Assembly: GCF_000769075.1 (NCBI RefSeq) | Contig: NZ_JRFC01000033.1 | Coordinates: 1 to 64,000, forward strand | Direction of reading: 5' to 3' | Source: Porphyromonas sp. COT-290 OH3588 | GTDB taxonomy: Bacteria; Bacteroidota; Bacteroidia; Bacteroidales; Porphyromonadaceae | Length of the DNA stretch: 64,000 nucleotides | In this document: positions 1 to 64,000 of the stretch, piece after piece | Layout: each line of letters begins with the position of its first letter | How positions within the stretch are numbered: position 1 is the first letter of the stretch | The notes under the pieces: generated by a model | Databases searched by the model: none | Seen by the model: only the letters and a program-made list of their open reading frames with translations | What the model was told of the DNA's origin: nothing | Made by a program: the position numbers and the translations under genes

Positions 1-53
<53 letters not shown>

Positions 54-142
54 GGAGACCTTTAGGTTAGACTGGTTAAGGGATTCTTTGTAGATGGTTG
101 GGTTGGTTCTAGACCACTACACTTCTTGTCAATATCTTATCT

Positions 143-216
143 AGTCCTATAGCTCAGTTGGTTAGAGCGCTACACTGATAATGTAGAGGTCGGCAGTTCA
201 AATCTGCCTGGGACTA
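143..216 (+). tRNA. tRNA-Ile (GAT)
   Basis: The cloverleaf folds cleanly. Acceptor AGTCCTA (143-149) pairs with TGGGACT (209-215), and the T-arm is GGCAG/CTGCC with loop TTCAAAT. The anticodon loop CTGATAA on a CTACA/TGTAG stem gives anticodon GAT. CCA is not encoded. It sits in the 16S spacer. Confidence 0.97.
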
Positions 217-228
217 CAATAGTATCTC

Positions 229-302
229 GGGGGATTAGCTCAGTTGGCTAGAGCACCTGCCTTGCACGCAGGGGGTCATCGGTTCGAGTCCGATATTCTC
301 CA
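229..302 (+). tRNA. tRNA-Ala (TGC)
   Basis: The acceptor GGGGGAT pairs with ATTCTCC (295-301) using two G-T wobbles. The D-arm GCTCAGTTGGCTAGAGC and the T-arm ATCGG/CCGAT are intact. The anticodon loop contains TTGCACG, giving TGC. It is the second tRNA of the 16S spacer and the last RNA gene before the terminator at 330-369. Confidence 0.97.
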
Positions 303-329
303 CGACAGTTTTCATAATGATTAAGGGAT

Positions 330-369
330 AGGTTAGAGTTTAGATGTGAATCTAGGTCTAACCTTTTTT
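330..369 (+). terminator. Intrinsic terminator after tRNA-Ala
   Basis: AGGTTAGA (330-337) pairs perfectly with TCTAACCT (357-364). An inner TAGA/TCTA helix extends the stem, and a run of six T ends at 369. It lies where the spacer would normally lead into 23S rRNA. Nothing further is recognised between 370 and 544. Confidence 0.7.
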
Positions 370-544
370 ATGTTTATACCTTTAATCTCCTTTTGCCGTA
401 CAGTCCTTGTCATAGTGTGCTGTGCGTCCCTTTGCTCTTATTTCTCCATGTTTGGCTAATCATACGGAAAGTACTACCTTTCGTACAATTTGCTTAGCAA
501 TACACATGCTGTTTAATCTGAATTTATAATAATATCACTGCGCT

Positions 545-1891
545 ATGATCTATGATTTGTCTATTATCGGAGCCGGCCCGGGTGGAGCTGATGCAGCCGA
601 ATATGCAGCCGCTAGAGGGCTGTCTGTCGTTATCTTCGAGAAAAACAAAGTAGGAGGCGTCTGCCTCAACGAAGGCTGTGTCCCTACCAAAGCCCTACTA
701 CACTCTGCTCACATCTATGCCAAGGCCAAAGAAGGCCGTAAGTATGCCGTTTCGACCAGCGAGGTCGAGCTGGATCTCTCCAAGCTGATGGCTCGTAAGA
801 ACAAAATCCTCAAAAAACTCGGTGCTGGTATCAAGCTCGGTTTGCAGAAGCACGAAGTCACCTTGGTGGAGGCTGAAGCTCGTTTGGCCGGGCAGGCTGA
901 CGGTGTATTCAATATAGAGGCTGGTGAAGCGACTTATCAAGCCAAACACATTATCATTGCTACTGGCTCGGAGGCTTTCGTGCCACCTATCCCGGGCTTG
1001 GAGGAGAGCGGCTATTGGACTGCTCGTGAGGCGCTACAAGTGGGCGAGCTGCCCAAGAGTTTGGCGGTCATTGGTGGAGGCGTTATCGGTATGGAGTTTG
1101 TGTCTTTCTTCAATACTCTGGGTGTGGAGGTAACAGTTGTGGAGATGTTGCCCAAGATCCTTGGCCAGATGGACGAGGAGCTCTCGACGGAGCTACAGAC
1201 CGCTTTCGCCAAGCGAGGAGTCAAGTTCTACCTCAATACTAAGGTGCAGAGCATTAGTAATGGCGTTATTTATGCCGAAGGCCCAGACGGAGCTGTGGAG
1301 ATCGAGGCAGAGCGTATCCTAGTGAGTGTGGGTCGCCGTGCGATTATCAACGGACTAGGTCTAGAAACCGTAGGCGTAGCCACCGAGCGTGGGGCTGTAG
1401 TCGTAGATGAATATATGCGCACGAACGTCGCTGGGCTATATGCAGTGGGCGATATCAACGGTACGTCTATGTTGGCACACACGGCTACACGAGAGGGTGT
1501 TATAGCCGTACAGCACATTCTGGGGGAGCCCGAAGCGATGAGCTACAAGGCTATCCCGGGGATTGTCTACACCGACCCAGAGATTGCCTCGGTAGGTAAG
1601 ACTGAGGCTGAGCTCAAAGCCGCTGGAGTGGCCTATCAGGTACATCAGGTGCCTATGTCACTCTCGGGGCGCTTCGTGATCGAGAACGAAATGGTCAATG
1701 GCCTCTGCAAGCTCATCACAGACGAGCAGGGCGTACTACTAGGTGCGCATCTGCTAGGTAATGCAAGCAGTGAGATTCTCGTGCCTGCAATTATGGCCAT
1801 AGATCGTGGCATGACGCTCAGGGAGCTTAGCCGTATCGTTTTCCCTCATCCTACCATTTGCGAGATCCTGCGTGCTGCAGCCCTTCATTAG
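545..1891 (+). CDS. lpdA: Dihydrolipoyl dehydrogenase (E3)
   Basis: This 448-residue flavoprotein disulfide reductase reoxidises the dihydrolipoyl groups of 2-oxoacid dehydrogenase or glycine-cleavage complexes, passing electrons through FAD to NAD+ in the cytoplasm. The N-terminus has the FAD-binding GAGPGG motif (residues 9-14). The redox-active disulfide motif is CLNEGCVPTK (about 40-49). A second dinucleotide fold begins at IGGGVIGMEF (about 176). The C-terminal dimerisation domain ends with HPTICE, which supplies the catalytic His-Glu pair. Length is slightly short for the family (usually about 450-475) but complete. No E1 or E2 genes lie nearby, so its partner complex cannot be told from this window. 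Confidence 0.93.
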   Translation: MIYDLSIIGAGPGGADAAEYAAARGLSVVIFEKNKVGGVCLNEGCVPTKALLHSAHIYAKAKEGRKYAVSTSEVELDLSKLMARKNKILKKLGAGIKLGLQKHEVTLVEAEARLAGQADGVFNIEAGEATYQAKHIIIATGSEAFVPPIPGLEESGYWTAREALQVGELPKSLAVIGGGVIGMEFVSFFNTLGVEVTVVEMLPKILGQMDEELSTELQTAFAKRGVKFYLNTKVQSISNGVIYAEGPDGAVEIEAERILVSVGRRAIINGLGLETVGVATERGAVVVDEYMRTNVAGLYAVGDINGTSMLAHTATREGVIAVQHILGEPEAMSYKAIPGIVYTDPEIASVGKTEAELKAAGVAYQVHQVPMSLSGRFVIENEMVNGLCKLITDEQGVLLGAHLLGNASSEILVPAIMAIDRGMTLRELSRIVFPHPTICEILRAAALH

Positions 1892-1910
1892 TAGGGCGAC
1901 GGTGCTGTCC

Positions 1911-1967
1911 ATACAAATAAGACGAGGGGCAAATCGGTATCCGATTTGCCCCTCGTCTTATTTGTAT
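1911..1967. terminator. Bidirectional terminator, 27-bp perfect palindrome
   Basis: Arms 1911-1937 and 1941-1967 are exact reverse complements separated by a 3-base loop. The A-rich left edge and T-rich right edge make it work on either strand. It separates the convergent lpdA and glycosyltransferase genes. Confidence 0.85.
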
Positions 1968-1980
1968 AGGTAAGGTGGTC

Positions 1981-3039
1981 CTATCTGCGTGGCGAGATCA
2001 TCTTACCTTCTTGATTGAGGAAGTGGTAGGTGTATTCCTGCTTGGAGTGTTTGGCGATCTCATTGATGATCATTTTGTGCGTGTACTTGGGCAGGTCTAC
2101 CAATAGGTGTGCTCCCTGCTCTGGCAGGCTTACCAATGGTAGCTCAACGGGAATGGGCTTGGGCTGCTCGATCGGTTTGCAACGGCGGAAGTACGCTAGC
2201 ACTTTGGCTACCATACTTAGGCAGCTGATCGATAGGGCTATGATGCGCTTGCCTAGTTTACTGGCCTTGCCGTGGTAGTACTTGTCGTAGAAGAGAGCCA
2301 TAGCACCATAGAATGAACGAATGTACTTGGAGCTATCGAGTATTGAGCTCTCACCCTTGTAGTGAATGATGGGTGTAGGGAGATAATCGCACGTCCATCC
2401 CCCCATCACGACACGATAGGAGAGGTCTATGTCTTCTCCGTACATGAAGAAACGCTCGTCCAGCAATCCGATTTCCTTGAGCGTCTTGCTACGTAGCATC
2501 GTAAATGCACCCGAGAGGACCTCTACCGAATGAGTCTGATCGTTGGGGAGATGTCCCATGTAGTAGGAGGCGAAGAGCTTGGACTTGGGGAAGAGGCGTG
2601 TTAGTCCCGATAGTTTGCAAAACGATACCCACGTAGAGGGGAAACCACGCTTGCTCTCACGTAGATAGCGCCCTTGTATGTTGTGCATCTTGACGCCGAT
2701 TGCTCCGCATCGGGGCTGTTGCTGCAGATGCTCAAGGCATCGGGTTAGCGTGTCCTCGGCTATGAGCGTATCGGGGTTGAGCAGTAGAACAAATTCGCTG
2801 TCGGATCGCTCAATCGCCATATTATTGGCACGAGAGAAGCCGAGGTTTTCGCTATTCTCAATATAATTAACCCACGGGTAGCGCTCTCTCAAGTAGGTGA
2901 TTGAGCCATCTCCCGAGGCGTTGTCCACGACCCATACTTCTGCATCTAGATTTTTGATGGCGGCGGCTACTGAACCTAGGCACTGCCCTAGCAGCAGTGG
3001 CACTCGGTAGTTGACAATGATGATGGAGAGTTGATGCAT
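1981..3039 (-). CDS. Family 2 glycosyltransferase
   Basis: A 352-residue GT2 (GT-A fold) enzyme, probably transferring a sugar onto a cell-surface polysaccharide or glycan. It opens with LSIIIVNYR, typical of the nucleotide-sugar fold. The NPDT motif (in LLLNPDTLI) is in the metal/UDP position, and MYGEDIDLSYR is the usual acceptor-side ED motif. The C-terminal ~100 residues are less conserved. I start it at 3039, because the upstream in-frame ATG at 3072 lies inside the tyrS terminator hairpin (3050-3092). Rhamnosyltransferase-like proteins share this layout, but the donor sugar cannot be read from sequence. Confidence 0.85.
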   Translation of the reverse strand: MHQLSIIIVNYRVPLLLGQCLGSVAAAIKNLDAEVWVVDNASGDGSITYLRERYPWVNYIENSENLGFSRANNMAIERSDSEFVLLLNPDTLIAEDTLTRCLEHLQQQPRCGAIGVKMHNIQGRYLRESKRGFPSTWVSFCKLSGLTRLFPKSKLFASYYMGHLPNDQTHSVEVLSGAFTMLRSKTLKEIGLLDERFFMYGEDIDLSYRVVMGGWTCDYLPTPIIHYKGESSILDSSKYIRSFYGAMALFYDKYYHGKASKLGKRIIALSISCLSMVAKVLAYFRRCKPIEQPKPIPVELPLVSLPEQGAHLLVDLPKYTHKMIINEIAKHSKQEYTYHFLNQEGKMISPRR

Positions 3040-3040
3040 A

Positions 3041-3092
3041 GAAAAACAGGCTAGTGGACTAAGTCGCCCCAATGGGTAGCTCGTCCACTAGC
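3041..3092 (-). terminator. Terminator of tyrS
   Basis: GCTAGTGGAC (3050-3059) pairs with GTCCACTAGC (3083-3092). On the reverse strand the stem is followed by CTGTTTTTC. It sits directly between tyrS and the downstream glycosyltransferase start at 3039, so the two genes are probably separate transcription units or only leakily linked. Confidence 0.75.
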
Positions 3093-3103
3093 TTTTATAG
3101 GAT

Positions 3104-4399
3104 TCAATCTGTGATGACGATTAGGTAATAGTTCTTTTTGCCACGCTGTATCAGCAGATAGCGCTCAGCGATAAGGTCGGACAGACTGACTATTTGGTCT
3201 TGATGCTCGATCTTCTCTTTATTGAGGCTCACGCCGCCAGACTGAATGAGCTTGCGGAGCTCCCCCTTGGATGCGAAGATATTAGCCTGCTCGGTCATCA
3301 GGTCGATGACCTTGATGCTCTCGGCTAGAGTGGTACGAGCGATAGAGTATTGAGGTACACCCTCGAAGACGCTGAGGAACATATCCTCCGAGATCCGCTG
3401 TAGCTGCTCCTTAGTACCTTGACCGAAGAGAATGGAGGATGCCTCAACTGCTGCTTCGTAGTCCTCTCGGCTGTGCACCATCACGGTGATTTCCTCAGCG
3501 AGGCGATGCTGCAAGGGGCGTAGATGTGGCGCCGCGGCCTGCTCTGCCTCAAGGGCGGTGATTTCCTGCTCTGAGAGGGTCGTGAATATCTTGATGTAGC
3601 GAGCAGCGTCGGCATCGCTCACGTTGATCCAGAATTGATAGAATGCGTATGGGGAGGTACGCTTGGGGTCTAGCCATACGTTGCCACTCTCGGTTTTGCC
3701 AAACTTGCCACCATCTGCCTTGGTGATGAGCGGGCAGGTTAGGGCGAAGGCCTCACCGCCGTCTTTTCGGCGAATAAGCTCTGTCCCGGTCGTGATATTG
3801 CCCCATTGGTCCGAGCCTCCCATCTGTAGGCGGCAGCCATGCTCTCTATATAGATGTAGATAGTCGTAGCCCTGAAGAAGCTGATAGCTAAACTCGGTGA
3901 AGGACATGCCCTCACCCTCGCCACTCAGACGCTTCTTGACGGAGTCCTTGGCCATCATATAGTTTACCGTGATATGCTTGCCAATATCGCGAATGAACTC
4001 AAGGAAGCTAAATCCCTTCATCCAGTCGTAGTTGTTCACCAGCAGGGCGGCATTGGGCGCATCGCTGTCGAAGTCGAGGAACTTAGATAGCTGAGCCTTG
4101 ATGCACGCTTGGTTGTGGCGGAGGGTTTCCTCGTCGAGGAGTTTGCGCTCGGCGCTTTTCATAGATGGGTCACCGATCATACCAGTGGCGCCGCCGATCA
4201 AGGCGATAGGGCGGTGGCCAGAGAGTTGTAGGTGGCGCAACATCATCACACCTACTAGGTGCCCGATGTGTAGTGAGTCTGCCGTAGGGTCAATGCCTAG
4301 GTAGGCTGAGATCCGTTCCTTGGTTAGTAACTCTTCTGTCCCGGGGATCATATCGTGTATCATCCCACGCCAGCGTAGCTCTTCGATAAAATTCTTCAT
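3104..4399 (-). CDS. tyrS: Tyrosyl-tRNA synthetase
   Basis: A 431-residue class I aminoacyl-tRNA synthetase that charges tRNA-Tyr. The ATP-binding HIGH motif appears in [11 protein letters not shown] (about residues 41-51), and the KMSKS equivalent is KFGKTE, the form usual in bacterial TyrRS. Tyrosine-pocket residues lie in the segment around [12 protein letters not shown] and GGSDQWGNI. The last ~65 residues form an S4 RNA-binding domain ([11 protein letters not shown]). Length is normal. A TAccTTTG element just upstream (reverse strand, near 4460) is a plausible -7 promoter box. Confidence 0.96.
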
Positions 4400-4699
4400 C
4401 AGTTGTACGATTAGTATGTACCGTTCTCCAAAAAAAACTTATGCGATAATTGGCGCAAAGGTAATCATTTTATTTTGCCCCTTGATTTAGTCTAATTCTC
4501 AAACTATATACTTAAGGTATCTATTTTGCCCTCACCGTGAAGGGGAACCGTGGACAGGAGAGGGTAACAGCTACTGTCTATGGCTTCACTCTCGGCTTGG
4601 GCGGCTCGGCTACCTAGCTGCTTTCGCTGGACTAACGTGCTTGATGTGGGATTTATTGCTTCAGCCACTAGGGGCTTCATTTGTTTACACCTTTTAATA

Positions 4700-5090
4700 G
4701 AATAGAAGTATGTTTGGCTCAATGATTGGTTTTTGAGGACCAAAGGCCCAAATCGCGTATTTGCCCTCTAGCGGGCCCTACATTGCGTTGGACCTCTATT
4801 TGGGCACTTTACTCCAGACGTGTGAAAATAATCGCTTAAAATCAGATCTTTTTTAATGTGTTTATATTTAGTTATATAGGCTGGCTTGAGGGGCGGTTTC
4901 GCTTAATTTTAAGTGGAGGTTTTGGCATTTCTTCCCATTAACCTTGCGGGACTGGTGGACATGCCTCTAGGCATTAGTCCACTAATTGGCGCAGATTAGT
5001 CCTTCAATTTTTGAGCCTTGTACTAGATCTGGTTGTTTTCTTGTCGATAGAGAGTTTGGGCTTGTTTGCAAATCTTAACAGAAATGACGC
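4700..5090 (+). repeat. Intergenic MITE-like element, copy A
   Basis: This is the first of five related elements in the window. The leader block (about 4753-4805) carries GTATTTGCCCTCTAG and ends in ATTTGGGC. A spacer follows, then four 22-bp units at 4930-4951, 4952-4973, 4974-4995 and 4996-5017 (core CCAYTAAYY). The tail has TTAACAGAAATGACGCTC near 5075-5092. It is the most diverged and shortest copy. It lies between divergent tyrS and tRNA-Thr/tuf. Nothing recognisable lies between 4470 and 4700, and no protein gene is supported in this 920-bp gap. Confidence 0.8.
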
Positions 5091-5220
5091 TCATCGCATC
5101 TTTAAGGTACTAGGCTCTGCTGTTCGGCTTCTTTATACATATATTATGAGATACGGGGTGTTTGCAGAGGAAGTGCTCGGGTAGGTGTGTTGCCATCTTT
5201 GCTTTTTTCTTTGGTGGGGT

Positions 5221-5251
5221 TTTGTCAGTTTGGAAAAAGTGTCTATATTTG
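5221..5251 (+). promoter_or_regulatory. Promoter of the tRNA-Thr/tuf operon
   Basis: TTTG at 5221-5224, a 19-bp spacer, and TATATTTG at 5244-5251 match the Bacteroidetes housekeeping sigma consensus (TTTG, N19-21, TAnnTTTG). The predicted transcript starts near 5257, about 60 bases before tRNA-Thr. Confidence 0.75.
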
Positions 5252-5319
5252 CAGTCGATTATCCCGAGTAGCATATCGCAATTCTTTGGGTGGTCACGAG
5301 TTAACGCTCACAGATGTAA

Positions 5320-5391
<72 letters not shown>

Positions 5392-5442
5392 CTACTGGGG
5401 ATAGCTTAACGAAAAGGTAATAATTCAAAATAGCAAACTAAA

Positions 5443-6630
5443 ATGGCAAAAGAAACGTTTAACAGATCGAAGCCACACGTAAACGTTGGTACGATTGGTC
5501 ACGTTGACCACGGTAAGACTACTCTTACTGCTGCTATCACTACTGTGCTCGCTAAGAAAGGTTTTTCTGAGCTCCGTTCGTTCGATTCTATCGACAATGC
5601 CCCAGAAGAAAAGGAGCGTGGTATCACGATCAACACTTCTCACGTAGAGTACGAAACAGAAAATCGTCACTATGCTCACGTAGACTGTCCCGGTCACGCC
5701 GACTATGTTAAGAACATGGTAACTGGTGCTGCTCAGATGGACGGTGCTATCATCGTGGTAGCTGCTACTGATGGTCCTATGCCTCAGACTCGTGAACACG
5801 TGCTTCTAGCTCGTCAGGTGAACGTGCCTGCTCTTGTTATCTTCATGAACAAGTGTGATATGGTTGATGACGAGGAGATGCTAGAGCTAGTAGAGATGGA
5901 TATGCGTGAGCTGCTGTCTAACTATGAGTTCGATGGTGACAATACTCCAGTAATTCGTGGTTCTGCTCTTGGTGCACTTAATGGTGAGCCTCAGTGGGAA
6001 GAGAAGGTTATGGAGCTGATGGCTGCTGTAGATAGCTGGATTCCACTGCCTCCACGTGCTATCGACAAGCCATTCCTAATGCCTGTTGAAGACGTGTTCT
6101 CTATCACAGGTCGTGGTACTGTAGCTACTGGTCGTATCGAAACTGGTGTTATCCACACTGGTGATGAAGTTCAGATCATTGGTCTAGGTGCAGAAGGTCT
6201 TAAGTCTGTTGTAACTGGTGTGGAAATGTTCCGCAAGATTCTTGACGAAGGTCAGGCTGGTGACAACGTAGGTCTACTACTCCGTGGTATCGACAAGACT
6301 GACATCAAGCGTGGTATGGTGATCGCTAAGCCCGGTCAGGTTAAGCCTCACTCTCGCTTCAAGGCAAGTATCTACGTGCTGAAGAAGGAAGAAGGTGGTC
6401 GTCACACTCCATTCCACAACAAGTATCGTCCTCAGTTCTATATTCGTACGCTTGACGTAACTGGTGAAATCTCTCTTCCAGAGGGTACAGAAATGGTTAT
6501 GCCTGGTGACAACGTAGAGATCATAGTTGATCTTATCTATCCAGTAGCTTGCAACGTAGGTCTACGTTTCGCTATCCGCGAAGGTGGTCGTACGGTAGGT
6601 TCTGGTCAGATCACTGAAATCTTAGACTAA
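5443..6630 (+). CDS. tuf: Elongation factor Tu
   Basis: A 395-residue GTPase that delivers aminoacyl-tRNA to the ribosome. The G-domain motifs are all present: GHVDHGKTT (P-loop), the switch I segment [21 protein letters not shown] and NKCD. Domains II and III follow, ending [10 protein letters not shown]. Length and sequence are typical of Bacteroidales. Its strongly biased codon use (GGT, CGT, GCT) marks a highly expressed gene. Confidence 0.98.
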
Positions 6631-6660
6631 TATTCTCCTCGAGAATAAAAGATAAAAATC

Positions 6661-6697
6661 AGGCTCGGCGCACTCGCCGGTAGGTAGCGCCGAGCCT
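6661..6697 (+). other. GC-rich hairpin between tuf and tRNA-Trp
   Basis: AGGCTCGGCGC (6661-6671) pairs exactly with GCGCCGAGCCT (6687-6697). No T-tract follows on the forward strand (AATATACGGG is next), so it looks more like a leaky terminator or an RNA-processing site that separates tuf mRNA from the downstream tRNA-Trp/secE message. Confidence 0.6.
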
Positions 6698-6702
6698 AAT
6701 AT

Positions 6703-6775
6703 ACGGGTTTAGCTCAGTTGGTAGAGCACTGGTCTCCAAAACCAGGTGTCGGGAGTTCGAGTCTCTCAACCCGTG
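6703..6775 (+). tRNA. tRNA-Trp (CCA)
   Basis: The acceptor ACGGGTT pairs perfectly with AACCCGT (6768-6774), with discriminator G. The anticodon stem CTGGT/ACCAG encloses CTCCAAA, giving CCA. The position between tuf and secE is conserved in Bacteroidetes. Confidence 0.96.
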
Positions 6776-6793
6776 CTAGAAATAATTAAAAAG

Positions 6794-6997
6794 ATGAGTT
6801 TAGTAAATAGAATAGGAGCTTCCTTTCGGGATTCATACGCCGAGCTTACACAGAAGGTTACATGGCCTACCCGTCAGGAGCTAACCAGTAGTGCAATTGT
6901 TGTGATGATCGCTTCCCTTATCATAGCGATTTTTGTGCTTTTGGTAGATACTGCTTTTGAAAACATTCTATTGTCCGTCTATAGGCTGTTGAAGTAA
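6794..6997 (+). CDS. secE: Preprotein translocase subunit SecE
   Basis: A 67-residue single-span form of SecE, which clamps SecY in the inner-membrane translocon. The amphipathic segment with KVTWPTRQEL (residues about 21-30) is the conserved cytosolic hinge, followed by a membrane helix (about 35-57). I use the ATG at 6794, since an upstream in-frame ATG at 6746 lies inside tRNA-Trp. The stop codon overlaps the nusG start by one base, so the two are probably translationally coupled. Confidence 0.93.
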   Translation: MSLVNRIGASFRDSYAELTQKVTWPTRQELTSSAIVVMIASLIIAIFVLLVDTAFENILLSVYRLLK

Positions 6998-7548
6998 TGG
7001 CTGAACTAGCAGAAAAGAAATTCTACGTTCTCCGTGCCGTTAGTGGTAAGGAGAACAAGGTGCGTGAGCAACTTGAGGCCGAGATCAAGCTAACTGATCT
7101 TGGTCAGTACGTTTCTCAAGTGATCATTCCCACCGAGAAGGTCGTTTCGCAGCGCAATGGAAAGAAGATTGTCAAGGAGCGTCCCTATTTGCCGGGTTAT
7201 GTACTCGTCGAGGCTATCCTAGTGGGAGAAGTGGAGCATAGGCTCCGCACAATTCCCAATGTGATTGGTTTCCTTGGTGGCAACAAAGGTGGCTCACCCG
7301 AGCCCATGAAGCGCAGTGAGGTCGAGCGCCTCTTGCGTCGTGCAGACCAAGTTGCCGACTCCGAGGGCGAATACGATCTGGAGATCTTCGTCGGAGATAC
7401 CGTCAAGGTATCCGAGGGGGCTTTCGCAGGTTGTGAGGCTATCGTCGAGGAAGTAACGCCAGAGAAGCGTAAGCTGAGTGTTATGGTCAAGATGTTTGGC
7501 CGTAAGATCCCTCTGGAGTTAAGCTATGCTCAAGTAGCTAAGGAATAG
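6997..7548 (+). CDS. nusG: Transcription termination/antitermination factor NusG
   Basis: A 183-residue NusG that binds the RNA polymerase clamp and links it to Rho or ribosomal protein S10. The NGN domain includes WVL-like KFYVLRAVSGKE, PYLPGYVLVE and GFLGG. The KOW domain (about residues 128-183) has FVGDTVKVSEGAFAG. The start overlaps the secE stop. Length is normal. Confidence 0.96.
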   Translation: MAELAEKKFYVLRAVSGKENKVREQLEAEIKLTDLGQYVSQVIIPTEKVVSQRNGKKIVKERPYLPGYVLVEAILVGEVEHRLRTIPNVIGFLGGNKGGSPEPMKRSEVERLLRRADQVADSEGEYDLEIFVGDTVKVSEGAFAGCEAIVEEVTPEKRKLSVMVKMFGRKIPLELSYAQVAKE

Positions 7549-7606
7549 GTTTGTTACGGAACCGCACTTAGCATTATAGTGTATCACACTTATTAAATCA
7601 AAGAAA

Positions 7607-8044
7607 ATGGCTAAAGAAGTTGCTGGACAACTAAAATTGCAAATCAAGGGTGGGGCTGCAAATCCTTCACCTCCCGTGGGACCTGCTCTGGGTGCCAAGG
7701 GTATCAATATTATGGAGTTTTGCAAGCAATTCAACGCCAGAACTCAGGACCAAGCTGGTAAGATCCTTCCAGTTGTTATTACTTACTACGCAGACAAGTC
7801 TTTCGACTTCATCGTCAAGACTCCTCCCGTAGCAGTACAGCTCAAGGAACTTACTAAGGTTAAGAGTGGTTCTGCTCAGCCTAACCGTAACAAGGTGGCT
7901 GAGGTTACTTGGGAACAAGTTCGCGCAATTGCTTCAGATAAGATCGTGGACCTAAACTGCTTCACCGTAGAGGCTGCTATGAAGATGGTAGCTGGTACAG
8001 CTCGCAGTATGGGTATCGCAGTAAAGGGAGAGTTTCCCGGGTAA
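7607..8044 (+). CDS. rplK: Ribosomal protein L11
   Basis: A 145-residue L11 of the GTPase-associated centre of the 50S subunit. The N-terminal [14 protein letters not shown] motif (residues about 22-35) is the family signature and the thiostrepton-site region. The C-terminal rRNA-binding domain ends GTARSMGI. It is 58 bases after nusG and 19 before rplA, in the same operon. Confidence 0.97.
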
Positions 8045-8063
8045 TATAAATTAATCGAAGAAA

Positions 8064-8759
8064 ATGGGTAAACTGACAAAGAATCAGAAGCTAGCTTTCA
8101 GCAAGATTGAACCCGGGAAGGCATACACACTAGCGGAGGCATCTGCTCTAGTCAAGGAGATTACTACGACTAAGTTCGATGCGTCTGTAGATGTCGATGT
8201 GCGTCTGGGCGTAGATCCTCGTAAGGCTAACCAAATGGTACGTGGTGTGGTAACTCTACCACATGGTACTGGTAAGCAGGTACGTGTGCTAGCTCTCTGT
8301 ACTCCAGACAAGGAAGCCGAAGCTCAAGCAGCTGGTGCCGACTATGTAGGTCTGGACGAATATATCGAGAAAATTAAGGGTGGATGGACTGACATTGATG
8401 TGATCATCACTATGCCAGCTATCATGGGTAAGATCGGGGCTCTAGGTCGTGTGCTTGGTCCTCGTGGTCTAATGCCTAACCCCAAGAGCGGTACTGTAAC
8501 CAACGAAGTTGGTGCTGCCGTTAAGGATGTTAAGTCTGGTAAGATCGATTTCAAGGTAGATAAGACTGGTATCGTACACACCTCTATTGGTAAGGTTTCA
8601 TTCTCTGCCGATCAGATCAAGGAGAACGCTGCTGAGTTCATCTCTACGCTGATCAAGCTCAAGCCAACGGCTGCTAAGGGTACTTATGTGAAGAGCATTT
8701 ACCTCTCTAGCACGATGAGCCCAAGTATCAAGATTGATCCTAAGTCTGTAGAAGAATAA
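8064..8759 (+). CDS. rplA: Ribosomal protein L1
   Basis: A 231-residue L1, the mobile L1-stalk protein of the 50S subunit and, in many bacteria, a translational repressor of its own L11-L1 message. Family motifs include [28 protein letters not shown]. Normal length, and co-directional in the L11-L1-L10-L12 cluster. Confidence 0.97.
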
Positions 8760-8774
8760 TAAAAGGTAGAAATC

Positions 8775-9284
8775 ATGAGAAAGGAAAATAAAGGCGTTGT
8801 AATCGAACAGCTCACAGGCTATCTCAATGAGTATCCTCACTTCTATTTGGCTAACATCGAAGGGATGGATGCTGCCAAGACTGCGACTCTTCGTCGCCAG
8901 TGCAACAAGGCAGAGATCAAGCTAGTTGTAGTAAAGAATACCCTCCTTCGTAAGGCTATGTCGGCGGCTGATACCGACCTTGCTCCACTGTATAGTGCGC
9001 TCAAGGGCAATACAGCCATCATGTTTGCCAACGTGGCAAACGCTCCTGCAAAGCTTATCAAGGAGTTCACTAAGGATAAGAAGGCTGACAATAAGCTCCG
9101 TCTAAAGGGTGCTTATGCCGAGACAGGATTCTACGGCGAAGACCAGCTGGAAACCCTTGTGGCAATCAAGAGCAAGGAAGAACTTGTGGCAGATGTTATC
9201 GCCCTTCTACAGTCACCAATCCGCAACGTGGTGTCTGCTCTTGAGAACAAGGACAAAGCAAGCGAAGAGGCTGCTGCTGAATAA
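8775..9284 (+). CDS. rplJ: Ribosomal protein L10
   Basis: A 169-residue L10, which anchors L7/L12 dimers to 23S rRNA. The N-terminal fold (VVKNTLLRKAM) binds rRNA, and the C-terminal helix (about 130-165) binds L12. Only 15 bases separate it from rplA, so the L10-binding leader seen upstream of rplJ in enterobacteria has no room here. Confidence 0.95.
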   Translation: MRKENKGVVIEQLTGYLNEYPHFYLANIEGMDAAKTATLRRQCNKAEIKLVVVKNTLLRKAMSAADTDLAPLYSALKGNTAIMFANVANAPAKLIKEFTKDKKADNKLRLKGAYAETGFYGEDQLETLVAIKSKEELVADVIALLQSPIRNVVSALENKDKASEEAAAE

Positions 9285-9338
9285 TTGCCTCAACTAGACA
9301 ATTAACAAAGAACAAAAACAAAGAAATAATTAAATAAC

Positions 9339-9710
9339 ATGGCAGATATCAAAGCTATTGCTGAACAGCTGGTAAACCTAACGGTTAAGGAAGTAAGCGA
9401 ACTCGCAACTATTCTCAAGGAAGAATATGGTATTGAACCAGCAGCTGCTGCTGTAGTTGTTGCCGCTGGCGGTGGCGAAGCAGCTCAGGAAGAAGAAAAG
9501 ACTTCTTTCGACGTAATCCTCAAGAGCGCTGGCGCTGCTAAGCTCCAAGTAGTGAAGGCCGTTAAGGAACACTGCGGTCTTGGTCTTAAGGAAGCTAAGG
9601 ACATCGTAGATGCTGCTCCCGCTCCTGTTAAGGAAGGTGTAGACAAGGCTACTGCTGAAGCTGTGAAGAAGGCCCTTGAAGAGGCTGGCGCAGAAGTAGA
9701 GCTTAAGTAA
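9339..9710 (+). CDS. rplL: Ribosomal protein L7/L12
   Basis: A 123-residue acidic stalk protein that recruits translational GTPases. It has an N-terminal dimerisation domain, an Ala/Gly-rich hinge (about residues 37-50), and a C-terminal domain with the conserved [20 protein letters not shown] pattern. Two hairpins follow before rpoB. Confidence 0.97.
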
Positions 9711-9720
9711 CGAAACTCTA

Positions 9721-9777
9721 ACCTGTGAGAATCAGGTAATTATGGTTGAGATTCCTCGTCGAGAGGAGTCTTAACCA
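9721..9777 (+). promoter_or_regulatory. Two hairpins in the rplL-rpoB gap
   Basis: ACCTG...CAGGT (9721-9737) is a small hairpin. Directly after it, ATGGTTGAGATTCCTC (9742-9757) pairs with GAGGAGTCTTAACCAT (9762-9777), allowing G-T wobbles. This is the place where many bacteria attenuate or process the L12-RNA polymerase transcript. Absence of a T-tract favours processing or attenuation over full termination. Confidence 0.55.
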
Positions 9778-9820
9778 TTTCGTGTCTTATCATTCCACCA
9801 AGTATCATTCATCCTACGAA

Positions 9821-12800
9821 ATGGCCTCAAACCACAATCAATCGAGAATAAACTTCGCATCGATCAAGAATCCGCTTAGATTCCCGGATTTCCTCGAAGT
9901 ACAGCTGAAGTCTTTCAAAGACTTCTTCCAGCTGGACACTCCTCCCGAACGCAGAAAAAAGGAGGGGCTGTACAAGGTGTTTGCAGAGAATTTCCCTATC
10001 GCAGACACGCGCAACAACTTTGTCCTTGAGTTCCTCGACTACTATGTCGATCCTCCCAAATATACGATCGAGGAGTGTCTGAGCCGAGGTCTTACCTATA
10101 GCGTACCTCTCAAGGCTAAGCTCAAGCTCTACTGTACGGACCCCGATCACGAGGATTTTGCGACGGTTATTCAGGATGTGTTCTTGGGCCCTATCCCCTA
10201 CATGACGGAGTCTGGTACCTTCGTTATCAATGGGGCAGAGCGTGTCGTGGTGTCACAGCTACACCGCTCTCCGGGTGTGTTCTTTGGCACGAGCATGCAC
10301 ACCAACCGTACGCAGCTCTACTCGGCACGTATTATTCCTTTCAAGGGGTCGTGGATAGAGTTTGCTACGGACATCAATAATGCGATGTATGCCTACATCG
10401 ACCGTAAAAAGAAACTTCCAGTAACTACCCTGTTGCGTGCCATTGGCTACGAGAGCGACAAGGAGATCCTAGACCTATTCGGTTTAGCCGAGGAGGTTAA
10501 GGTAACCAAAGCAGGTCTGAAGAAGTACATCGGTCGCCGCTTGGCTGGTCGTGTCAATAAGACTTATATCGACGACCTCAGTGATGAAGATACTGGTGAG
10601 GTGGTTTCTATCGAGCGTACTACGGTACTCATCGATCGTGAAACGGAGCTTACCGAGGAGCATATTGAGCAGATCCTAGAGGCTGGTACTAAGACAATCC
10701 TTCTACACCGTGAGGATAAGGTTACCTCCGACTACTCGCTTATCTTCAACACCCTACAGAAAGACCCCTGTAATAGTGAGCACGATGCGCTCTACTATAT
10801 CTATCGTCAGCTCCGTAACGCCGAGCCTGCCGATGAGTCCAATGCGCGTGAGGTAATCACGAACCTATTTTTCTCCGACAAGCGTTATGACTTAGGAGAT
10901 GTAGGTCGCTATCGCATCAATAAGAAGCTCAATCTCTCTATCGATCCAGAGGTACGTGTGCTGACCAACGAGGATATCGTAGAGATCATCAAATATCTAA
11001 TTGAGCTAGTCAATTCCAAGGCTCAGGTGGACGACATCGACCACCTATCCAACCGTCGTGTGCGCACGGTGGGTGAGCAGCTGTACAATCAGTTCGGCGT
11101 CGGGTTAGCTCGTATGGCACGTACGGTACGTGACCGTATGAACGTACGTGACAACGAAGTCTTCGCTCCCATAGACCTCGTTAATGCCAAGACGCTGTCT
11201 TCTGTGGTCAATTCGTTCTTCGGAACGAACGCCCTATCACAGTTCATGGACCAGACGAACCCGCTAGCGGAGATCACCCACAAGCGTCGTATCTCTGCCC
11301 TTGGCCCCGGTGGTATTAGCCGTGATCGTGCAGGCTTCGAGGTGCGTGACGTACACTATACACACTATGGCCGTCTGTGTCCTATCGAAACGCCAGAAGG
11401 GCCAAATATCGGTCTTATTTCTTCGCTCTGCGTGTATGCTAAGATTAATGAGTTAGGCTTCATCTCTACGCCATACCGTGCGGTAAACAAGGGTGTAGTA
11501 GACTTCACAGATAAGGGGCTCAAGTACTACACAGCCGAGGAGGAAGAAGACAAAACCGTTGCTCAGGGTAATGCCCCAGTAGACGACAACGGGCGCTTCA
11601 AGAATGATCGAGTTAAGGCACGCTTCGAGTCGGACTTCCCTGTGGTAACTCCTGAGGAAGTAGACCTCATGGACGTAGCTCCTACTCAGATCGCCTCTAT
11701 TGCCGCCTCTCTTATCCCATTCCTAGAGCACGATGACGCCAACCGTGCACTCATGGGATCGAACATGATGCGTCAAGCGGTGCCACTGCTCCGCCCAGAG
11801 TCGCCTATCGTAGGTACTGGCATTGAGGCTCAGTTGGTGCATGACTCTCGTACGCAGGTTGTGGCCGAGCGTGCCGGTGAGGTTGTCTTCGTAGATGCCA
11901 ACTGCATCAAGATCAAGTACGACCGCACGGAGCAGGAGGAGTTTGTGAGCTTCGAGGATCCTATCACGACTTACACACTACCTAAATTCCGTAAGACTAA
12001 CCAGAGCACGACCATTGACCTACGCCCAATCTGCCAGAAGGGGCAGCGTGTGGCTGCTGGCGATATCCTCACCGAGGGGTACTCAACTCAGGCTGGTGAG
12101 CTGGCTCTAGGTCGCAACGTCCAGGTGGCTTATATGCCATGGAAGGGTTACAACTACGAGGATGCTATCGTACTTAACGAACGCCTCGTACGTGAAGATT
12201 TCTTCACTTCCGTTCACGTGGACGAGTATCTCCTAGAGGTGCGTGAAACTAAACGTGGACTAGAGGAGCTTACCTCCGATATTCCTAATGTGAGCGATGA
12301 TGCGACACGCAACCTTGACGAGAATGGTATCATTCGTATTGGTGCTCGTGTAGAGCCCGGTGATATTCTTATCGGTAAGATCACGCCAAAGGGGGAGAGC
12401 GATCCTACGCCAGAAGAAAAGCTTCTGCGTGCGATTTTTGGCGACAAGGCTGGCGACGTTAAGGATGCTTCGCTCAAGGCTACCCCATCGCTACGTGGTG
12501 TGGTTGTAGATACGAAGCTCTTCTCCAAGGCAGTGAAGAAAAAGGGTCGTACCGAAACTAAGGAGATCGTGACTAAGCTCGAGGAGAAGTACGACGTACT
12601 GCAAAACGACCTCAAGGCTCTCTTCATCGAGAAGCTACTTGTACTGACAGCTGGCAAGAAGTGTAATAAGGTTAATGACTTCCTTGGTACGGATAAGATT
12701 AAACCCGGCTCCAAGTTTACCAAGGCTGATCTTGAGGCACTTCCATACAATGAAATTCTCTTCACCGACTGGACAGAAGACAAGGAAACGAATGAAATGA

Positions 12801-13630
12801 TTCAGAAGGTGGCAGTCAATTACCTCAAGAAGTCAAAGGAGTACGAGGCAGACCTACGTCGCAAGAAACTCGACGAAACAATTGGGGACGAGCTACCAGC
12901 TGGTATTGTTCAGATGGCTAAGGTATATATCGCTAAGAAGCGCAAGATCCAAGTAGGGGACAAGATGGCTGGTCGCCACGGTAACAAGGGTATTGTGTCC
13001 AAGGTGGTTCGTCAGGAAGATATGCCATTCCTCGAGGACGGTACGCCTGTTGATATCTGTCTTAACCCACTCGGTGTGCCTAGCCGTATGAACCTCGGCC
13101 AGATCTTCGAAGCTGTATTGGCTTGGGCTGGCCGTAAGCTGGACTGCAAGTTCGCTACGCCTATCTTCGATGGGGCTTCTCTTGATGATATGAACGACTG
13201 GACGGACAAGGCAGGTCTTGCTCGTAATGGTAAGACCTATCTATACGACGGTGGTACGGGTGAGCGTTTCGACCAGCCTGCGACAGTAGGGGTAACTTAC
13301 TTCCTCAAGCTCGGGCATATGGTCGATGACAAGATGCACGCCCGCTCGATCGGTCCATATTCGCTCATCACGCAGCAACCTCTCGGAGGTAAGGCTCAGT
13401 TTGGGGGACAGCGTTTCGGGGAGATGGAAGTGTGGGCACTAGAGGCTTTCGGTGCTTCTCACATTCTGCAAGAAATCCTAACGATCAAGTCCGACGACGT
13501 GCAGGGTCGTAGCAAGGCATACGAAGCAATCGTTAAGGGCGATCCTATGCCAACGCCCGGTATCCCAGAGTCGCTCAACGTATTGCTCCACGAGCTTAAG
13601 GGGCTAGGTCTGAGCTTTACGCTAGACTAA
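9821..13630 (+). CDS. rpoB: RNA polymerase beta subunit
   Basis: A 1269-residue beta subunit forming half of the RNA polymerase active-site cleft. Conserved rifampicin-pocket sequence is present ([25 protein letters not shown] region, about residues 465-490), as are GRHGNKG and the C-terminal [25 protein letters not shown] start it at 9821 ([12 protein letters not shown]), because the in-frame ATG at 9746 lies within the hairpin and gives a non-conserved extension. Confidence 0.97.
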
Positions 13631-13642
13631 TCATCTCCACAG

Positions 13643-13677
13643 CCCTCTCCCGCTTGGCCTAGTCGGGTAGGAGAGGG
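13643..13677 (+). other. Hairpin between rpoB and rpoC
   Basis: CCCTCTCC (13643-13650) pairs with GGAGAGGG (13670-13677), with CCCG/CGGG possible inside. No T-tract follows, so transcription most likely reads through to rpoC. An mRNA-processing or stability element is the simplest reading. Confidence 0.5.
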
Positions 13678-13715
13678 ATTACTCGGATTAACAAGAATAT
13701 ATCTTTTGATAGAAT

Positions 13716-16700
13716 ATGGCTTTCAAGAAAGACAATAAAATAAAGAATAACTTCTCGAAGATCACCATTTCCTTAGCTTCGCCCGAGGAAATTCTAGAGA
13801 ACTCTAGTGGGGAAGTTCTCAAGCCCGAGACGATCAACTACCGTACCTACAAGCCTGAGCGTGACGGCCTTTTCTGTGAACGCACTTTCGGTCCCGTCAA
13901 GGACTTCGAGTGTCACTGCGGCAAGTACAAGCGCATTCGCTATCGTGGTATCGTGTGTGACCGTTGTGGTGTAGAGGTGACGGAGAAGAAGGTACGCCGT
14001 GAGCGTATGGGGCACATCAAGTTAGAGGTACCCGTAGCACACGTTTGGTACTTCCGTTCGCTCCCCAATAAGATGGGTTACCTCCTCGGCATCTCTGCCA
14101 AGAAACTTGAGGCAATCATCTATTATGAACGTTATGTCGTGATACAGCATGGCGTGTTGCCCGAGGAGGCGGTGGAGCATCTTGCGGTACTGACCGAGGA
14201 GGAATACCTCGAGCTACAGGATCGTGTTGATGCAGAGCACCCCGGCAACTATGACTTAGAGGATAGTGATCCTACCAAGTTTATCTGTAAGACTGGTGCA
14301 GAGGCAATCCACGATTTGCTCTGTCGTCTAGACCTAGACGCACTTTCGTACGAGCTTCGTCACAAGGCTAATACAGACACTTCGCAGCAGCGTAAGAACG
14401 AAGCACTCAAGCGCCTACAGGTCGTAGAGAGCTTCCGCCAGAGCAAGAATGTGAACCGCCCCGAGTGGATGATCATGAAGGTTCTTCCCGTAATCCCACC
14501 CGATCTGCGTCCTCTAGTGCCTCTGGACGGCGGTCGTTTCGCTACGTCTGACCTCAATGACCTTTATCGTCGTGTGATCATTCGTAACAATCGCCTTAAG
14601 CGCATGATTGAGATCAAGGCCCCTGAGGTAATCTTGCGCAACGAAAAGCGTATGTTACAGGAAGCTGTAGACTCGCTCTTCGACAACTCTCGTAAGTCCA
14701 GCGCCGTTCGCTCGGATAATAACCGCCCTCTCAAATCGCTCTCCGATAGCCTCAAGGGTAAGCAGGGACGTTTCCGTCAGAACCTGCTCGGTAAGCGTGT
14801 AGACTACTCGGCTCGTTCGGTTATCGTCGTGGGTCCAGAGCTCAAGATGCACGAGTGCGGTATTCCTAAGTATATGGCAGCCGAGCTCTACAAGCCATTC
14901 ATCATTCGTAAGCTCCTTGAGCGTGGTGTGGTGAAGACGGTCAAGAGTGCTAAGAAAATTGTAGACCGCAAGGAGCCCGTGGTATGGGATATCCTAGAGT
15001 ATGTGATGAAGGGGCACCCTGTACTGCTCAACCGTGCTCCGACGCTACACCGCTTGGGGATCCAAGCCTTCCAGCCCAAGATGATCGAAGGTAAGGCTAT
15101 TCAGCTACACCCACTATCTTGTACGGCTTTCAACGCCGACTTCGATGGTGACCAGATGGCGGTACACTTGCCTCTTGGCAACGAGGCAATCCTCGAAGCT
15201 CAGATGCTGATGCTTGCTTCGCACAACATTCTTAACCCTGCCAACGGTGCGCCTATTACAGTTCCTTCGCAGGACATGGTACTCGGTTTGTACTACATCA
15301 CGAAGCTCCGTCCCGGAGCTAAGGGCGAGGGCTTCACGTTCTACGGCCCTGAGGAGGCTACAATTGCCTATAATGAAGGCAAACTAGATATCCATGCCCC
15401 CGTCAAGGTGTATGTCGATGACGTAGTAGATGGCGAGATCAAGCGTACGCTCGTGACGACTTCTGTAGGTCGTCTGATGGTTAATGAGTTCGTGCCCAAG
15501 GAAGTTGGTTATGTAAACGAAACACTGGGTAAGAAGGCTCTGCGCGACATCATCGGTAAGGTGATTAAAGTCTGCGGTGTGGCCAAGACTGCTCAGTTCC
15601 TAGATGATATTAAGAATCTTGGTTACTACATGGCGTTCAAGGGAGGTCTGTCGTTTAACCTTGGCGACGTGATTATCCCAGAGGAGAAGAATAAGCTCAT
15701 TCAGGAAGGTTACGAAGAGGTTGAGAGCGTAATGGCCAACTATAGCATGGGGGTTATCACCAACAACGAACGCTACAACCAGATCATTGACACTTGGACG
15801 CACATCAATAGCCGTTTGTCGGATATTCTGATCAAGCAGCTCAGCGAAGACAATCAGGGCTTCAACTCTGTCTTCATGATGATGGACTCTGGTGCTCGTG
15901 GTAGTAAGGAGCAGATCCGTCAGCTCTCTGGTATCCGTGGTCTGATGGCTAAGCCACAGAAGAGCGGAGCCGAGGGTGGACAGATCATTGAGAACCCGAT
16001 CCTCTCCAACTTCAAGGAGGGTCTATCGGTGCTTGAGTACTTCATCTCTACCCACGGTGCTCGTAAGGGGCTTGCCGACACCGCCCTCAAGACCGCGGAC
16101 GCTGGTTACCTCACACGCCGTCTGGTAGACGTTTCTCAGGACGTGATCATCAACGAAGAGGATTGTGGTACGCTTCGTGGTCTGGTAGCTACAGAGCTCA
16201 AGAAGAACGAAGAGGTAATTGCCTCTCTATACGAACGTATCCTTGGACGTGTGTCTGTTCACGACATTATTCACCCAACTACGGGCGAGATCATCGTGCG
16301 TGCTGGCGAGGAGATCCGTGAAGAAGCAGCCGAGCAGATTGAGGCTTCGCCAATCGAACAGGTAGAGATCCGCTCGGTACTTACCTGCGAATCCAAGAAG
16401 GGAGTCTGCGCCAAGTGCTATGGCCGCAACCTTGCTACCAACAATATGGTACAGCGTGGCGAAGTGGTCGGCGTAATCGCAGCTCAATCTATTGGAGAGC
16501 CCGGTACACAGCTGACGCTCCGTACCTTCCACGTAGGGGGGATCGCCTCCAACGTGGCTACGGAGAACAGCCTAATGGCTAAGTTCGATGGTATTCTCAG
16601 CTTCGAAGAGCTGCGTGCCGTAGAGGTTGAGGCAACAGATACGGACAAGGCGCACAAGGTGGTTATCAGCCGTATGGCGGAGCTTCGTATTATCGACCCA

Positions 16701-18011
16701 AATACCAAGATTGCTCTTTTCACTGGTAGCGTACCTTATGGTGCTAAGCTATTCTTCAATGACGGAGATAAGGTGAATAAGGGCGACGTGCTCTTCCAGT
16801 TCGACCCCTTCAACGCTGTGATCGTATCCGAAGTAGCTGGTAAGGTAGCTTTTGAGAACGTGATCGAGGGTGTAACCTACCGTGTGGAAGCTGACGAAAC
16901 GACGGCCCTACGTGAGAAAATTATCATCGAGTCCAAAGACCGTAGCCTAGCTCCCGGTATTCAAATCCAAGACAAGGCTGGTAACCCAATCAAGAGCTAT
17001 AACCTCCCTCTCGGAGCCCACGTGGTGAAGGAAGAAGGCGAAGCTGTGAACATTGGTGAGGTACTTGTTAAGATCCCACGCTCGGTAAGCAAGGCTGGTG
17101 ACATCACGGGTGGTCTACCACGTGTAACGGAGCTCTTCGAGGCTCGTAACCCATCTAACCCTGCGGTGGTAGCTGAGGTCGATGGTGAGGTGATCTTCGG
17201 TAAACTCAAGCGTGGTAATCGTGAGATCTCCATAAAGCCAAAGATTGGCGAGGTAAAGAAGTATCTTGTACCAATGAGTAAGCAGCTCCTTGTGCAGGAG
17301 GGCGACTTCGTTCGCTCGGGTACGCCTCTCTCCGATGGTGCTATTACGCCTACCGATATCCTCGAGATTAAGGGCCCTACAGCCGTTCAGGAGTATATTG
17401 TCAATGAAGTACAAGACGTATATCGCCTGCAGGGTGTGAAGATCAATGACAAGCACTTCGAGGTAATCGTTCGCCAGATGATGCGTAAGGTAGAGATTGT
17501 TGATCCGGGAGAAACACTCTTCTTAGAGCAGCAGGTCGTAGACAAGCTCGAGGTTATGGAAGAGAACGACCGCATCTGGGGCAAGAAGGTGGTAGTAGAT
17601 GCTGGCGACAGCGAATCGCTCAAGCCCGGACAGATCGTAACGCTTCGTCGCCTGCGTGATGAGAATAGCCAACTCAAGCGTCGTGACCTACGCCTCGTGC
17701 AGGTGCGTGATGCTAAGCCTGCAACGGCTAAGCAGATCCTGCAGGGTATTACCCGTGCGGCACTGCAGACGAAGAGTTTCATGAGTGCGGCTTCGTTCCA
17801 AGAAACGACTAAGGTGCTCAACGATGCAGCGATCAACGGTAAGGTAGATACGCTAGAGGGTCTAAAGGAAAACGTGATTTGCGGTCACCTTATTCCCGCT
17901 GGTACTGGTATGCGCGAGTACAAGAAGCTCGTCGTGATGACCAAGGCCGAGCATGACTTGGCTACAGCCGAGCTCGAAGCTATCGAAGATATGTCCGCTC
18001 CAGCGAAATAA
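13716..18011 (+). CDS. rpoC: RNA polymerase beta' subunit
   Basis: A 1431-residue beta' subunit carrying the catalytic Mg-binding loop [12 protein letters not shown] (about residues 470-481). The N-terminal zinc site is CHCGKYK...CDRCG (about 66-88), and the second zinc cluster is [16 protein letters not shown] (about 893-908). The trigger loop/bridge region ([16 protein letters not shown]) is intact. It closes the operon and is followed by a strong terminator. Confidence 0.97.
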
Positions 18012-18039
18012 ACATCGCTTAGATTAAATTTAATATAGT

Positions 18040-18078
18040 AAGGGGTTGCACCACTGTGGTGCAACCCCTTGTTTTTGT
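18040..18078. terminator. Terminator of rpoC
   Basis: A 14-bp perfect stem, AAGGGGTTGCACCA (18040-18053) with TGGTGCAACCCCTT (18057-18070), is followed by GTTTTTGTTTT. It lies between convergent rpoC and the HXXEE gene. Confidence 0.9.
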
Positions 18079-18095
18079 TTTATGACCAATTGCCT

Positions 18096-18635
18096 TCAAT
18101 AGTTCTTGGACAGTTTTTCCCATTTATTAAACTTGGACATCAAGAGCCAAGACGAGAGAACGGAGAGTTGCATCACTATAATTCCCAAAATAGACCATAG
18201 TAGTAGGCTCTCTGGGCTTAGCGCAGAGTGCTCCGTAAACCTAAAACCAGCATAAATGCAGTAGGGTATAGTTAGGATAGTTGTAGCAATCACGGGGAGG
18301 TATCTACGATAGATAGCCCACTGTGCAAGGTGTACCACAAGATGAGCAGTGTGACCGACCAAAGCTATCCACCACCATTGATAGGCTTCTAGCCAGATAC
18401 CAGCAAAAGTAGCAGTGCTGATTAGTACGAAATTATGTGCGGTGCCTACAGCAAACGAGGATGTAGAGAGGTCGAATATATGATGCTGCTCCATGAATGT
18501 GGCGATCTTCGGGAATCGCCGTTTTAGCTGAATTCTATTTTTCGTTAGCCAACCCTTAAACATGATAATCTCTTCGTATTCATGAATCATGAAGGCGACT
18601 GGCAGAAGCATCATGAGTAACTCCAAATCTTTCAT
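18096..18635 (-). CDS. HXXEE-family membrane protein
   Basis: A 179-residue integral membrane protein of unknown function. The motif HEYEE (residues about 18-22, in AFMIHEYEEIIMF) matches the HXXEE signature that names the family, and further His residues (VGHTAHLVVHLAQW, about 92-105) fall in membrane segments. I count about five hydrophobic helices. It lies 39 bases downstream of the HD-hydrolase gene on the same strand, so the two form a likely operon. No function is established for the family, and a metal-dependent membrane enzyme is only a guess. Confidence 0.75.
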   Translation of the reverse strand: MKDLELLMMLLPVAFMIHEYEEIIMFKGWLTKNRIQLKRRFPKIATFMEQHHIFDLSTSSFAVGTAHNFVLISTATFAGIWLEAYQWWWIALVGHTAHLVVHLAQWAIYRRYLPVIATTILTIPYCIYAGFRFTEHSALSPESLLLWSILGIIVMQLSVLSSWLLMSKFNKWEKLSKNY

Positions 18636-18674
18636 AAAAACTTGTTGAGATTAACCACTCTCTTGTAGTTATGG

Positions 18675-19148
18675 TTAGTGTGCTGCACTGTTGAGTAGAT
18701 AGTCGTACTCTCGTTGGTAACGCTCTATGCGTGCAAGATCTTGTGGGGTAGGGAGTGGTAGGCGAGATAGGTCCATATTGTGGCGAAGGTCATTGAGCTT
18801 GACGGCTCGTGCTAGAGGGTTGGCTCCTATATTTTTGATATAGGTTGTCCTATCGGGGGCTTTGCGATGATTTAGGAGATTAAGGGCTGTATCTAGCAGA
18901 TGTCTATCTTCGTGCGATAGCTTGCTCTTGGCTTCTTTTTCGAGTAACTCAAGTATCTCTTCGACGGTATGTGGAGTATCTTCGCTCGCATCATGTAGAT
19001 AGCCACATACTTGCTCCTGCCAGCTATGCCCCATAGAGGCAACTGTACTAAGATGTCCTTCGAAATAATCTACCCCGGCTTTGTCAATTTGCCCCTTATG
19101 TAGTTGGCGAGCCAATGCTCTTGCCGAAGCAATCCAAGAGTTGTTCAT
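18675..19148 (-). CDS. Small HD-domain hydrolase (SpoT/MESH1-like)
   Basis: A 157-residue soluble protein with the pattern of stand-alone (p)ppGpp hydrolases and related HD_4 proteins: HKGQIDKAG near residue 17, the metal motif YLHDASEDT (about 51-59), and VKLNDLRHNM (about 114-123), which matches the late KLxDxxxN motif. A second His normally found as HP is present as GHLS. No synthetase, TGS or ACT domain exists, so it would at most degrade alarmones or act on another phosphorylated nucleotide. It heads a two-gene unit with the HXXEE membrane protein. Its substrate is unproven. Confidence 0.7.
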   Translation of the reverse strand: MNNSWIASARALARQLHKGQIDKAGVDYFEGHLSTVASMGHSWQEQVCGYLHDASEDTPHTVEEILELLEKEAKSKLSHEDRHLLDTALNLLNHRKAPDRTTYIKNIGANPLARAVKLNDLRHNMDLSRLPLPTPQDLARIERYQREYDYLLNSAAH

Positions 19149-19279
19149 TTGTGTGATCTAATTAATTTGTAATATAGTAATGCCACACAAATCTACAAAA
19201 AAATAGATGTGGATTGTCTGATTAACAGGTTAATACGATGTTATTAAATCTATTGAGATTTTTGTGAAGTTAACTCTAT

Positions 19280-19322
19280 AACCTCTCCAATTCTTTCCAA
19301 TCCTCAAGGAATTGGAGAGGTT
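19280..19322. other. Isolated 14-bp stem-loop
   Basis: ACCTCTCCAATTC-type arms at 19280-19293 and 19309-19322 are perfectly complementary, with a 15-base loop. It lies 130 bases upstream of the HD gene start, in the divergent gap, and no T-tract follows. It may be a regulatory structure or a remnant; nothing else is recognised in 19149-19423. Confidence 0.5.
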
Positions 19323-19423
19323 GTAGAGGGGAAAAGCGCTTGCGAGAGGACTGATGCGATGGTTGTGAGAGGGGAAAGGGTGTTGGCAAATTTTAACAGA
19401 TGAGCGGGTGGCGTTTATACTTT

Positions 19424-19838
19424 TGAGTCGTTTCTGGATTGGCGTAGGGGAGATAACCTTTGGTCGGGCGAAAAGTGTAAGATCGCATATTTACCCCCTA
19501 GCAGGCTCTACACGGCGTCCGACCTCGTTTGGGCCAGTTACCCTTAGTTAAAGGAAAATATGCGCTTAAACACAGTGTTTCTAATTATTTGTTTTTGAGT
19601 GTTGTATGTTTTGTTTTGCTGTGGGTTTATGTGTGTGGGTCACATTTATCGAGAGTTCTTCCCATCAATCTCTTGGGATTAGTCCACCAATCCCAAGAGA
19701 AGTGTCCATCAATCGGAACAAGTCTTCCCATTAACTTTTCTCAGACTCTCTACTCTTCTTTAGAAACCTTATGCATTTCCTCGAAATTCTTTAGTAAGTC
19801 TTTAACACTCCTTGACTAAAAAGAATACAAATGATCGC
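19424..19838 (+). repeat. Intergenic MITE-like element, copy B
   Basis: The leader block at 19481-19534 reads ATATTTACCCCCTAGCAGG and ends CTCGTTTGGGC. The unit array is at 19657-19678, 19679-19700, 19701-19720 and 19721-19742; the third unit is 20 bp and the others 22 bp. The tail, with CTTTAACACTCCTTGACTAA, runs to about 19838. In this copy the first and second units face each other (CCCATCAATC.TTGGGATTAGTCCACCAATCCCAA), making a local palindrome. It is in the divergent gap between the HD hydrolase and rpmB. Confidence 0.85.
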
Positions 19839-20239
19839 CAAAATCAAATCAGTTTTGCGCAGAAGTACTTTGTGTCGAGGGTTCTTGCTTAGACATAGCA
19901 ATGGTATATGATAGCTGGCTCTTGGCTTGGAGTGCTTGTCGGTAGTGTGATGATTGGCGGGCTCTATGGGCTATCCGGCTTGGGCGTAAAGTGTGCTAGG
20001 TTTGTTTGGTTTGCCTCTGGGGTATGTTCTTCCTAGCATGTGGAGTAGAGCAATGTGTAGTGCCGAGGAGGCTCAAGTGGCTCACGATCGTCGAGTGTTA
20101 AGGTGTTGAAAATGAAATAAGGCTTGCATATTTTGCGGAAAAGTAGTTACTTTGCATGCTGATTGTGCGAGACTCAATGATGCTACGAGTGGCCGATCAA
20201 CTCATATCATATTGATTAATAATTAACAATAGAATAGAA

Positions 20240-20479
20240 ATGTCTAAGATTTGTCAGATTACAGGTAAGAAGGCAATGGTCGGCAACAACGTTTCGCACT
20301 CTAAAAGACGCACGAAGCGTACGTTCGACGTAAACCTGTTTACGAAGAAGTTCTACTGGCCAGAGAATGACTGCTGGGTAATCCTCAAAGTATCTGCAGC
20401 AGGTCTGCGTCTTATCAACAAGATCGGTGTTGATGCCGCCATCAAGCGCTCAGCCGAGAAGGGTTATCTAAACGCATAA
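20240..20479 (+). CDS. rpmB: Ribosomal protein L28
   Basis: A 79-residue L28 of the 50S subunit. It starts [20 protein letters not shown], the family signature, and continues with KRTFDVNL. It leads the rpmB-rpmG-DUF4295 operon. A plausible promoter, TTACTTTG at 20147-20154, lies about 85 bases upstream. The stretch 19839-20120 before it holds no gene I can support. Confidence 0.96.
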
Positions 20480-20495
20480 AACAAGAGTAACGACA

Positions 20496-20684
20496 ATGGC
20501 AAAGAAAGCAAAAGGCAATAGAGTGCAAGTGATTCTGGAGTGTACAGAGCACAAGGAAAGCGGTATGCCCGGGACTTCTCGTTATATCACGACGAAGAAT
20601 CGTAAGAACACGACTGAGCGTCTGGAGTTGAAGAAATACAACCCAATCCTCAAGCGTATGACTGTTCACAAAGAAATTAAATAA
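20496..20684 (+). CDS. rpmG: Ribosomal protein L33
   Basis: A 62-residue L33 of the large subunit. Motifs [13 protein letters not shown] and LELKKYNP are typical. It lacks the paired CxxC zinc motifs found in some L33 copies, so it is the zinc-independent form. It lies 16 bases after rpmB. Confidence 0.95.
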
Positions 20685-20699
20685 TAGGAGACTAGTACA

Positions 20700-20849
20700 A
20701 TGGCAAAGAAAGCGGTTGCATCGTTTAAGAAAGCGGATGGTCGTACCTATAGCAAGGTGATCAAGATGGTTAAGTCCCCTAAGACTGGGGCCTATACCTT
20801 CCAAGAAGAAATGGTTCCCAACGAAGCTGTTAAGGAATATTTCTCCTAA
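20700..20849 (+). CDS. DUF4295 small basic protein
   Basis: A 49-residue Lys-rich protein (MAKKAVASFKKADGRTYSKV at the start, ending NEAVKEYFS). It matches the Bacteroidetes DUF4295 family, which almost always follows rpmG. Its basic composition and constant ribosomal-protein neighbours suggest a ribosome-associated role, but none is established here. It starts 15 bases after the rpmG stop. Confidence 0.85.
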   Translation: MAKKAVASFKKADGRTYSKVIKMVKSPKTGAYTFQEEMVPNEAVKEYFS

Positions 20850-20899
20850 TAGTAGCAAGATATTTGGGATACATCGGTAGTATCCCAGATCAACAAGAT

Positions 20900-20940
20900 A
20901 AGGGTGTCGACCTCGAGAGAGCGTCCGATACCCTTGTTTT
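20900..20940 (+). terminator. Terminator of the rpmB operon
   Basis: AAGGGTGTCG (20900-20909) pairs with CGATACCCTT (20926-20935) using one G-T wobble, and is followed by GTTTT. Confidence 0.75.
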
Positions 20941-21074
20941 ATCCCGATGATGTGCCTTATTGGTATGGGGTCGGGCGTCTTTTGGAGCGTCGATATTATA
21001 CGCCTTTGGCGTGCATTACTGACGAAGGTCGTATATTTTATTTTGATGTTTAGCCCCATAGAGCCAAGGCGAGT

Positions 21075-22442
21075 ATGGATAGAGATGAGCGTATATATAA
21101 ACTAGAGCACGAGTCGATAGGCGCTCTGCTGCTCCACTATGGCGTACCAGCTGTGGTGGGGACTATGGTTACGGCGCTGTACAATATAGTAGACCGTATC
21201 TTTATTGGTCAAGGAGTAGGAGAGTATGCCATCGCAGGGCTGACACTGACCTTCCCGATCTTGATATTTCTTCAGGCCTTCGGTATGCTTGTGGGAGCTG
21301 GTACAGCCGCACGGGTGTCAATACTCTTGGGGCAGAAAGATATTGTAGGGGCAGAGCGTGTGCTAGGTACGGCTATAGTCCTGACTCTGATTACTCAGGC
21401 CATGACGATCATACCATCGCTTATTTGGATGCGGCCTCTGCTTGAAGCCTTCGGCGGTAGTGAGCGTACTATTCCCTACGCCATGGACTACCTCTCGATC
21501 ACGATACCGGGCAATATCTTTGCGACCCTATGCTTCAGCTACAATGCCGTGATGCGAGCCTCGGGCTATCCACGCAAGGCTATGTACACGATGATCTTAG
21601 GGGCGGTGCTCAATACCCTACTCGACGCACTCTTTATCTATGGCTTCGGGTGGGGGATAGCTGGTGCCGCATGGGCTACAGTGGTGGCGATGTTGATCTC
21701 GGCGATCTATGTGCTTAGTCACTTCTTCTCGGCTGATAGTATTATTCGTTTTCGCCGTGAGCACCTGCGTGTGTCTTGGGGCCCTATGTGGGCTATTGCT
21801 TCTATTGGGCTGTCGCCTTTTGCGGTGCAGCTACTTGGTAGTTTGGTGAGTATGCTTTTTAATAAAAGCTTTATCGCCGTTTCGCCTACGCCTGAGGCGG
21901 CCGATATTGCGATTGGATCGTATGGCATTATTGTGAGTATTGCGATGCTCGGGGTAATGCTTATGCTCGGGATCGCACAGGGTATGCAGCCAATCGTCGG
22001 CTACAACTATGGAGCGAGGCTATACGGCCGTGTGCAACAGGCTTTTTGGCGTTGCGCTTGGGTGAATATAGCCATTGGTCTATTGGTGACGGTCTTCTCG
22101 GTGTGGATGCCAGACTTCATCAGCTCGATATTCACTCAGAGCCCACTACTCATCGCCGAAACGAGCCGCTCGCTCTCGATCGCCTTGGTTGGTTTTGCCT
22201 TTGTCGGCTTCCAGATTACGGCGACCCAGTTTTTGCAGAGCCTTGGTATCGCCCGTCGAGCATTCCTGCTGAGCATCTCACGTCAGAGCCTATTCTTTAT
22301 TCCCCTATTGCTTATTCTACCCTATCAGTATGGTGTTGATGGCGTTTGGTACTCTGGGGTGCTAGCCGATATTCTCTCCGGTCTACTGGGGATAGGGTTG
22401 ATTATTTGGCAGATGAGGCAGTTTAGAGTTGAGGGGTTCTAG
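21075..22442 (+). CDS. MATE-family efflux transporter
   Basis: A 455-residue inner-membrane multidrug/toxin antiporter of the MATE superfamily, expected to export cationic compounds using an Na+ or H+ gradient. Twelve hydrophobic segments are visible. The N-terminal half has the recurring VPAVVGTMVTALYNIVDRIFI segment, and PGNIFATLCFSYNAVMRASG is a family hallmark. The second half repeats the fold (IAQGMQPIVGYNYGAR). Length is normal. The DinF/NorM subgroup and substrate are not resolved. Confidence 0.9.
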   Translation: MDRDERIYKLEHESIGALLLHYGVPAVVGTMVTALYNIVDRIFIGQGVGEYAIAGLTLTFPILIFLQAFGMLVGAGTAARVSILLGQKDIVGAERVLGTAIVLTLITQAMTIIPSLIWMRPLLEAFGGSERTIPYAMDYLSITIPGNIFATLCFSYNAVMRASGYPRKAMYTMILGAVLNTLLDALFIYGFGWGIAGAAWATVVAMLISAIYVLSHFFSADSIIRFRREHLRVSWGPMWAIASIGLSPFAVQLLGSLVSMLFNKSFIAVSPTPEAADIAIGSYGIIVSIAMLGVMLMLGIAQGMQPIVGYNYGARLYGRVQQAFWRCAWVNIAIGLLVTVFSVWMPDFISSIFTQSPLLIAETSRSLSIALVGFAFVGFQITATQFLQSLGIARRAFLLSISRQSLFFIPLLLILPYQYGVDGVWYSGVLADILSGLLGIGLIIWQMRQFRVEGF

Positions 22443-22530
22443 GGCTTAGGTGCACTCTAGCCAGCTGTTTCCATTGTTGAGATCCCGATGTGGAGCTAGG
22501 TCTTGTGCCGTGAATATCTGCGTTTTGCCG

Positions 22531-22538
22531 TATCTTTG
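22531..22538 (+). promoter_or_regulatory. -7 box for the U32 gene
   Basis: TATCTTTG at 22531-22538 matches the Bacteroidetes -7 element. Transcription would start near 22544, giving a leader of about 60 bases before the ATG at 22605 and excluding the in-frame ATG at 22503. Confidence 0.5.
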
Positions 22539-22604
22539 TGCGATTTTTCCTGTTTCTTAACTAGAGGCCACGGAGAAGAGAGCAAAATAAGGTCATTAAC
22601 TAAA

Positions 22605-23855
22605 ATGAGAAAATCAGACTACGAAATTATGGCGCCCGTGGGGTCGTACGAGTCCCTTATGGCAGCCATTAACGCAGGGGCAGACTCTGTGTACTTTGGC
22701 ATCGAGGGGCTAAATATGCGCTCCAAGAGTGCCAACAACTTCACGACCGAAGATCTCTATCGCATTGCCTCCATCTGCCGAGAGCATGGCGTCAAGAGCT
22801 ACCTCACGGTCAATACCATTATATATGACGAAGACCTCACGCTGATGCGCCAGATCATCGATGCGGCCAAAGATGCGCAAGTGTCTGCCATCATCGCTGC
22901 TGATGTCGCTCCGATGCTCTACGCTCGTAGCGTCGGTGTAGAGGTGCATTTGTCCACCCAGCTCAACATCACTAACGTAGAGGCCCTTCGTTTCTATGCG
23001 CAGTTTGCCGATGTCGTGGTACTTGCTCGTGAGCTCAATATGGATCAGGTGGCCAAGATACACCAAGCAATCCTAGAGGAGCCTATCACGGGGCCTGCAG
23101 GCGAACCGATTCGCATTGAGATGTTCGTACATGGTGCCCTCTGCATGGCCGTTTCGGGTAAGTGCTACATCAGCCTTCATGAGCAAGGCAAGAGCGCCAA
23201 TCGAGGTTCTTGCTCGCAGGTTTGTCGCCGTTCGTTCCAAGTCAAAGACAAGGAGAGCGGTGTAGAGCTTGAGGTTGATAACCAATATATCATGAGCCCC
23301 AAGGACTTGAAGACTATTCACTTCCTCAATAAGATGCTTGATGCAGGTGTGCGTGTGCTCAAAATCGAGGGGCGTGCCAGAGGCCCCGAGTATGTAGATG
23401 CCGTGGTGCGTGCCTATCGTGAGGCTGTGGACGCCTATTGCGCAGGGCAATACAACGAAGAAGCCATAGCACGCTGGGACGAGCGCCTAGGTGAAGTCTT
23501 CAATCGTGGCTTCTGGAATGGCTATTATCTCGGTCAGCGTGTCGGCGAATGGACACCAAACTACGGTTCGTCTGCAACGAAACAAAAGGTCTATGTCGCC
23601 AAGGTAACTAAGCACTTCGGTAAGATTAACGTAGCGGAGCTACTCATCGAGAGCGGTAGTGTAAAGGTGGGCGACGAGGTGCTCATCTCTGGGCCGACGA
23701 CAGGCCTCGTTCGCTTCCATGTGCCCGAGATCCGAGTAGAGCTGGAGCCAGTGCAAGTAGCCGAGAAGGGAGTACTATGCTCGATCCCTGTACCCGACAA
23801 AGTGCGTCCGGGCGATAGAATGTATCTATTCGTGGATCGACTGAATAAGCAGTAG
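22605..23855 (+). CDS. Peptidase U32-family protein (probable RNA hydroxylation factor)
   Basis: A 416-residue member of family U32. Although named for a collagenase, characterised relatives such as TrhP and RlhA act in prephenate-dependent hydroxylation of tRNA or 23S rRNA. The family signature is visible: EMFVHGALCMAVSGKCYIS (about 173-191), NRGSCSQVCRRSF with conserved Cys (about 199-211), and the N-terminal APVGSYESLMAAINAGADSVYFG. A C-terminal beta-barrel domain (about 330-416) is present. The start at 22605 matches the conserved N-terminus. Collagen degradation cannot be excluded from sequence alone. Confidence 0.85.
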   Translation: MRKSDYEIMAPVGSYESLMAAINAGADSVYFGIEGLNMRSKSANNFTTEDLYRIASICREHGVKSYLTVNTIIYDEDLTLMRQIIDAAKDAQVSAIIAADVAPMLYARSVGVEVHLSTQLNITNVEALRFYAQFADVVVLARELNMDQVAKIHQAILEEPITGPAGEPIRIEMFVHGALCMAVSGKCYISLHEQGKSANRGSCSQVCRRSFQVKDKESGVELEVDNQYIMSPKDLKTIHFLNKMLDAGVRVLKIEGRARGPEYVDAVVRAYREAVDAYCAGQYNEEAIARWDERLGEVFNRGFWNGYYLGQRVGEWTPNYGSSATKQKVYVAKVTKHFGKINVAELLIESGSVKVGDEVLISGPTTGLVRFHVPEIRVELEPVQVAEKGVLCSIPVPDKVRPGDRMYLFVDRLNKQ

Positions 23856-23872
23856 CAAGACTAACGACTAAT

Positions 23873-23913
23873 AAAAAAGGGAGCCGTGGCTAATTGCCAC
23901 GGCTCCCTTTTTT
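23873..23913. terminator. Bidirectional terminator
   Basis: An 18-bp perfect stem (23873-23890 with 23896-23913) is flanked by A6 on the left and T6 on the right, separating the convergent U32 gene and yitT. Confidence 0.92.
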
Positions 23914-23931
23914 ATTGATATAGGACTTCGC

Positions 23932-24927
23932 TTACTTCTGGCTGATGCTATCAAATCCTCGTCCGTAGACGCCCTGTACTTCTCCAATAGTCACGAAAGC
24001 CTGTGGATCGATGCCCTCAATTAGGCGTGTAATCATCACAGACTGACGTCTGCGAGCCACGACTACAATGACCTTGGAGGGTTGACCAGTATAGCCCCCA
24101 GTAGCCTCAATAATGGTGGAGCCTCTGTTGAGCTTCTTGGTGATCACCTCATTGATCTCCTCGTACTTGCTGCTGAAGATCATCATCTGTACCGAACGGC
24201 GGTTGCTTCGGATGTACCAGTCCAGCGTGATGGATACAAGGATCACTTGAATGATCGAGTAAACAACCTTCTCAAGTGCCATCATCGGATCCATCGGATT
24301 GACCGCCAAATATACGTTCACAAAATAGGACGCTACCACAATCGTGCCGTCGACAATCATAAAGATGCGCCCGAAGGTCATACGTTTGTATTTGCTGATG
24401 ATGGCCACGATCACGTCCGTTCCTCCAGTGCTGCCGTTAGCAGAGAACACAAGCCCCAGCCCCAGCCCAATGAGCAGAGAGCCGAGTATGAGCGCCACGA
24501 CGGGCTGATCGGCTAGGATCATCAAGCGGAAGTTGCTCTCTAGGCTCTGATCTGGTACGGCAATGCTCGTCATTTCCGAGATCGCAAAGGCTAGAATGGT
24601 GATGCTGATGAGTGTCTTGATGAAGAAGTTTTTATCCAATAGGAAGAACGCCAACACCAATAGACCGACGTTGATGATGTTGTACGGTATCGCAATGTCG
24701 ATCCCCGTAGAGAGCATAATGAGGTTACACAGCCCAGAGAGTCCGCCCGTAGTGATGCGCTGAGGGAAGATCAAGAAGCTAAAGCCAATCATGTAAACAA
24801 TGATACCAAGCCCTACTGTGACCATATCACGTCTAAAGTACTTAGACACGAGCTGTGTGCGCAGCTCGTGCTGCAGGTCGATGAAGTGCTGCTTGATGTA
24901 GGCAGAGAAGTTGTTTTTTTGATTCAT
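23932..24927 (-). CDS. YitT-family membrane protein
   Basis: A 331-residue protein with about five or six membrane helices (YitT_membrane) and a C-terminal cytosolic DUF2179 domain of about 80 residues (MIFSSKYEEINEVITKKLNRGSTIIEATGGYTG). Family signatures GGLSGLCNL and NGSTGGTDVI are present. The biological role of the family is unclear, with transport proposed. I place the start at 24927 (MNQKNNF), because the upstream ATG at 24978 lies within a hairpin. It is downstream of leuS on the same strand. Confidence 0.85.
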   Translation of the reverse strand: MNQKNNFSAYIKQHFIDLQHELRTQLVSKYFRRDMVTVGLGIIVYMIGFSFLIFPQRITTGGLSGLCNLIMLSTGIDIAIPYNIINVGLLVLAFFLLDKNFFIKTLISITILAFAISEMTSIAVPDQSLESNFRLMILADQPVVALILGSLLIGLGLGLVFSANGSTGGTDVIVAIISKYKRMTFGRIFMIVDGTIVVASYFVNVYLAVNPMDPMMALEKVVYSIIQVILVSITLDWYIRSNRRSVQMMIFSSKYEEINEVITKKLNRGSTIIEATGGYTGQPSKVIVVVARRRQSVMITRLIEGIDPQAFVTIGEVQGVYGRGFDSISQK

Positions 24928-24944
24928 AAAGGTTCTATTAATAC

Positions 24945-24985
24945 GAGCTGTTTGGCCATCTATTGTAGGATAGACCAAACAGCTC
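24945..24985 (-). terminator. Hairpin between leuS and yitT
   Basis: GAGCTGTTTGG (24945-24955) and CCAAACAGCTC (24975-24985) are perfectly complementary. It lies after the leuS stop and before yitT on the reverse strand. The T-tract on that strand is weak, so it may terminate only partly. Confidence 0.5.
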
Positions 24986-25006
24986 TTTATCTATTTTCGT
25001 AGGGAT

Positions 25007-27787
25007 CTAGAGGACTATATTGACGATGCGCTTGGGCACTACAATGACCTTCTTGGGTGTCTTGCCCTCGAGCCATCTAGCTGCCTCTGGTGCGGCTAGG
25101 GCTGCCTGCTCTACCTCTTGAGGGGACATCGTAGCTGGTAGCTCGATGGTGAAGCGCGTCTTGCCGTTGAAGCTCACAGGATAGGTGAAACTATCCTCCA
25201 CGAGGTAACGCTCGTCGCACTGTGGCCACTGCGCCAAAACGATAGAGCCAGCCGACTTATCGCCCGTCAGACGCCACAGCTCCTCGGAGATGTGAGGGGC
25301 ATACGGGCTGAGCAGAATGAGCAGCGGACGAAGCACCTCGAGTGAAGTAGTGCCGAGGCTTTGTAGCTCATTGACACAAATCATGAAGGCCGAGATAGAC
25401 GTATTGAACGAGAACTGCTCGATGTCGTGCGTGGCCTTGCGAATGAGCTTATGTAGAGCTTTGAGCTCCTGCTTGCTCGCAGGCTTATCCTCCACCCGGA
25501 GCTGCTCACCGTCCCAGAATAGCCCCCAAACTTTCTTCAAAAAGCGGTGTACACCGTCAATACCGTTGGTATCCCAAGGTTTGCTTTGCTCCAGAGGGCC
25601 GAGGAACATTTCGTACAAGCGAAGCGTGTCTGCACCATAACGCTCGATGATCATATCGGGGTTCACCACGTTGTGCATGGATTTGCTCATCTTCTCGATC
25701 GCCCAGCCACACACATATTGTCCGTCCTCTAGGATAAACTCGGCAGTAGAATACTCTGGCTGCCAAGCCTTGAAGGCCTCGAGGTCCAGCTTGTCGTTGT
25801 GAACGATATTGACGTCTACGTGTATCGGCATCACATCGTGCTGATCCTTGAGCCCATGTGATACAAAAGTATTGGTCCCCTTGATGCGATAGACGAAGTT
25901 GCTTCGTCCCTGAATCATACCTTGGTTGATGAGCTTACGGAATGGTTCGTCCTCGCAGATCACGCCTAGGTCGTAGAGGAATTTGTTCCAGAAGCGGCTA
26001 TAAATCAAGTGTCCCGTAGCGTGCTCCGTCCCCCCGACATATAAATCTACTTGTCGCCAGTACTCATTAGCCTTCTTGCTTACGAGCGCCTCATCGTTGT
26101 GCGGATCCATATAGCGCAGGTAGTAAGCAGAGCTACCAGCGAAGCCCGGCATCGTGCTTAGCTCGTAGGGATAGCCCTCGGCTGTGTGCCAGCCCTCGGC
26201 ACGCCCTAGCGGTGGCTCGCCCGTCTCTGTGGGGAGGAATTTGTCTACCTCGGGCAGACATAGTGGAAGTTGCCCCTCCTCGAGTGGCATCGCTACACCG
26301 TCTTGATAGTAGATAGGGAAAGGCTCGCCCCAATAGCGCTGACGGCTAAAGATCGCATCACGCAGACGGTAATTAACTTTCACTCGTCCGATGCCTCTCT
26401 GCTCAATCTCTTGCTTGATCTTAGCCTGTGCCTCATGCACGCTGAGCCCGTCAATCAGGGGAGAGTTGATGAGCGTACCGAGCTTGCTATCCTTGCTCTC
26501 GCTCCACTCGGCCGGATCGCTCTCCTGCTCGCCCTCGGGGACAACCACTTGGCGAATGGGAAGGTCGAAGTGGCGGGCGAAAGCGAAGTCCCTGCTGTCA
26601 TGTGCAGGTACCGCCATGATAGCTCCCGTGCCATAGCCTGCGAGCACATAGTCGCTGATCCAAATGGGGATACGCTCGCCGGTAATGGGGTTGATCGCAT
26701 ACGAACCAGAGAAGACGCCACTGGTGCGCTTGTCCATCATACGCTCACGCTCGGTCTTGCGCTTGGTGGCTTGGATATACTCGTCCACCTCGGTGCGCTG
26801 CTCGGCTGTAGTCACGAGCTGTACATACTCGCTCTCGGGGGCGAGTACCATGAAGGTAACGCCATAAATCGTGTCGGGGCGGGTGGTGAAGACGATCAGC
26901 TCCTTGTCGCTCTCTAGGCGGAAGGTCATCTCTGCCCCTTCGCTGCGACCAATCCAGTTGCGTTGGGTTTCTTTGAGGGCGTCCGTCCACTCTAGGCTGT
27001 CTAGACTAGAGAGCAGACGCTCCGCGTATGCCGATACACGCAGGCACCACTGGCGCATCAGTCGTTGCTCTACGGGGTAGCCACCACGCACGCTAAGTCC
27101 CTCGCTCACCTCGTCATTGGCCAGTACGGTGCCTAGGCCAGCACACCAGTTCACCATCGTATCGCCTAGATAGGCAATCCGATAGTTCATCAGGGTTTGC
27201 TCTTGCTCCTTGTGGCTCATCTGCTGCCACTGCTCGGCTGTGAGCTCTAGCTCCTCGCCTGCGTGGGCATTGAGGCCAGCTGTGCCATGATGGGCTAGAT
27301 GTTGCTTGAGCTCTTCGATAGGACGAGCTTGGCAACGGGCCGTGTCGTAGTACGAGCCGAATAGCTTGAGGAACGTCCATTGCGTCCACTTGTAGTACGA
27401 TGGGTCGGAGGTCTTGAACTCTCGCTCCCAGTCGTAGCTAAAGCCGATTTTGTCTAGCTGCTCACGGTAGCGTGCCGTATTGACCTCAGTGGTCTTGGCA
27501 GGGTGCTGCCCCGTCTGTATTGCGTATTGCTCGGCAGGCAAACCGAAGGCATCGTAGCCCATAGGGTGTAGTACGTTGAAGCCCTGTAGTCGCTTGTAGC
27601 GAGAGAATATATCCGAGGCGATGTAGCCTAGCGGGTGCCCTACATGAAGCCCAGCCCCAGAGGGATAGGGGAACATATCGAGTACGTAGTACGGAGGGCG
27701 AGAGGGGTCTTCGCTGGTGCGGTAGACCGCAAGCTCCTGCCAATAGGCTTGGCTGCGCGCCTCTATATCCCTAAAGTTGTATTCCAT
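25007..27787 (-). CDS. leuS: Leucyl-tRNA synthetase
   Basis: A 926-residue class I synthetase. The HIGH motif is HVGHPLGY (about residues 48-55), and the KMSKS loop is EKMSKSMHN (about 703-711). The CP1 editing domain contains the threonine-rich [10 protein letters not shown] and the conserved Asp region [13 protein letters not shown], which hydrolyse mischarged tRNA-Leu. The anticodon-binding domain follows, and the C-terminal extension ends [14 protein letters not shown]. Length is typical for Bacteroidales. Confidence 0.97.
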
Positions 27788-28128
27788 CAGTTTACCTTAA
27801 TGTTATAATGTCTATTGCTTCTGATCTCTGGGTCAATCTCTCTGAAATTGACGCACAAAATTACGAATTATCCTTTACTCCCTCGGTAGATTTTGCCTCC
27901 CTTGGCGACGCATCTTGGATATTTGTCCACAGTGGTCGTGCCTTAACCTCCCTCGTCTGCCATAGGGCGAGGGCTTCTGCCTTGGCTAGGCTCTTACTGT
28001 TTCTGGCTTGGCGAGTACCCTACGAGCAGCAAACCAAGGGTTGTGTATCGGATCTCTCTGCCTAGCTCCGCCGTAGAGGTGCCAATGCAGCCTATGTCGA
28101 GTTCGGATTGCTTATGCCAGCCTAATGC

Positions 28129-28546
28129 ACTCATTTGTCTGCTTTTTTGTTAAGTTTTGCAAATGAATTATGCATGAATTTGGTGGAATGGCTAGACGGT
28201 TTCTAAAGGTTGGTGGAAGTTTGGAGGAAATTGAAGGAAAGATTTTGGCCGATTGATGGGCGCATCTCGGGGGATTAGTCCACCAATCCCATAAGATTGA
28301 TGGGGAGAAATGGCCCAAAATATGGTACGAGCATACGCAATATGCGAATAGGCTTCTTTATTTGATTGTTTGTGAGTGATTTGTGATTCTCTCGTTTTTA
28401 GGGAGATTTTCACTTGCCTAGTATTCGATCCCAAAATAGCCTCGGATGCAATATCGGGCCTCCTAGGGGCCAAATACGAGGTTTGCTGTTTGGTTGCGCA
28501 TGCGCTTGATAAGTGCTCAATGGACATACAAAAGCGTAAACGAATG
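28129..28546 (-). repeat. Intergenic MITE-like element, copy C
   Basis: Reverse orientation. The leader block is at about 28431-28484 (sense CGTATTTGGCCCCTAGGAGG). The 22-bp units in sense order are 28287-28308, 28265-28286, 28243-28264 and 28221-28242; a fifth degenerate unit may follow at 28201-28220. The tail, with AACTTAACAAAAAAGC, ends near 28129. Its outer ends, ACTCATTTGTCTGC (left) and the complement of GCGTAAACGAATG (right), are imperfect inverted repeats. It lies between divergent leuS and valS. The remainder of the gap, 27788-28128, shows no gene. Confidence 0.83.
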
Positions 28547-28633
28547 TATAAAGTGCAGCATCTAGAGGAGTCGAAAATCTGGGGTGTAGATTTTAGTTAG
28601 CCTCTGCCCTGATGTAAAATAAGCCATTATCCT

Positions 28634-28641
28634 TATCTTTG
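28634..28641 (+). promoter_or_regulatory. -7 box for valS
   Basis: TATCTTTG matches the Bacteroidetes -7 consensus. Transcription would start near 28647, about 20 bases before the valS ATG. No good TTTG is seen at the -33 position. Confidence 0.5.
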
Positions 28642-28667
28642 TATGCTTAGAACGATAACATTAATCA

Positions 28668-31289
28668 ATGGAATTAGCAGCTAAATATAACCCCGCCTCA
28701 GTAGAAGGCAAATGGTATGATTACTGGATGAAGCAAGGCTTCTTCCACTCTACCCCCGATCAGCGTCAGGCCTATACAATCGTGATACCACCACCCAACG
28801 TTACGGGCGTCCTACACATGGGGCACATGCTCAACAATACGATTCAGGATATTCTGGTGCGTCGTGCCCGTATGAAGGGGTTGAACGCCTGCTGGGTGCC
28901 CGGTACAGACCATGCCTCTATCGCTACCGAAGCCAAGGTTGTGGCTAGGCTAGCCAGCCAAGGCATCAAAAAGACAGACCTAAGCAGGGAGGCCTTCCTC
29001 GAGCATGCTTGGGACTGGACTCGTGAGCATGGAGGCATTATCCTAGAGCAGCTCAAGCGCCTAGGAGCTAGCTGCGACTGGGAGCGTACAGCTTTCACTA
29101 TGGACGAGGTGCGTAGCCAGAGCGTGCTTGATGTATTCGTAGATCTATACCGCAAGGGGCTTATCTATCGTGGTGTGCGTGTGGTAAACTGGGACCCAGC
29201 AGCACGTACAGCCCTGAGCGATGAAGAGGTTGTCTACAAGGAACAGCAGGGAAAGCTCTACTATCTGCGCTACTATGTAGAGGGAGAGGATCGCTATGTC
29301 GTGGTCGCTACTACTCGTCCCGAAACGATCATGGGCGACACCGCTGTGTGCATCAATCCCAAGGACGAGCGCTACCATGACCTCAGAGGCAAGAGCCTCA
29401 TTATCCCTATTGTCGGGCGTAGCGTGCCAGTGATCGAGGACGAGTATGTAGATCTTGAGTTCGGTACAGGTTGCCTCAAGGTAACGCCAGCCCACGACAT
29501 CAACGACTATGTACTGGGCGAGAAGCACCAGCTTGAGACCATCGATATATTTAACGACGACGCCACGCTCAACGAACATGGTGGGCGCTACGCAGGCATG
29601 GACCGCTTCGAGGTGCGTAAGCAAATCGAGCTAGATCTCACCGAGGCAGGTCTGATGGAGCGTGTAGAGCCGTATACCAATAAGGTTGGCCATAGTGAGC
29701 GCACCGATGCCGTGATCGAGCCTAAGCTCTCGATGCAGTGGTTCCTCAAGATGACCGAGCTCTCTAAGCCCGCCCTAGAGGCTGTAATGACGGATGAGGT
29801 GAAGCTACACCCAGCTAAGTTTAAGAATACCTACCGCCACTGGATGGAGAACGTCAAGGACTGGTGTGTGAGCCGCCAGCTCTGGTGGGGGCATCGGATC
29901 CCTGCCTACTACTTGCCCAGCGGTGGCTACGTGGTTGCTGCGACGGCCGAGGAGGCTCTGGAGCTGGCTCACAAGCAGGACCCTAACCTCAAGCTAGAGG
30001 ACCTTCGTCAGGACGAGGATTGCCTAGACACGTGGTTCTCTTCGTGGCTTTGGCCAATCAGCGTCTTCACGCCTGCTCTAGGAGAGGAGAGTGAGGACTT
30101 CAGATACTACTACCCTACGGCGGATCTAGTTACAGGCCCAGATATTCTTTTCTTCTGGGTGGCACGTATGATCATCGCAGGGTATGAGTTCAAGGGCAAG
30201 AAGCCTTTTGAGAACGTTTACCTCACAGGTATTGTCCGTGATAAGCTCGGACGCAAGATGTCCAAGAGCTTGGGTAACTCGCCCGACCCACTGGAGCTGA
30301 TCGATAAGTTCGGAGCAGACGGTGTGCGTATGGGTATGATGATGTCTGCGCCTGCGGGCAACGATATTCTTTTCGACGAAACTCTCTGCGAGCAGGGACG
30401 CAACTTCTGCAATAAGATATGGAATGCCTTCCGCCTCGTCAAGGGTTGGGAGTGTGATGCCACTAGGCCTCAGCCCGAGGCTGCAAGGCTGGCGGGGCAG
30501 TGGTTTGCACAGCGTTTGAGCCAAGTGGCTCTGGAGATTGATGATTTGATGAGTAAGTATCGCATCAGCGAGGCGCTTACGGCTATCTACAAGCTCATAC
30601 GAGATGACTTCTCCTCTTGGTACCTCGAGCTGGCTAAACCTGCCTATGGAGATCCAGTTGATGCGCAGACACTCGCCGAGACAGAGAGCTTCTTCGAGGC
30701 GCTACTGGCGCATCTTCATCCGTTCATGCCATTCATTACCGAGGAGCTATGGCAGGCGCTGCGTGAGCGCACCGAGGGTGAGAGCCTCATGGTGAGCCTA
30801 CTGCCCGAGATCGGCTCTGTCGATGAGCATTTCTTGGCTCGCTTCGCCCAAGCTCAGGAGATCATCAGCGCCGTGCGCAACGTGCGTACGAGCAAGAACC
30901 TCTCTCCACGTGAGGAGCTTAGCCTAGAGGCTTCGCCCGCTTTTGGTAGCGAGCTAGATGCCGTATTGGTCAAGCTCTGCAATCTCAGTGAGATCAAGCG
31001 TGTGGAGCAGAAGAGCGAGGGAGCTGTTAGCTTCGTGCTGGGGACGGATGAGTTTGCTGTGCCTATGGCAGGCCTCATCGACGCAGCCGAGGAGATCGCC
31101 AAGCTGGAGGCCGACCTAGAGTATCAGCGCAAATTCTTGGCTTCTGTGGAGAAGAAGCTCAGCAACGAGAGCTTCGTACAACGCGCTCCTGAGCAAGTGA
31201 TTAGCCTAGAGCGCAAGAAAAAGAGCGATGCCGAGAGCCGTATAGCGACCATTGAGCAGAGCTTGGCAAGCCTCAAGGCAATGCTTTAG
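28668..31289 (+). CDS. valS: Valyl-tRNA synthetase
   Basis: An 873-residue class I synthetase. HIGH is HMGHMLNNT (about residues 50-58), and KMSKS is [11 protein letters not shown] (about 528-538). The editing domain has [13 protein letters not shown] and the Asp-containing [10 protein letters not shown]. The C-terminal ~65 residues form the coiled-coil tRNA arm typical of ValRS ([17 protein letters not shown]). Length is normal. The next gene starts 38 bases downstream and may be co-transcribed. Confidence 0.97.
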
Positions 31290-31327
31290 ATGTCTATTAT
31301 ACTGTAACCTAAGCAAGAGATAGAATT

Positions 31328-31780
31328 ATGGGATCGACAGAGAAAGAAATTCAGTTGCTGGGTAGGCTCTTCCAAGACCTCCTAGATGAGAGTAATCCTA
31401 GGCGCCTACAGACGGGGCTTAGTGACATCTTCGTGCGTATCGATGCCGAGCGTGGCGAGGTCGCACTCTATGGAGATGACGACGAACTGATCAATACGAG
31501 TGTGATCTTCTCTTGGATACGTCCAGAGGATAAGTCGATCGGCGAGGATATGATCGCTCAGCTACGTGATGCTATCGCACGTCTAGAAGCTAAGGGTTTT
31601 TGGGAGCATGATCTGTTTGAGCGCCCATTCTCCATAGAGCTTGTGGGCGAGGACTTCCAGACTATCGAGGAGTTACTCTTCCTCGATGACGATTTAGTCA
31701 AGGTTTCGACGCCTCTTTTGGAGGGTCTGAATGAGGATTTAGACAATTTTTTGGGCAATCTCTTGGCTGATTTGAAATAA
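31328..31780 (+). CDS. Hypothetical acidic protein
   Basis: A 150-residue, strongly acidic protein that I do not recognise. There is no signal peptide, membrane segment or known motif. It looks like a compact soluble alpha/beta protein, with a C-terminus very rich in Asp, Glu and Leu (LEGLNEDLDNFLGNLLADLK). Codon use and composition match the neighbouring valS, and an ATG in good context 38 bases after valS supports translation. Function unknown. Confidence 0.65.
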   Translation: MGSTEKEIQLLGRLFQDLLDESNPRRLQTGLSDIFVRIDAERGEVALYGDDDELINTSVIFSWIRPEDKSIGEDMIAQLRDAIARLEAKGFWEHDLFERPFSIELVGEDFQTIEELLFLDDDLVKVSTPLLEGLNEDLDNFLGNLLADLK

Positions 31781-31831
31781 ACAACTAATTTTGCATCCGT
31801 TTTCGAGTTAGGATACCCCCAAACTCGATTG

Positions 31832-31904
31832 GCCGAAATAGCTCAGTTGGTAGAGCAATTCATTCGTAATGAATAGGTCACCGGTTCGAGTCCGGTTTTC
31901 GGCT
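31832..31904 (+). tRNA. tRNA-Thr (CGT)
   Basis: The acceptor GCCGAAA pairs with TTTCGGC (31897-31903). The anticodon stem ATTCA/TGAAT encloses TTCGTAA, giving anticodon CGT. The T-arm ACCGG/CCGGT is intact. It is a separate threonine isoacceptor from the GGT copy upstream of tuf. Confidence 0.96.
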
Positions 31905-31939
31905 CTGAGATCAGATTGTTGTTAATGTGTGTTGGCTAT

Positions 31940-31984
31940 GCCGTGTATCCTTCTTCCCAGAAGGATATGCGGCTTAGTTTTTTG
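31940..31984 (+). terminator. Terminator after tRNA-Thr(CGT)
   Basis: GCCGTGTATCCTTC (31940-31953) pairs with GAAGGATATGCGGC (31960-31973) with wobbles, and is followed by TTAGTTTTTT. Confidence 0.85.
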
Positions 31985-32093
31985 TCCACTCCCTACACTC
32001 CATTCGTTTGGTTACATACTTATTCCCCCTCTAGAGGTTGATACGGCTGGCCACTCGGTGCTCTTGAGCGCACTCCGTTAGCGAAAGTATCAA

Positions 32094-32101
32094 TATCTTT
32101 G
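32094..32101 (+). promoter_or_regulatory. -7 box abutting recF
   Basis: TATCTTTG ends four bases before the recF ATG at 32106. If used, transcription would begin at or beside the start codon, giving a leaderless or nearly leaderless mRNA. No clear -33 TTTG is seen. Confidence 0.45.
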
Positions 32102-32105
32102 CGCC

Positions 32106-33233
32106 ATGATACTCAAACAGCTACATATCATCAACTTCAAAAGTATTGCCACGGCAAGTATGAGCTTCTCGCCCAAGGTGAATTGCTTCATCGGGCTAAA
32201 TGGTATGGGGAAGACCAATATCCTCGATGCTCTGCATTACTTGGCTTTTACCAAGAGCCACCTTGGGATTACGGACACCCTTGCTGTGCGTCGTGGGCAG
32301 GAAGCAGCAGTGCTCGATGCATCTTATCGGAGTGTACAGGGAGATGATAGGCAGCTGATCCTACAGATACGCCCCGGGCAGAGAAAAATCCTCAAGCGTA
32401 ATAAGAAGGAGTACGACCGTCTGAGCGAGCACATCGGGCAGTTCCCCCTCGTCATTGTGTCCCCACAGGACTACCAAATTATCTTAGGAGGGAGTGAGGA
32501 GCGCCGCCGATTTCTAGATTTGCAACTCTCTCAGCAGGACGCTGTATATATGTCTGCCCTTAGCCAATATACCAAAGCTCTGCAACAGCGCAATAGCCTG
32601 CTCAAAGCCTCTGGTGCACACGATGCTCTGCTCGATGTGCTCGATCTACAGCTAGATCGCTTCGCAGAGCTCATCTGGGAGCGTCGGCGAGCTTTCGTAG
32701 CCGAGTTTATCCCACACTTTAGAGAGATCTATCGAGCCATTGCCGAGGAGCGGGACGAGGTTGGGCTGGAGTACCGGAGCGCTCTAGACGAAACGAGTGG
32801 CAGACTCTATGACCTGCTACGCCAGAGCCGTGAGCGAGATCGGTTGCTTGGGCACACTACGCAGGGGGTGCATCGAGATGATCTGCTCATGATGCTTGCC
32901 GACGAACTCATCAAGCGTGTAGGGAGTGAGGGGCAGAACAAAACCTTTTTGATTAGCCTCAAGCTCGCTCAGTACCGCCTACTTAGCCAGCGCAACGCCG
33001 AGCGTCCGATGCTCCTCTTGGACGATATCTTCGACAAACTAGATGCCGAGCGAGTGGGGCGGATTATTAGCCTCGTGGGTGGAGAGGATTTCGGACAGAT
33101 ATTCATCACAGACACCAATCGCAAGTACCTCGACGAGATTATTCATAACTGGGGCGAGGACTACCGCATCTTTGGGGTAGAGCATGGCGAGATTACCAAT
33201 CTCTCCGCCAACCAAACGACAGCAATACGATGA
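32106..33233 (+). CDS. recF: DNA replication/repair protein RecF
   Basis: A 375-residue SMC-like ATPase that, with RecO and RecR, loads RecA onto gapped DNA. The Walker A motif is GLNGMGKTN (about residues 31-39). The ABC-type signature is near SEGQNKTFLISLKLAQ, and Walker B is MLLLDDIFDKLD (about 299-310). The N-terminus MILKQLHIINFKSI is conserved, which fixes the start. The stop codon overlaps the next ATG (ATGA), indicating translational coupling to the DciA-like gene. Confidence 0.95.
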   Translation: MILKQLHIINFKSIATASMSFSPKVNCFIGLNGMGKTNILDALHYLAFTKSHLGITDTLAVRRGQEAAVLDASYRSVQGDDRQLILQIRPGQRKILKRNKKEYDRLSEHIGQFPLVIVSPQDYQIILGGSEERRRFLDLQLSQQDAVYMSALSQYTKALQQRNSLLKASGAHDALLDVLDLQLDRFAELIWERRRAFVAEFIPHFREIYRAIAEERDEVGLEYRSALDETSGRLYDLLRQSRERDRLLGHTTQGVHRDDLLMMLADELIKRVGSEGQNKTFLISLKLAQYRLLSQRNAERPMLLLDDIFDKLDAERVGRIISLVGGEDFGQIFITDTNRKYLDEIIHNWGEDYRIFGVEHGEITNLSANQTTAIR

Positions 33234-33520
33234 ATAGAGATCAGACACAGACTCTAGGTGAGCTCATGCGCCGAATGCTAGGCGAGGAGCCAGATATGCA
33301 TGAGAAGTTACTAGAGATAAGAGCAAAAGAAATCCTCCCAGAGATACTGGGAGGATTGATGAGTATGGTAGGTCGAGTAGACATCAGAGATGGTGTACTC
33401 TATATGCAGATTAACTCTGCTGCCGTCAAGCAGGCGCTCATGATGGAGCGCAATGCCTTCATTCGCCGCATCAACGATGCCGTTGAGGCCGAGCTGATCA
33501 GAGAGGTTCGGCTGTACTAG
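33230..33520 (+). CDS. DUF721 / DciA-like protein
   Basis: A 96-residue protein of family DUF721, which includes DciA, the ancestral loader of the replicative helicase DnaB. The pattern LGELMRRML near the N-terminus, then RAKEILPEILGG and DGVLYMQINSAAVKQALMMERNAFIRRIN, fits the family. The domain has a KH-like fold. Its coupling to recF by a 4-base overlap fits a replication role. The tryptophan usual in the family (RAxxxWxxI) is absent here. Confidence 0.78.
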   Translation: MNRDQTQTLGELMRRMLGEEPDMHEKLLEIRAKEILPEILGGLMSMVGRVDIRDGVLYMQINSAAVKQALMMERNAFIRRINDAVEAELIREVRLY

Positions 33521-33526
33521 ACTTAG

Positions 33527-35176
33527 CTACATCGCCTTGTCTAGGTGTCGCCCTTCTGTGCGGTAGAGCTCAAATGGTGCACGATATGGGATCCCTGAGC
33601 GAAGCAAGTCGTCTAGCACTGTGGGTAGAGCCTTGGCGAAGCGAGTCCACTGCCTACGAGGCAGCTCTGTCCACCCAACCTCGGCTAGAGCTAATGCTCT
33701 CGGGTAAGTCATGTAGTAGGCACGGTCAATATCCTTGATGGCTTCGCCCCAAAGCGTCCCCATAACCCCAGAGATATGTGCGTTGGCCTCGGCAGTCACC
33801 CCAGAGGTCAAGTCCCAAGTATAGGCCTGCTTGAGTGTCGTAATGGGCATGCCCCAGTTGTTGTGCTCGGGTAGGTCGCCTGCGTACTGAGGATAGTCGA
33901 AGTAGGCAGACTCACCCGGGGCTAGAATAAGCTCGTGTCCGCTCTGCTGCGTCAGCTCGATACATTTGGGCGTTAGGTCCATGCGCCAAGAAACGAGGGC
34001 GACATCGGAGGGATAGTCGAATAGGAAGCGACTGGCTGGCATGCGTATCTCGTCTAGCTCGCACCACAGCATCGGGCGGAAGCCGTGCTTGCGGGCTGAG
34101 GCTAGCACACGCTCAAAGAAGTACCCCATTAGCTGCTCGGCGGACCGATAGCCAAGTTGCTGCATCAGCTGTCGATGCTCTGCACTAGTGGCCCAGTTGC
34201 GTTTGATTGCCGACTCGTCGCCACCTAGGTGTAGCCTGCTACCTTTGCGGAAGATACGAGCAAGGCTGGAGAATACATCATCTAGTACCTCATACACACG
34301 GGGAGTTGTGGCCGATAGCATGACGTTGTCCGTGCGTCCAAGTACGAATGTAGAGTCTGGGTGCATATCCCCTCGTAGCTCTGGGTATGCCGTCAGTAGG
34401 GCTGCTGTATGGCCGGGTACGTCGATCTCTGGGATAATCTCTATGCCACGTTGTTCGGCGTATGTGATCAGCTCTCGCAGATCTTCGGCGCTGTAGTAGC
34501 CATTCTCCTCAACTCGTTTGCTATTCGAGCGCTTGGCTCCTACCTCGGTTAGTCGGGGATACTTATCTACTGCCAGTCGCCAGCCTTGGTCATCGGTTAG
34601 ATGCAGCTGTAGTGTGTTGAATTTGTAGTACGACATTCGCTCTATATACTGCTTTACCGCGTCCACGGGGAGGAAGTGCCTTGCTGGATCCAGCATCAGC
34701 GCACGCACCCGATACCTAGGTGCGTCCTCTATTTGTATATAAGGTAGTTTGATGCCATGGCTGTGCTGCTGGGCAGAGAGGAGGATCTGGCGTAGGGTCA
34801 TCAGACCATAATAGACACCTTGTGGAGCCCCGCCCTCAATGAGGATTCCACTTTGGTTGATCGTCAGCTTATACGCCTCTGTCGATGTTTGCCAGCTGGT
34901 TGTAAGTTTTAGCCTAATATCCGTACGACCTCCCTCAGATAGCTCTAGGCGACAGAGATCAGAGAGCATTGTTTGTAGTGTATTTTTGGCGAACTGGAGT
35001 TTTGTCCCTTGGGCTTCTACCCCTACACGCTTGGGTAGAGTGAGGTATCCCTGCGTAGTTCTTAGACTATTGGGATAGGGAATGAGTGCCGGCTTGGCGC
35101 TCAGTTGCCCTGACCAGAGTAGCCAAAATGTAAGGGCTATGACTACGTATCCTTTTAGATTTAGTGCCTTGGCCAT
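33527..35176 (-). CDS. Beta-N-acetylhexosaminidase, GH20
   Basis: A 549-residue secreted or lipid-exposed glycosidase that removes terminal GlcNAc/GalNAc from glycans. It has a signal peptide (hydrophobic residues about 10-24, cleavage near SAKP) and an N-terminal alpha/beta GH20b domain. The TIM barrel begins at VRALMLDPARHFLP (about 153). The catalytic Asp-Glu pair is in HLGGDES (about 316-322), using substrate-assisted catalysis. It probably acts in the periplasm on host glycoprotein glycans. With nagA elsewhere in the window it could feed amino-sugar catabolism. Confidence 0.92.
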   Translation of the reverse strand: MAKALNLKGYVVIALTFWLLWSGQLSAKPALIPYPNSLRTTQGYLTLPKRVGVEAQGTKLQFAKNTLQTMLSDLCRLELSEGGRTDIRLKLTTSWQTSTEAYKLTINQSGILIEGGAPQGVYYGLMTLRQILLSAQQHSHGIKLPYIQIEDAPRYRVRALMLDPARHFLPVDAVKQYIERMSYYKFNTLQLHLTDDQGWRLAVDKYPRLTEVGAKRSNSKRVEENGYYSAEDLRELITYAEQRGIEIIPEIDVPGHTAALLTAYPELRGDMHPDSTFVLGRTDNVMLSATTPRVYEVLDDVFSSLARIFRKGSRLHLGGDESAIKRNWATSAEHRQLMQQLGYRSAEQLMGYFFERVLASARKHGFRPMLWCELDEIRMPASRFLFDYPSDVALVSWRMDLTPKCIELTQQSGHELILAPGESAYFDYPQYAGDLPEHNNWGMPITTLKQAYTWDLTSGVTAEANAHISGVMGTLWGEAIKDIDRAYYMTYPRALALAEVGWTELPRRQWTRFAKALPTVLDDLLRSGIPYRAPFELYRTEGRHLDKAM

Positions 35177-35200
35177 TTGGGTGTTTAGGTTTTAGGGGTG

Positions 35201-35641
35201 TTAGTCTTCGCTTTCTGTATGTTCCATGGAGAGCATATCGGTGTATTCCTCCCAATCTGAATCTTCCTCGCAGTGTATCTCTAGGGGCAGTTTTTCGTAT
35301 TCGGCAAGACATTCGTTGAGCCTCTGGCCAAATGTGGGGAGATGTCTCGTATAGAATACCCAGTACTTCACACCTCCGCCAGTGTAGTTGCCTGTGAGAA
35401 TAGCTAGCTTGTCCCGCTCCATGATGCGGCGTAGCTTGGGCTCGATTTCAGCGATCAGTGCGGCGTCGTGCTCGTTGGGCATTCCCTCTGCATCGGCTTG
35501 GTAGGGCCAAGCGATCTCTGCCCTTATCTTGAGCGAGCCAGTGGCTCTAAATTGCTGGAGGTCTTTGCGCCCAGTGACGAAGACAAGTTGCCCCTGCTCC
35601 GACTCACTTAGAGCGGTAAACCAGTTGTCGGTTAATTTCAT
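35201..35641 (-). CDS. DUF695 protein
   Basis: A 146-residue cytoplasmic protein of the DUF695 family. The segment AILTGNYTGGGVKYWVFYTRHLP (given here in part as its key feature: TG, GG, W, FYT) and the GKxLQQFR-like N-terminus fit. Function is unknown. It lies 24 bases upstream of the GH20 gene on the same strand and 39 bases after pdxH, so the three may form one transcript. Confidence 0.65.
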   Translation of the reverse strand: MKLTDNWFTALSESEQGQLVFVTGRKDLQQFRATGSLKIRAEIAWPYQADAEGMPNEHDAALIAEIEPKLRRIMERDKLAILTGNYTGGGVKYWVFYTRHLPTFGQRLNECLAEYEKLPLEIHCEEDSDWEEYTDMLSMEHTESED

Positions 35642-35680
35642 TCTATTTGTCTATTGAGGTTGATTAATTTAGGGAGGAGG

Positions 35681-36328
35681 CTACGGCGCTACACGCTCTA
35701 TACTCCACGAGTCATCAGCTTGCCGAGTGTAGACAAAGCGATCGTGCAGACGGCTATCTCGCCCCTGCCAAAACTCGATACGTTCGGGCGTGATTGCCCA
35801 GCCGCCCCAATGGTCGGGGCGAGGGATATGGCGGCCCACATAGCGCAGACTCTCGGCGGCGAATAGGGCCATGATATACTCTCTAGAGGGAATAGGTTGG
35901 CTCTGTGGTGAGATGCGTGCGCCTATTCGGCTTTTGTAGGGGCGCATATCGAAGTAGGCGTCACTCTCGGCCTCGGATAGTCGCTCTACTCGTCCCTCTA
36001 CGTGGATTTGCCGCTCTAGTTCGTGCCAGAGAAATGTGGCAGCCACCTGTGGGTTTTGCTCTATTTGCCGGCCTTTTCGGCTTTTATAATTGCTGTAAAA
36101 GATAAGCTTCCCATCCAAAACTTCCTTGACCAATACCGTACGTATGCTCGGGCGTGCCTCCATGGTTGCCGTACCAATAATCATAGCTGTTGGCTCATTT
36201 ACCTTGAGCTCAATGGCTTCTTGTAGCCACTGATTGAGTAAGTCAATTGGCGAGGTGGGCAGATCTTTCCGCCCAAGCTGGCGACTGCTGTATTCGCGCC
36301 GGATATTTTCTAAATGGAGATCTCCCAT
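35681..36328 (-). CDS. pdxH: Pyridoxamine 5'-phosphate oxidase
   Basis: A 215-residue FMN enzyme that oxidises PNP or PMP to pyridoxal 5'-phosphate. Family motifs are RTVLVKEVLDGKLIFYSNYKSRK (FMN binding), VEGRVERLS, and the C-terminal WGGWAITPERIEFWQGRDSRLHDR (PLP/FMN contact). I choose the ATG at 36328 over 36364, because a TAccTTTG box at 36362-36369 (reverse strand) would start transcription near 36355, after the upstream ATG; the conserved protein also begins MGDLHLENIRREY. Confidence 0.93.
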   Translation of the reverse strand: MGDLHLENIRREYSSRQLGRKDLPTSPIDLLNQWLQEAIELKVNEPTAMIIGTATMEARPSIRTVLVKEVLDGKLIFYSNYKSRKGRQIEQNPQVAATFLWHELERQIHVEGRVERLSEAESDAYFDMRPYKSRIGARISPQSQPIPSREYIMALFAAESLRYVGRHIPRPDHWGGWAITPERIEFWQGRDSRLHDRFVYTRQADDSWSIERVAP

Positions 36329-36361
36329 GAATGTGCTTATTTGTGATGATTTGTTGCGAAA

Positions 36362-36369
36362 CAAAGGTA
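36362..36369 (-). promoter_or_regulatory. -7 box for pdxH
   Basis: The reverse strand reads TACCTTTG, the Bacteroidetes -7 element. Its position excludes the ATG at 36364 and supports the start at 36328. Confidence 0.5.
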
Positions 36370-36572
36370 AGAAAAGTAGCTGTCGGTTGGTATCCTCATG
36401 TATTTTCTGTTGTTAATTTGTAAAAATTAGAAGAAAATCCCTTATAAATGATGTACAATATTATTTATTTTTATCTGTTGATTTTGTGTTTCAATGTGCT
36501 ATATATCTGAATATTATGTTCGTTGTACAGTATTTCATAAAATGATGGGTTTGCTAAGTGTAGCCTAAGGGT

Positions 36573-36588
36573 TGTAACATTTGTTACA
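36573..36588. promoter_or_regulatory. 16-bp palindromic operator candidate
   Basis: TGTAACA-TT-TGTTACA is a perfect inverted repeat of 7+2+7. Its TGTAA-N6-TTACA layout resembles CRP/FNR-family sites. It lies about 20 bases upstream of a possible -7 box TACTTTCG (36611-36618) that reads toward the small-peptide and lipoprotein genes. Between 36620 and 36895 is a leader of about 280 bases in which I recognise no known RNA. Confidence 0.5.
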
Positions 36589-36895
36589 CGTTGTAGATTA
36601 TCTTGTGTTGTACTTTCGTTCCAGATTTTTGCACTTATTTAAGTAACCTTACTACTAACTCAGTGCAGATCCGTAGGGAGAGCTGGAGCATAGATATTGG
36701 TTTTGTGAAGGCTATGGAGGTGGAAACTATCATATCTGTAGAGTGAAAGCCAAAAAGCGAATGTAAGCGACCAGCTTTTTCATTGTGCTAGGGAGTTGAT
36801 AGGGAGGATGGCTATTGGCTGCTCCTAGGGAGTGTGATGAAGATCGGTGCAACACTTATTATTAGTAACATAGATATAAATTTAAGGAAAAAAGT

Positions 36896-37069
36896 ATGTG
36901 TCGCCTAAGCATGTCTTTTTCTGGGGAAAAGGAGTTCTACAGAAGCCCAGTCGTAGATGAGATTGCATTGTCCAAATGTGGAATAAATCTATTGGAGAGC
37001 CTTTCGATAGAGGGGTGCGTCAAGGGATGGGAAGACGGAGAGGATATCATGGTAACCGATGACTATTAA
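36896..37069 (+). CDS. Small acidic peptide, 57 residues
   Basis: A short gene too small for routine calling. It has an ATG after the A-rich TTAAGGAAAAAAGT, a typical Bacteroidetes initiation context, and a clean stop at 37067. The peptide has a FYRSPVVDEIAL segment, a middle ILL/S-rich strand, then GCVKGWEDGEDIMVTDDY. This resembles small Bacteroidales peptides of the form YxxPxxExIxL...SxxVxGxxxxWxxG that often precede secreted or fimbrial lipoprotein genes. There is no signal peptide. It lies 87 bases before the large lipoprotein gene. Function unknown. Confidence 0.55.
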   Translation: MCRLSMSFSGEKEFYRSPVVDEIALSKCGINLLESLSIEGCVKGWEDGEDIMVTDDY

Positions 37070-37156
37070 GTTACCAAAACTACTATTCACATTTTGCTCT
37101 AGTGTGTATCGCCATAAAGCTATGTCGCTGATACGCCTTTAACGGAAAAATCAAAG

Positions 37157-39694
37157 ATGAAACAGAAATTTAACTCGATATTCGTTTGTCTGGTAGTCGC
37201 ATCTACACTGTCGCTCGCTGGCTGCAAAAAAGATGATATTATACCGAAGGAGGATGTAAACTCTACGCAGAGTGAGCAGAAACTGGAGGGGCAGTGGGAG
37301 CAGGAGATTGAGATTGCTCTTGAGGGAGATGCCAACCTTGATGTGGAGCTTACCGCTCCCAAAACATCAGATAAGGAGGAGGCTCGCTATCTGTCTACTA
37401 TCACCAAGTCCACTAAGAAGCCTATCAACTTCAAGTTCTCACAAGCCGAGATCAACAACCCTAAGAATCTGCGCATATTCATAGTACAAGGTGTGCAGCA
37501 GAAGTTCGTTTGCTTGACAATGCTGGACGTAAAGCCCACGATTAAGGAAACGAAGGATCCCAAATGTCCCTACAAGATTTACTACTCTGGTAAGGTTAAG
37601 CTTGTGGGGCATAAGCAATCTTTTAAGAGCAGTGACTGGTACGTCAGTGCTGTTTATGGCGATACAAGCTATCCAAACTGGAATGACTCTAGCACAACCT
37701 ATGTGGTCGATGAGAATCAACCTAAGGAGATTGATTTCAACCTTCCCCTTGTGGCTCCTTGGACGAAGTTAGAAACTCGAATAGCAGGCCATGATCCGCT
37801 GTTTGGCCGACAGAAGAATCTGTCCTTTACCCCAGACGGTGTGCTACTTCGTGTTGATATTCTCAGCGATCTTATCGAGAATGTACCTATCAAGGAAGTC
37901 CGTCTAGAGGGAACACAGTTTATGGGTTTGTCCACGCCTCCCAGATACGAGAAGCCCGATGGGACGCTCACGCTCGAAGATCTTATAGACGGTGCTAAGC
38001 CTAGAATTACGGAAACTCCTATTAGTGACTCCATCGTTTGTGCACCTATCAACGGAGGTAAGCTGGCTATGCTCCCCGGAGGTGCTCGTCGTAGTGTCTA
38101 TAAGTGGACTTATCCTCGCAAGGATCACAATCAGGCAGGTAAAGCAACTCGTGTCTATGTGCCGATTGAGATTATGCCGGGTATTGGTCAGCGCCTCATA
38201 AGTATAGATGAGAGTACTGGCAAGATGAAGACTCAAGCAGTCGATAGCTATGATACTTATTCGGAGATTCCCGCAGATCAGACAGAGCTGCCTAACGAAA
38301 CGAATAAGAACTATCGCAATAACAATGACCCGCTCTACGGGTACCGTAAGCAGCTTCTCCCCATTGCCCATAAGTATGATATGGGTAAGACCTACGTGAT
38401 ACCTGCGACAGTAACCTCCGACCTCATGATATCGGAGTACTATACGCACCCAGCAGATGATCCTAGTCTGCTCTATGGGCAGGGAGGAGAGAAAGGCTTT
38501 AGCGTTGTTGAGATCTATAACCCTACCCGTAGTGACATTGACCTCTCCAATTATGGTCTTATTCGTTTGGCGCACCCTAAGGGTAGCACTACCGATGGGG
38601 CTTACGAAATGATTAGCGCTCGTGTGTTCCCCAAAATTCAGCAGGGGGGGCTCAAGGTTTGGCAGGAGCCTAGTAATCACGACCCCGTAGACGAGCTCTT
38701 CAGTGCTAAGTCTGGCTCGGGTGAGAGCTTCTCTGCCTTTGGTATCCACAACCAAAGCATTGCACCTGTCAAGTGGCATCAAAATACTATTGCCACGAGA
38801 GGTGGTCGCCTCGGTTATGCTCTAGTTCAGCCTCTTGATGGCTGGGGTATCATTAGAGATCCCAATGATGGTAGCATTAAGGGTACCGATGGTTTTTCTC
38901 CTAAATGGCGTCCCTCAAAAATGATGCTACTAACCTACATTCATCGAGACCCCAATGTTGCAGATCCTAGGAAAGCACTTTCGGTAAAGAAGCTAGACGT
39001 TAATACGGTAGGTAGGGACTACGTACAGGAAGGATACTCTACCTTGCGCAGAGGCTTGGCCAGCTGTGTCCCAAATAGTAGACGAGTATCGGACGGTGGC
39101 CCCAATATGCTCGGCCCCGATCAGACCGCTATTATCCTCTCTAGTGGATATACAGATAGCAGGCTGCCCATGAATCGGACAGAGCTAAGTCAAGATACAT
39201 GGAAGCATGGAGCTCCCTATGTTTTCTCTAGAGTTCAGACGGCTGCGAGCCAAGGATACTGCAAGTACGTTATTGCCCTAAATAATGCGAAGGTCAAGGA
39301 GCCATCGGCTAGATATACTTACGACCCTGATGGTGCGACGAATGACTATCATGATTTGGACGTTCCTATCTTGGTGCGCTTGCCTAGGAATCCAGTTGTC
39401 AATAATATGAATGTGATTGTGGATGGCCCTTGGTCTGCGTGGCAGGCCTACAAGATCCATAAGCGATATGGCATGGATCAGTCTATTCGTCAGAATGTAA
39501 AGGGAGTTAAACACGAGCGTAAGCATGTGCTTAAGCTAAGTCCTCCTTTGGTCTTCAACCAGTCGTACCTGACCAATCCTCAGTACCTCAATCGTTCGCA
39601 CTACATTAATCATGCCACGTTGGGGGTAGCGGAGCAACGTCAGTACACCCAGAAGTATGATGCCAATAACTATAAGAAGAGCTGGAGCAAGTAG
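37157..39694 (+). CDS. Large lipoprotein with lamin-tail-like domain
   Basis: An 845-residue predicted lipoprotein. The signal peptide ends in the lipobox SLAGC with Cys23, followed by KKDD, a common surface-export-type context in Bacteroidetes. Residues about 30-400 are beta-rich and unassigned. From about 416 the segment MISEYYTHP...VVEIYNPTRSDIDLSNYGLIRL matches the lamin-tail-like (LTD) fold found in secreted proteins. The C-terminal ~200 residues contain many Tyr, Asn and basic residues. It is probably displayed at the cell surface, but ligand or activity cannot be assigned. It may share a transcript with the small peptide. Confidence 0.75.
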   Translation: MKQKFNSIFVCLVVASTLSLAGCKKDDIIPKEDVNSTQSEQKLEGQWEQEIEIALEGDANLDVELTAPKTSDKEEARYLSTITKSTKKPINFKFSQAEINNPKNLRIFIVQGVQQKFVCLTMLDVKPTIKETKDPKCPYKIYYSGKVKLVGHKQSFKSSDWYVSAVYGDTSYPNWNDSSTTYVVDENQPKEIDFNLPLVAPWTKLETRIAGHDPLFGRQKNLSFTPDGVLLRVDILSDLIENVPIKEVRLEGTQFMGLSTPPRYEKPDGTLTLEDLIDGAKPRITETPISDSIVCAPINGGKLAMLPGGARRSVYKWTYPRKDHNQAGKATRVYVPIEIMPGIGQRLISIDESTGKMKTQAVDSYDTYSEIPADQTELPNETNKNYRNNNDPLYGYRKQLLPIAHKYDMGKTYVIPATVTSDLMISEYYTHPADDPSLLYGQGGEKGFSVVEIYNPTRSDIDLSNYGLIRLAHPKGSTTDGAYEMISARVFPKIQQGGLKVWQEPSNHDPVDELFSAKSGSGESFSAFGIHNQSIAPVKWHQNTIATRGGRLGYALVQPLDGWGIIRDPNDGSIKGTDGFSPKWRPSKMMLLTYIHRDPNVADPRKALSVKKLDVNTVGRDYVQEGYSTLRRGLASCVPNSRRVSDGGPNMLGPDQTAIILSSGYTDSRLPMNRTELSQDTWKHGAPYVFSRVQTAASQGYCKYVIALNNAKVKEPSARYTYDPDGATNDYHDLDVPILVRLPRNPVVNNMNVIVDGPWSAWQAYKIHKRYGMDQSIRQNVKGVKHERKHVLKLSPPLVFNQSYLTNPQYLNRSHYINHATLGVAEQRQYTQKYDANNYKKSWSK

Positions 39695-39717
39695 TCTAGC
39701 TTAATCATTGATAAACC

Positions 39718-39760
39718 ATAGGGGTGTGGCCAGTTTATTTTGGTCGTACCCCTATGATTT
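39718..39760 (+). terminator. Terminator of the lipoprotein gene
   Basis: ATAGGGGT (39718-39725) pairs with ACCCCTAT (39748-39755), followed by GATTTT. Confidence 0.65.
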
Positions 39761-39821
39761 TGGCACAGCGGCAGTGTGCAGCTGGCGCAGGTATCCAGTC
39801 ATGCTGTGGGGCCAGATATAC

Positions 39822-39869
39822 GAAAATCCCCTCCTCTGCCTCGTGAAATTGAGAGGTGGAGGAGGGGAT
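39822..39869 (-). terminator. Terminator of der
   Basis: ATCCCCTCCTC (39826-39836) pairs with GAGGAGGGGAT (39859-39869). On the reverse strand the stem is followed by TTTTCG. It lies 29 bases after the der stop. Confidence 0.75.
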
Positions 39870-39897
39870 TGGTTCGTTCTGTCGTGAGACGAGGCCG

Positions 39898-41208
39898 TTA
39901 CTTCTCTCGAATGAAGATGTTGATAGGTGTGCCGCTGAAGTTCCAGTTCTCACGAATGCGGTTCTCAAGGAAGCGGCGATAAGGCTCCTTGACCCATTGA
40001 GGCAAGTTGCAGAAGAAAGCAAAGCTAGGCACTGCCGTAGGGAGCTGCATCACATACTTAATCTTGATGTATTTGCCCTTGGTGGCGGGAGGAGGTGTCG
40101 CCTCGATGATGGGGAGCATTACCTCGTTGAGCTTGCTCGTAGGGATACGTGTACTTCGACGCTGATAAACCTCCTGTACTGTCTCGAGTACCTTGAAGAT
40201 GCGCTGCTTGGTCAGAGCCGAGATGAAAATAATTGGGAAGTCTGTGAAGGGAGCCAAGCGAGAGCGAATAGCGTCCTCGAAGGTCTTGATGACTTTCTGG
40301 CTCTTGTCCTCGACCAGATCCCATTTATTGACGCAAACTACCAAGCCCTTGCTATTCTTCTGTATGAGGGAGAAGATATTGAGGTCTTGGCTCTCTATGC
40401 CTCGAGTGGCATCGAGCATCAAGATACATACGTCGCTATTCTCAATGGCTCGTATCGAGCGAATGACCGAGTAGTACTCGAGATCTTCGTTTACCTTACC
40501 ACGTTTGCGGATACCTGCGGTATCGACGAGGTAGAAGTTCATGCCGAACTTGTCGTAGTGCGTATAGATCGAGTCACGTGTCGTGCCAGCTCGGTCGGTA
40601 ACGATGTTGCGTTCCTCTCCGATAAAGGCGTTCACGAGCGAGCTTTTGCCTGCATTGGGTCTGCCGACGATGGCAATACGTGGGCAATCGAACTCTTCTT
40701 CTGCCTCTGTATCCTCGGGCAGTGCCTTGACGATCTCGTCGAGCAGGTCGCCCGTGCCACTACCGTTGATGGCAGAGATGCAAATTGGGTCGCCTAGACC
40801 GAAGCTATAGAACTCGGCTGCAGCGTAGTGTTGGTCGAAGTTGTCGGCCTTATTCGCTACAAGCAGCACTGGCTTCTTGGTGCGGCGGAGTTTAGAGGCG
40901 ACCTCATCGTCGAGGTCAGTCGTGCCATTCTCCACGTCCACGACGAAGAGAATCACGTCTGCCTCCTGCATGGCTACCTCCACTTGCTTATTGATTTCCT
41001 CCTCGAAGACGTCCTCACTACCAACGACCCAGCCGCCAGTATCGACGATAGAGAACTCCTTGTCGAGCCACAGTACACGACCATACTGCCGATCTCTTGT
41101 CGTGCCAGCCTCCTCGTTTACGATGGCTTGGCGGGACTGCGTTAGACGATTGAAAAGGGTAGACTTGCCCACGTTGGGGCGTCCGACTATTGCGACTAAA
41201 TTACTCAT
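39898..41208 (-). CDS. der: Ribosome biogenesis GTPase Der (EngA)
   Basis: A 436-residue GTPase needed for 50S assembly. It has the two tandem G-domains that define the family: GRPNVGKST (about residues 8-16) with DTGGW and NKAD, and GRPNAGKSS (about 179-187) with DTAGI and NKWD. A C-terminal KH-like domain ends [16 protein letters not shown]. It lies 35 bases downstream of era, so the two ribosome-assembly GTPases are probably co-transcribed. Confidence 0.97.
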
Positions 41209-41243
41209 ATTCGTTGCTTATAAAAATGTTATATCCTCTCGGA

Positions 41244-42143
41244 CTAATCTAGTTGATAACCATAGCGGCGCAGTAGATTATCTCGGTTGCGCCAGTCTTT
41301 CTCGACCTTGACGAAGATCTCGAGGAAGACTTTTTTGTTGAAGAACCGCTCCATATCCTTACGTGCCATCGTGCCGACTCGCTTGAGTGCTATGCCCTTG
41401 GGGCCGATAATGATGCCCTTCTGGCTTTCTCTCTCGGTGATGATGAGGCACTGGATATGTATCCGCTCGGCTTCTTCTTTGAATTGCTCTACGACGACCT
41501 CCACGGCGTACGGGATCTCCTTCTGATAGTACAGCAGGATCTTCTCCCGGATCATTTCCGTGACGAAGAAGCGTGCGGGGCGGTCGGTGAGAGCATCTTT
41601 GTCGAAGTAAGGAGGCGAGAGAGGGATTAGGCTCTCAATGCGCTTGCGCAGAGGCTCTACATTGAAGCGGTTGAGCGCCGATATAGGCACAATCTCTGCC
41701 TGTGGCAGACGCTCGTGCCAGATCTCTACGAGCTTCTCTAGCTCTGTCTGATTGCTCAAATCGAGTTTGTTAATCACCACGATAAGCGGACAGCTCACGC
41801 TGCGTACTCGGGCGAGGAACTCCTCGTTCTTCTCTGCCGACTCTACCGTGTCGGTCACATAGAGAAGTACATCTGCATCGCCAAGGGCAGACTCGCTAAA
41901 CTCAAGCATACTCTGCTGTAGCTTGTAGTTGGGCCTTAGGACACCCGGTGTGTCGCTATAGACGATCTGCATCTCGGGCGTATTGACGATGCCCAAAATG
42001 CGGTGGCGTGTAGTCTGAGCCTTGCTGGTGATGATGGACACGCGCTCGCCTACGAGTAGGTTCATCAGTGTCGATTTGCCAACATTGGGGTTGCCTACTA
42101 TATTGACGAAGCCCGAGCGGTGCGTGGCTGCTATTTCTGTCAT
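41244..42143 (-). CDS. era: GTPase Era
   Basis: A 299-residue Ras-like GTPase that binds the 3' end of 16S rRNA in 30S maturation. G-motifs GNPNVGKST (about 17-25), DTPGV and NKLD are present. The KH RNA-binding domain (about 200-299) has IIGPKGIALKRVG, the GxxG loop region. It precedes der in the same unit. Confidence 0.96.
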   Translation of the reverse strand: MTEIAATHRSGFVNIVGNPNVGKSTLMNLLVGERVSIITSKAQTTRHRILGIVNTPEMQIVYSDTPGVLRPNYKLQQSMLEFSESALGDADVLLYVTDTVESAEKNEEFLARVRSVSCPLIVVINKLDLSNQTELEKLVEIWHERLPQAEIVPISALNRFNVEPLRKRIESLIPLSPPYFDKDALTDRPARFFVTEMIREKILLYYQKEIPYAVEVVVEQFKEEAERIHIQCLIITERESQKGIIIGPKGIALKRVGTMARKDMERFFNKKVFLEIFVKVEKDWRNRDNLLRRYGYQLD

Positions 42144-42292
42144 AAAAACTAATTGCGGTGAAGTACGAGCCCCCGAGCTATCAACTCGGATAGCACTCGT
42201 AGAGATACATTTCTGCTACAAAGATACGCAAATCCAGTAGCATTGCCCCTCGGGCCGTATAGCACACAGTGGGCCCCCTCCACAAGAGAAGT

Positions 42293-43426
42293 CTACTGAG
42301 AGAGGAGGCTTAGGGAATGGCTAGAGGATAGATCGGGGGCGAATACCGAGAATGCCGCTTGGTAGCCCTCGGCCAAGCGGCCGAGCTTGTCCTGCATACC
42401 GATGGCTCGTGCTACACGTCTAGTCCCCATATCAACAGCTTCGGCAAATGTTACGCCTAGGTAGCTCATTGCATTGTTCACAGCCTCGGGCATAGAGATA
42501 GCCGAGCCTGCTAGGTTGCCGTTGGGATTGACGTAATAGCCCTCGGGCGTGAGCATCGCATGTAGCCCTTCCCAAGCCATTTCTTTCATTCGTCTACCCA
42601 GCACAGCGGCATCGGTGAGCAAGATGAACTGCTCGCCCTTGAGCTTGTAAGCCAAACGAGCTGCAGCAGGGTGACAATGTCTGCCGTCTAGAATGACGGG
42701 TGTGTAGACCTCTGGGTGCTCGAGCGAAGCGCCCACTAGACCGGGCGAACGGTGCGTGAAGGCCGACATAGCATTGTAGAGATGCGTGACGATATGCACG
42801 CCTCTATCAAATAGAGCCATGGCCTCCTCGTAGGTCGCCTCCGAGTGCCCAAGGGAGATTTGTATGCCAGATTCTAGGATTAGGTCGATAGCCTCGGGCG
42901 ACCACATCTCGGGGGCGAGCGTAATCATGCGGATAACGCCACGCCCATACTCGATTAGCTCCCTTAGCGTATCTAGTGTGGGAGAGCAGATGACTTGTGC
43001 ATTGTGGGCTCCCTTACGAATTGGATTGAGGAAAGGCCCCTCTAGATGCATACCCAATATATGAGGGTTGGTCTGCATTGCTGCTCGTACAGCATCGATC
43101 GCTGTGAAGATTGTCTGCACGGGTGAGGAGATCAGCGTGATGTAGAAGTAAGGCGTTGCGTGCTCTAGACAGGCCTCTGTAACCTCGGCTATTGTCTCGG
43201 CATCGGGAGTGAGAGAGAAGTATCTGGTGTAGCCACCGTTGATCTGTATGTCGATGAGTCCCGGTATGAGGATATGCCCCTCTAGGTCTATCACTTGTTC
43301 GTACTCGGCGGTCTTGTCGGCTCCTACCGAGCAGATGTGTCCATTGGCGACGACTAGACTGCTAGCAGAGAGCTCCTGCCCATCGCTGATGAGCCGAGCA
43401 TTCTTGATGAGTATGCGATTGGCCAC
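42293..43426 (-). CDS. nagA: N-acetylglucosamine-6-phosphate deacetylase
   Basis: A 377-residue amidohydrolase that deacetylates GlcNAc-6-P to glucosamine-6-P during amino-sugar use and cell-wall recycling. The motif PGLIDIQINGG corresponds to the NagA form (Gln/Asn where other amidohydrolases have HxH). EGPF (metal Glu), LGHSEAT, THLYNAMSAF and the catalytic Asp in LTDAAVLG are all visible. It could process GlcNAc released by the GH20 enzyme elsewhere in the window. It lies 14 bases downstream of the thioredoxin-like gene's end on the opposite side of the run; nagB is not in the window. Confidence 0.92.
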   Translation of the reverse strand: MANRILIKNARLISDGQELSASSLVVANGHICSVGADKTAEYEQVIDLEGHILIPGLIDIQINGGYTRYFSLTPDAETIAEVTEACLEHATPYFYITLISSPVQTIFTAIDAVRAAMQTNPHILGMHLEGPFLNPIRKGAHNAQVICSPTLDTLRELIEYGRGVIRMITLAPEMWSPEAIDLILESGIQISLGHSEATYEEAMALFDRGVHIVTHLYNAMSAFTHRSPGLVGASLEHPEVYTPVILDGRHCHPAAARLAYKLKGEQFILLTDAAVLGRRMKEMAWEGLHAMLTPEGYYVNPNGNLAGSAISMPEAVNNAMSYLGVTFAEAVDMGTRRVARAIGMQDKLGRLAEGYQAAFSVFAPDLSSSHSLSLLSQ

Positions 43427-43440
43427 TATGTCTTAAGTTT

Positions 43441-44418
43441 TTAGTTCGGGTAATCTAGTAAATACTGTATGATGCGCTCCCTTGTTGCATCTTTGAGTAG
43501 AACCTTGCCGCCACGCTCGAGTAAATAAATCGTCGGGCTAGCTTTGATGTCGTATAGCTGGGCAGACATTATCTTGTCCTCGGCATCGTAGCCCGCTTCG
43601 TAGTGGCTAGGTAGGCTGGAGGCTGCTTGCATAAAAAGCTCCTCGGAGCTCTGTAGATAGATGACCAGTACGCCCAAGCGACCTGCCCCGATGCTCTCGG
43701 CGATGATAGGTGCCTGCTCTAGCTGCTCTAGCCAGTGGCTACACGTTGGGCAGTCGGGTGTGGCGAAAACGAGGAGCGTCCGAGCTGCTTTTTGATGCTT
43801 GAGGTGCCGCTGCGTCCCCTCTGTGGTCGTATAGATGAAGTCTGAGGCCTGAGAGCCGACACTATTCTTGTCAAGGAGCTCCAGAATAAGCCTAGCCTGC
43901 TCCTGATACGCCGCTGCTACCTTGGGCGATCGAATAGCCCATTTGAGTATCGTGCGGTAGTGTGCCTCCGACATAATCGGGGAGGCTGCCTCGTAGAGTA
44001 GGGTGCGGTACATCGAGAGGACAAAGAGGAGCATGCCGCCCTCACTCTTCTCGAGAGGGCGAAGTAGAGCGCCCTCAACTTCATCGGCGGAGAAGCTCGT
44101 GAGCAAACCGCAGTAGTCGGCGAAGGCAAACTCCATAGCCGGGTGCCGTATGAGGGTCGTATCGGCGAAGTCCATCTTGTCCCAAAAGTGGTCGAGCATA
44201 TACCGAGCTTTTTGCTCTGGCCTCTGTAAGTGGAGCGGCGGCGTGGGGCGCTCTAGAGGCTCTGGTTCCTCGGGGTGACGCACGAGGGGAGCGAGCGTGT
44301 CGGTCGTGGAGGCTGTGCTCTGCTCCGCCGAGCGAGTGGCGCAGGATAGGTAAGCCAGCGCCACCAATATGGCGTAGAGGTAGGCTAGGGGAGATCTAAT
44401 CATCTTGGTGGGCATCAA
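43441..44418 (-). CDS. Thioredoxin-like lipoprotein with DUF5106-type N-domain
   Basis: A 325-residue predicted lipoprotein (lipobox YLSC, Cys26). After a Pro/Glu-rich linker comes a helical domain of about 110 residues (ARYMLDHFWDKMDFAD), typical of DUF5106 proteins. The C-terminal thioredoxin fold has a CPTC motif in FATPDCPTCSHWLEQ (about 218-232) and a cis-Pro region SPTIYLL. It probably acts in disulfide exchange or reduction in the periplasm. CPTC is unusual compared with CGPC of thioredoxin. Substrate unknown. Confidence 0.8.
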   Translation of the reverse strand: MMPTKMIRSPLAYLYAILVALAYLSCATRSAEQSTASTTDTLAPLVRHPEEPEPLERPTPPLHLQRPEQKARYMLDHFWDKMDFADTTLIRHPAMEFAFADYCGLLTSFSADEVEGALLRPLEKSEGGMLLFVLSMYRTLLYEAASPIMSEAHYRTILKWAIRSPKVAAAYQEQARLILELLDKNSVGSQASDFIYTTTEGTQRHLKHQKAARTLLVFATPDCPTCSHWLEQLEQAPIIAESIGAGRLGVLVIYLQSSEELFMQAASSLPSHYEAGYDAEDKIMSAQLYDIKASPTIYLLERGGKVLLKDATRERIIQYLLDYPN

Positions 44419-44424
44419 TAAAGC

Positions 44425-44463
44425 AAGAGGGTGTGTCGAAGTTGTCTATCGGCACACCCTCTT
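44425..44463 (-). terminator. Terminator of the OmpA-like gene
   Basis: AAGAGGGTGTG (44425-44435) pairs with CACACCCTCTT (44453-44463). It follows the OmpA-like gene on the reverse strand, with TTGCTTTATT next. Confidence 0.65.
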
Positions 44464-44521
44464 AATTGTATCGTTGGGTACGACTGGAGCTATCCGGCCG
44501 TACAGCTGGGCAGGACGAATG

Positions 44522-45193
44522 CTACTTGAGCGTGCCGTTCTGTGCAGCCTCGATCATCTCTTGGCTAGGTAGGATATACACCTCTACACGGCGGTTCTCC
44601 TTACGTCCCTCGGCAGTGCTGTTGTCTGCGATAGGATCGTGGCTACCCTTGCCTACGAAGCTCATACGCTTGGCATCTACCCCCTGACCTACTAGGTAGT
44701 TGTACACGCTCTTAGCACGATTGACCGATAGTGGGTCGTTGATGCGGTCGCTACCAGTATTGTCGGTGTGGCCGATGATCTGGATATTGGTCAAGCCATT
44801 AGCCTTGGCGTTCTCTGCAAAGGCCTTGAGTGATGTGATAGACTTCTGAGATAGATTGGCAGAGCTGCTGGCGAATAGGATACCGCTATCGAAAGTAACT
44901 CGGATAGCCTGACCGTCATTGACACTCTCGATCTTGGCTCCCTCTACGGCCTTCTCTAGTTCTTTCTTCTGCTGATCCATCTTGTTGCCAATGAGGGCAC
45001 CTGCTGCACCACCCACTACTGCACCGATAGCAGCGCCTAGACCCGTATTGCCAGCTACGTTACCGATACCAGCACCTAGGGCAGCACCAGCGGCTGTGCC
45101 GATACCACCACCCTTGATGGCGTTGCTCAGTCCGCAGGATGTGAATAGGAAAGACCCTGATAGCAGAGCCACTGCGATTGTTTTTTTAGTCAT
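44522..45193 (-). CDS. OmpA-family lipoprotein with glycine-zipper
   Basis: A 223-residue outer-membrane lipoprotein (lipobox FTSC, Cys20). Residues about 27-72 are a Gly/Ala-rich glycine-zipper (GAALGAGIGNVAGNTG, GAVVGGAAGALIG). The C-terminal OmpA domain has the peptidoglycan-binding IIGHTDNTGS...LSVNRAKSV...RKENRRVEVY pattern. It probably tethers the outer membrane to peptidoglycan. Its own terminator lies downstream. Confidence 0.9.
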   Translation of the reverse strand: MTKKTIAVALLSGSFLFTSCGLSNAIKGGGIGTAAGAALGAGIGNVAGNTGLGAAIGAVVGGAAGALIGNKMDQQKKELEKAVEGAKIESVNDGQAIRVTFDSGILFASSSANLSQKSITSLKAFAENAKANGLTNIQIIGHTDNTGSDRINDPLSVNRAKSVYNYLVGQGVDAKRMSFVGKGSHDPIADNSTAEGRKENRRVEVYILPSQEMIEAAQNGTLK

Positions 45194-45237
45194 CTTCTTT
45201 CTTCTTATTAAGTTGAGTTTATATGTTATCTTATCGT

Positions 45238-46221
45238 CTATGAGTCGCCTCGTCCGCCGAAGTACTTCATAAACTGGATACGCTCAAAGACATTAACATC
45301 TTCGGGGGTCGAACCGTTTAGTCTAGCCCTAAATTCGTCTACACTTCTATAGCCACGCTTGTCCATCCACATACCTAGAGCGACGAGGGCGTTGGAGATA
45401 GCCGATGGCCCCTCTTTGTAGAGGGCGGTACACATTTGTACTGAGCTAGCCCCAGCCAGCAGACTTTTGGTGACCTCCTGCCATGTGTATATCCCAGTGG
45501 ATGAGCTGATCTCCACTTGTGGGACGAGCGAGCTCACTAGAGCCGTGAAGCGTAGAGTGTCGGTGAAGTCGCCTACATGGGTAAAGACGTCGCCACTACG
45601 GAGCTCCTCGGTGTTGAGGTCTATGTCGGACTGATAGCTGCGGTTGAATAGCGTTACGGCATTGGCTCCCGAGGCACGCAACTTGTCCACTAGTGCTGGT
45701 AGGGCTGTGTGGTAGCGAGATAGCTTAACGATGATCGGGATCCTCAGCTTGGAGCGTAGACTCTTGACGATGTCGCAGTAGTTCTGCTCCGAGGCTAGAG
45801 GGTCGAAGTATAGGTCTGTTTCTAGACGCATGATGTTTACCTCGAGAGCATCTGCTCCAGCCTCTTGAATACGTGTGGCGAAGTCTACCCAGCTATCGGC
45901 TCTAAGGCAGTTGATGCTGGCTATGACGGGGATATTGAGTTCACGTTTGTAGTGGCTAATCTGCTCTAGGTATCGACCTACCTCCTCGGCGCGCACATAG
46001 TGAGCGATGTATTCGGAGGCTTCGGTGTAGTCATTGTGCTGCTCCATTGATTGGGCTTCGGCCTCGATCTGCTCCTCGAATAGAGATTTAAGAATCACAG
46101 CGCCAGCACCTGCGTTGGCGAATGCTTTCACTTTGTCGAGGTTGCGAGTCAGCCCCGAGCTCCCAATGATGATAGGGCTCTGTAGATGTAGCCCTACAAA
46201 TGATGTACTGATGTCTGCCAT
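45238..46221 (-). CDS. Dihydroorotate dehydrogenase-like protein
   Basis: A 327-residue FMN-binding TIM barrel related to class 1 DHODs. It begins with the family-like SPIIIGSSGLTRN, has AGAGAVILKSLFEEQ, PVIASINCL and LEVNIMRLETD, and near the end AGASSVQMCTALYKEG, which binds the FMN phosphate. The position of the class 1 catalytic Cys (usually NxSCPN) is occupied by NIMRLET, so it is unlikely to be a normal PyrD. It lies upstream of the OmpA gene on the same strand. Confidence 0.8.
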   Translation of the reverse strand: MADISTSFVGLHLQSPIIIGSSGLTRNLDKVKAFANAGAGAVILKSLFEEQIEAEAQSMEQHNDYTEASEYIAHYVRAEEVGRYLEQISHYKRELNIPVIASINCLRADSWVDFATRIQEAGADALEVNIMRLETDLYFDPLASEQNYCDIVKSLRSKLRIPIIVKLSRYHTALPALVDKLRASGANAVTLFNRSYQSDIDLNTEELRSGDVFTHVGDFTDTLRFTALVSSLVPQVEISSSTGIYTWQEVTKSLLAGASSVQMCTALYKEGPSAISNALVALGMWMDKRGYRSVDEFRARLNGSTPEDVNVFERIQFMKYFGGRGDS

Positions 46222-46644
46222 GACAGTGTATATATGTTATTAAGTTTCTGGTTCGATGCGTTCGTATGCCTCAAGGGCTATACGCTCGCCTACGAGGCCA
46301 TAACTTGCTTACTTGTCGGTTTATCGGAACAAAGTTAGTATTAAAATTTGTATATCCATGGCTTTTTTATTAGGAGTTACACGGGGGAGCTCTCTTTTGG
46401 TAGCGAAGGCTACAGTGCCTCGTTGGGTGGTAGATTCTATCTCTCCGTATGAGGCTCGTAGCACCTTGTTCTAGATGGGGGAGCCTCTCGTTGTATTTGT
46501 GTGTTGTCTGTGCTCTCAACCATAGCGCTATGTGGGCAGGCGATACCTCTTCTGTCATAGCTTGCCTATCATCTTCTCATCTTTTTCGTTATTTCTATTG
46601 GGGTAGCGCTGTATGTAGCTCCTCATCGGTCCAAGGCTGTGAGC

Positions 46645-47063
46645 GTTCATTCTTCTACTTTTTAGTTAAAGAGTGTTAAGGTGTTGCTGAGGAATTTGGG
46701 CTAATGAGTGGGTATTTCCTAAAGGTTGTTGCGTCGAGCTTAGAGGATTGATGGGAAAACTTGTTGGGATTGGTGGGCTAATCCTCTCAGATGTGTCCAC
46801 CAATCTTGCGAGGTTGATGGGAAGAAAACCTCAAAAATGCTTCGTTTTCGGAGAATCTTTGCCGATTTACTGATGTATATATTTTGAAATCAGTATTTTC
46901 TGTTTGGGGCGTTTTAGGCGATTGTTTTTATTCGGCTAGGGGTAAGTACCCAAACGAGGGCAAACCTTATCTAGAGCCTTCTAGGGGGCAAATACGCCGT
47001 CCTCCCTTCTCTCGTTCCAAGGCCTGCAAATCATTTGATCGGTATACATAAACGTTAATGAAT
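46645..47063 (-). repeat. Intergenic MITE-like element, copy D
   Basis: Reverse orientation. The leader block is at 46948-47002 (sense CGTATTTGCCCCCTAGAAGG, ending CTCGTTTGGG). The 22-bp units in sense order are 46804-46825, 46782-46803, 46760-46781 and 46738-46759. The tail (sense CCTTAACACTCTTTAACTAA) and terminal CATTCATT/CGTTCATT inverted ends bound it. It lies between the divergent DHOD-like gene and the LolC-type gene. The rest of the gap (46222-46640 and 47064-47315) shows no supported gene. Confidence 0.85.
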
Positions 47064-47315
47064 GTATAACTCTAGGAGTGTCGCCCCGTCCCGTGTTGGT
47101 ATGCCTATTGTCTAGATGCCGTGTAGCGCATAATTGCCTCTAGAGTAGGCTCTATATCTAGTGATGTGAGGGGTGTTTTTGGGAAATATGTTACTCGGCT
47201 ACTCTGCTCGGGTGTATACAGAGCATTGGCCGATCGGGCTTTCGGTTTTTTTGTCTTAAATTCGTGTGCCTCGTTCTGTGCAGGTAGAGGCCAATTAAGT
47301 GATTTAGATTGTAAG

Positions 47316-48524
47316 ATGGGTTTGACAAGTTTTTTTGCACTGCGCTATCTCTTTAGCCCCTCTCGTATGGGGGCGGTCAATTGGGTTTCGGGGATCTCTG
47401 CCGTAGCCATTGCGGTAGTGTCTATGGCTCTCGTTGTAGCACTCTCCGTATATAATGGTTATGTCAAGCTCATACTCCAAACCACTGGGGCTGCTGCCCC
47501 CGAGTTGCTCATCACACCACAGCAAGGCGCTACTCTCGATATGCGAGAGCCAACCCTCCTCACGGCTCTAGAGAGTGACCTAGTGGCTAGCTATAGCCCT
47601 ATGTTGCGGGCAAAAGGCGTTATACGACACTTAGCTACGGAGCAAATGGTCGATGTGGTAGGGGTAGCTCCAGAGTACTGGCAGGTAGTTGGTGGGGATA
47701 GCCTGCTACTCGAGGGGCGACTTCCCAAGCAAGGCTCCTCAACCCCCGAAATACTTGTAGGTATGGCCTTAGCCTCCGAGGGGATTAGCCCTATGGCTCA
47801 GCAGGACGCTCGGCTCTACTTTCCCCGTAGGCAGGGGCTCATCAATCCGCTTGCTCCCGGCACAGCCTTCCGCTCGACAGAGCTCGTGGTCACGGGTATT
47901 ATGCGCCCTGTGGACGAAGAGTTCGATCGTCAGGGCTACGTCGATATCTCGGTCATGCACGACCTGCTGGCCTATCAGGAGCACATAGCTACGGCTGTGG
48001 CGCTTCGGCTGGCTCGTGGCGTCCCACCAACCGAGGGGAAGCAGCGCCTAGCGGAACGTCTAGTAGGTAAGTACCATTTGCTTGATAGGGCTGAGCAGCA
48101 CCCTGAGCTTACTTTTCTGATTCGTATGGAGAAGCTGATGGTTTTTTTGATCATGACGTTCATTCTTCTTTTGGCGGCCTTTAACTTAGCTAGTGGTTTG
48201 GCGATGCTTATCCTAGAGAAGCGTGCCGATCTACAGACGCTGCGTGCTCTCGGTATGACGTCCCGTATGGAGGGGCGTATTTTTGCGCTCGCTGGCGTCC
48301 TGATTTCGCTGCTTGGATCGTTTGTGGGTGTCACACTTGGGCTAATCTTGAGCTGGCTACAGGAGCGATTTGAGCTCATCGAGGCAGGGCAGGGTTTACT
48401 TACGATGCCATTCCCTATCGACATTCAGGCTTCCGATATTTTACTTATCCTCTTGTGTACTACGCTTATCTCTTGTGTTATATCTATGGTGCCTAGTTTC
48501 TTCTTTAAGAAAAAGCGTTCTTGA
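47316..48524 (+). CDS. LolC/FtsX-family ABC transporter permease
   Basis: A 402-residue MacB/LolC-type permease: an N-terminal membrane helix (about 25-48), a large periplasmic domain (about 50-270), then three membrane helices (about 285-310, 330-360, 375-395). The start region FFALRYLFSPSRMGAVNWVSGIS is typical of lipoprotein-releasing permeases. I use the ATG at 47316, since upstream in-frame sequence from 47166 is not conserved-looking. No ATPase partner is nearby. It probably moves lipoproteins toward the outer membrane. Confidence 0.85.
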   Translation: MGLTSFFALRYLFSPSRMGAVNWVSGISAVAIAVVSMALVVALSVYNGYVKLILQTTGAAAPELLITPQQGATLDMREPTLLTALESDLVASYSPMLRAKGVIRHLATEQMVDVVGVAPEYWQVVGGDSLLLEGRLPKQGSSTPEILVGMALASEGISPMAQQDARLYFPRRQGLINPLAPGTAFRSTELVVTGIMRPVDEEFDRQGYVDISVMHDLLAYQEHIATAVALRLARGVPPTEGKQRLAERLVGKYHLLDRAEQHPELTFLIRMEKLMVFLIMTFILLLAAFNLASGLAMLILEKRADLQTLRALGMTSRMEGRIFALAGVLISLLGSFVGVTLGLILSWLQERFELIEAGQGLLTMPFPIDIQASDILLILLCTTLISCVISMVPSFFFKKKRS

Positions 48525-48581
48525 TATCCTAGAGGCTTAAAAAATTTCTCTGTTTTAGACTTATATATAGAAATAACTATC

Positions 48582-48589
48582 TATATTTG
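48582..48589 (+). promoter_or_regulatory. -7 box for gdhA
   Basis: TATATTTG matches the Bacteroidetes -7 element. The mRNA would begin near 48595, about 55 bases before gdhA. Confidence 0.5.
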
Positions 48590-48648
48590 CCTCAGAAACA
48601 TTCAAGCAAATTCACGGATTAGATCACATTAAGACTATCAGTGTTTCT

Positions 48649-49986
48649 ATGAAATCAACGGAAATTTTAGCAGCCCTAGAGGCTAAGCATCCCGGTGAAA
48701 AGGAATTTCTCCAGGCTGTCAAGGAAGTTCTCCTCTCAGTAGAGGAAGTGTACAACCAGCATCCAGAGTTTGAGCGCGAGGCCATCATCGAGCGCCTTGT
48801 GGAGCCAGACCGAGTGATCACCTTCAGAGTACCATGGATCGATGATGCAGGTAAGGTGCATGTAAACATCGGCTACCGTGTGCAGTTCAACAACGCTATC
48901 GGCCCATACAAGGGCGGTATCCGCTTCCACCACACAGTTAATCTATCAATCTTGAAGTTCCTCGGCTTCGAGCAGACTTTCAAGAACGCTCTTACTACAC
49001 TACCTATGGGTGGTGGCAAGGGAGGTTCGGACTTCTCTCCTCGTGGTCGCAACGACAGAGAAATCATGCGCTTCTGCCAGAGCTTCATGGCTGAGCTATG
49101 GCGCCATGTAGGCCCAGATACCGACGTGCCAGCAGGCGACATCGGTGTAGGAGGCCGTGAGGTAGCCTATATGTATGGTATGTACAAGAAGCTAGCCAAT
49201 GAGCACACTGGTACTTTCACTGGTAAGGGTATGGAGTTTGGCGGTTCTCGTCTGCGCCCAGAGTCCACCGGTTATGGTGCCGTTTATTTCGTAGATCACA
49301 TGTGTCGTGCCAATGGTTTAGAGCTCAAGGGCAAGACCGTGGCTATCTCAGGCTTCGGTAACGTAGCTTGGGGTGTGGCTAAGAAGGCTACCGAGCTTGG
49401 AGCTAAGGTGGTGACTGTATCTGGCCCAGACGGATATGTGTACGACCCAGAGGGGATAAACACGGAAGAGAAGTTCCAGTGCCTACTCGACCTGCGCTCT
49501 AGCGGCAATGATGTGGTAGCAGACTACGTGAAGCGCTTCCCACATGCTCAGTTCTTCCCCGGCAAGAAGCCTTGGGAGCAGAAGGTAGACATCGCTATGC
49601 CATGTGCTACTCAAAACGAGATGAACGAAGACGATGCCCGTATGCTCCACAAGAACGGAGTGATCCTCGTGGCTGAAACGTCCAACATGGGTTGTACAGC
49701 CGAGGCAGCCGAGTACTATGTAGAGCATAAGATCATCTTCGGTCCCGGTAAGGCTGTGAACGCAGGTGGTGTAGCAACCTCTGGTCTAGAAATGACACAG
49801 AATGCGATGCACTTAGGCTGGACAAACGAAGAAGTAGATGCCAAGCTACACCAGATCATGAACGACATTCACGAGCAGTGTGTGAAGTATGGTCGTGAAG
49901 AAGGCTACATCAACTACGTTAAGGGTGCCAACATCGCTGGCTTCCTCAAGGTAGCCAATGCAATGGTACAGCAGGGCGTCGTATAG
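48649..49986 (+). CDS. gdhA: Glutamate dehydrogenase
   Basis: A 445-residue hexameric glutamate dehydrogenase of the short (about 450-residue) type. It interconverts glutamate and 2-oxoglutarate plus ammonia. The glutamate-binding motif PMGGGKGGSDF (catalytic Lys) is at about residues 120-130, and the NAD(P) fold starts at ISGFGNVAWG (about 236). In asaccharolytic Porphyromonas this enzyme is central to amino-acid fermentation. Coenzyme choice is not certain. Confidence 0.96.
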   Translation: MKSTEILAALEAKHPGEKEFLQAVKEVLLSVEEVYNQHPEFEREAIIERLVEPDRVITFRVPWIDDAGKVHVNIGYRVQFNNAIGPYKGGIRFHHTVNLSILKFLGFEQTFKNALTTLPMGGGKGGSDFSPRGRNDREIMRFCQSFMAELWRHVGPDTDVPAGDIGVGGREVAYMYGMYKKLANEHTGTFTGKGMEFGGSRLRPESTGYGAVYFVDHMCRANGLELKGKTVAISGFGNVAWGVAKKATELGAKVVTVSGPDGYVYDPEGINTEEKFQCLLDLRSSGNDVVADYVKRFPHAQFFPGKKPWEQKVDIAMPCATQNEMNEDDARMLHKNGVILVAETSNMGCTAEAAEYYVEHKIIFGPGKAVNAGGVATSGLEMTQNAMHLGWTNEEVDAKLHQIMNDIHEQCVKYGREEGYINYVKGANIAGFLKVANAMVQQGVV

Positions 49987-50021
49987 GACAGGCCATATTT
50001 TTCTAACTAAGATTATAACTT

Positions 50022-50058
50022 GCGGTGCGGTATCCCCGAGGGAGCCGCACCGCTTTTT
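50022..50058 (+). terminator. Terminator of gdhA
   Basis: GCGGTGCGG (50022-50030) pairs with CCGCACCGC (50045-50053), followed by five T. Confidence 0.9.
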
Positions 50059-50260
50059 GTTTTCGTTATCGCTTTGTCCCTCAAAATCAGATTAATTACA
50101 CTATGAAAATACACTAAGAGAGAAATAAATTATTAACTTAGCCCTCGGTTAATGAGCTTTATCTTGTTTTATTCGATTGATTTCTGTCGCTTGGATTTAT
50201 AAATACGTTGCTGTACGGTGCTAGTTTTATAGTTTCATCATAATTAATTCACATTAAGTT

Positions 50261-51817
50261 ATGAGTATCATTCTTTCTCTATTGCCTATTGCTCTGCTCA
50301 TTGTATTGATGATAGGCTTCAAGATGCGAGGTGACCGCAGTGCTCTGTGTGCACTATTGGCGGCGGTGGTTATCGCCATTTTTGCAGTGCCCTCCATGGA
50401 CGGCTTCGGTGCGCTACCCGAGGGTTTCGGAGCGATCTACGTCTGGTGGGCTTTCGTCGAGGGGGCACTTAAGGCAATTTTCCCTATCCTGATCATCATT
50501 ATGATGGCGATTTACAGCTACAATGTCTTGCTCGAGAGCAAGCAAATCGAGGTGATCAAGCAGCAGTTTACAAGTATCTCTAGCGATAAGCGCATTCAAG
50601 TGCTCCTGATCGTATGGGGCTTCGGGGGGCTACTCGAGGGTATGGCCGGCTTCGGGACGGCGGTCGCTATCCCAGCGGCTATCCTTATTGGCCTAGGTTT
50701 CAAACCGGGGTTTTCGGCCCTTGTATCACTCATTGCCAATAGTGTGGCCACGGGCTTCGGAGCAGTTGGGGTACCTGTCATCACACTGGCCAAGGAGGCT
50801 ATGGGGTCCGATGTGCCAGCCGATGTAATCCGAATTGTCGCTGGCGACGTCGTCCTACAGCTCTCCGTGCTGATGTTTATGATCCCATTTGTGATTCTTT
50901 TCTTGACGGATACAAGTCGCAAGTATATTATTCCCAATATTTTGCTGACCCTAGCCGTGGGAGCTATCTCTCTGGCTACTCAGTTTGCAGCAGCGTATTG
51001 GATTGGTGCAGAAACACCAGCTATCATAGGTAGCATCGCCTGTATCATCTTCTTGGTAATCTATGCCAAGGTTAAAGAAGGGAAGAAGGCCGATGCTCCC
51101 AAATACACGACCCAAGAACTAGCTAAGGCGTGGGCTGTCTACGGCTTTATCCTCCTATTCATTGTATTGGCTAGTCCACTCTCTGGCCCTATTAGTGAGT
51201 TCCTCAAGACGACATTGGTGTCCAAGATCCATTTGCCTATCTACGCAGAGGGCAAGACTTTCAACTTCGGTTGGCTCTCCAACGCAGGGTTGATGCTTTT
51301 CCTTGGTGCTTTTATTGGAGGACTTATTCAGGGCGTTAGCGCAGGGCGTCTATTCGCTATCCTAGGTCAGACGGTTGTTAAGCTACAAGCCTCTGCAGTG
51401 ACGATCATTAGCCTTGTGGCCATGAGCTCTGTGATGAGTCATAGTGGTATGATTCTCTGTATTGCCAATGCTTTAGCCGAAGCTACTGGCGCACTCTACC
51501 CACTCTTCGCACCTCTTGTCGGTGCTATTGGCACGTTTGCCACTGGTAGTGACACCTCGTCCAACATTCTCTTTGGTAAGTTGCAGGCCGATGTAGCAGG
51601 GCAGATTGGTATGGATAAGGCTTGGCTCGCAGCAGCCAATACGGCTGGAGCGACGGGCGGTAAGATTATTTCTCCTCAGAGTATCGCCATCGCAACGGCC
51701 TCGTGCAATCAGCAGGGTCAGGAGGGAGCTATCTTGCGCTCGGCACTCCCATATGCCTTGGTTTATGTCTTGATCGCTGGGCTTACCGTCTACTGCTTCT
51801 CGCATCTAGCCTTGTAG
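50261..51817 (+). CDS. L-lactate permease family transporter
   Basis: A 518-residue inner-membrane carrier of the LctP family (lactate/glycolate:H+ symport), with about 13 membrane segments. Diagnostic sequences are WGFGGLLEGMAGFGTAVAIPAAIL (about 120-143), SVATGFGAVGVPVITLA and the C-terminal ATGSDTSSNILFG and AANTAGATGGKIISPQS. Length is slightly below E. coli LldP (551). Uptake or export of lactate fits a fermenting organism. It stands alone with its own terminator. Confidence 0.92.
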   Translation: MSIILSLLPIALLIVLMIGFKMRGDRSALCALLAAVVIAIFAVPSMDGFGALPEGFGAIYVWWAFVEGALKAIFPILIIIMMAIYSYNVLLESKQIEVIKQQFTSISSDKRIQVLLIVWGFGGLLEGMAGFGTAVAIPAAILIGLGFKPGFSALVSLIANSVATGFGAVGVPVITLAKEAMGSDVPADVIRIVAGDVVLQLSVLMFMIPFVILFLTDTSRKYIIPNILLTLAVGAISLATQFAAAYWIGAETPAIIGSIACIIFLVIYAKVKEGKKADAPKYTTQELAKAWAVYGFILLFIVLASPLSGPISEFLKTTLVSKIHLPIYAEGKTFNFGWLSNAGLMLFLGAFIGGLIQGVSAGRLFAILGQTVVKLQASAVTIISLVAMSSVMSHSGMILCIANALAEATGALYPLFAPLVGAIGTFATGSDTSSNILFGKLQADVAGQIGMDKAWLAAANTAGATGGKIISPQSIAIATASCNQQGQEGAILRSALPYALVYVLIAGLTVYCFSHLAL

Positions 51818-51866
51818 TTCCTCTTTGGAGTCACGCGGTTTGCACTTTCGTTAAGACGGTGATTAC

Positions 51867-51913
51867 ACCAAGGGGGCTGGACAGAGATAACGTTTCTGTC
51901 CAGCCCCCTTGGT
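51867..51913. terminator. Bidirectional terminator, 19-bp perfect palindrome
   Basis: Arms 51867-51885 and 51895-51913 are exact reverse complements. It separates convergent lactate permease and MerR genes. Confidence 0.88.
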
Positions 51914-51938
51914 TATGTATTGCTATGAGGAGAATAGT

Positions 51939-52259
51939 TTAGTCCACCAGCTTGGCGTGTAGCTCACGCAGACGAATAGCACAGTCCTTGAGTCGAGCGA
52001 GGATGTCGGCTCGCCGTTCTAGTTCGTCACGACGATTGCTTAGCGCCTCCCTTGCACCGGGTATGGTAAGTCCCTTATCCCGAATAAGATGTTTGATGAG
52101 TTTGAGGTCATCTATATCCTTCTGTACGTAGCGCCTTGTCCCACCAGTCGAATACTTGGGCTTGACATGGGGAAACTCTCGCTCCCAGTGCTTGAGCGTC
52201 GAGGCTGGTTCGCCCAAGATCTGAGCAACCTCTCGCACATGATAGAAGACCTTAGCCAT
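51939..52259 (-). CDS. MerR-family transcriptional regulator
   Basis: A 106-residue DNA-binding protein. The winged helix-turn-helix is YHVREVAQILGEPASTLKHWEREFP (key positions V-x-E-V-A-x-x-L and L-K-H-W-E) followed by GTRRYVQKDIDDL, and then a short coiled-coil dimerisation helix. No effector domain or metal-binding Cys is present. I start it at 52259 (MAKVFYHV), 8 bases after the manA stop, so it is the distal gene of a manA-merR unit. Targets unknown. Confidence 0.88.
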   Translation of the reverse strand: MAKVFYHVREVAQILGEPASTLKHWEREFPHVKPKYSTGGTRRYVQKDIDDLKLIKHLIRDKGLTIPGAREALSNRRDELERRADILARLKDCAIRLRELHAKLVD

Positions 52260-52267
52260 CTGATGGG

Positions 52268-53254
52268 TTAGGGGATATAGGTTTCCATGAGCTTGCAAGT
52301 ACCATGAGGCTCTAGCTTGATGCCCGTAGCCTCGGCTGGTACAAGTACGCTTTGTCCTTGGTGTAGCTCTAGCGTGTGGCCTGCATCGTCCGTTAGAGTT
52401 AGCTTACCAGACATCACAATGTAGATGACGAAGCTATCGAGAGCCGACCAGTCACGTTGTAGGGGCTGATCTAGCTCGAGTAGGTTGGTTTTGAAGTACT
52501 CACAGCTGACGATGGGGTTCGCTTCATTGGGCTTGGGCTGGTAGGAGGTGCGATAGTCCTCGTGTAGGGTATAGTCGATCGCATCTTTGGCTAGCTCGGT
52601 GTGTAGCTCACGCTTGTTGCCTGCGGCATCTGTGCGGTCGTAGTCGTAGATGCGGTAGGTAATGTTGCTCGTTTGCTGAATTTCCGCTACGAAGCAACCT
52701 GCCCCAATAGCATGCACACGCCCAGCAGGCAAGAAGAAGACATCTCCCTCGGCGACCTTATACTCCTTCATAACCTCCATGATAGAGCTATTTTTGATGC
52801 GCTCCACATAGTCCTCGGGAGAGGACTGCTGGCTAAAGCCACTGAATAGCTTAGCCGTAGGCGAAGCCTTGACCACGTACCACATCTCTGTCTTGCCAAA
52901 CGAATTGTGGCGTGCCATACCGAGCTTATCATCGGGGTGAACTTGAATGGATAGGTTATCCTGAGCATCGATGAACTTGATAAGCAGAGGGAAGCGCTCT
53001 CCGAAGCGCTTCTGCACACGGTGGCCCACTAGACGAGCGCCGTAGATCTTGATGAGCTCATCGAGATTTTTGCCCTTGAGTACTCCTGCGTCCACCACCG
53101 AGTAGTTGTCGTCTACATGGGAGATTTCCCAGCTCTCGCCTACCTTGTCGTTATTAGGCTCAAGGCCTTTGAAGGGGCGAATGTCTTGGCCGCCCCAAAT
53201 CACTTCCTTGAGCAGTGGCTCAAAGGTCAGAGGATACAATCTAGTTAAATTCAT
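52268..53254 (-). CDS. manA: Mannose-6-phosphate isomerase, class I
   Basis: A 328-residue zinc enzyme of the short type I group, converting fructose-6-P and mannose-6-P. The cupin metal site is visible: QVHPDD (about 101-106), KTEMWYVV (about 117-124) and HAIGAGCFVAEIQQTSNITYRIYDYDR (about 182-208). Mannose-6-P feeds GDP-mannose and related surface sugars. It heads a likely manA-merR transcript. Confidence 0.92.
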   Translation of the reverse strand: MNLTRLYPLTFEPLLKEVIWGGQDIRPFKGLEPNNDKVGESWEISHVDDNYSVVDAGVLKGKNLDELIKIYGARLVGHRVQKRFGERFPLLIKFIDAQDNLSIQVHPDDKLGMARHNSFGKTEMWYVVKASPTAKLFSGFSQQSSPEDYVERIKNSSIMEVMKEYKVAEGDVFFLPAGRVHAIGAGCFVAEIQQTSNITYRIYDYDRTDAAGNKRELHTELAKDAIDYTLHEDYRTSYQPKPNEANPIVSCEYFKTNLLELDQPLQRDWSALDSFVIYIVMSGKLTLTDDAGHTLELHQGQSVLVPAEATGIKLEPHGTCKLMETYIP

Positions 53255-53272
53255 TGTGTCGTTTATTAGTTT

Positions 53273-54808
53273 TTATTCTGTCTTCGTTTTAGCTTGTTCG
53301 CTTTTTAGTATAGCCTTGAGCTTAGCCACGATTTCGGGGTGCTGCTCGGCTACATTGTTGGCTTCGCCGAGATCCTCGGCCAAGTTGTAGAGTTGGTCTA
53401 CATCGCTATTGCCCGTTTCTATCTCAGGTCCCCATGGGATCATCTTGGGGCCACCTTTGGGCTGGATATACTTCCAGTCGCCTAGGCGGATAGCTAGGGT
53501 TTTGTTGGCCGCCTGAGTGATGATGTGCAGAGGCTCGGTTGCATCTCCTGCAAGCCATGCTTGTAGAGCATCTCGGCTATCGGGGGCTGCTCCCTCGGGG
53601 AGGGTGCTCCCTACGAGTTTGGCGAGTGAGGCGATCCAGTCGATTTGGCTTACTACCTCATGGCTTACGCTGGGCTGCTGGATTTGCTTAGGCCAATGTA
53701 CTAGAGCAGGAATGCGTGCTCCTCCCTCGAATGCACTGTACTTGTAGCTGCGAGAGTGTCCTGAGGGCTTGTGCTCGCCGAGGAGCTCTTCGGCACTATC
53801 GGCATAGCCATCGTCAATCACAGCTCCATTGTCGCTCGAGAGGATAATGAGTGTATTCTCCGTCAGTCCAAGTCTGTCTAGAGTCTGGAGCACCTGCCCT
53901 ACTGTGTAATCGAACTGCATGATTGCCTCGCCACGTAGCCCCATCGGGCTCTTGCCTCGGAAGCGAGGATGAGGGAAGCGAGGTACATGCACATCGTTGG
54001 TCGCCAAGTAGAGGAAGAAAGGCTCGCTCTGGTTGCGTTCGATGAACTCGACGGCTTTTGTCACGATCGAGTCGGCGATGTCTTCGTCACGCCAGAGGGC
54101 TTTGCCTCCACCTTTCATATAGCCGATGCGACCGATGCCATTGACTATGGCCATATCATGCCCGTGGCTGTGTTTGAGGTTGTAGAGCAGGTCTGGGCGA
54201 TCTCGTCCTAGTGGTTCGTTCTCGAAAGGCTTGGCGTAGCTCACCGAGATTGGAGCCGTGGGGTCGTAGTTTGCCACTTGCCCTTGCTCGATGAAAACGC
54301 AAGGGACGCGGTCGGCAGTGGCTGCCATGATGTAGCTATAGTCGAAGCCGATGTCCTTGGTGTGACGTTTGAGAGGAGCATTCCAGTCCTGTCTGCCACT
54401 CTCCTCGCTAAGTCCTAGATGCCACTTCCCTACTACTGCGGTCTTGTATCCAGCCTCGGAGAATAGATCGGCTAAGGTGTATTGCTCTGGTTTGATGATC
54501 ATGGCTGCATCTCCTGCTGCGACGTCCGTCCCGGCTCTGCGCCATGCATACTCACCCGTGAGCATAGCATATCTAGACGGGGTGCTTGTAGCTGCAGCGG
54601 CATACGCATTGTCGAAGCGGATACCACTATTGGCTAGACGGTCTACGTTGGGCGTACTGACGGCTTGGGCGCCATAGCACGACAAGTCACCATAGCCGAG
54701 GTCGTCGGCATAGATGAGGATCACGTTGGGTCTGTCGCCTGCGCTCTGTGCTCCTAGGGCTAGCGGGGCGGCTAGGGCGAGCAGGCTATATTTGAGTCCG
54801 TCCTGCAT
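53273..54808 (-). CDS. Sulfatase, serine-type
   Basis: A 511-residue arylsulfatase-family enzyme with a signal peptide (cleavage near GAQSAG). Metal ligands are in YADDLGYGD (about 33-41). The catalytic motif is STPSRYAMLTG (about 75-85), so the residue converted to formylglycine is a Ser, which requires the radical-SAM maturase anSME. GKWHLG and SSDNGA are also family hallmarks. It probably acts in the periplasm on sulfated host glycans such as mucin. The maturase is not in this window. Confidence 0.92.
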   Translation of the reverse strand: MQDGLKYSLLALAAPLALGAQSAGDRPNVILIYADDLGYGDLSCYGAQAVSTPNVDRLANSGIRFDNAYAAAATSTPSRYAMLTGEYAWRRAGTDVAAGDAAMIIKPEQYTLADLFSEAGYKTAVVGKWHLGLSEESGRQDWNAPLKRHTKDIGFDYSYIMAATADRVPCVFIEQGQVANYDPTAPISVSYAKPFENEPLGRDRPDLLYNLKHSHGHDMAIVNGIGRIGYMKGGGKALWRDEDIADSIVTKAVEFIERNQSEPFFLYLATNDVHVPRFPHPRFRGKSPMGLRGEAIMQFDYTVGQVLQTLDRLGLTENTLIILSSDNGAVIDDGYADSAEELLGEHKPSGHSRSYKYSAFEGGARIPALVHWPKQIQQPSVSHEVVSQIDWIASLAKLVGSTLPEGAAPDSRDALQAWLAGDATEPLHIITQAANKTLAIRLGDWKYIQPKGGPKMIPWGPEIETGNSDVDQLYNLAEDLGEANNVAEQHPEIVAKLKAILKSEQAKTKTE

Positions 54809-54823
54809 AGATTGCGAAAATTT

Positions 54824-56365
54824 CTAGGCGTTTGTTTGGGATATCATACCGAGAAGCTCGTCTAGATGTTTGCGGCTATTGGCAAGGCGTGGGATCTTGT
54901 GTTGCCCGCCGAGCTTGCCCTTCTCGTCTAGCCAGCGATGGAAGAGGCCGCTAGGGGCGACTTGTAGAGCTAGGGGCTTGAGGGTCATATCCATATAGCG
55001 CTTGGCTTCGTAGTCGGAGTTAAGTTTCTGGAGTTCCTCGTCGAGGACACGTGCGAAAGTGTCGATATCCGCAGGAGGAGTGGAGAACTCAATCAACCAG
55101 TCGTGGCGCCCCTTCCCCTCGTCATGGAAGAAATGTGGTGCCGCTGTGTATTCGGCCACCTTAGATTTGGTCTCGTATGAGGCTCTAGCTATGGCCCGAT
55201 CCGCATTAGCCACCATGAGTTCCTCACCGAAGGCATTGATAAAGTGCTTCGTCCTCCCAGTGATGATGATGCGGTAGGGGTTGATGCTTGTGAACTGCAC
55301 GGTGTCGCCAATGAGATAGCGATAGAGACCTCCTAGAGTACTCATGAGGATAGCGTAGTTCTTGCCCGGCTCAACCTCCCACAGTGGTATAGGGGCTGTG
55401 GGGTCGCAGATTGGGTCTGTGCTCTCGTCGATCGCCTCAACGGGGACAAACTCGTAGAAGGTGCCGTAGTCGAGCATCAAGAGCATACCTCGCTGGCTTG
55501 GATCGTCTTGTATGGCTATGAAACCTTCGCTGGCGTTGTAGGTCTCTTCGTAGCGCATTGTCGTCGAGGGAATGAGCTCTTGGTAGGCCTCACGGTAGGG
55601 CTCGAAGCTGATTCCACCGTGGAAGAAAACCTCGAGCGAAGGCCATACCTCGCTGATGTTGTCCGCCCCTGTATAGTCTAGCACCTCCTTGAGCATGACC
55701 ATCATCCATGAGGGTACACCCGATAGGCTCCCAACCTTGGCCGAGGCGACCTCTCGCACGATAGCTTTCATCTTAGCCCCCCACTCGTCCATAAGTAACG
55801 TTTTGGTGCTGGGTACACGCATCAGCGCCCCAAGAGCAGGCATATGCTGTACGAGGATAGCACTAAGATCCCCCGCTGAGCTATTGCTCCCGAGGTCTAT
55901 AGGAGCGTGGCTACCACCGAGGACAAGGCCTTTGGTGGAGAAAAATCGGCTGTCGGGGTAATTGCGTAGATAGAGCCAGAGGGCATCGCCTCCGCCTCGA
56001 TAGTGGCAGTCGTGTAGGTGCGTGTAAGGTGCGGGAATGTATTTGCTCTTGTCGTTGGTGGTACCACTGCTTTTGGCGTACCAGCGACATGAGCCGGGGA
56101 TTAGGATGTCACGTTCGCCGCGGATCATACGCTCCACATCGGCCTTGACCTCCTCGTAACTCTGCACAGGGGTACGGCTAGCGAAGTCGTGGTAGCTACA
56201 GTTGCGTGTGAGCGCATGGCGACGACCAAACTCTGTGCGCTCTAGTCTACCCAATAGACGTTTCAGCTGCTTGAGTTGTATCTCTCTAGCATTATCCCGA
56301 TAACTCTCGATGGCTCGTATGCGCATCTTGGCCCACTGATAGACCAGCTTAGTTTTCAGATCCAT
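54824..56365 (-). CDS. GH3 auxin-responsive-family acyl-adenylating enzyme
   Basis: A 513-residue protein of the GH3 family, best known from plants, where members adenylate a carboxylic acid and join it to an amino acid. The ATP-binding motif is YAKSSGTTNDKSKYIP (about 93-108), followed by MRYEETYNASEGF (about 276-288) and TGRTKHFINAFGEEL (about 356-370). No signal peptide. Bacterial members occur in many Bacteroidetes, but their substrates are not established. It lies 15 bases upstream of the sulfatase on the same strand. The name does not refer to glycoside hydrolase family 3. Confidence 0.85.
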   Translation of the reverse strand: MDLKTKLVYQWAKMRIRAIESYRDNAREIQLKQLKRLLGRLERTEFGRRHALTRNCSYHDFASRTPVQSYEEVKADVERMIRGERDILIPGSCRWYAKSSGTTNDKSKYIPAPYTHLHDCHYRGGGDALWLYLRNYPDSRFFSTKGLVLGGSHAPIDLGSNSSAGDLSAILVQHMPALGALMRVPSTKTLLMDEWGAKMKAIVREVASAKVGSLSGVPSWMMVMLKEVLDYTGADNISEVWPSLEVFFHGGISFEPYREAYQELIPSTTMRYEETYNASEGFIAIQDDPSQRGMLLMLDYGTFYEFVPVEAIDESTDPICDPTAPIPLWEVEPGKNYAILMSTLGGLYRYLIGDTVQFTSINPYRIIITGRTKHFINAFGEELMVANADRAIARASYETKSKVAEYTAAPHFFHDEGKGRHDWLIEFSTPPADIDTFARVLDEELQKLNSDYEAKRYMDMTLKPLALQVAPSGLFHRWLDEKGKLGGQHKIPRLANSRKHLDELLGMISQTNA

Positions 56366-56555
56366 AAATATCGTTTGTATCTGTGCCCTATCTCTCTGCT
56401 TATGCGCCTCGGCTGATAGAGCTGGGTAGGCTAGATAAGCTCAGTGAGTAGGCAGTAAAATCTACTTAACCTCTTAGTATGAGGCATAAAGTTACGACTT
56501 AATACCAGTACCAGCAAAGGGCTCGCCACTGGCAAGATAATCGCCCCAATACAGA

Positions 56556-56592
56556 AGCCCTGCGATAGCTCCTCGGAGGCTATTGCAGGGCT
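56556..56592 (-). terminator. Terminator of dnaA
   Basis: AGCCCTGCGATAGC (56556-56569) pairs with GCTATTGCAGGGCT (56579-56592), one wobble. It lies 26 bases past the dnaA stop on the reverse strand. The T-tract is weak. Confidence 0.65.
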
Positions 56593-56617
56593 CGTATATT
56601 GTAGGCTAGTATCCGTG

Positions 56618-58000
56618 CTAGAGTGCTGGCTGTGTAAGCAAGCTCTCTAGCTGGGTCATCGTTTGCCTAAAGCCCTCGTCCACGCTCATTCTATCGCCTA
56701 CGGCCTTGACCCCGTGCATGACGGTCGTATGGTTTTTGCGCCCCAGACGCTCGGCAATGGCGTTGTAGGAGTGATCGGTGTGCTTCTTGGTCATATACAT
56801 CACGATCTGTCGTGGTAGAGCGATGTCTGCTCGTCGTGTGCTGCTACGTAGCTGAGCGACCTCGATGTTGTACTCCTGAGCCACAATCTGCTGGATACGG
56901 TCCATCGTGATCTCGGGCTTCTCCATATTGATTGAGGTACAGACTACCTGACGAGCATCGCTCATGTTGATCTCTCTCTGGCTCATCTGCGCACGGATCA
57001 CAAGCGTCTTGATCGCACCGTCTAGCTCACGCACATTGTTTTGCATATTCTCTGCGATGAACTCGACGATCTCGTCGCCTAGCTGCACGCCACTCTCCGC
57101 CACTTTGCTACGCAATATCTTGCGTCTGAGCTCAATGTCGGGGCGCTCTAGTGGGATCATCACCGAACTCTGTATGCGGGTGAAGATGCGATTCTCGATG
57201 CCTCTAAACTCCACGGGAGGGATATCCGCCGTCAGGACGATCTGCTTGTTGAGCAGATATAGGTGGTTGAAAATCTCGAAAAAAGCCTGCTGGGTTTTCT
57301 CCTTACCCACGAGCCCCTGTATGTCGTCTATAATCAGTACGTCCATCTGCTGGTAGAACTCGATGAACGAGCCTCGCTCTCGGAAGCGTGCATCGTGGAC
57401 ATACTGAGCCTCAAACTTGGCGCTAGAGACATAGCAAACACGCATACTTGGGTGTAGCTCCTGTACCTTCTGCCCGATAGCCTGCGAGAGGTGAGTCTTG
57501 CCCACACCGCTAGGGCCGTATATAAATAGGAGATTTAGAGGAGCCTGTCCGGGGCGCTCAGCTACACCTTGAGCGATCATACGGGCCACACGATTGCACT
57601 CGCTCTCGTAGAAAGTCTCGAAGCGTAGGGCGTCGTTGAGGAAGCTCACATAGTTCTCAGTCTTGCGTGCTGGCATCTCTTCCTGCTTGCTCGCTGGTGT
57701 TTCAGGTAGAGAGGCTGTTTGGCTCCGATACTCAAAAATCAAGATGGCGTTGGCACCTACATAGGACTGCAACATGAGGTTAAACTCTCGGGCGAAGTTC
57801 TCCTCGAGATATATAGCGAAGTGCTCCGTAGGCACTCGGAGCGTCAGCTCCTCTCCCTTGATGCCGCAAGGCTCAATGGGGTCTATCCAGTTTTTGACTG
57901 CTGTTTCGTCCAGCAGCGAAACCAGAAAGGCGTGGCATTTGCTCCAAAGACTTAGGGCCGATGCCACCTCGTCCTCGGTAAACTTGATTGGTGCGAGCAT
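56618..58000 (-). CDS. dnaA: Chromosomal replication initiator DnaA
   Basis: A 460-residue initiator. Domain I spans about 1-90, domain II is short, and the AAA+ domain III has Walker A YGPSGVGKTH (about 162-171), Walker B VLIIDDIQ (about 228-235) and sensor motifs. Domain IV ends with the DnaA-box-binding signature RKNHTTVMHGVKAV (about 425-438). I start it at 58000 (MLAPIKF), since the in-frame ATG at 58057 adds a non-conserved extension. A cluster of DnaA-box-like sites lies just upstream. Confidence 0.97.
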   Translation of the reverse strand: MLAPIKFTEDEVASALSLWSKCHAFLVSLLDETAVKNWIDPIEPCGIKGEELTLRVPTEHFAIYLEENFAREFNLMLQSYVGANAILIFEYRSQTASLPETPASKQEEMPARKTENYVSFLNDALRFETFYESECNRVARMIAQGVAERPGQAPLNLLFIYGPSGVGKTHLSQAIGQKVQELHPSMRVCYVSSAKFEAQYVHDARFRERGSFIEFYQQMDVLIIDDIQGLVGKEKTQQAFFEIFNHLYLLNKQIVLTADIPPVEFRGIENRIFTRIQSSVMIPLERPDIELRRKILRSKVAESGVQLGDEIVEFIAENMQNNVRELDGAIKTLVIRAQMSQREINMSDARQVVCTSINMEKPEITMDRIQQIVAQEYNIEVAQLRSSTRRADIALPRQIVMYMTKKHTDHSYNAIAERLGRKNHTTVMHGVKAVGDRMSVDEGFRQTMTQLESLLTQPAL

Positions 58001-58074
58001 AAATATTTCGTGTAGCGCAGTATTTATTTGACTATGAAAAAGGCGACTAAGAAGCACACATTTTGTACTCTTTT

Positions 58075-58370
58075 CGTCTTACAAAGTTGTCCAATAAATC
58101 GGGAAGAAAAAAACCTTTTTTGCCTTGTTTTTTTCGATCTAATTATATCATTTTTGTTTTCAGCGCTTTATATATATCAACTAATACACACTGCACAGGT
58201 TTTTTGTAAGTTGTTGTTATTCAAATATTAGGTTGAGTACGCACAGGTTATCAACAGATTTATGCACATTGCACGGTCGTGATTAATTGACCACTTATGA
58301 ACATCTTACGCTATTCGTCTAGAAAATCTTTCCACACCACCCAGAGGACGCCTCGAGGGTGTGCATAGTG
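58075..58370. other. Candidate chromosomal origin (oriC)
   Basis: Immediately upstream of dnaA. A perfect DnaA box TTATGCACA is at 58260-58268. One-mismatch sites are TAATACACA (58182), TTATCAACA (58248), TTATGAACA (58295) and, on the other strand, TGTGCATAG (58360). An AT-rich tract (58110-58225, with several T-runs and TATATATC) could be the unwinding element. The position beside dnaA fits known Porphyromonas gene order, but GC skew was not computed. Confidence 0.55.
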
Positions 58371-58480
58371 TCGCCTTGAGAGTACTGTGTATTGCTCCCT
58401 ATAAGGCTCTTGCCCTGCTATCTTGAGCAGAAGTCTATGGGCGTAATTTGGTTTGACATAAATTTACAACTCTATATTAA

Positions 58481-58885
58481 GTTCGTATTGCTTGGTTAGG
58501 GCTCATAGCCCGCTAGGGGGCAAAATGGAAAATCGCATATTTGCCCCCTAGCAGGCTCTGTATGGCGTCCGAGTCTATTGGCGCATCTGAACTCTAGTGA
58601 GGTGGAAATAGTGGCCTAGAAAGACTTGTTTTTAATGTATTGATAACCATGTGTTTAGATGGATTTTATGTGCCGTTTATTGTGCTCGTGGCTCATTCCT
58701 CAGTATTTCTCCCCATCAATCTCCTCGGATCAGTGGACCTATCTCAAACAATTAGCCCACCAATCTGGAGAGATCCTCCCTTCAATTTGTCCATAATGCT
58801 CTGCCATGCTTTATGAATAGCCTTCTGGTTCTCAAAATTTCTAGGTAATCCCTTTACGATCCTTAACGAAAAAGTAGACGAACGA
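58481..58885 (+). repeat. Intergenic MITE-like element, copy E
   Basis: The leader block at 58531-58582 carries CATATTTGCCCCCTAGCAGG. The 22-bp units are 58708-58729, 58730-58751, 58752-58773 and 58774-58795. The tail with CCTTAACGAAAAAGTAGACG ends near 58885. The outer ends GTTCGTATTGCTT (58481) and the complement of AAAAAGTAGACGAAC (58869-58883) are imperfect inverted repeats. This copy alone has an inverted duplication of the leader (58507-58524 against 58540-58557). It lies between candidate oriC and the sigma-54 regulator. Confidence 0.85.
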
Positions 58886-58966
58886 GCACCCGATACACTC
58901 AGGGCTGTGAGTAAAATGGATATCGCTATACCCCAGACGCAATAGCGAGTAGAGTGAGTAAATGAT

Positions 58967-58974
58967 TATCTTTG
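58967..58974 (+). promoter_or_regulatory. -7 box for the sigma-54 regulator operon
   Basis: TATCTTTG matches the Bacteroidetes -7 element, with a predicted leader of about 15 bases before the ATG at 58995. It lies about 80 bases outside the end of repeat copy E. Confidence 0.5.
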
Positions 58975-58994
58975 TGACAAAATGGCAGTAAGAT

Positions 58995-60299
58995 ATGAAT
59001 GTCGATATACAGCAGATTAAACAAAGATTTGGCATTATAGGCTCCGCTCCGCTCTTGCTCCGAGCGATACAAGTGGCTGTGCAGGTAGCCCCGACCGATA
59101 TGTCCGTCCTGATCATGGGGGAGAGTGGTGTCGGTAAAGAGAGCTTCCCACGCATTATCCACCAGTACAGCACGCGCAAGCACGGCCCCTACATAGCGGT
59201 GAACTGTGGTGCTATCCCAGAAGGCACGATAGACTCGGAGCTTTTTGGGCATCTCAAGGGCTCCTTTACTGGAGCTATGGGGGACCGCAAAGGCTACTTC
59301 CAAGAGGCGGACGGGGGGACTATCTTCCTCGATGAGGTCGGGGAGCTACCCCTCTCTACCCAAGCACGCCTCTTGCGTGTCTTGGAGGTGGGTGAGTTTA
59401 TCCCAGTAGGGGCTAGCCAGCCCTTGCGTACCAACGTGCGCATCGTCGCAGCCACCAACGTCAATCTGCGTGAGGCCGTAGATCGAGGCCGCTTCCGAGA
59501 GGATCTACTCTTTCGTCTAAATACCGTGCCGATTGAGGTGCCACCTCTGCGTAGGCGTGTGGAGGACATTAGCTTGCTCTTTCGCTACTTCGCCTCGCAA
59601 GTGGCCGACAAGTACAATATGCCTCCGCTACGCCTCGATGACGATGCCGTGCGCTTGCTCCAGCAATACTACTGGCCGGGTAATATCCGTGAGCTGCGCA
59701 ACCTGACAGATCGGATCAGTGTGCTGGAGGAGGAGCGTCAGGTCAGTGCCGCTACGATAGAGAAATATCTGCCTGCCTCAACGAATAGCGACTATCACCC
59801 CGCTCTGCGTCCGATGGTAAGTGAGCCCAGTGGCTCCACCACGGGGCTGGGGGACAGAGAGGCCGTGCTCAACCTATTGAGAGAGATGAAGCAGGAGATG
59901 AGTGACCTGCGCAAGCTCGTCGGCAATATCATGCAGGGTAAGGTCAAGATCCCCAGCTATGCCGAGGCTACTGTGGCTTCGGTCGAGCCGATTACTCCTA
60001 TTGGGCAGCCTATTGTCTCTCACCCTACTCATGCGGTAGAGGAGCTCCCGCCATACCTGCAGGCAGGAGGAGGGGCCAATGCCTACCGACAAGTCTACCG
60101 AGGTGCCGAGGATATTGAGGTGCAAGTGGTAGACGCCAGCCCAGTGGAAGAGGGCCGATCGCTCGAGGAGGTAGAGCGTAATATGATCATCGCAGCTCTG
60201 GCACGCCACTCGGGCAAAAGACGCCCTACGGCAGAGGAGCTCAAAATATCCGAACGTACTCTATATCGCAAAATCAAAGAATATGGCCTTGATGTCTAG
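58995..60299 (+). CDS. Sigma-54-dependent transcriptional activator
   Basis: A 434-residue bacterial enhancer-binding protein that would remodel RpoN-RNA polymerase using ATP. The AAA+ domain starts almost at the N-terminus: Walker A GESGVGKES (about 40-48), the sigma-54-contacting loop GSFTGA (GAFTGA variant, about 91-96) and Walker B GGTIFLDEVGEL. A linker of about 100 residues leads to a Fis-type helix-turn-helix (PTAEELKISERTLYRKIKEYG). No receiver, GAF or PAS domain is present, so control must come through partners or expression. It overlaps lptE by 17 bases. Confidence 0.9.
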   Translation: MNVDIQQIKQRFGIIGSAPLLLRAIQVAVQVAPTDMSVLIMGESGVGKESFPRIIHQYSTRKHGPYIAVNCGAIPEGTIDSELFGHLKGSFTGAMGDRKGYFQEADGGTIFLDEVGELPLSTQARLLRVLEVGEFIPVGASQPLRTNVRIVAATNVNLREAVDRGRFREDLLFRLNTVPIEVPPLRRRVEDISLLFRYFASQVADKYNMPPLRLDDDAVRLLQQYYWPGNIRELRNLTDRISVLEEERQVSAATIEKYLPASTNSDYHPALRPMVSEPSGSTTGLGDREAVLNLLREMKQEMSDLRKLVGNIMQGKVKIPSYAEATVASVEPITPIGQPIVSHPTHAVEELPPYLQAGGGANAYRQVYRGAEDIEVQVVDASPVEEGRSLEEVERNMIIAALARHSGKRRPTAEELKISERTLYRKIKEYGLDV

Positions 60300-60816
60300 A
60301 GGTGCCCTGCGCTCCCTAAAAATCGCCACACTCGGCCTGTTGATGGCTCTCGTGTGTGCGTGTAGTATTAGCTATAAGTTCAACGGCGGCTCACTCGACT
60401 ACACTCGCATCAAGTCGATATCTATCAGCGAGGTGTACAATAGAGCCCCAATTATCTACCCTCCCTTGGCTGCCAACTTCACCGAGCAGCTCAAGGACTT
60501 CTATACAAGCCGCACTAGGCTCGAGCAGGTGGCTCGAGCAGGAGATCTGGAGCTAGAGTGTACGATCACGGGCTACGACCTAACCCCTATGGCCGTCAGC
60601 GACGACAACTATGCCTCTCGTACGGTTTTCACTGTGACGATGCAGGTTAAGTACAACAACAATGTGGACGAGAAAGAAAGCTTTGATCGTAGCTTCAAGG
60701 CCCATCGGGATTTTGATCGCAACCAGACATTCGTATCCGTCCAAGACCAGCTACTAGAGGAGATCATAGAGGATCTGATTAAGCAGATCTACAACGCCAC
60801 GGTAGAGAATTGGTAA
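60283..60816 (+). CDS. lptE: LptE-like lipoprotein
   Basis: A 177-residue outer-membrane lipoprotein expected to plug the LptD barrel in lipopolysaccharide export. The signal peptide ends in the lipobox VCAC (Cys27). The following SISYKFNGGSLDYTRIKSISI and the LEQVARAGDLELECTITGYDL strands fit the family in Bacteroidetes. A second in-frame ATG at 60292 also gives a full signal peptide. The start lies within the regulator gene, so the two are translationally coupled. Confidence 0.82.
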   Translation: MALMSRGALRSLKIATLGLLMALVCACSISYKFNGGSLDYTRIKSISISEVYNRAPIIYPPLAANFTEQLKDFYTSRTRLEQVARAGDLELECTITGYDLTPMAVSDDNYASRTVFTVTMQVKYNNNVDEKESFDRSFKAHRDFDRNQTFVSVQDQLLEEIIEDLIKQIYNATVENW

Positions 60817-60825
60817 CCCAAAGCT

Positions 60826-61521
60826 ATGAAGCGAGAAGAACTATACGCCTATATGCGAGATCCTAGTAGCATCGCCCCAGATGCTCTACCCGCTCTCCGT
60901 GAGCTTGTGGAGGCATACCCCTACTGTGCGAGCTACACCTTTCTCTACCTCTATGCCTTGGCCAGAAGCGAGGATTTGCGCTATCGCTCCGAGCTTAGAC
61001 GGCTGGCGCTATATTTGCCCGATCGAGGTAGACTATATAATATGGTAGAGAACGGAGAGCCTGCCGTGGTAGCGCAGAGCCCATCGATCGCTACACAGCC
61101 GAGAGATTCATTCTCCATCATCGACAGCTATCTAGGCGAGATGCGTGCCGCAGGCGAGGACTTGCCTAGTGAGCTCAGCTATACGACCTCGACCGAGCGA
61201 GAGGATTATTTCGCCAGCGAGCCCCATATCACAGCCGAGGAGCAGGAGGTGCTCGAGTTTCTCGCCAAGAGAGGAGCTATGCAGAGCTCCAGCGAGGAGG
61301 CCTTGGCTATGCCATCGCAGCGAGCAGGCGAGGAGGTACAGACCGATGAATTAGAGGAAGCGCTCTTCACCGAAACCCTAGCCAAAATCTACATTCAGCA
61401 GGGTAAGTACGACAGAGCATTGCGCATTATTCGCTCTATCAGTTTGAATTATCCGAAAAAAAACCTTTACTTTGCAGACCAAATTAGGTTCTTGGAACGA
61501 TTGATAAATAACAAACAATAA
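60826..61521 (+). CDS. Hypothetical TPR-like protein
   Basis: A 231-residue cytoplasmic protein without signal peptide. The N-terminal ~85 residues are helical with ALPALRELVEAYPYCASYTFLYLYALA; the middle is acidic and low in complexity; the end (ETLAKIYIQQGKYDRALRIIRSISLNYP) resembles a tetratricopeptide repeat. It is nine bases after lptE and 14 before secG. The same gene order is common in Bacteroidales. Exact role unknown. Confidence 0.7.
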   Translation: MKREELYAYMRDPSSIAPDALPALRELVEAYPYCASYTFLYLYALARSEDLRYRSELRRLALYLPDRGRLYNMVENGEPAVVAQSPSIATQPRDSFSIIDSYLGEMRAAGEDLPSELSYTTSTEREDYFASEPHITAEEQEVLEFLAKRGAMQSSSEEALAMPSQRAGEEVQTDELEEALFTETLAKIYIQQGKYDRALRIIRSISLNYPKKNLYFADQIRFLERLINNKQ

Positions 61522-61535
61522 GATAATAGACACAG

Positions 61536-61931
61536 ATGTTTTACACGTTTCTCACAGTATTGATTGTACTCGGTGCTCTTGCCCTAGTATTCATCGTACT
61601 TATCCAGAAGTCTAAGGGCGGTGGTCTAGCCTCGGGCTTTGCCTCTAGCAACAACATCATGGGCGTACGTAAGACGACCGATTTCCTCGAGAAGGCTACT
61701 TGGTGGCTCTTTGGCTTTGTCGCTGTCCTGAGCATCGGCTCTACCGCCTTTATTGCTTCGGCAGACGACAGCGAGGGCAACAAGGTACAGCAGGCCGTAG
61801 AGCAGAAAGCTGCCGAGCCAACTGCACTGCCTAGCGCACCAGCCTTTGGGGGTGAAGCCGCTACTGCCCCAGCCGTTGAGGCCCCTACGCAGGAGGTTGC
61901 TCCTGTGGCTACAGACTCTATCGCTGGATAG
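61536..61931 (+). CDS. secG: Preprotein translocase subunit SecG
   Basis: A 131-residue SecG with two membrane helices (about 3-25 and 52-75) joined by the conserved cytosolic loop IQKSKGGGLASGFASSNNIMG. The Ala/Pro/Glu-rich tail of about 50 residues after the second helix is longer than in enterobacterial SecG but usual in Bacteroidetes. It assists SecYE in protein export and ends the regulator-lptE-secG operon. Confidence 0.93.
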   Translation: MFYTFLTVLIVLGALALVFIVLIQKSKGGGLASGFASSNNIMGVRKTTDFLEKATWWLFGFVAVLSIGSTAFIASADDSEGNKVQQAVEQKAAEPTALPSAPAFGGEAATAPAVEAPTQEVAPVATDSIAG

Positions 61932-61976
61932 TCTAGAGATACGTCTAGCTTAGCTCTCCTAGAGCTACACATCACA

Positions 61977-62026
61977 ATAAACATATCGCCCCGCCGTGCT
62001 ACAGCACGGCGGGGCGATATGTTTAT
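61977..62026. terminator. Bidirectional terminator, 24-bp perfect palindrome
   Basis: Arms 61977-62000 and 62003-62026 are exact reverse complements with a 2-base loop. It separates convergent secG and the beta-lactamase-fold gene. Confidence 0.88.
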
Positions 62027-62082
62027 CAGCTATGGCACACTTGTCGGTCGAGCCACGCATCTGCTAGGCCGAGAGCAGGCCT

Positions 62083-64000
62083 TCACTCAAGAGCATCGTA
62101 TATGGTCTGGTGCATACGAGGGCGCAGTAGCTCCGTAATGAGCGTAGTGTTTTGCCTAGAGGGGTAGGTGCGGTTGGAGAGGAAGATGAAGATTAGCCCC
62201 TCGGCCGGGTCAATCCAAAAGGCTGTCCCAGTGAAGCCAAAATGCCCAACCGTTTGCTCCGAAGCACTATCGGCAGCAGGGTTGACGCCTCGCTTGCGTG
62301 GCTTGTCGAATCCTAGCGCACGCAGACCTCCCACTCCAGTGGTTTTGATGAATTGCTCCACCGTAGCGGCGGGGATAATGCTCTGCTCTTGCCATACTCC
62401 TTTGTCCATAATGAGCTGGCACAGGCGCCCCAGTTCGCTTGCCGCACCAAAAAGGCCAGCATTACCCGCTACACCACCAAGGCATGCTGCCGTTTCATCG
62501 TCCACGGTTCCTCGTATGATCTGCTTGCGCAGGAAGTCATCACGCTGAGCAGGGGCAATCTGCTCTATTGAGATACCATGATCGAGGGGGCGATAGTAGA
62601 CCTTCGCCCCAATAGGACGAGCGATGTAGCGGTCGAAGTATTCGTCGAGTGGATTGCCCGTTACCCGTTCGGCTATCTGTTGTAGCAGGACAAAGTTTAG
62701 ATCGCTGTATCGGTACTTACCCACACCTCTGAGGTTGGTTTCGGCCAGACTCTCCATTATACAGGTCTTGAAGCTGGGGGAGATATACAGATCTCGTGCG
62801 AAGGGTAATGTGTGCTGGGCAGAGGGCTTGGTCGAGATATACTCCTTGAGCCACCCGAAGTGAGGGTTCCCCCAAGCCTTGCCGACCAAGGGAATACCGC
62901 CGGGGAATGGATTGTAGCGAATTAGATTGCCCTCATAGCTGTTGGGGTCTATCAGATCCCTAAAGAAGTTGATCCCTGCTGGTAGCCCAGACTGATGAAG
63001 CAGCAGATCTCTGATGCGCACATTAGCCACTGGTGCAGACTTCAGCTCTGGTAGATAGTGGCCAACTCGGCCGTCGAGCTTAACCTTGTTTTGGGCCACG
63101 AGTAGCATCATCACTGGGGTCGTCACAAGAGCTTTGGTGATCGAGGCTACATCGTAGAGATGATTGACCGTGGTGGGTTTGGCGCCTACACCACCCGTTA
63201 GTGTGCCGAACGCCTTGTTGTAGACGACTTGCCCACGGTGCGCAACGTAGATTTGGCAGCCGGGGAAAGCACCCTTGTGGATTCCCTCTAGGGCCAGCTG
63301 GTCTAGTGCTGTCAGTTTGCCTAGATTGAGCCGACCTAGGTTGGAAGATTTGGCGAAGCCTTGCGAGGGAGTAGGGCGGGCGGGCTGAGTTTGGCAAAGT
63401 GCCCTCGTGAGTGCCGTAGGATCCTCGGGATCCTCCGATGGCTCGAGCTCATTGCTGGGGGACTGTAGCTGCATCGAGGGGGCTAGTAGGGCTAGCACAG
63501 CCTCTTGAGCCTCCTTCGCCGCCTCAAAGGCAATTAGGACTACGTCGGCCATCTTGTGCCACTGCGCCGTCCGATTGACCCGATAGGGCGAGGTCATGTA
63601 GGCTACCACGAGCGGTTTCTTAACGCCAATTTGAGTCAAGGCTTGTGTCGGTAGGTTGGTCGTCTGGAAGATCTGGACGAGTACCAGCCCATAGCTGTTG
63701 AGCCGATCGGGCGACTTGGAGATGGCGTCCCAAGTAAAGTAGTCGATCTTGCTACCTGCACCACCAGTACTTGTGGGGCGAGTGACATTGCTAACAGGGT
63801 TTTTGCCAATCTGTACTACGGCGATGCGTTTGTGCTTCATACTTCTCAGGTCACGCAGTGTAGCCCTCTCCTTGTGCAGGTAATAGAGCGAGGCTTGCCA
63901 AGCCTCTCGCATCTGTGCCTCGGCACTAGGCGTCCAGATAGCCTTATGTATGGTGGCTGCCGTGGCTGTACTCCTTGCTTCTTGCTTGATGAGGCGCCAC
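62083..64000 (-). CDS. GH3 hydrolase/serine beta-lactamase-fold fusion, 3' part
   Basis: The reading frame is open to the window edge, so this is the C-terminal ~638 residues of a longer protein. The first part (RIAVVQIGKNP, LVLVQIFQTT, PLVVAYMTSPYR) fits the second domain of a glycoside hydrolase family 3 enzyme. From about residue 235 of this part the class C beta-lactamase-like domain begins. Its SxxK motif is in DVASITKALVTTP, the YxN-like motif in YRYSDLNFVLL, and the last motif is HFGFTGT. Bacteroidetes have such beta-N-acetylglucosaminidase/serine-hydrolase fusions of about 1000 residues, likely acting on peptidoglycan in the periplasm. The GH3 catalytic domain and signal peptide would lie beyond 64000. 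Confidence 0.8.
   Translation of the reverse strand, partial: WRLIKQEARSTATAATIHKAIWTPSAEAQMREAWQASLYYLHKERATLRDLRSMKHKRIAVVQIGKNPVSNVTRPTSTGGAGSKIDYFTWDAISKSPDRLNSYGLVLVQIFQTTNLPTQALTQIGVKKPLVVAYMTSPYRVNRTAQWHKMADVVLIAFEAAKEAQEAVLALLAPSMQLQSPSNELEPSEDPEDPTALTRALCQTQPARPTPSQGFAKSSNLGRLNLGKLTALDQLALEGIHKGAFPGCQIYVAHRGQVVYNKAFGTLTGGVGAKPTTVNHLYDVASITKALVTTPVMMLLVAQNKVKLDGRVGHYLPELKSAPVANVRIRDLLLHQSGLPAGINFFRDLIDPNSYEGNLIRYNPFPGGIPLVGKAWGNPHFGWLKEYISTKPSAQHTLPFARDLYISPSFKTCIMESLAETNLRGVGKYRYSDLNFVLLQQIAERVTGNPLDEYFDRYIARPIGAKVYYRPLDHGISIEQIAPAQRDDFLRKQIIRGTVDDETAACLGGVAGNAGLFGAASELGRLCQLIMDKGVWQEQSIIPAATVEQFIKTTGVGGLRALGFDKPRKRGVNPAADSASEQTVGHFGFTGTAFWIDPAEGLIFIFLSNRTYPSRQNTTLITELLRPRMHQTIYDALE

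Follow-up and report, generated by a model that had tools for sequence, protein, structure and literature searches.

The intergenic DNA at positions 46,640 to 47,073 of the window (the whole 64,000-nucleotide stretch of Porphyromonas sp. COT-290 OH3588 that was analysed) is one copy of a high-copy, strictly spaced element of ~430 bp that lies between outward-facing promoters, has no detectable RNA structure, exists in species-wide types, is associated with breaks in gene order, and has counterparts of the same design and unrelated sequence in other genomes of the genus. On our best reading, these elements are part of a class of iteron-like arrays that occupies promoter gaps throughout the genus, differs in sequence from species to species, and has a putative biochemical function.

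The focal copy and all of its parts are on the minus strand. The copy, whose full length was delimited by profile match, occupies a divergent gap (46,222-47,165) between a dihydroorotate-dehydrogenase-like gene (45,238-46,221, minus strand) and a LolC/E-type ABC permease gene (47,166-48,524, plus strand); gene names in the window are NCBIfam names. Its most conserved block is the leader core GACGGCGTATTTGCCCCCTAGAAGGCTCTAG...CTCGTTTGGGTACTTACCCCTAG (46,936-47,001), which was recognised in the conservation profile and contains an exact 14-mer match at 46,981-46,994. The left end (47,040-47,073) is of the B variant (TTATACATTCATTAACG...) and was placed where conservation sets in sharply, 75-76 bp ahead of that motif. 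The units were identified by sequence and array alignment: unit 0, TTCTTCCCATCAACCT, of type 1 (46,811-46,826); unit 1, GATTGGTGGACACATC, which is inverted (46,790-46,805); unit 2, GATTAGCCCACCAATC (46,768-46,783); and unit 3, GTTTTCCCATCAATCC (46,745-46,760). The tail, CTTAACACTCTTTAACTAAAAAGTAGAAGAATGAA (46,645-46,680), was located by its spacing of 301 ± 1 from the leader. The profile also detected a second copy at 4,686-5,098 (plus strand), in the divergent gap between tyrS (minus) and the EF-Tu gene tuf (plus); a third at 19,414-19,843 (plus strand), in a tandem gap between two minus-strand genes, with altered unit orientation (palindromic GGGATTAGTCCACCAATCCC); a fourth at 28,126-28,552 (minus strand), in the divergent gap between leuS (minus) and valS (plus); and a fifth at 58,460-58,892 (plus strand), in the divergent gap between dnaA (minus) and a gene for a sigma-54-interacting regulator (plus). 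All five copies listed in a preliminary description of this DNA are therefore real, and the profile coordinates lie within a few tens of bases of those given there.

Throughout the family the left end (ATTTATATTTTAGnTCA..TTTCAGAATGTTGATGGGAA, or TTTACACTTT at the start of a second variant) is followed by the leader core GACCTCGTATTTGCCCCCTAGnAGGCTCTAGATTGCGTnCGACCTCGTTTGGGCACTTAGCCCC, then by an A+T-rich spacer and the four 22-bp units, and after another spacer by the tail TTTACAnTCCTTAACnAAAAAGTAG. Conservation begins sharply at the left boundary (ATTTATATTTTAG.. or TTTACACTTT..), 75-76 bp ahead of the leader motif, and in most copies the leader-to-array distance is 153 ± 1 bp and the leader-to-tail distance 301 ± 1 bp. 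The 43 near-complete copies measure 427-526 bp, with a mean of 434 bp. Spacing fixed to 1-2 bp at ~51% sequence identity implies that the element is under constraint. The main exception to the fixed length, seen in about three cases, is a duplicated unit array, which adds ~100 bp; copies with such a duplication are at C6:707465-707990, C32:100845-101015 and C32:111393-111578 of the window's genome. The second of the four units is inverted, and unit inversions were also seen in the copy at 19,414 and in copy L112. The order of leader, ~22-bp unit array and tail proposed in the preliminary description was thus found, at near-constant spacing, and its four units of 22 bp are present, but one of them is inverted relative to the rest. 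In having tandem dyad units at a 22-bp spacing, which corresponds to two helical turns, the element shows a feature of the iteron type.

The element has no coding capacity, and this, together with its placement in gene gaps and its at least 147 copies, bears out the earlier view of a non-coding, intergenic, multi-copy sequence. An Rfam search of the element returned no match, no covarying helix was present in the element alignment, and the folding energy was not unusual (mean z between 0.1 and -1.1 relative to shuffled sequences); with all three results negative, a structured RNA or riboswitch was rejected. An ~11-bp AA/TT periodicity (A-tract phasing) was suggestive in the consensus of the window's genome; it was not robust per copy, per segment, in the sister genome or when the units were omitted, so that wrapping or bending of the DNA is without independent support. 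A ~190-bp repeat with the terminal hairpin GGGGCTGCGCCAAAATTCAATTTTGACACAGCCCC (L061:380-580, C6:336953-337143 and C6:136662-136865 of the window's genome, and dozens of other places) sometimes adjoins the 430-bp elements. It was considered as a part of the element and rejected, as it is a separate family found mostly kilobases away.

The family is larger than was first claimed. In the 2.29-Mb genome to which the window belongs (G000), a 140-position model of the leader matched at least 147 places (best E value 9e-32), and a model of the unit array (110 positions) likewise gave at least 147 matches; the leader 14-mer occurred 78 times at no more than one mismatch, and the reversed-pattern control did not occur. 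The sister genome G023 (the MAG S17M_Sa_46, which is fragmented) has at least 75 copies. When 26 genomes of the genus were scanned with the array model, the family was found in G000 and G023 only, and G000 was its sole carrier among 295 sampled genomes of the order. The leader pattern, searched against 84,980 GTDB species (a set that may omit the window's own genome), had its sole match in the MAG 'Porphyromonadaceae bacterium S17M_Sa_46'. No copies were detected in the plasmids, phages and viral contigs searched, and a phage or plasmid origin of the elements was rejected for this reason. Mean pairwise identity is ~51-52% among the copies of G000 and 69% among those of G023. The copies and their surroundings were read in 1.66 Mb of G000 and 0.74 Mb of G023, with genes defined by simple ORF calls.

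Placement of the element depends strongly on the orientation of the neighbouring genes. In the 1.66 Mb of G000, an element was present in more than half of the divergent gaps (61 of 110), in 50 of the 486 tandem gaps and in a single one of the 106 convergent gaps (divergent versus convergent, Fisher's test, 6e-22), and the corresponding numbers in the 0.74 Mb of G023 were 24 of 47, 6 of 213 and 2 of 41. Since ~45% of divergent gaps have no element, divergent promoters as such can do without one. The median length of divergent gaps was ~940 bp with an element and ~310 bp without. The sequence TAnnTTTG is the -7 element of Bacteroidetes promoters. An outward-directed box of this kind was found in 135 of the 172 flanks that face a gene start, compared with an inward box in 21 of the 172; the outward boxes lie at a median of ~130-150 bp from the element, and in flanks that face a gene end a -7 box is rare. 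Within 114 elements the complete -33/-7 pattern occurred once. The outward boxes in the flanks and the near-absence of the full pattern inside argue that the element sits between two outward promoters and is itself almost promoter-free. A promoter-carrying element was accordingly rejected, the -33/-7 patterns being depleted inside and located in the flanks.

The genes beside the elements are core genes of diverse kinds (tyrS, tuf, leuS, valS, dnaA, argS, rplM, mutS2, ftsK, uvrC and htpG). Specificity for a gene category was rejected, as no single pathway stands out among them, and no enrichment is claimed because the annotated controls were ten genes. A tmRNA gene (Rfam RF00023; L067:1155-1560) lies just downstream of the tail of one element. 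The longest element-free stretch of contig C6 of G000 (C6:466000-533800) contains a Bacteroides-type MobC gene and for that reason is probably an integrated conjugative element.

Elsewhere in the genus, promoter gaps contain arrays of 22-23-bp dyad units that are unrelated in sequence to those of the window's family (L324:3514-3623 in genome G021; L266:4395-4489 and L317:699-786 in genome G016). In G021, the shared dnaA/sigma-54 gap (~1 kb) lacks the element family and has 23-bp units (GAGTTATGGTAAGTCG...), the first of which is inverted; this array was found at at least 33 places in G021 (33-40 scored), and among the genomes of the genus only G021 has it. The 22-bp array upstream of valS in G016 (AAAAGTTCCCGAACTTTTTT) occurs at at least 33 scored places in that genome, at 90% identity or more, with weak matches in G015. 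Across the genus, 15 of 72 regions upstream of valS, tyrS and dnaA contained tandem arrays with a period of 21-24; such arrays were absent from all 77 coding and all 72 shuffled controls, and periods of 15-20 or 25-30 were not seen in any of the upstream regions. Sequence sharing among unrelated upstream regions (at least 45 bits) was 12% within a genome, a figure partly due to the window's own element family, versus 0.1% between genomes. Dyad symmetry exceeded that of shuffled sequences (z of at least 1.9) in 18 of the 19 genus arrays examined. None of these 19 arrays contained a -7 box, and outward -7 boxes were present within 300 bp of most of them, at least one promoter being expected from the choice of loci. 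Arrays are not uniform within every genome, as the units at the valS and tyrS loci of G009 differ from each other. In G009 the 22-bp array upstream of tyrS (L301:522-760) is followed by an ISPg3/MITE239-type end, TCGAACTGAC, and the tyrS locus of G025 (L300) has an exact TIR of BrickBuilt, a P. gingivalis MITE; these sequence marks suggest that the two genomes belong to the P. gingivalis/P. gulae lineage. A literature search found no published description of such a class of promoter-gap arrays. The occurrence of arrays of the same design and unrelated sequence in related species suggests a system for DNA binding or chromosome organisation that evolves fast and has not been described before in this form.

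The window's genome and its sister differ in the type of array they carry. Type 1 (CCCATCAATC, GATTGGTGGACA, CCACCAATC) was found in 113 of the 114 copies read in G000, and type 2 (TGCACTAATC, GATGTGTGTACACATC, CCTACAATC, CTCTnAGAG) in 43 of the 44 read in G023. The lone type 2 copy of G000 (C6:650713) and a type 2 copy of G023 (L125) have a left flank in common, and so do the lone type 1 copy of G023 (L102) and a type 1 copy of G000 (C23:65716). Because these exceptions are at loci common to both genomes, both array types were probably present in the ancestor. At loci with a shared left flank, the G000 orthologue had a mean percentile rank of 0.87 over the element's first 54 bp and was at background (~0.5) past the leader core; a matching pattern was seen in only two of six loci with a shared right flank. 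Locus-specific ends combined with species-wide interiors are the pattern that would be expected from inter-locus conversion, and independent amplification of different subfamilies may have contributed at some loci.

Gene order between G023 and G000 was broken at 14 of 17 informative element gaps, as against 30 of 174 other gaps without an element (p = 8e-8), G023 being a fragmented MAG. Divergent gaps without an element were broken in 3 of 12 cases (p = 0.006 versus the 14 of 17), and neighbours were kept across all 133 short gaps. At least one partner gene was found beside an element of G000 in each of the 14 broken gaps, and both partners in 9 of the 14. Flanking DNA gave a similar picture: among ten G023 elements with both flanks mapped, eight unite flanks of two different G000 elements. 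As for the window, no other genome of the genus showed the leuS/valS or the tyrS/tuf junction in the 1.5 kb that was examined, and the dnaA/sigma-54 junction is shared with G021. The orientation of the element relative to a shared flank is reversed at about one third of the flank matches, which is not explained by simple homologous crossover. G023 contigs C36, C69, C92, C85, C112, C94, C55, C130 and C106 start at most ~300 bp from an element, which is due either to breaks of the assembly at repeats or to elements that vary within the population.

That the element is a chromosomal iteron-like regulatory or organising module with species-specific sequence, homogenised and rearranging by recombination among its copies, is a proposal to which we give about even credence. 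Tandem dyads two helical turns apart are a classic design on which dimeric proteins load cooperatively, plasmid iterons being an example, and units at this distance lie on one helix face. The four ~22-bp dyad units, the strictly spaced leader core and the ends would together make up a composite DNA site of ~430 bp, on whose units a putative dimeric DNA-binding protein most likely loads cooperatively. Once loaded, the gap, which lies in negatively supercoiled DNA between divergent genes, could work as an upstream regulatory site common to both genes or as a topological boundary. Inter-locus conversion would homogenise the interiors of the elements, the ends remaining locus-specific, and crossovers between copies would shuffle gene order. 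Counting against this model are the divergent gaps that lack an element, the reversed orientation at about one third of the flank matches, the AA/TT periodicity that was not robust with the units omitted, and the differing units at two loci of G009. Both the binding protein and a role in regulation or as a boundary are inferred, and so is the causal part of recombination, which would most simply explain both the homogenisation and the rearrangement. A wider proposal, which we hold more tentatively, is that promoter-gap arrays across the genus keep their period, dyad symmetry and position, have their unit sequence replaced in each species, owe their uniformity within a genome to conversion, co-evolve with a binding protein, and are points of gene-order shuffling. 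Each species would have a unit sequence of its own because the array and the putative binding protein would change together.

The preliminary description had suggested a BrickBuilt-like MITE. As a rival explanation, this would be a non-autonomous transposon moved by a transposase in trans, with an insertion preference just upstream of promoters and with a subfamily amplified in each species. High copy number, the sharp left boundary and the intergenic location agree with such an origin, the more similar copies of G023 (69% versus 52% identity) could represent a more recent subfamily, and one syntenic site measures 796 bp in G000, where the element is present, and 159 bp in G023, where it is missing. 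However, ~620 bp differ around the 430-bp element at that site, which is not a clean insertion. BrickBuilt has IS5-type TIRs (GAGACCTTTGCA / TGCAAAGGTCTC), TSDs at some sites, and internal promoter activity (PMC4596501). In our copies, ends within two mismatches of GAGACCTTTGCA were found in 6 of 116, about the chance expectation (hand-computed). The element's own ends scored 6.9-7.0 and shuffled ends 7.3, so that the imperfect inverted repeats attributed to them are no better than the controls, and direct repeats at the ends were no longer than in mismatched pairs. Comparison of the gaps between species pointed to in-place conversion and rearrangement, not to clean insertions. Moreover, a longer, autonomous form was not seen in the 1.66 Mb of G000, plasmids, phages and viral contigs had no copies, and both the in-place replacement of arrays with locus-specific ends and the near-absence from convergent gaps argue against transposition. 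As TIRs, TSDs and BrickBuilt ends did not exceed the controls, a MITE was rejected as the identity of the element and membership of BrickBuilt is not supported; we regard this origin as unlikely.

A topological buffer that acts without a specific protein seems to us quite unlikely. On this hypothesis the tandem dyads absorb supercoils as cruciforms or attract gyrase or topoisomerase, and selection is for period and symmetry, not for sequence; placement exactly between divergent promoters and dyad-symmetric units in 19 arrays of unrelated sequence would follow from it, and recombination at palindromes would account for the synteny breaks. The copies of G000 and G023, however, also keep a non-palindromic leader, ends and spacings, the uniform unit sequence in each species suggests sequence-specific recognition, and single-strand folding is barely above that of shuffled sequences. 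The least probable of these explanations, in our judgement, is a neutral repeat family with no cell function, which inter-locus conversion would have spread and only long promoter gaps would tolerate. Concerted evolution of the copies fits this explanation, as does the absence of elements from the only long element-free stretch of C6, the site of the conjugation gene; yet the 1-2 bp precision of spacing at 51% identity implies constraint, and unrelated arrays of like period, symmetry and place in other species would be hard to explain.

If the elements are iteron-like modules as proposed, they would form a genome-wide set of regulatory or boundary sites that change their sequence completely from one species to the next as their design and place persist, and would represent bacterial concerted evolution of ~100-150 dispersed sites. 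They would offer a natural system for the study of co-change between a DNA-binding protein and its sites, and could explain, in a way that can be tested, why gene order in the group is so extensively shuffled. BrickBuilt and other 'minisatellites' would be recast from transposon debris into members of a functional class.

Among known systems, the iterons of plasmid origins are tandem ~22-bp units on one helix face that are typically bound by a dedicated protein. The element resembles them in its tandem ~22-bp units on one helix face, but it is found at ~150 chromosomal promoter gaps, with no replication gene attached and no plasmid match. BOX, Correia and REP/BIME sequences are shorter repeats with terminal inverted repeats or RAYT-type mobility. 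They too are high-copy, intergenic, modular repeats that are mosaic among copies, but they are not known to lie between outward promoters or to have genus-wide unrelated arrays of one period. Genome-wide sites that turn over between sister species and are linked to recombination also recall those of the PRDM9 type, although the element is bacterial and the likeness is an analogy only. A further close parallel is BrickBuilt, of which P. gingivalis has 19 copies of 84-991 bp with 1-22.8 units of a 23-nt direct repeat (PMC4596501). Both have a leader, a ~22/23-bp array and a tail, and both are always intergenic, multi-copy, species-restricted, and located near core genes such as leuS and argS. 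The element differs in its at least 147 copies, its fixed length of ~430 bp, its four units with one inverted, the lack of TIRs and TSDs, and the near-absence of promoter motifs inside. It does not contain a spacer-free 23-nt direct tandem repeat of variable copy number, and G025, which is likely P. gingivalis, gave no match to its array model. Of the BrickBuilt-like MITE first suggested, the layout thus stands and the MITE status is not supported, given the TIRs and TSDs at control level and the fixed length; the accompanying suggestion of a related but distinct family holds, the relation being one of layout. Layout, setting and the arrays found across the genus suggest that BrickBuilt may itself belong to a broader class of ~22/23-bp promoter-gap arrays.
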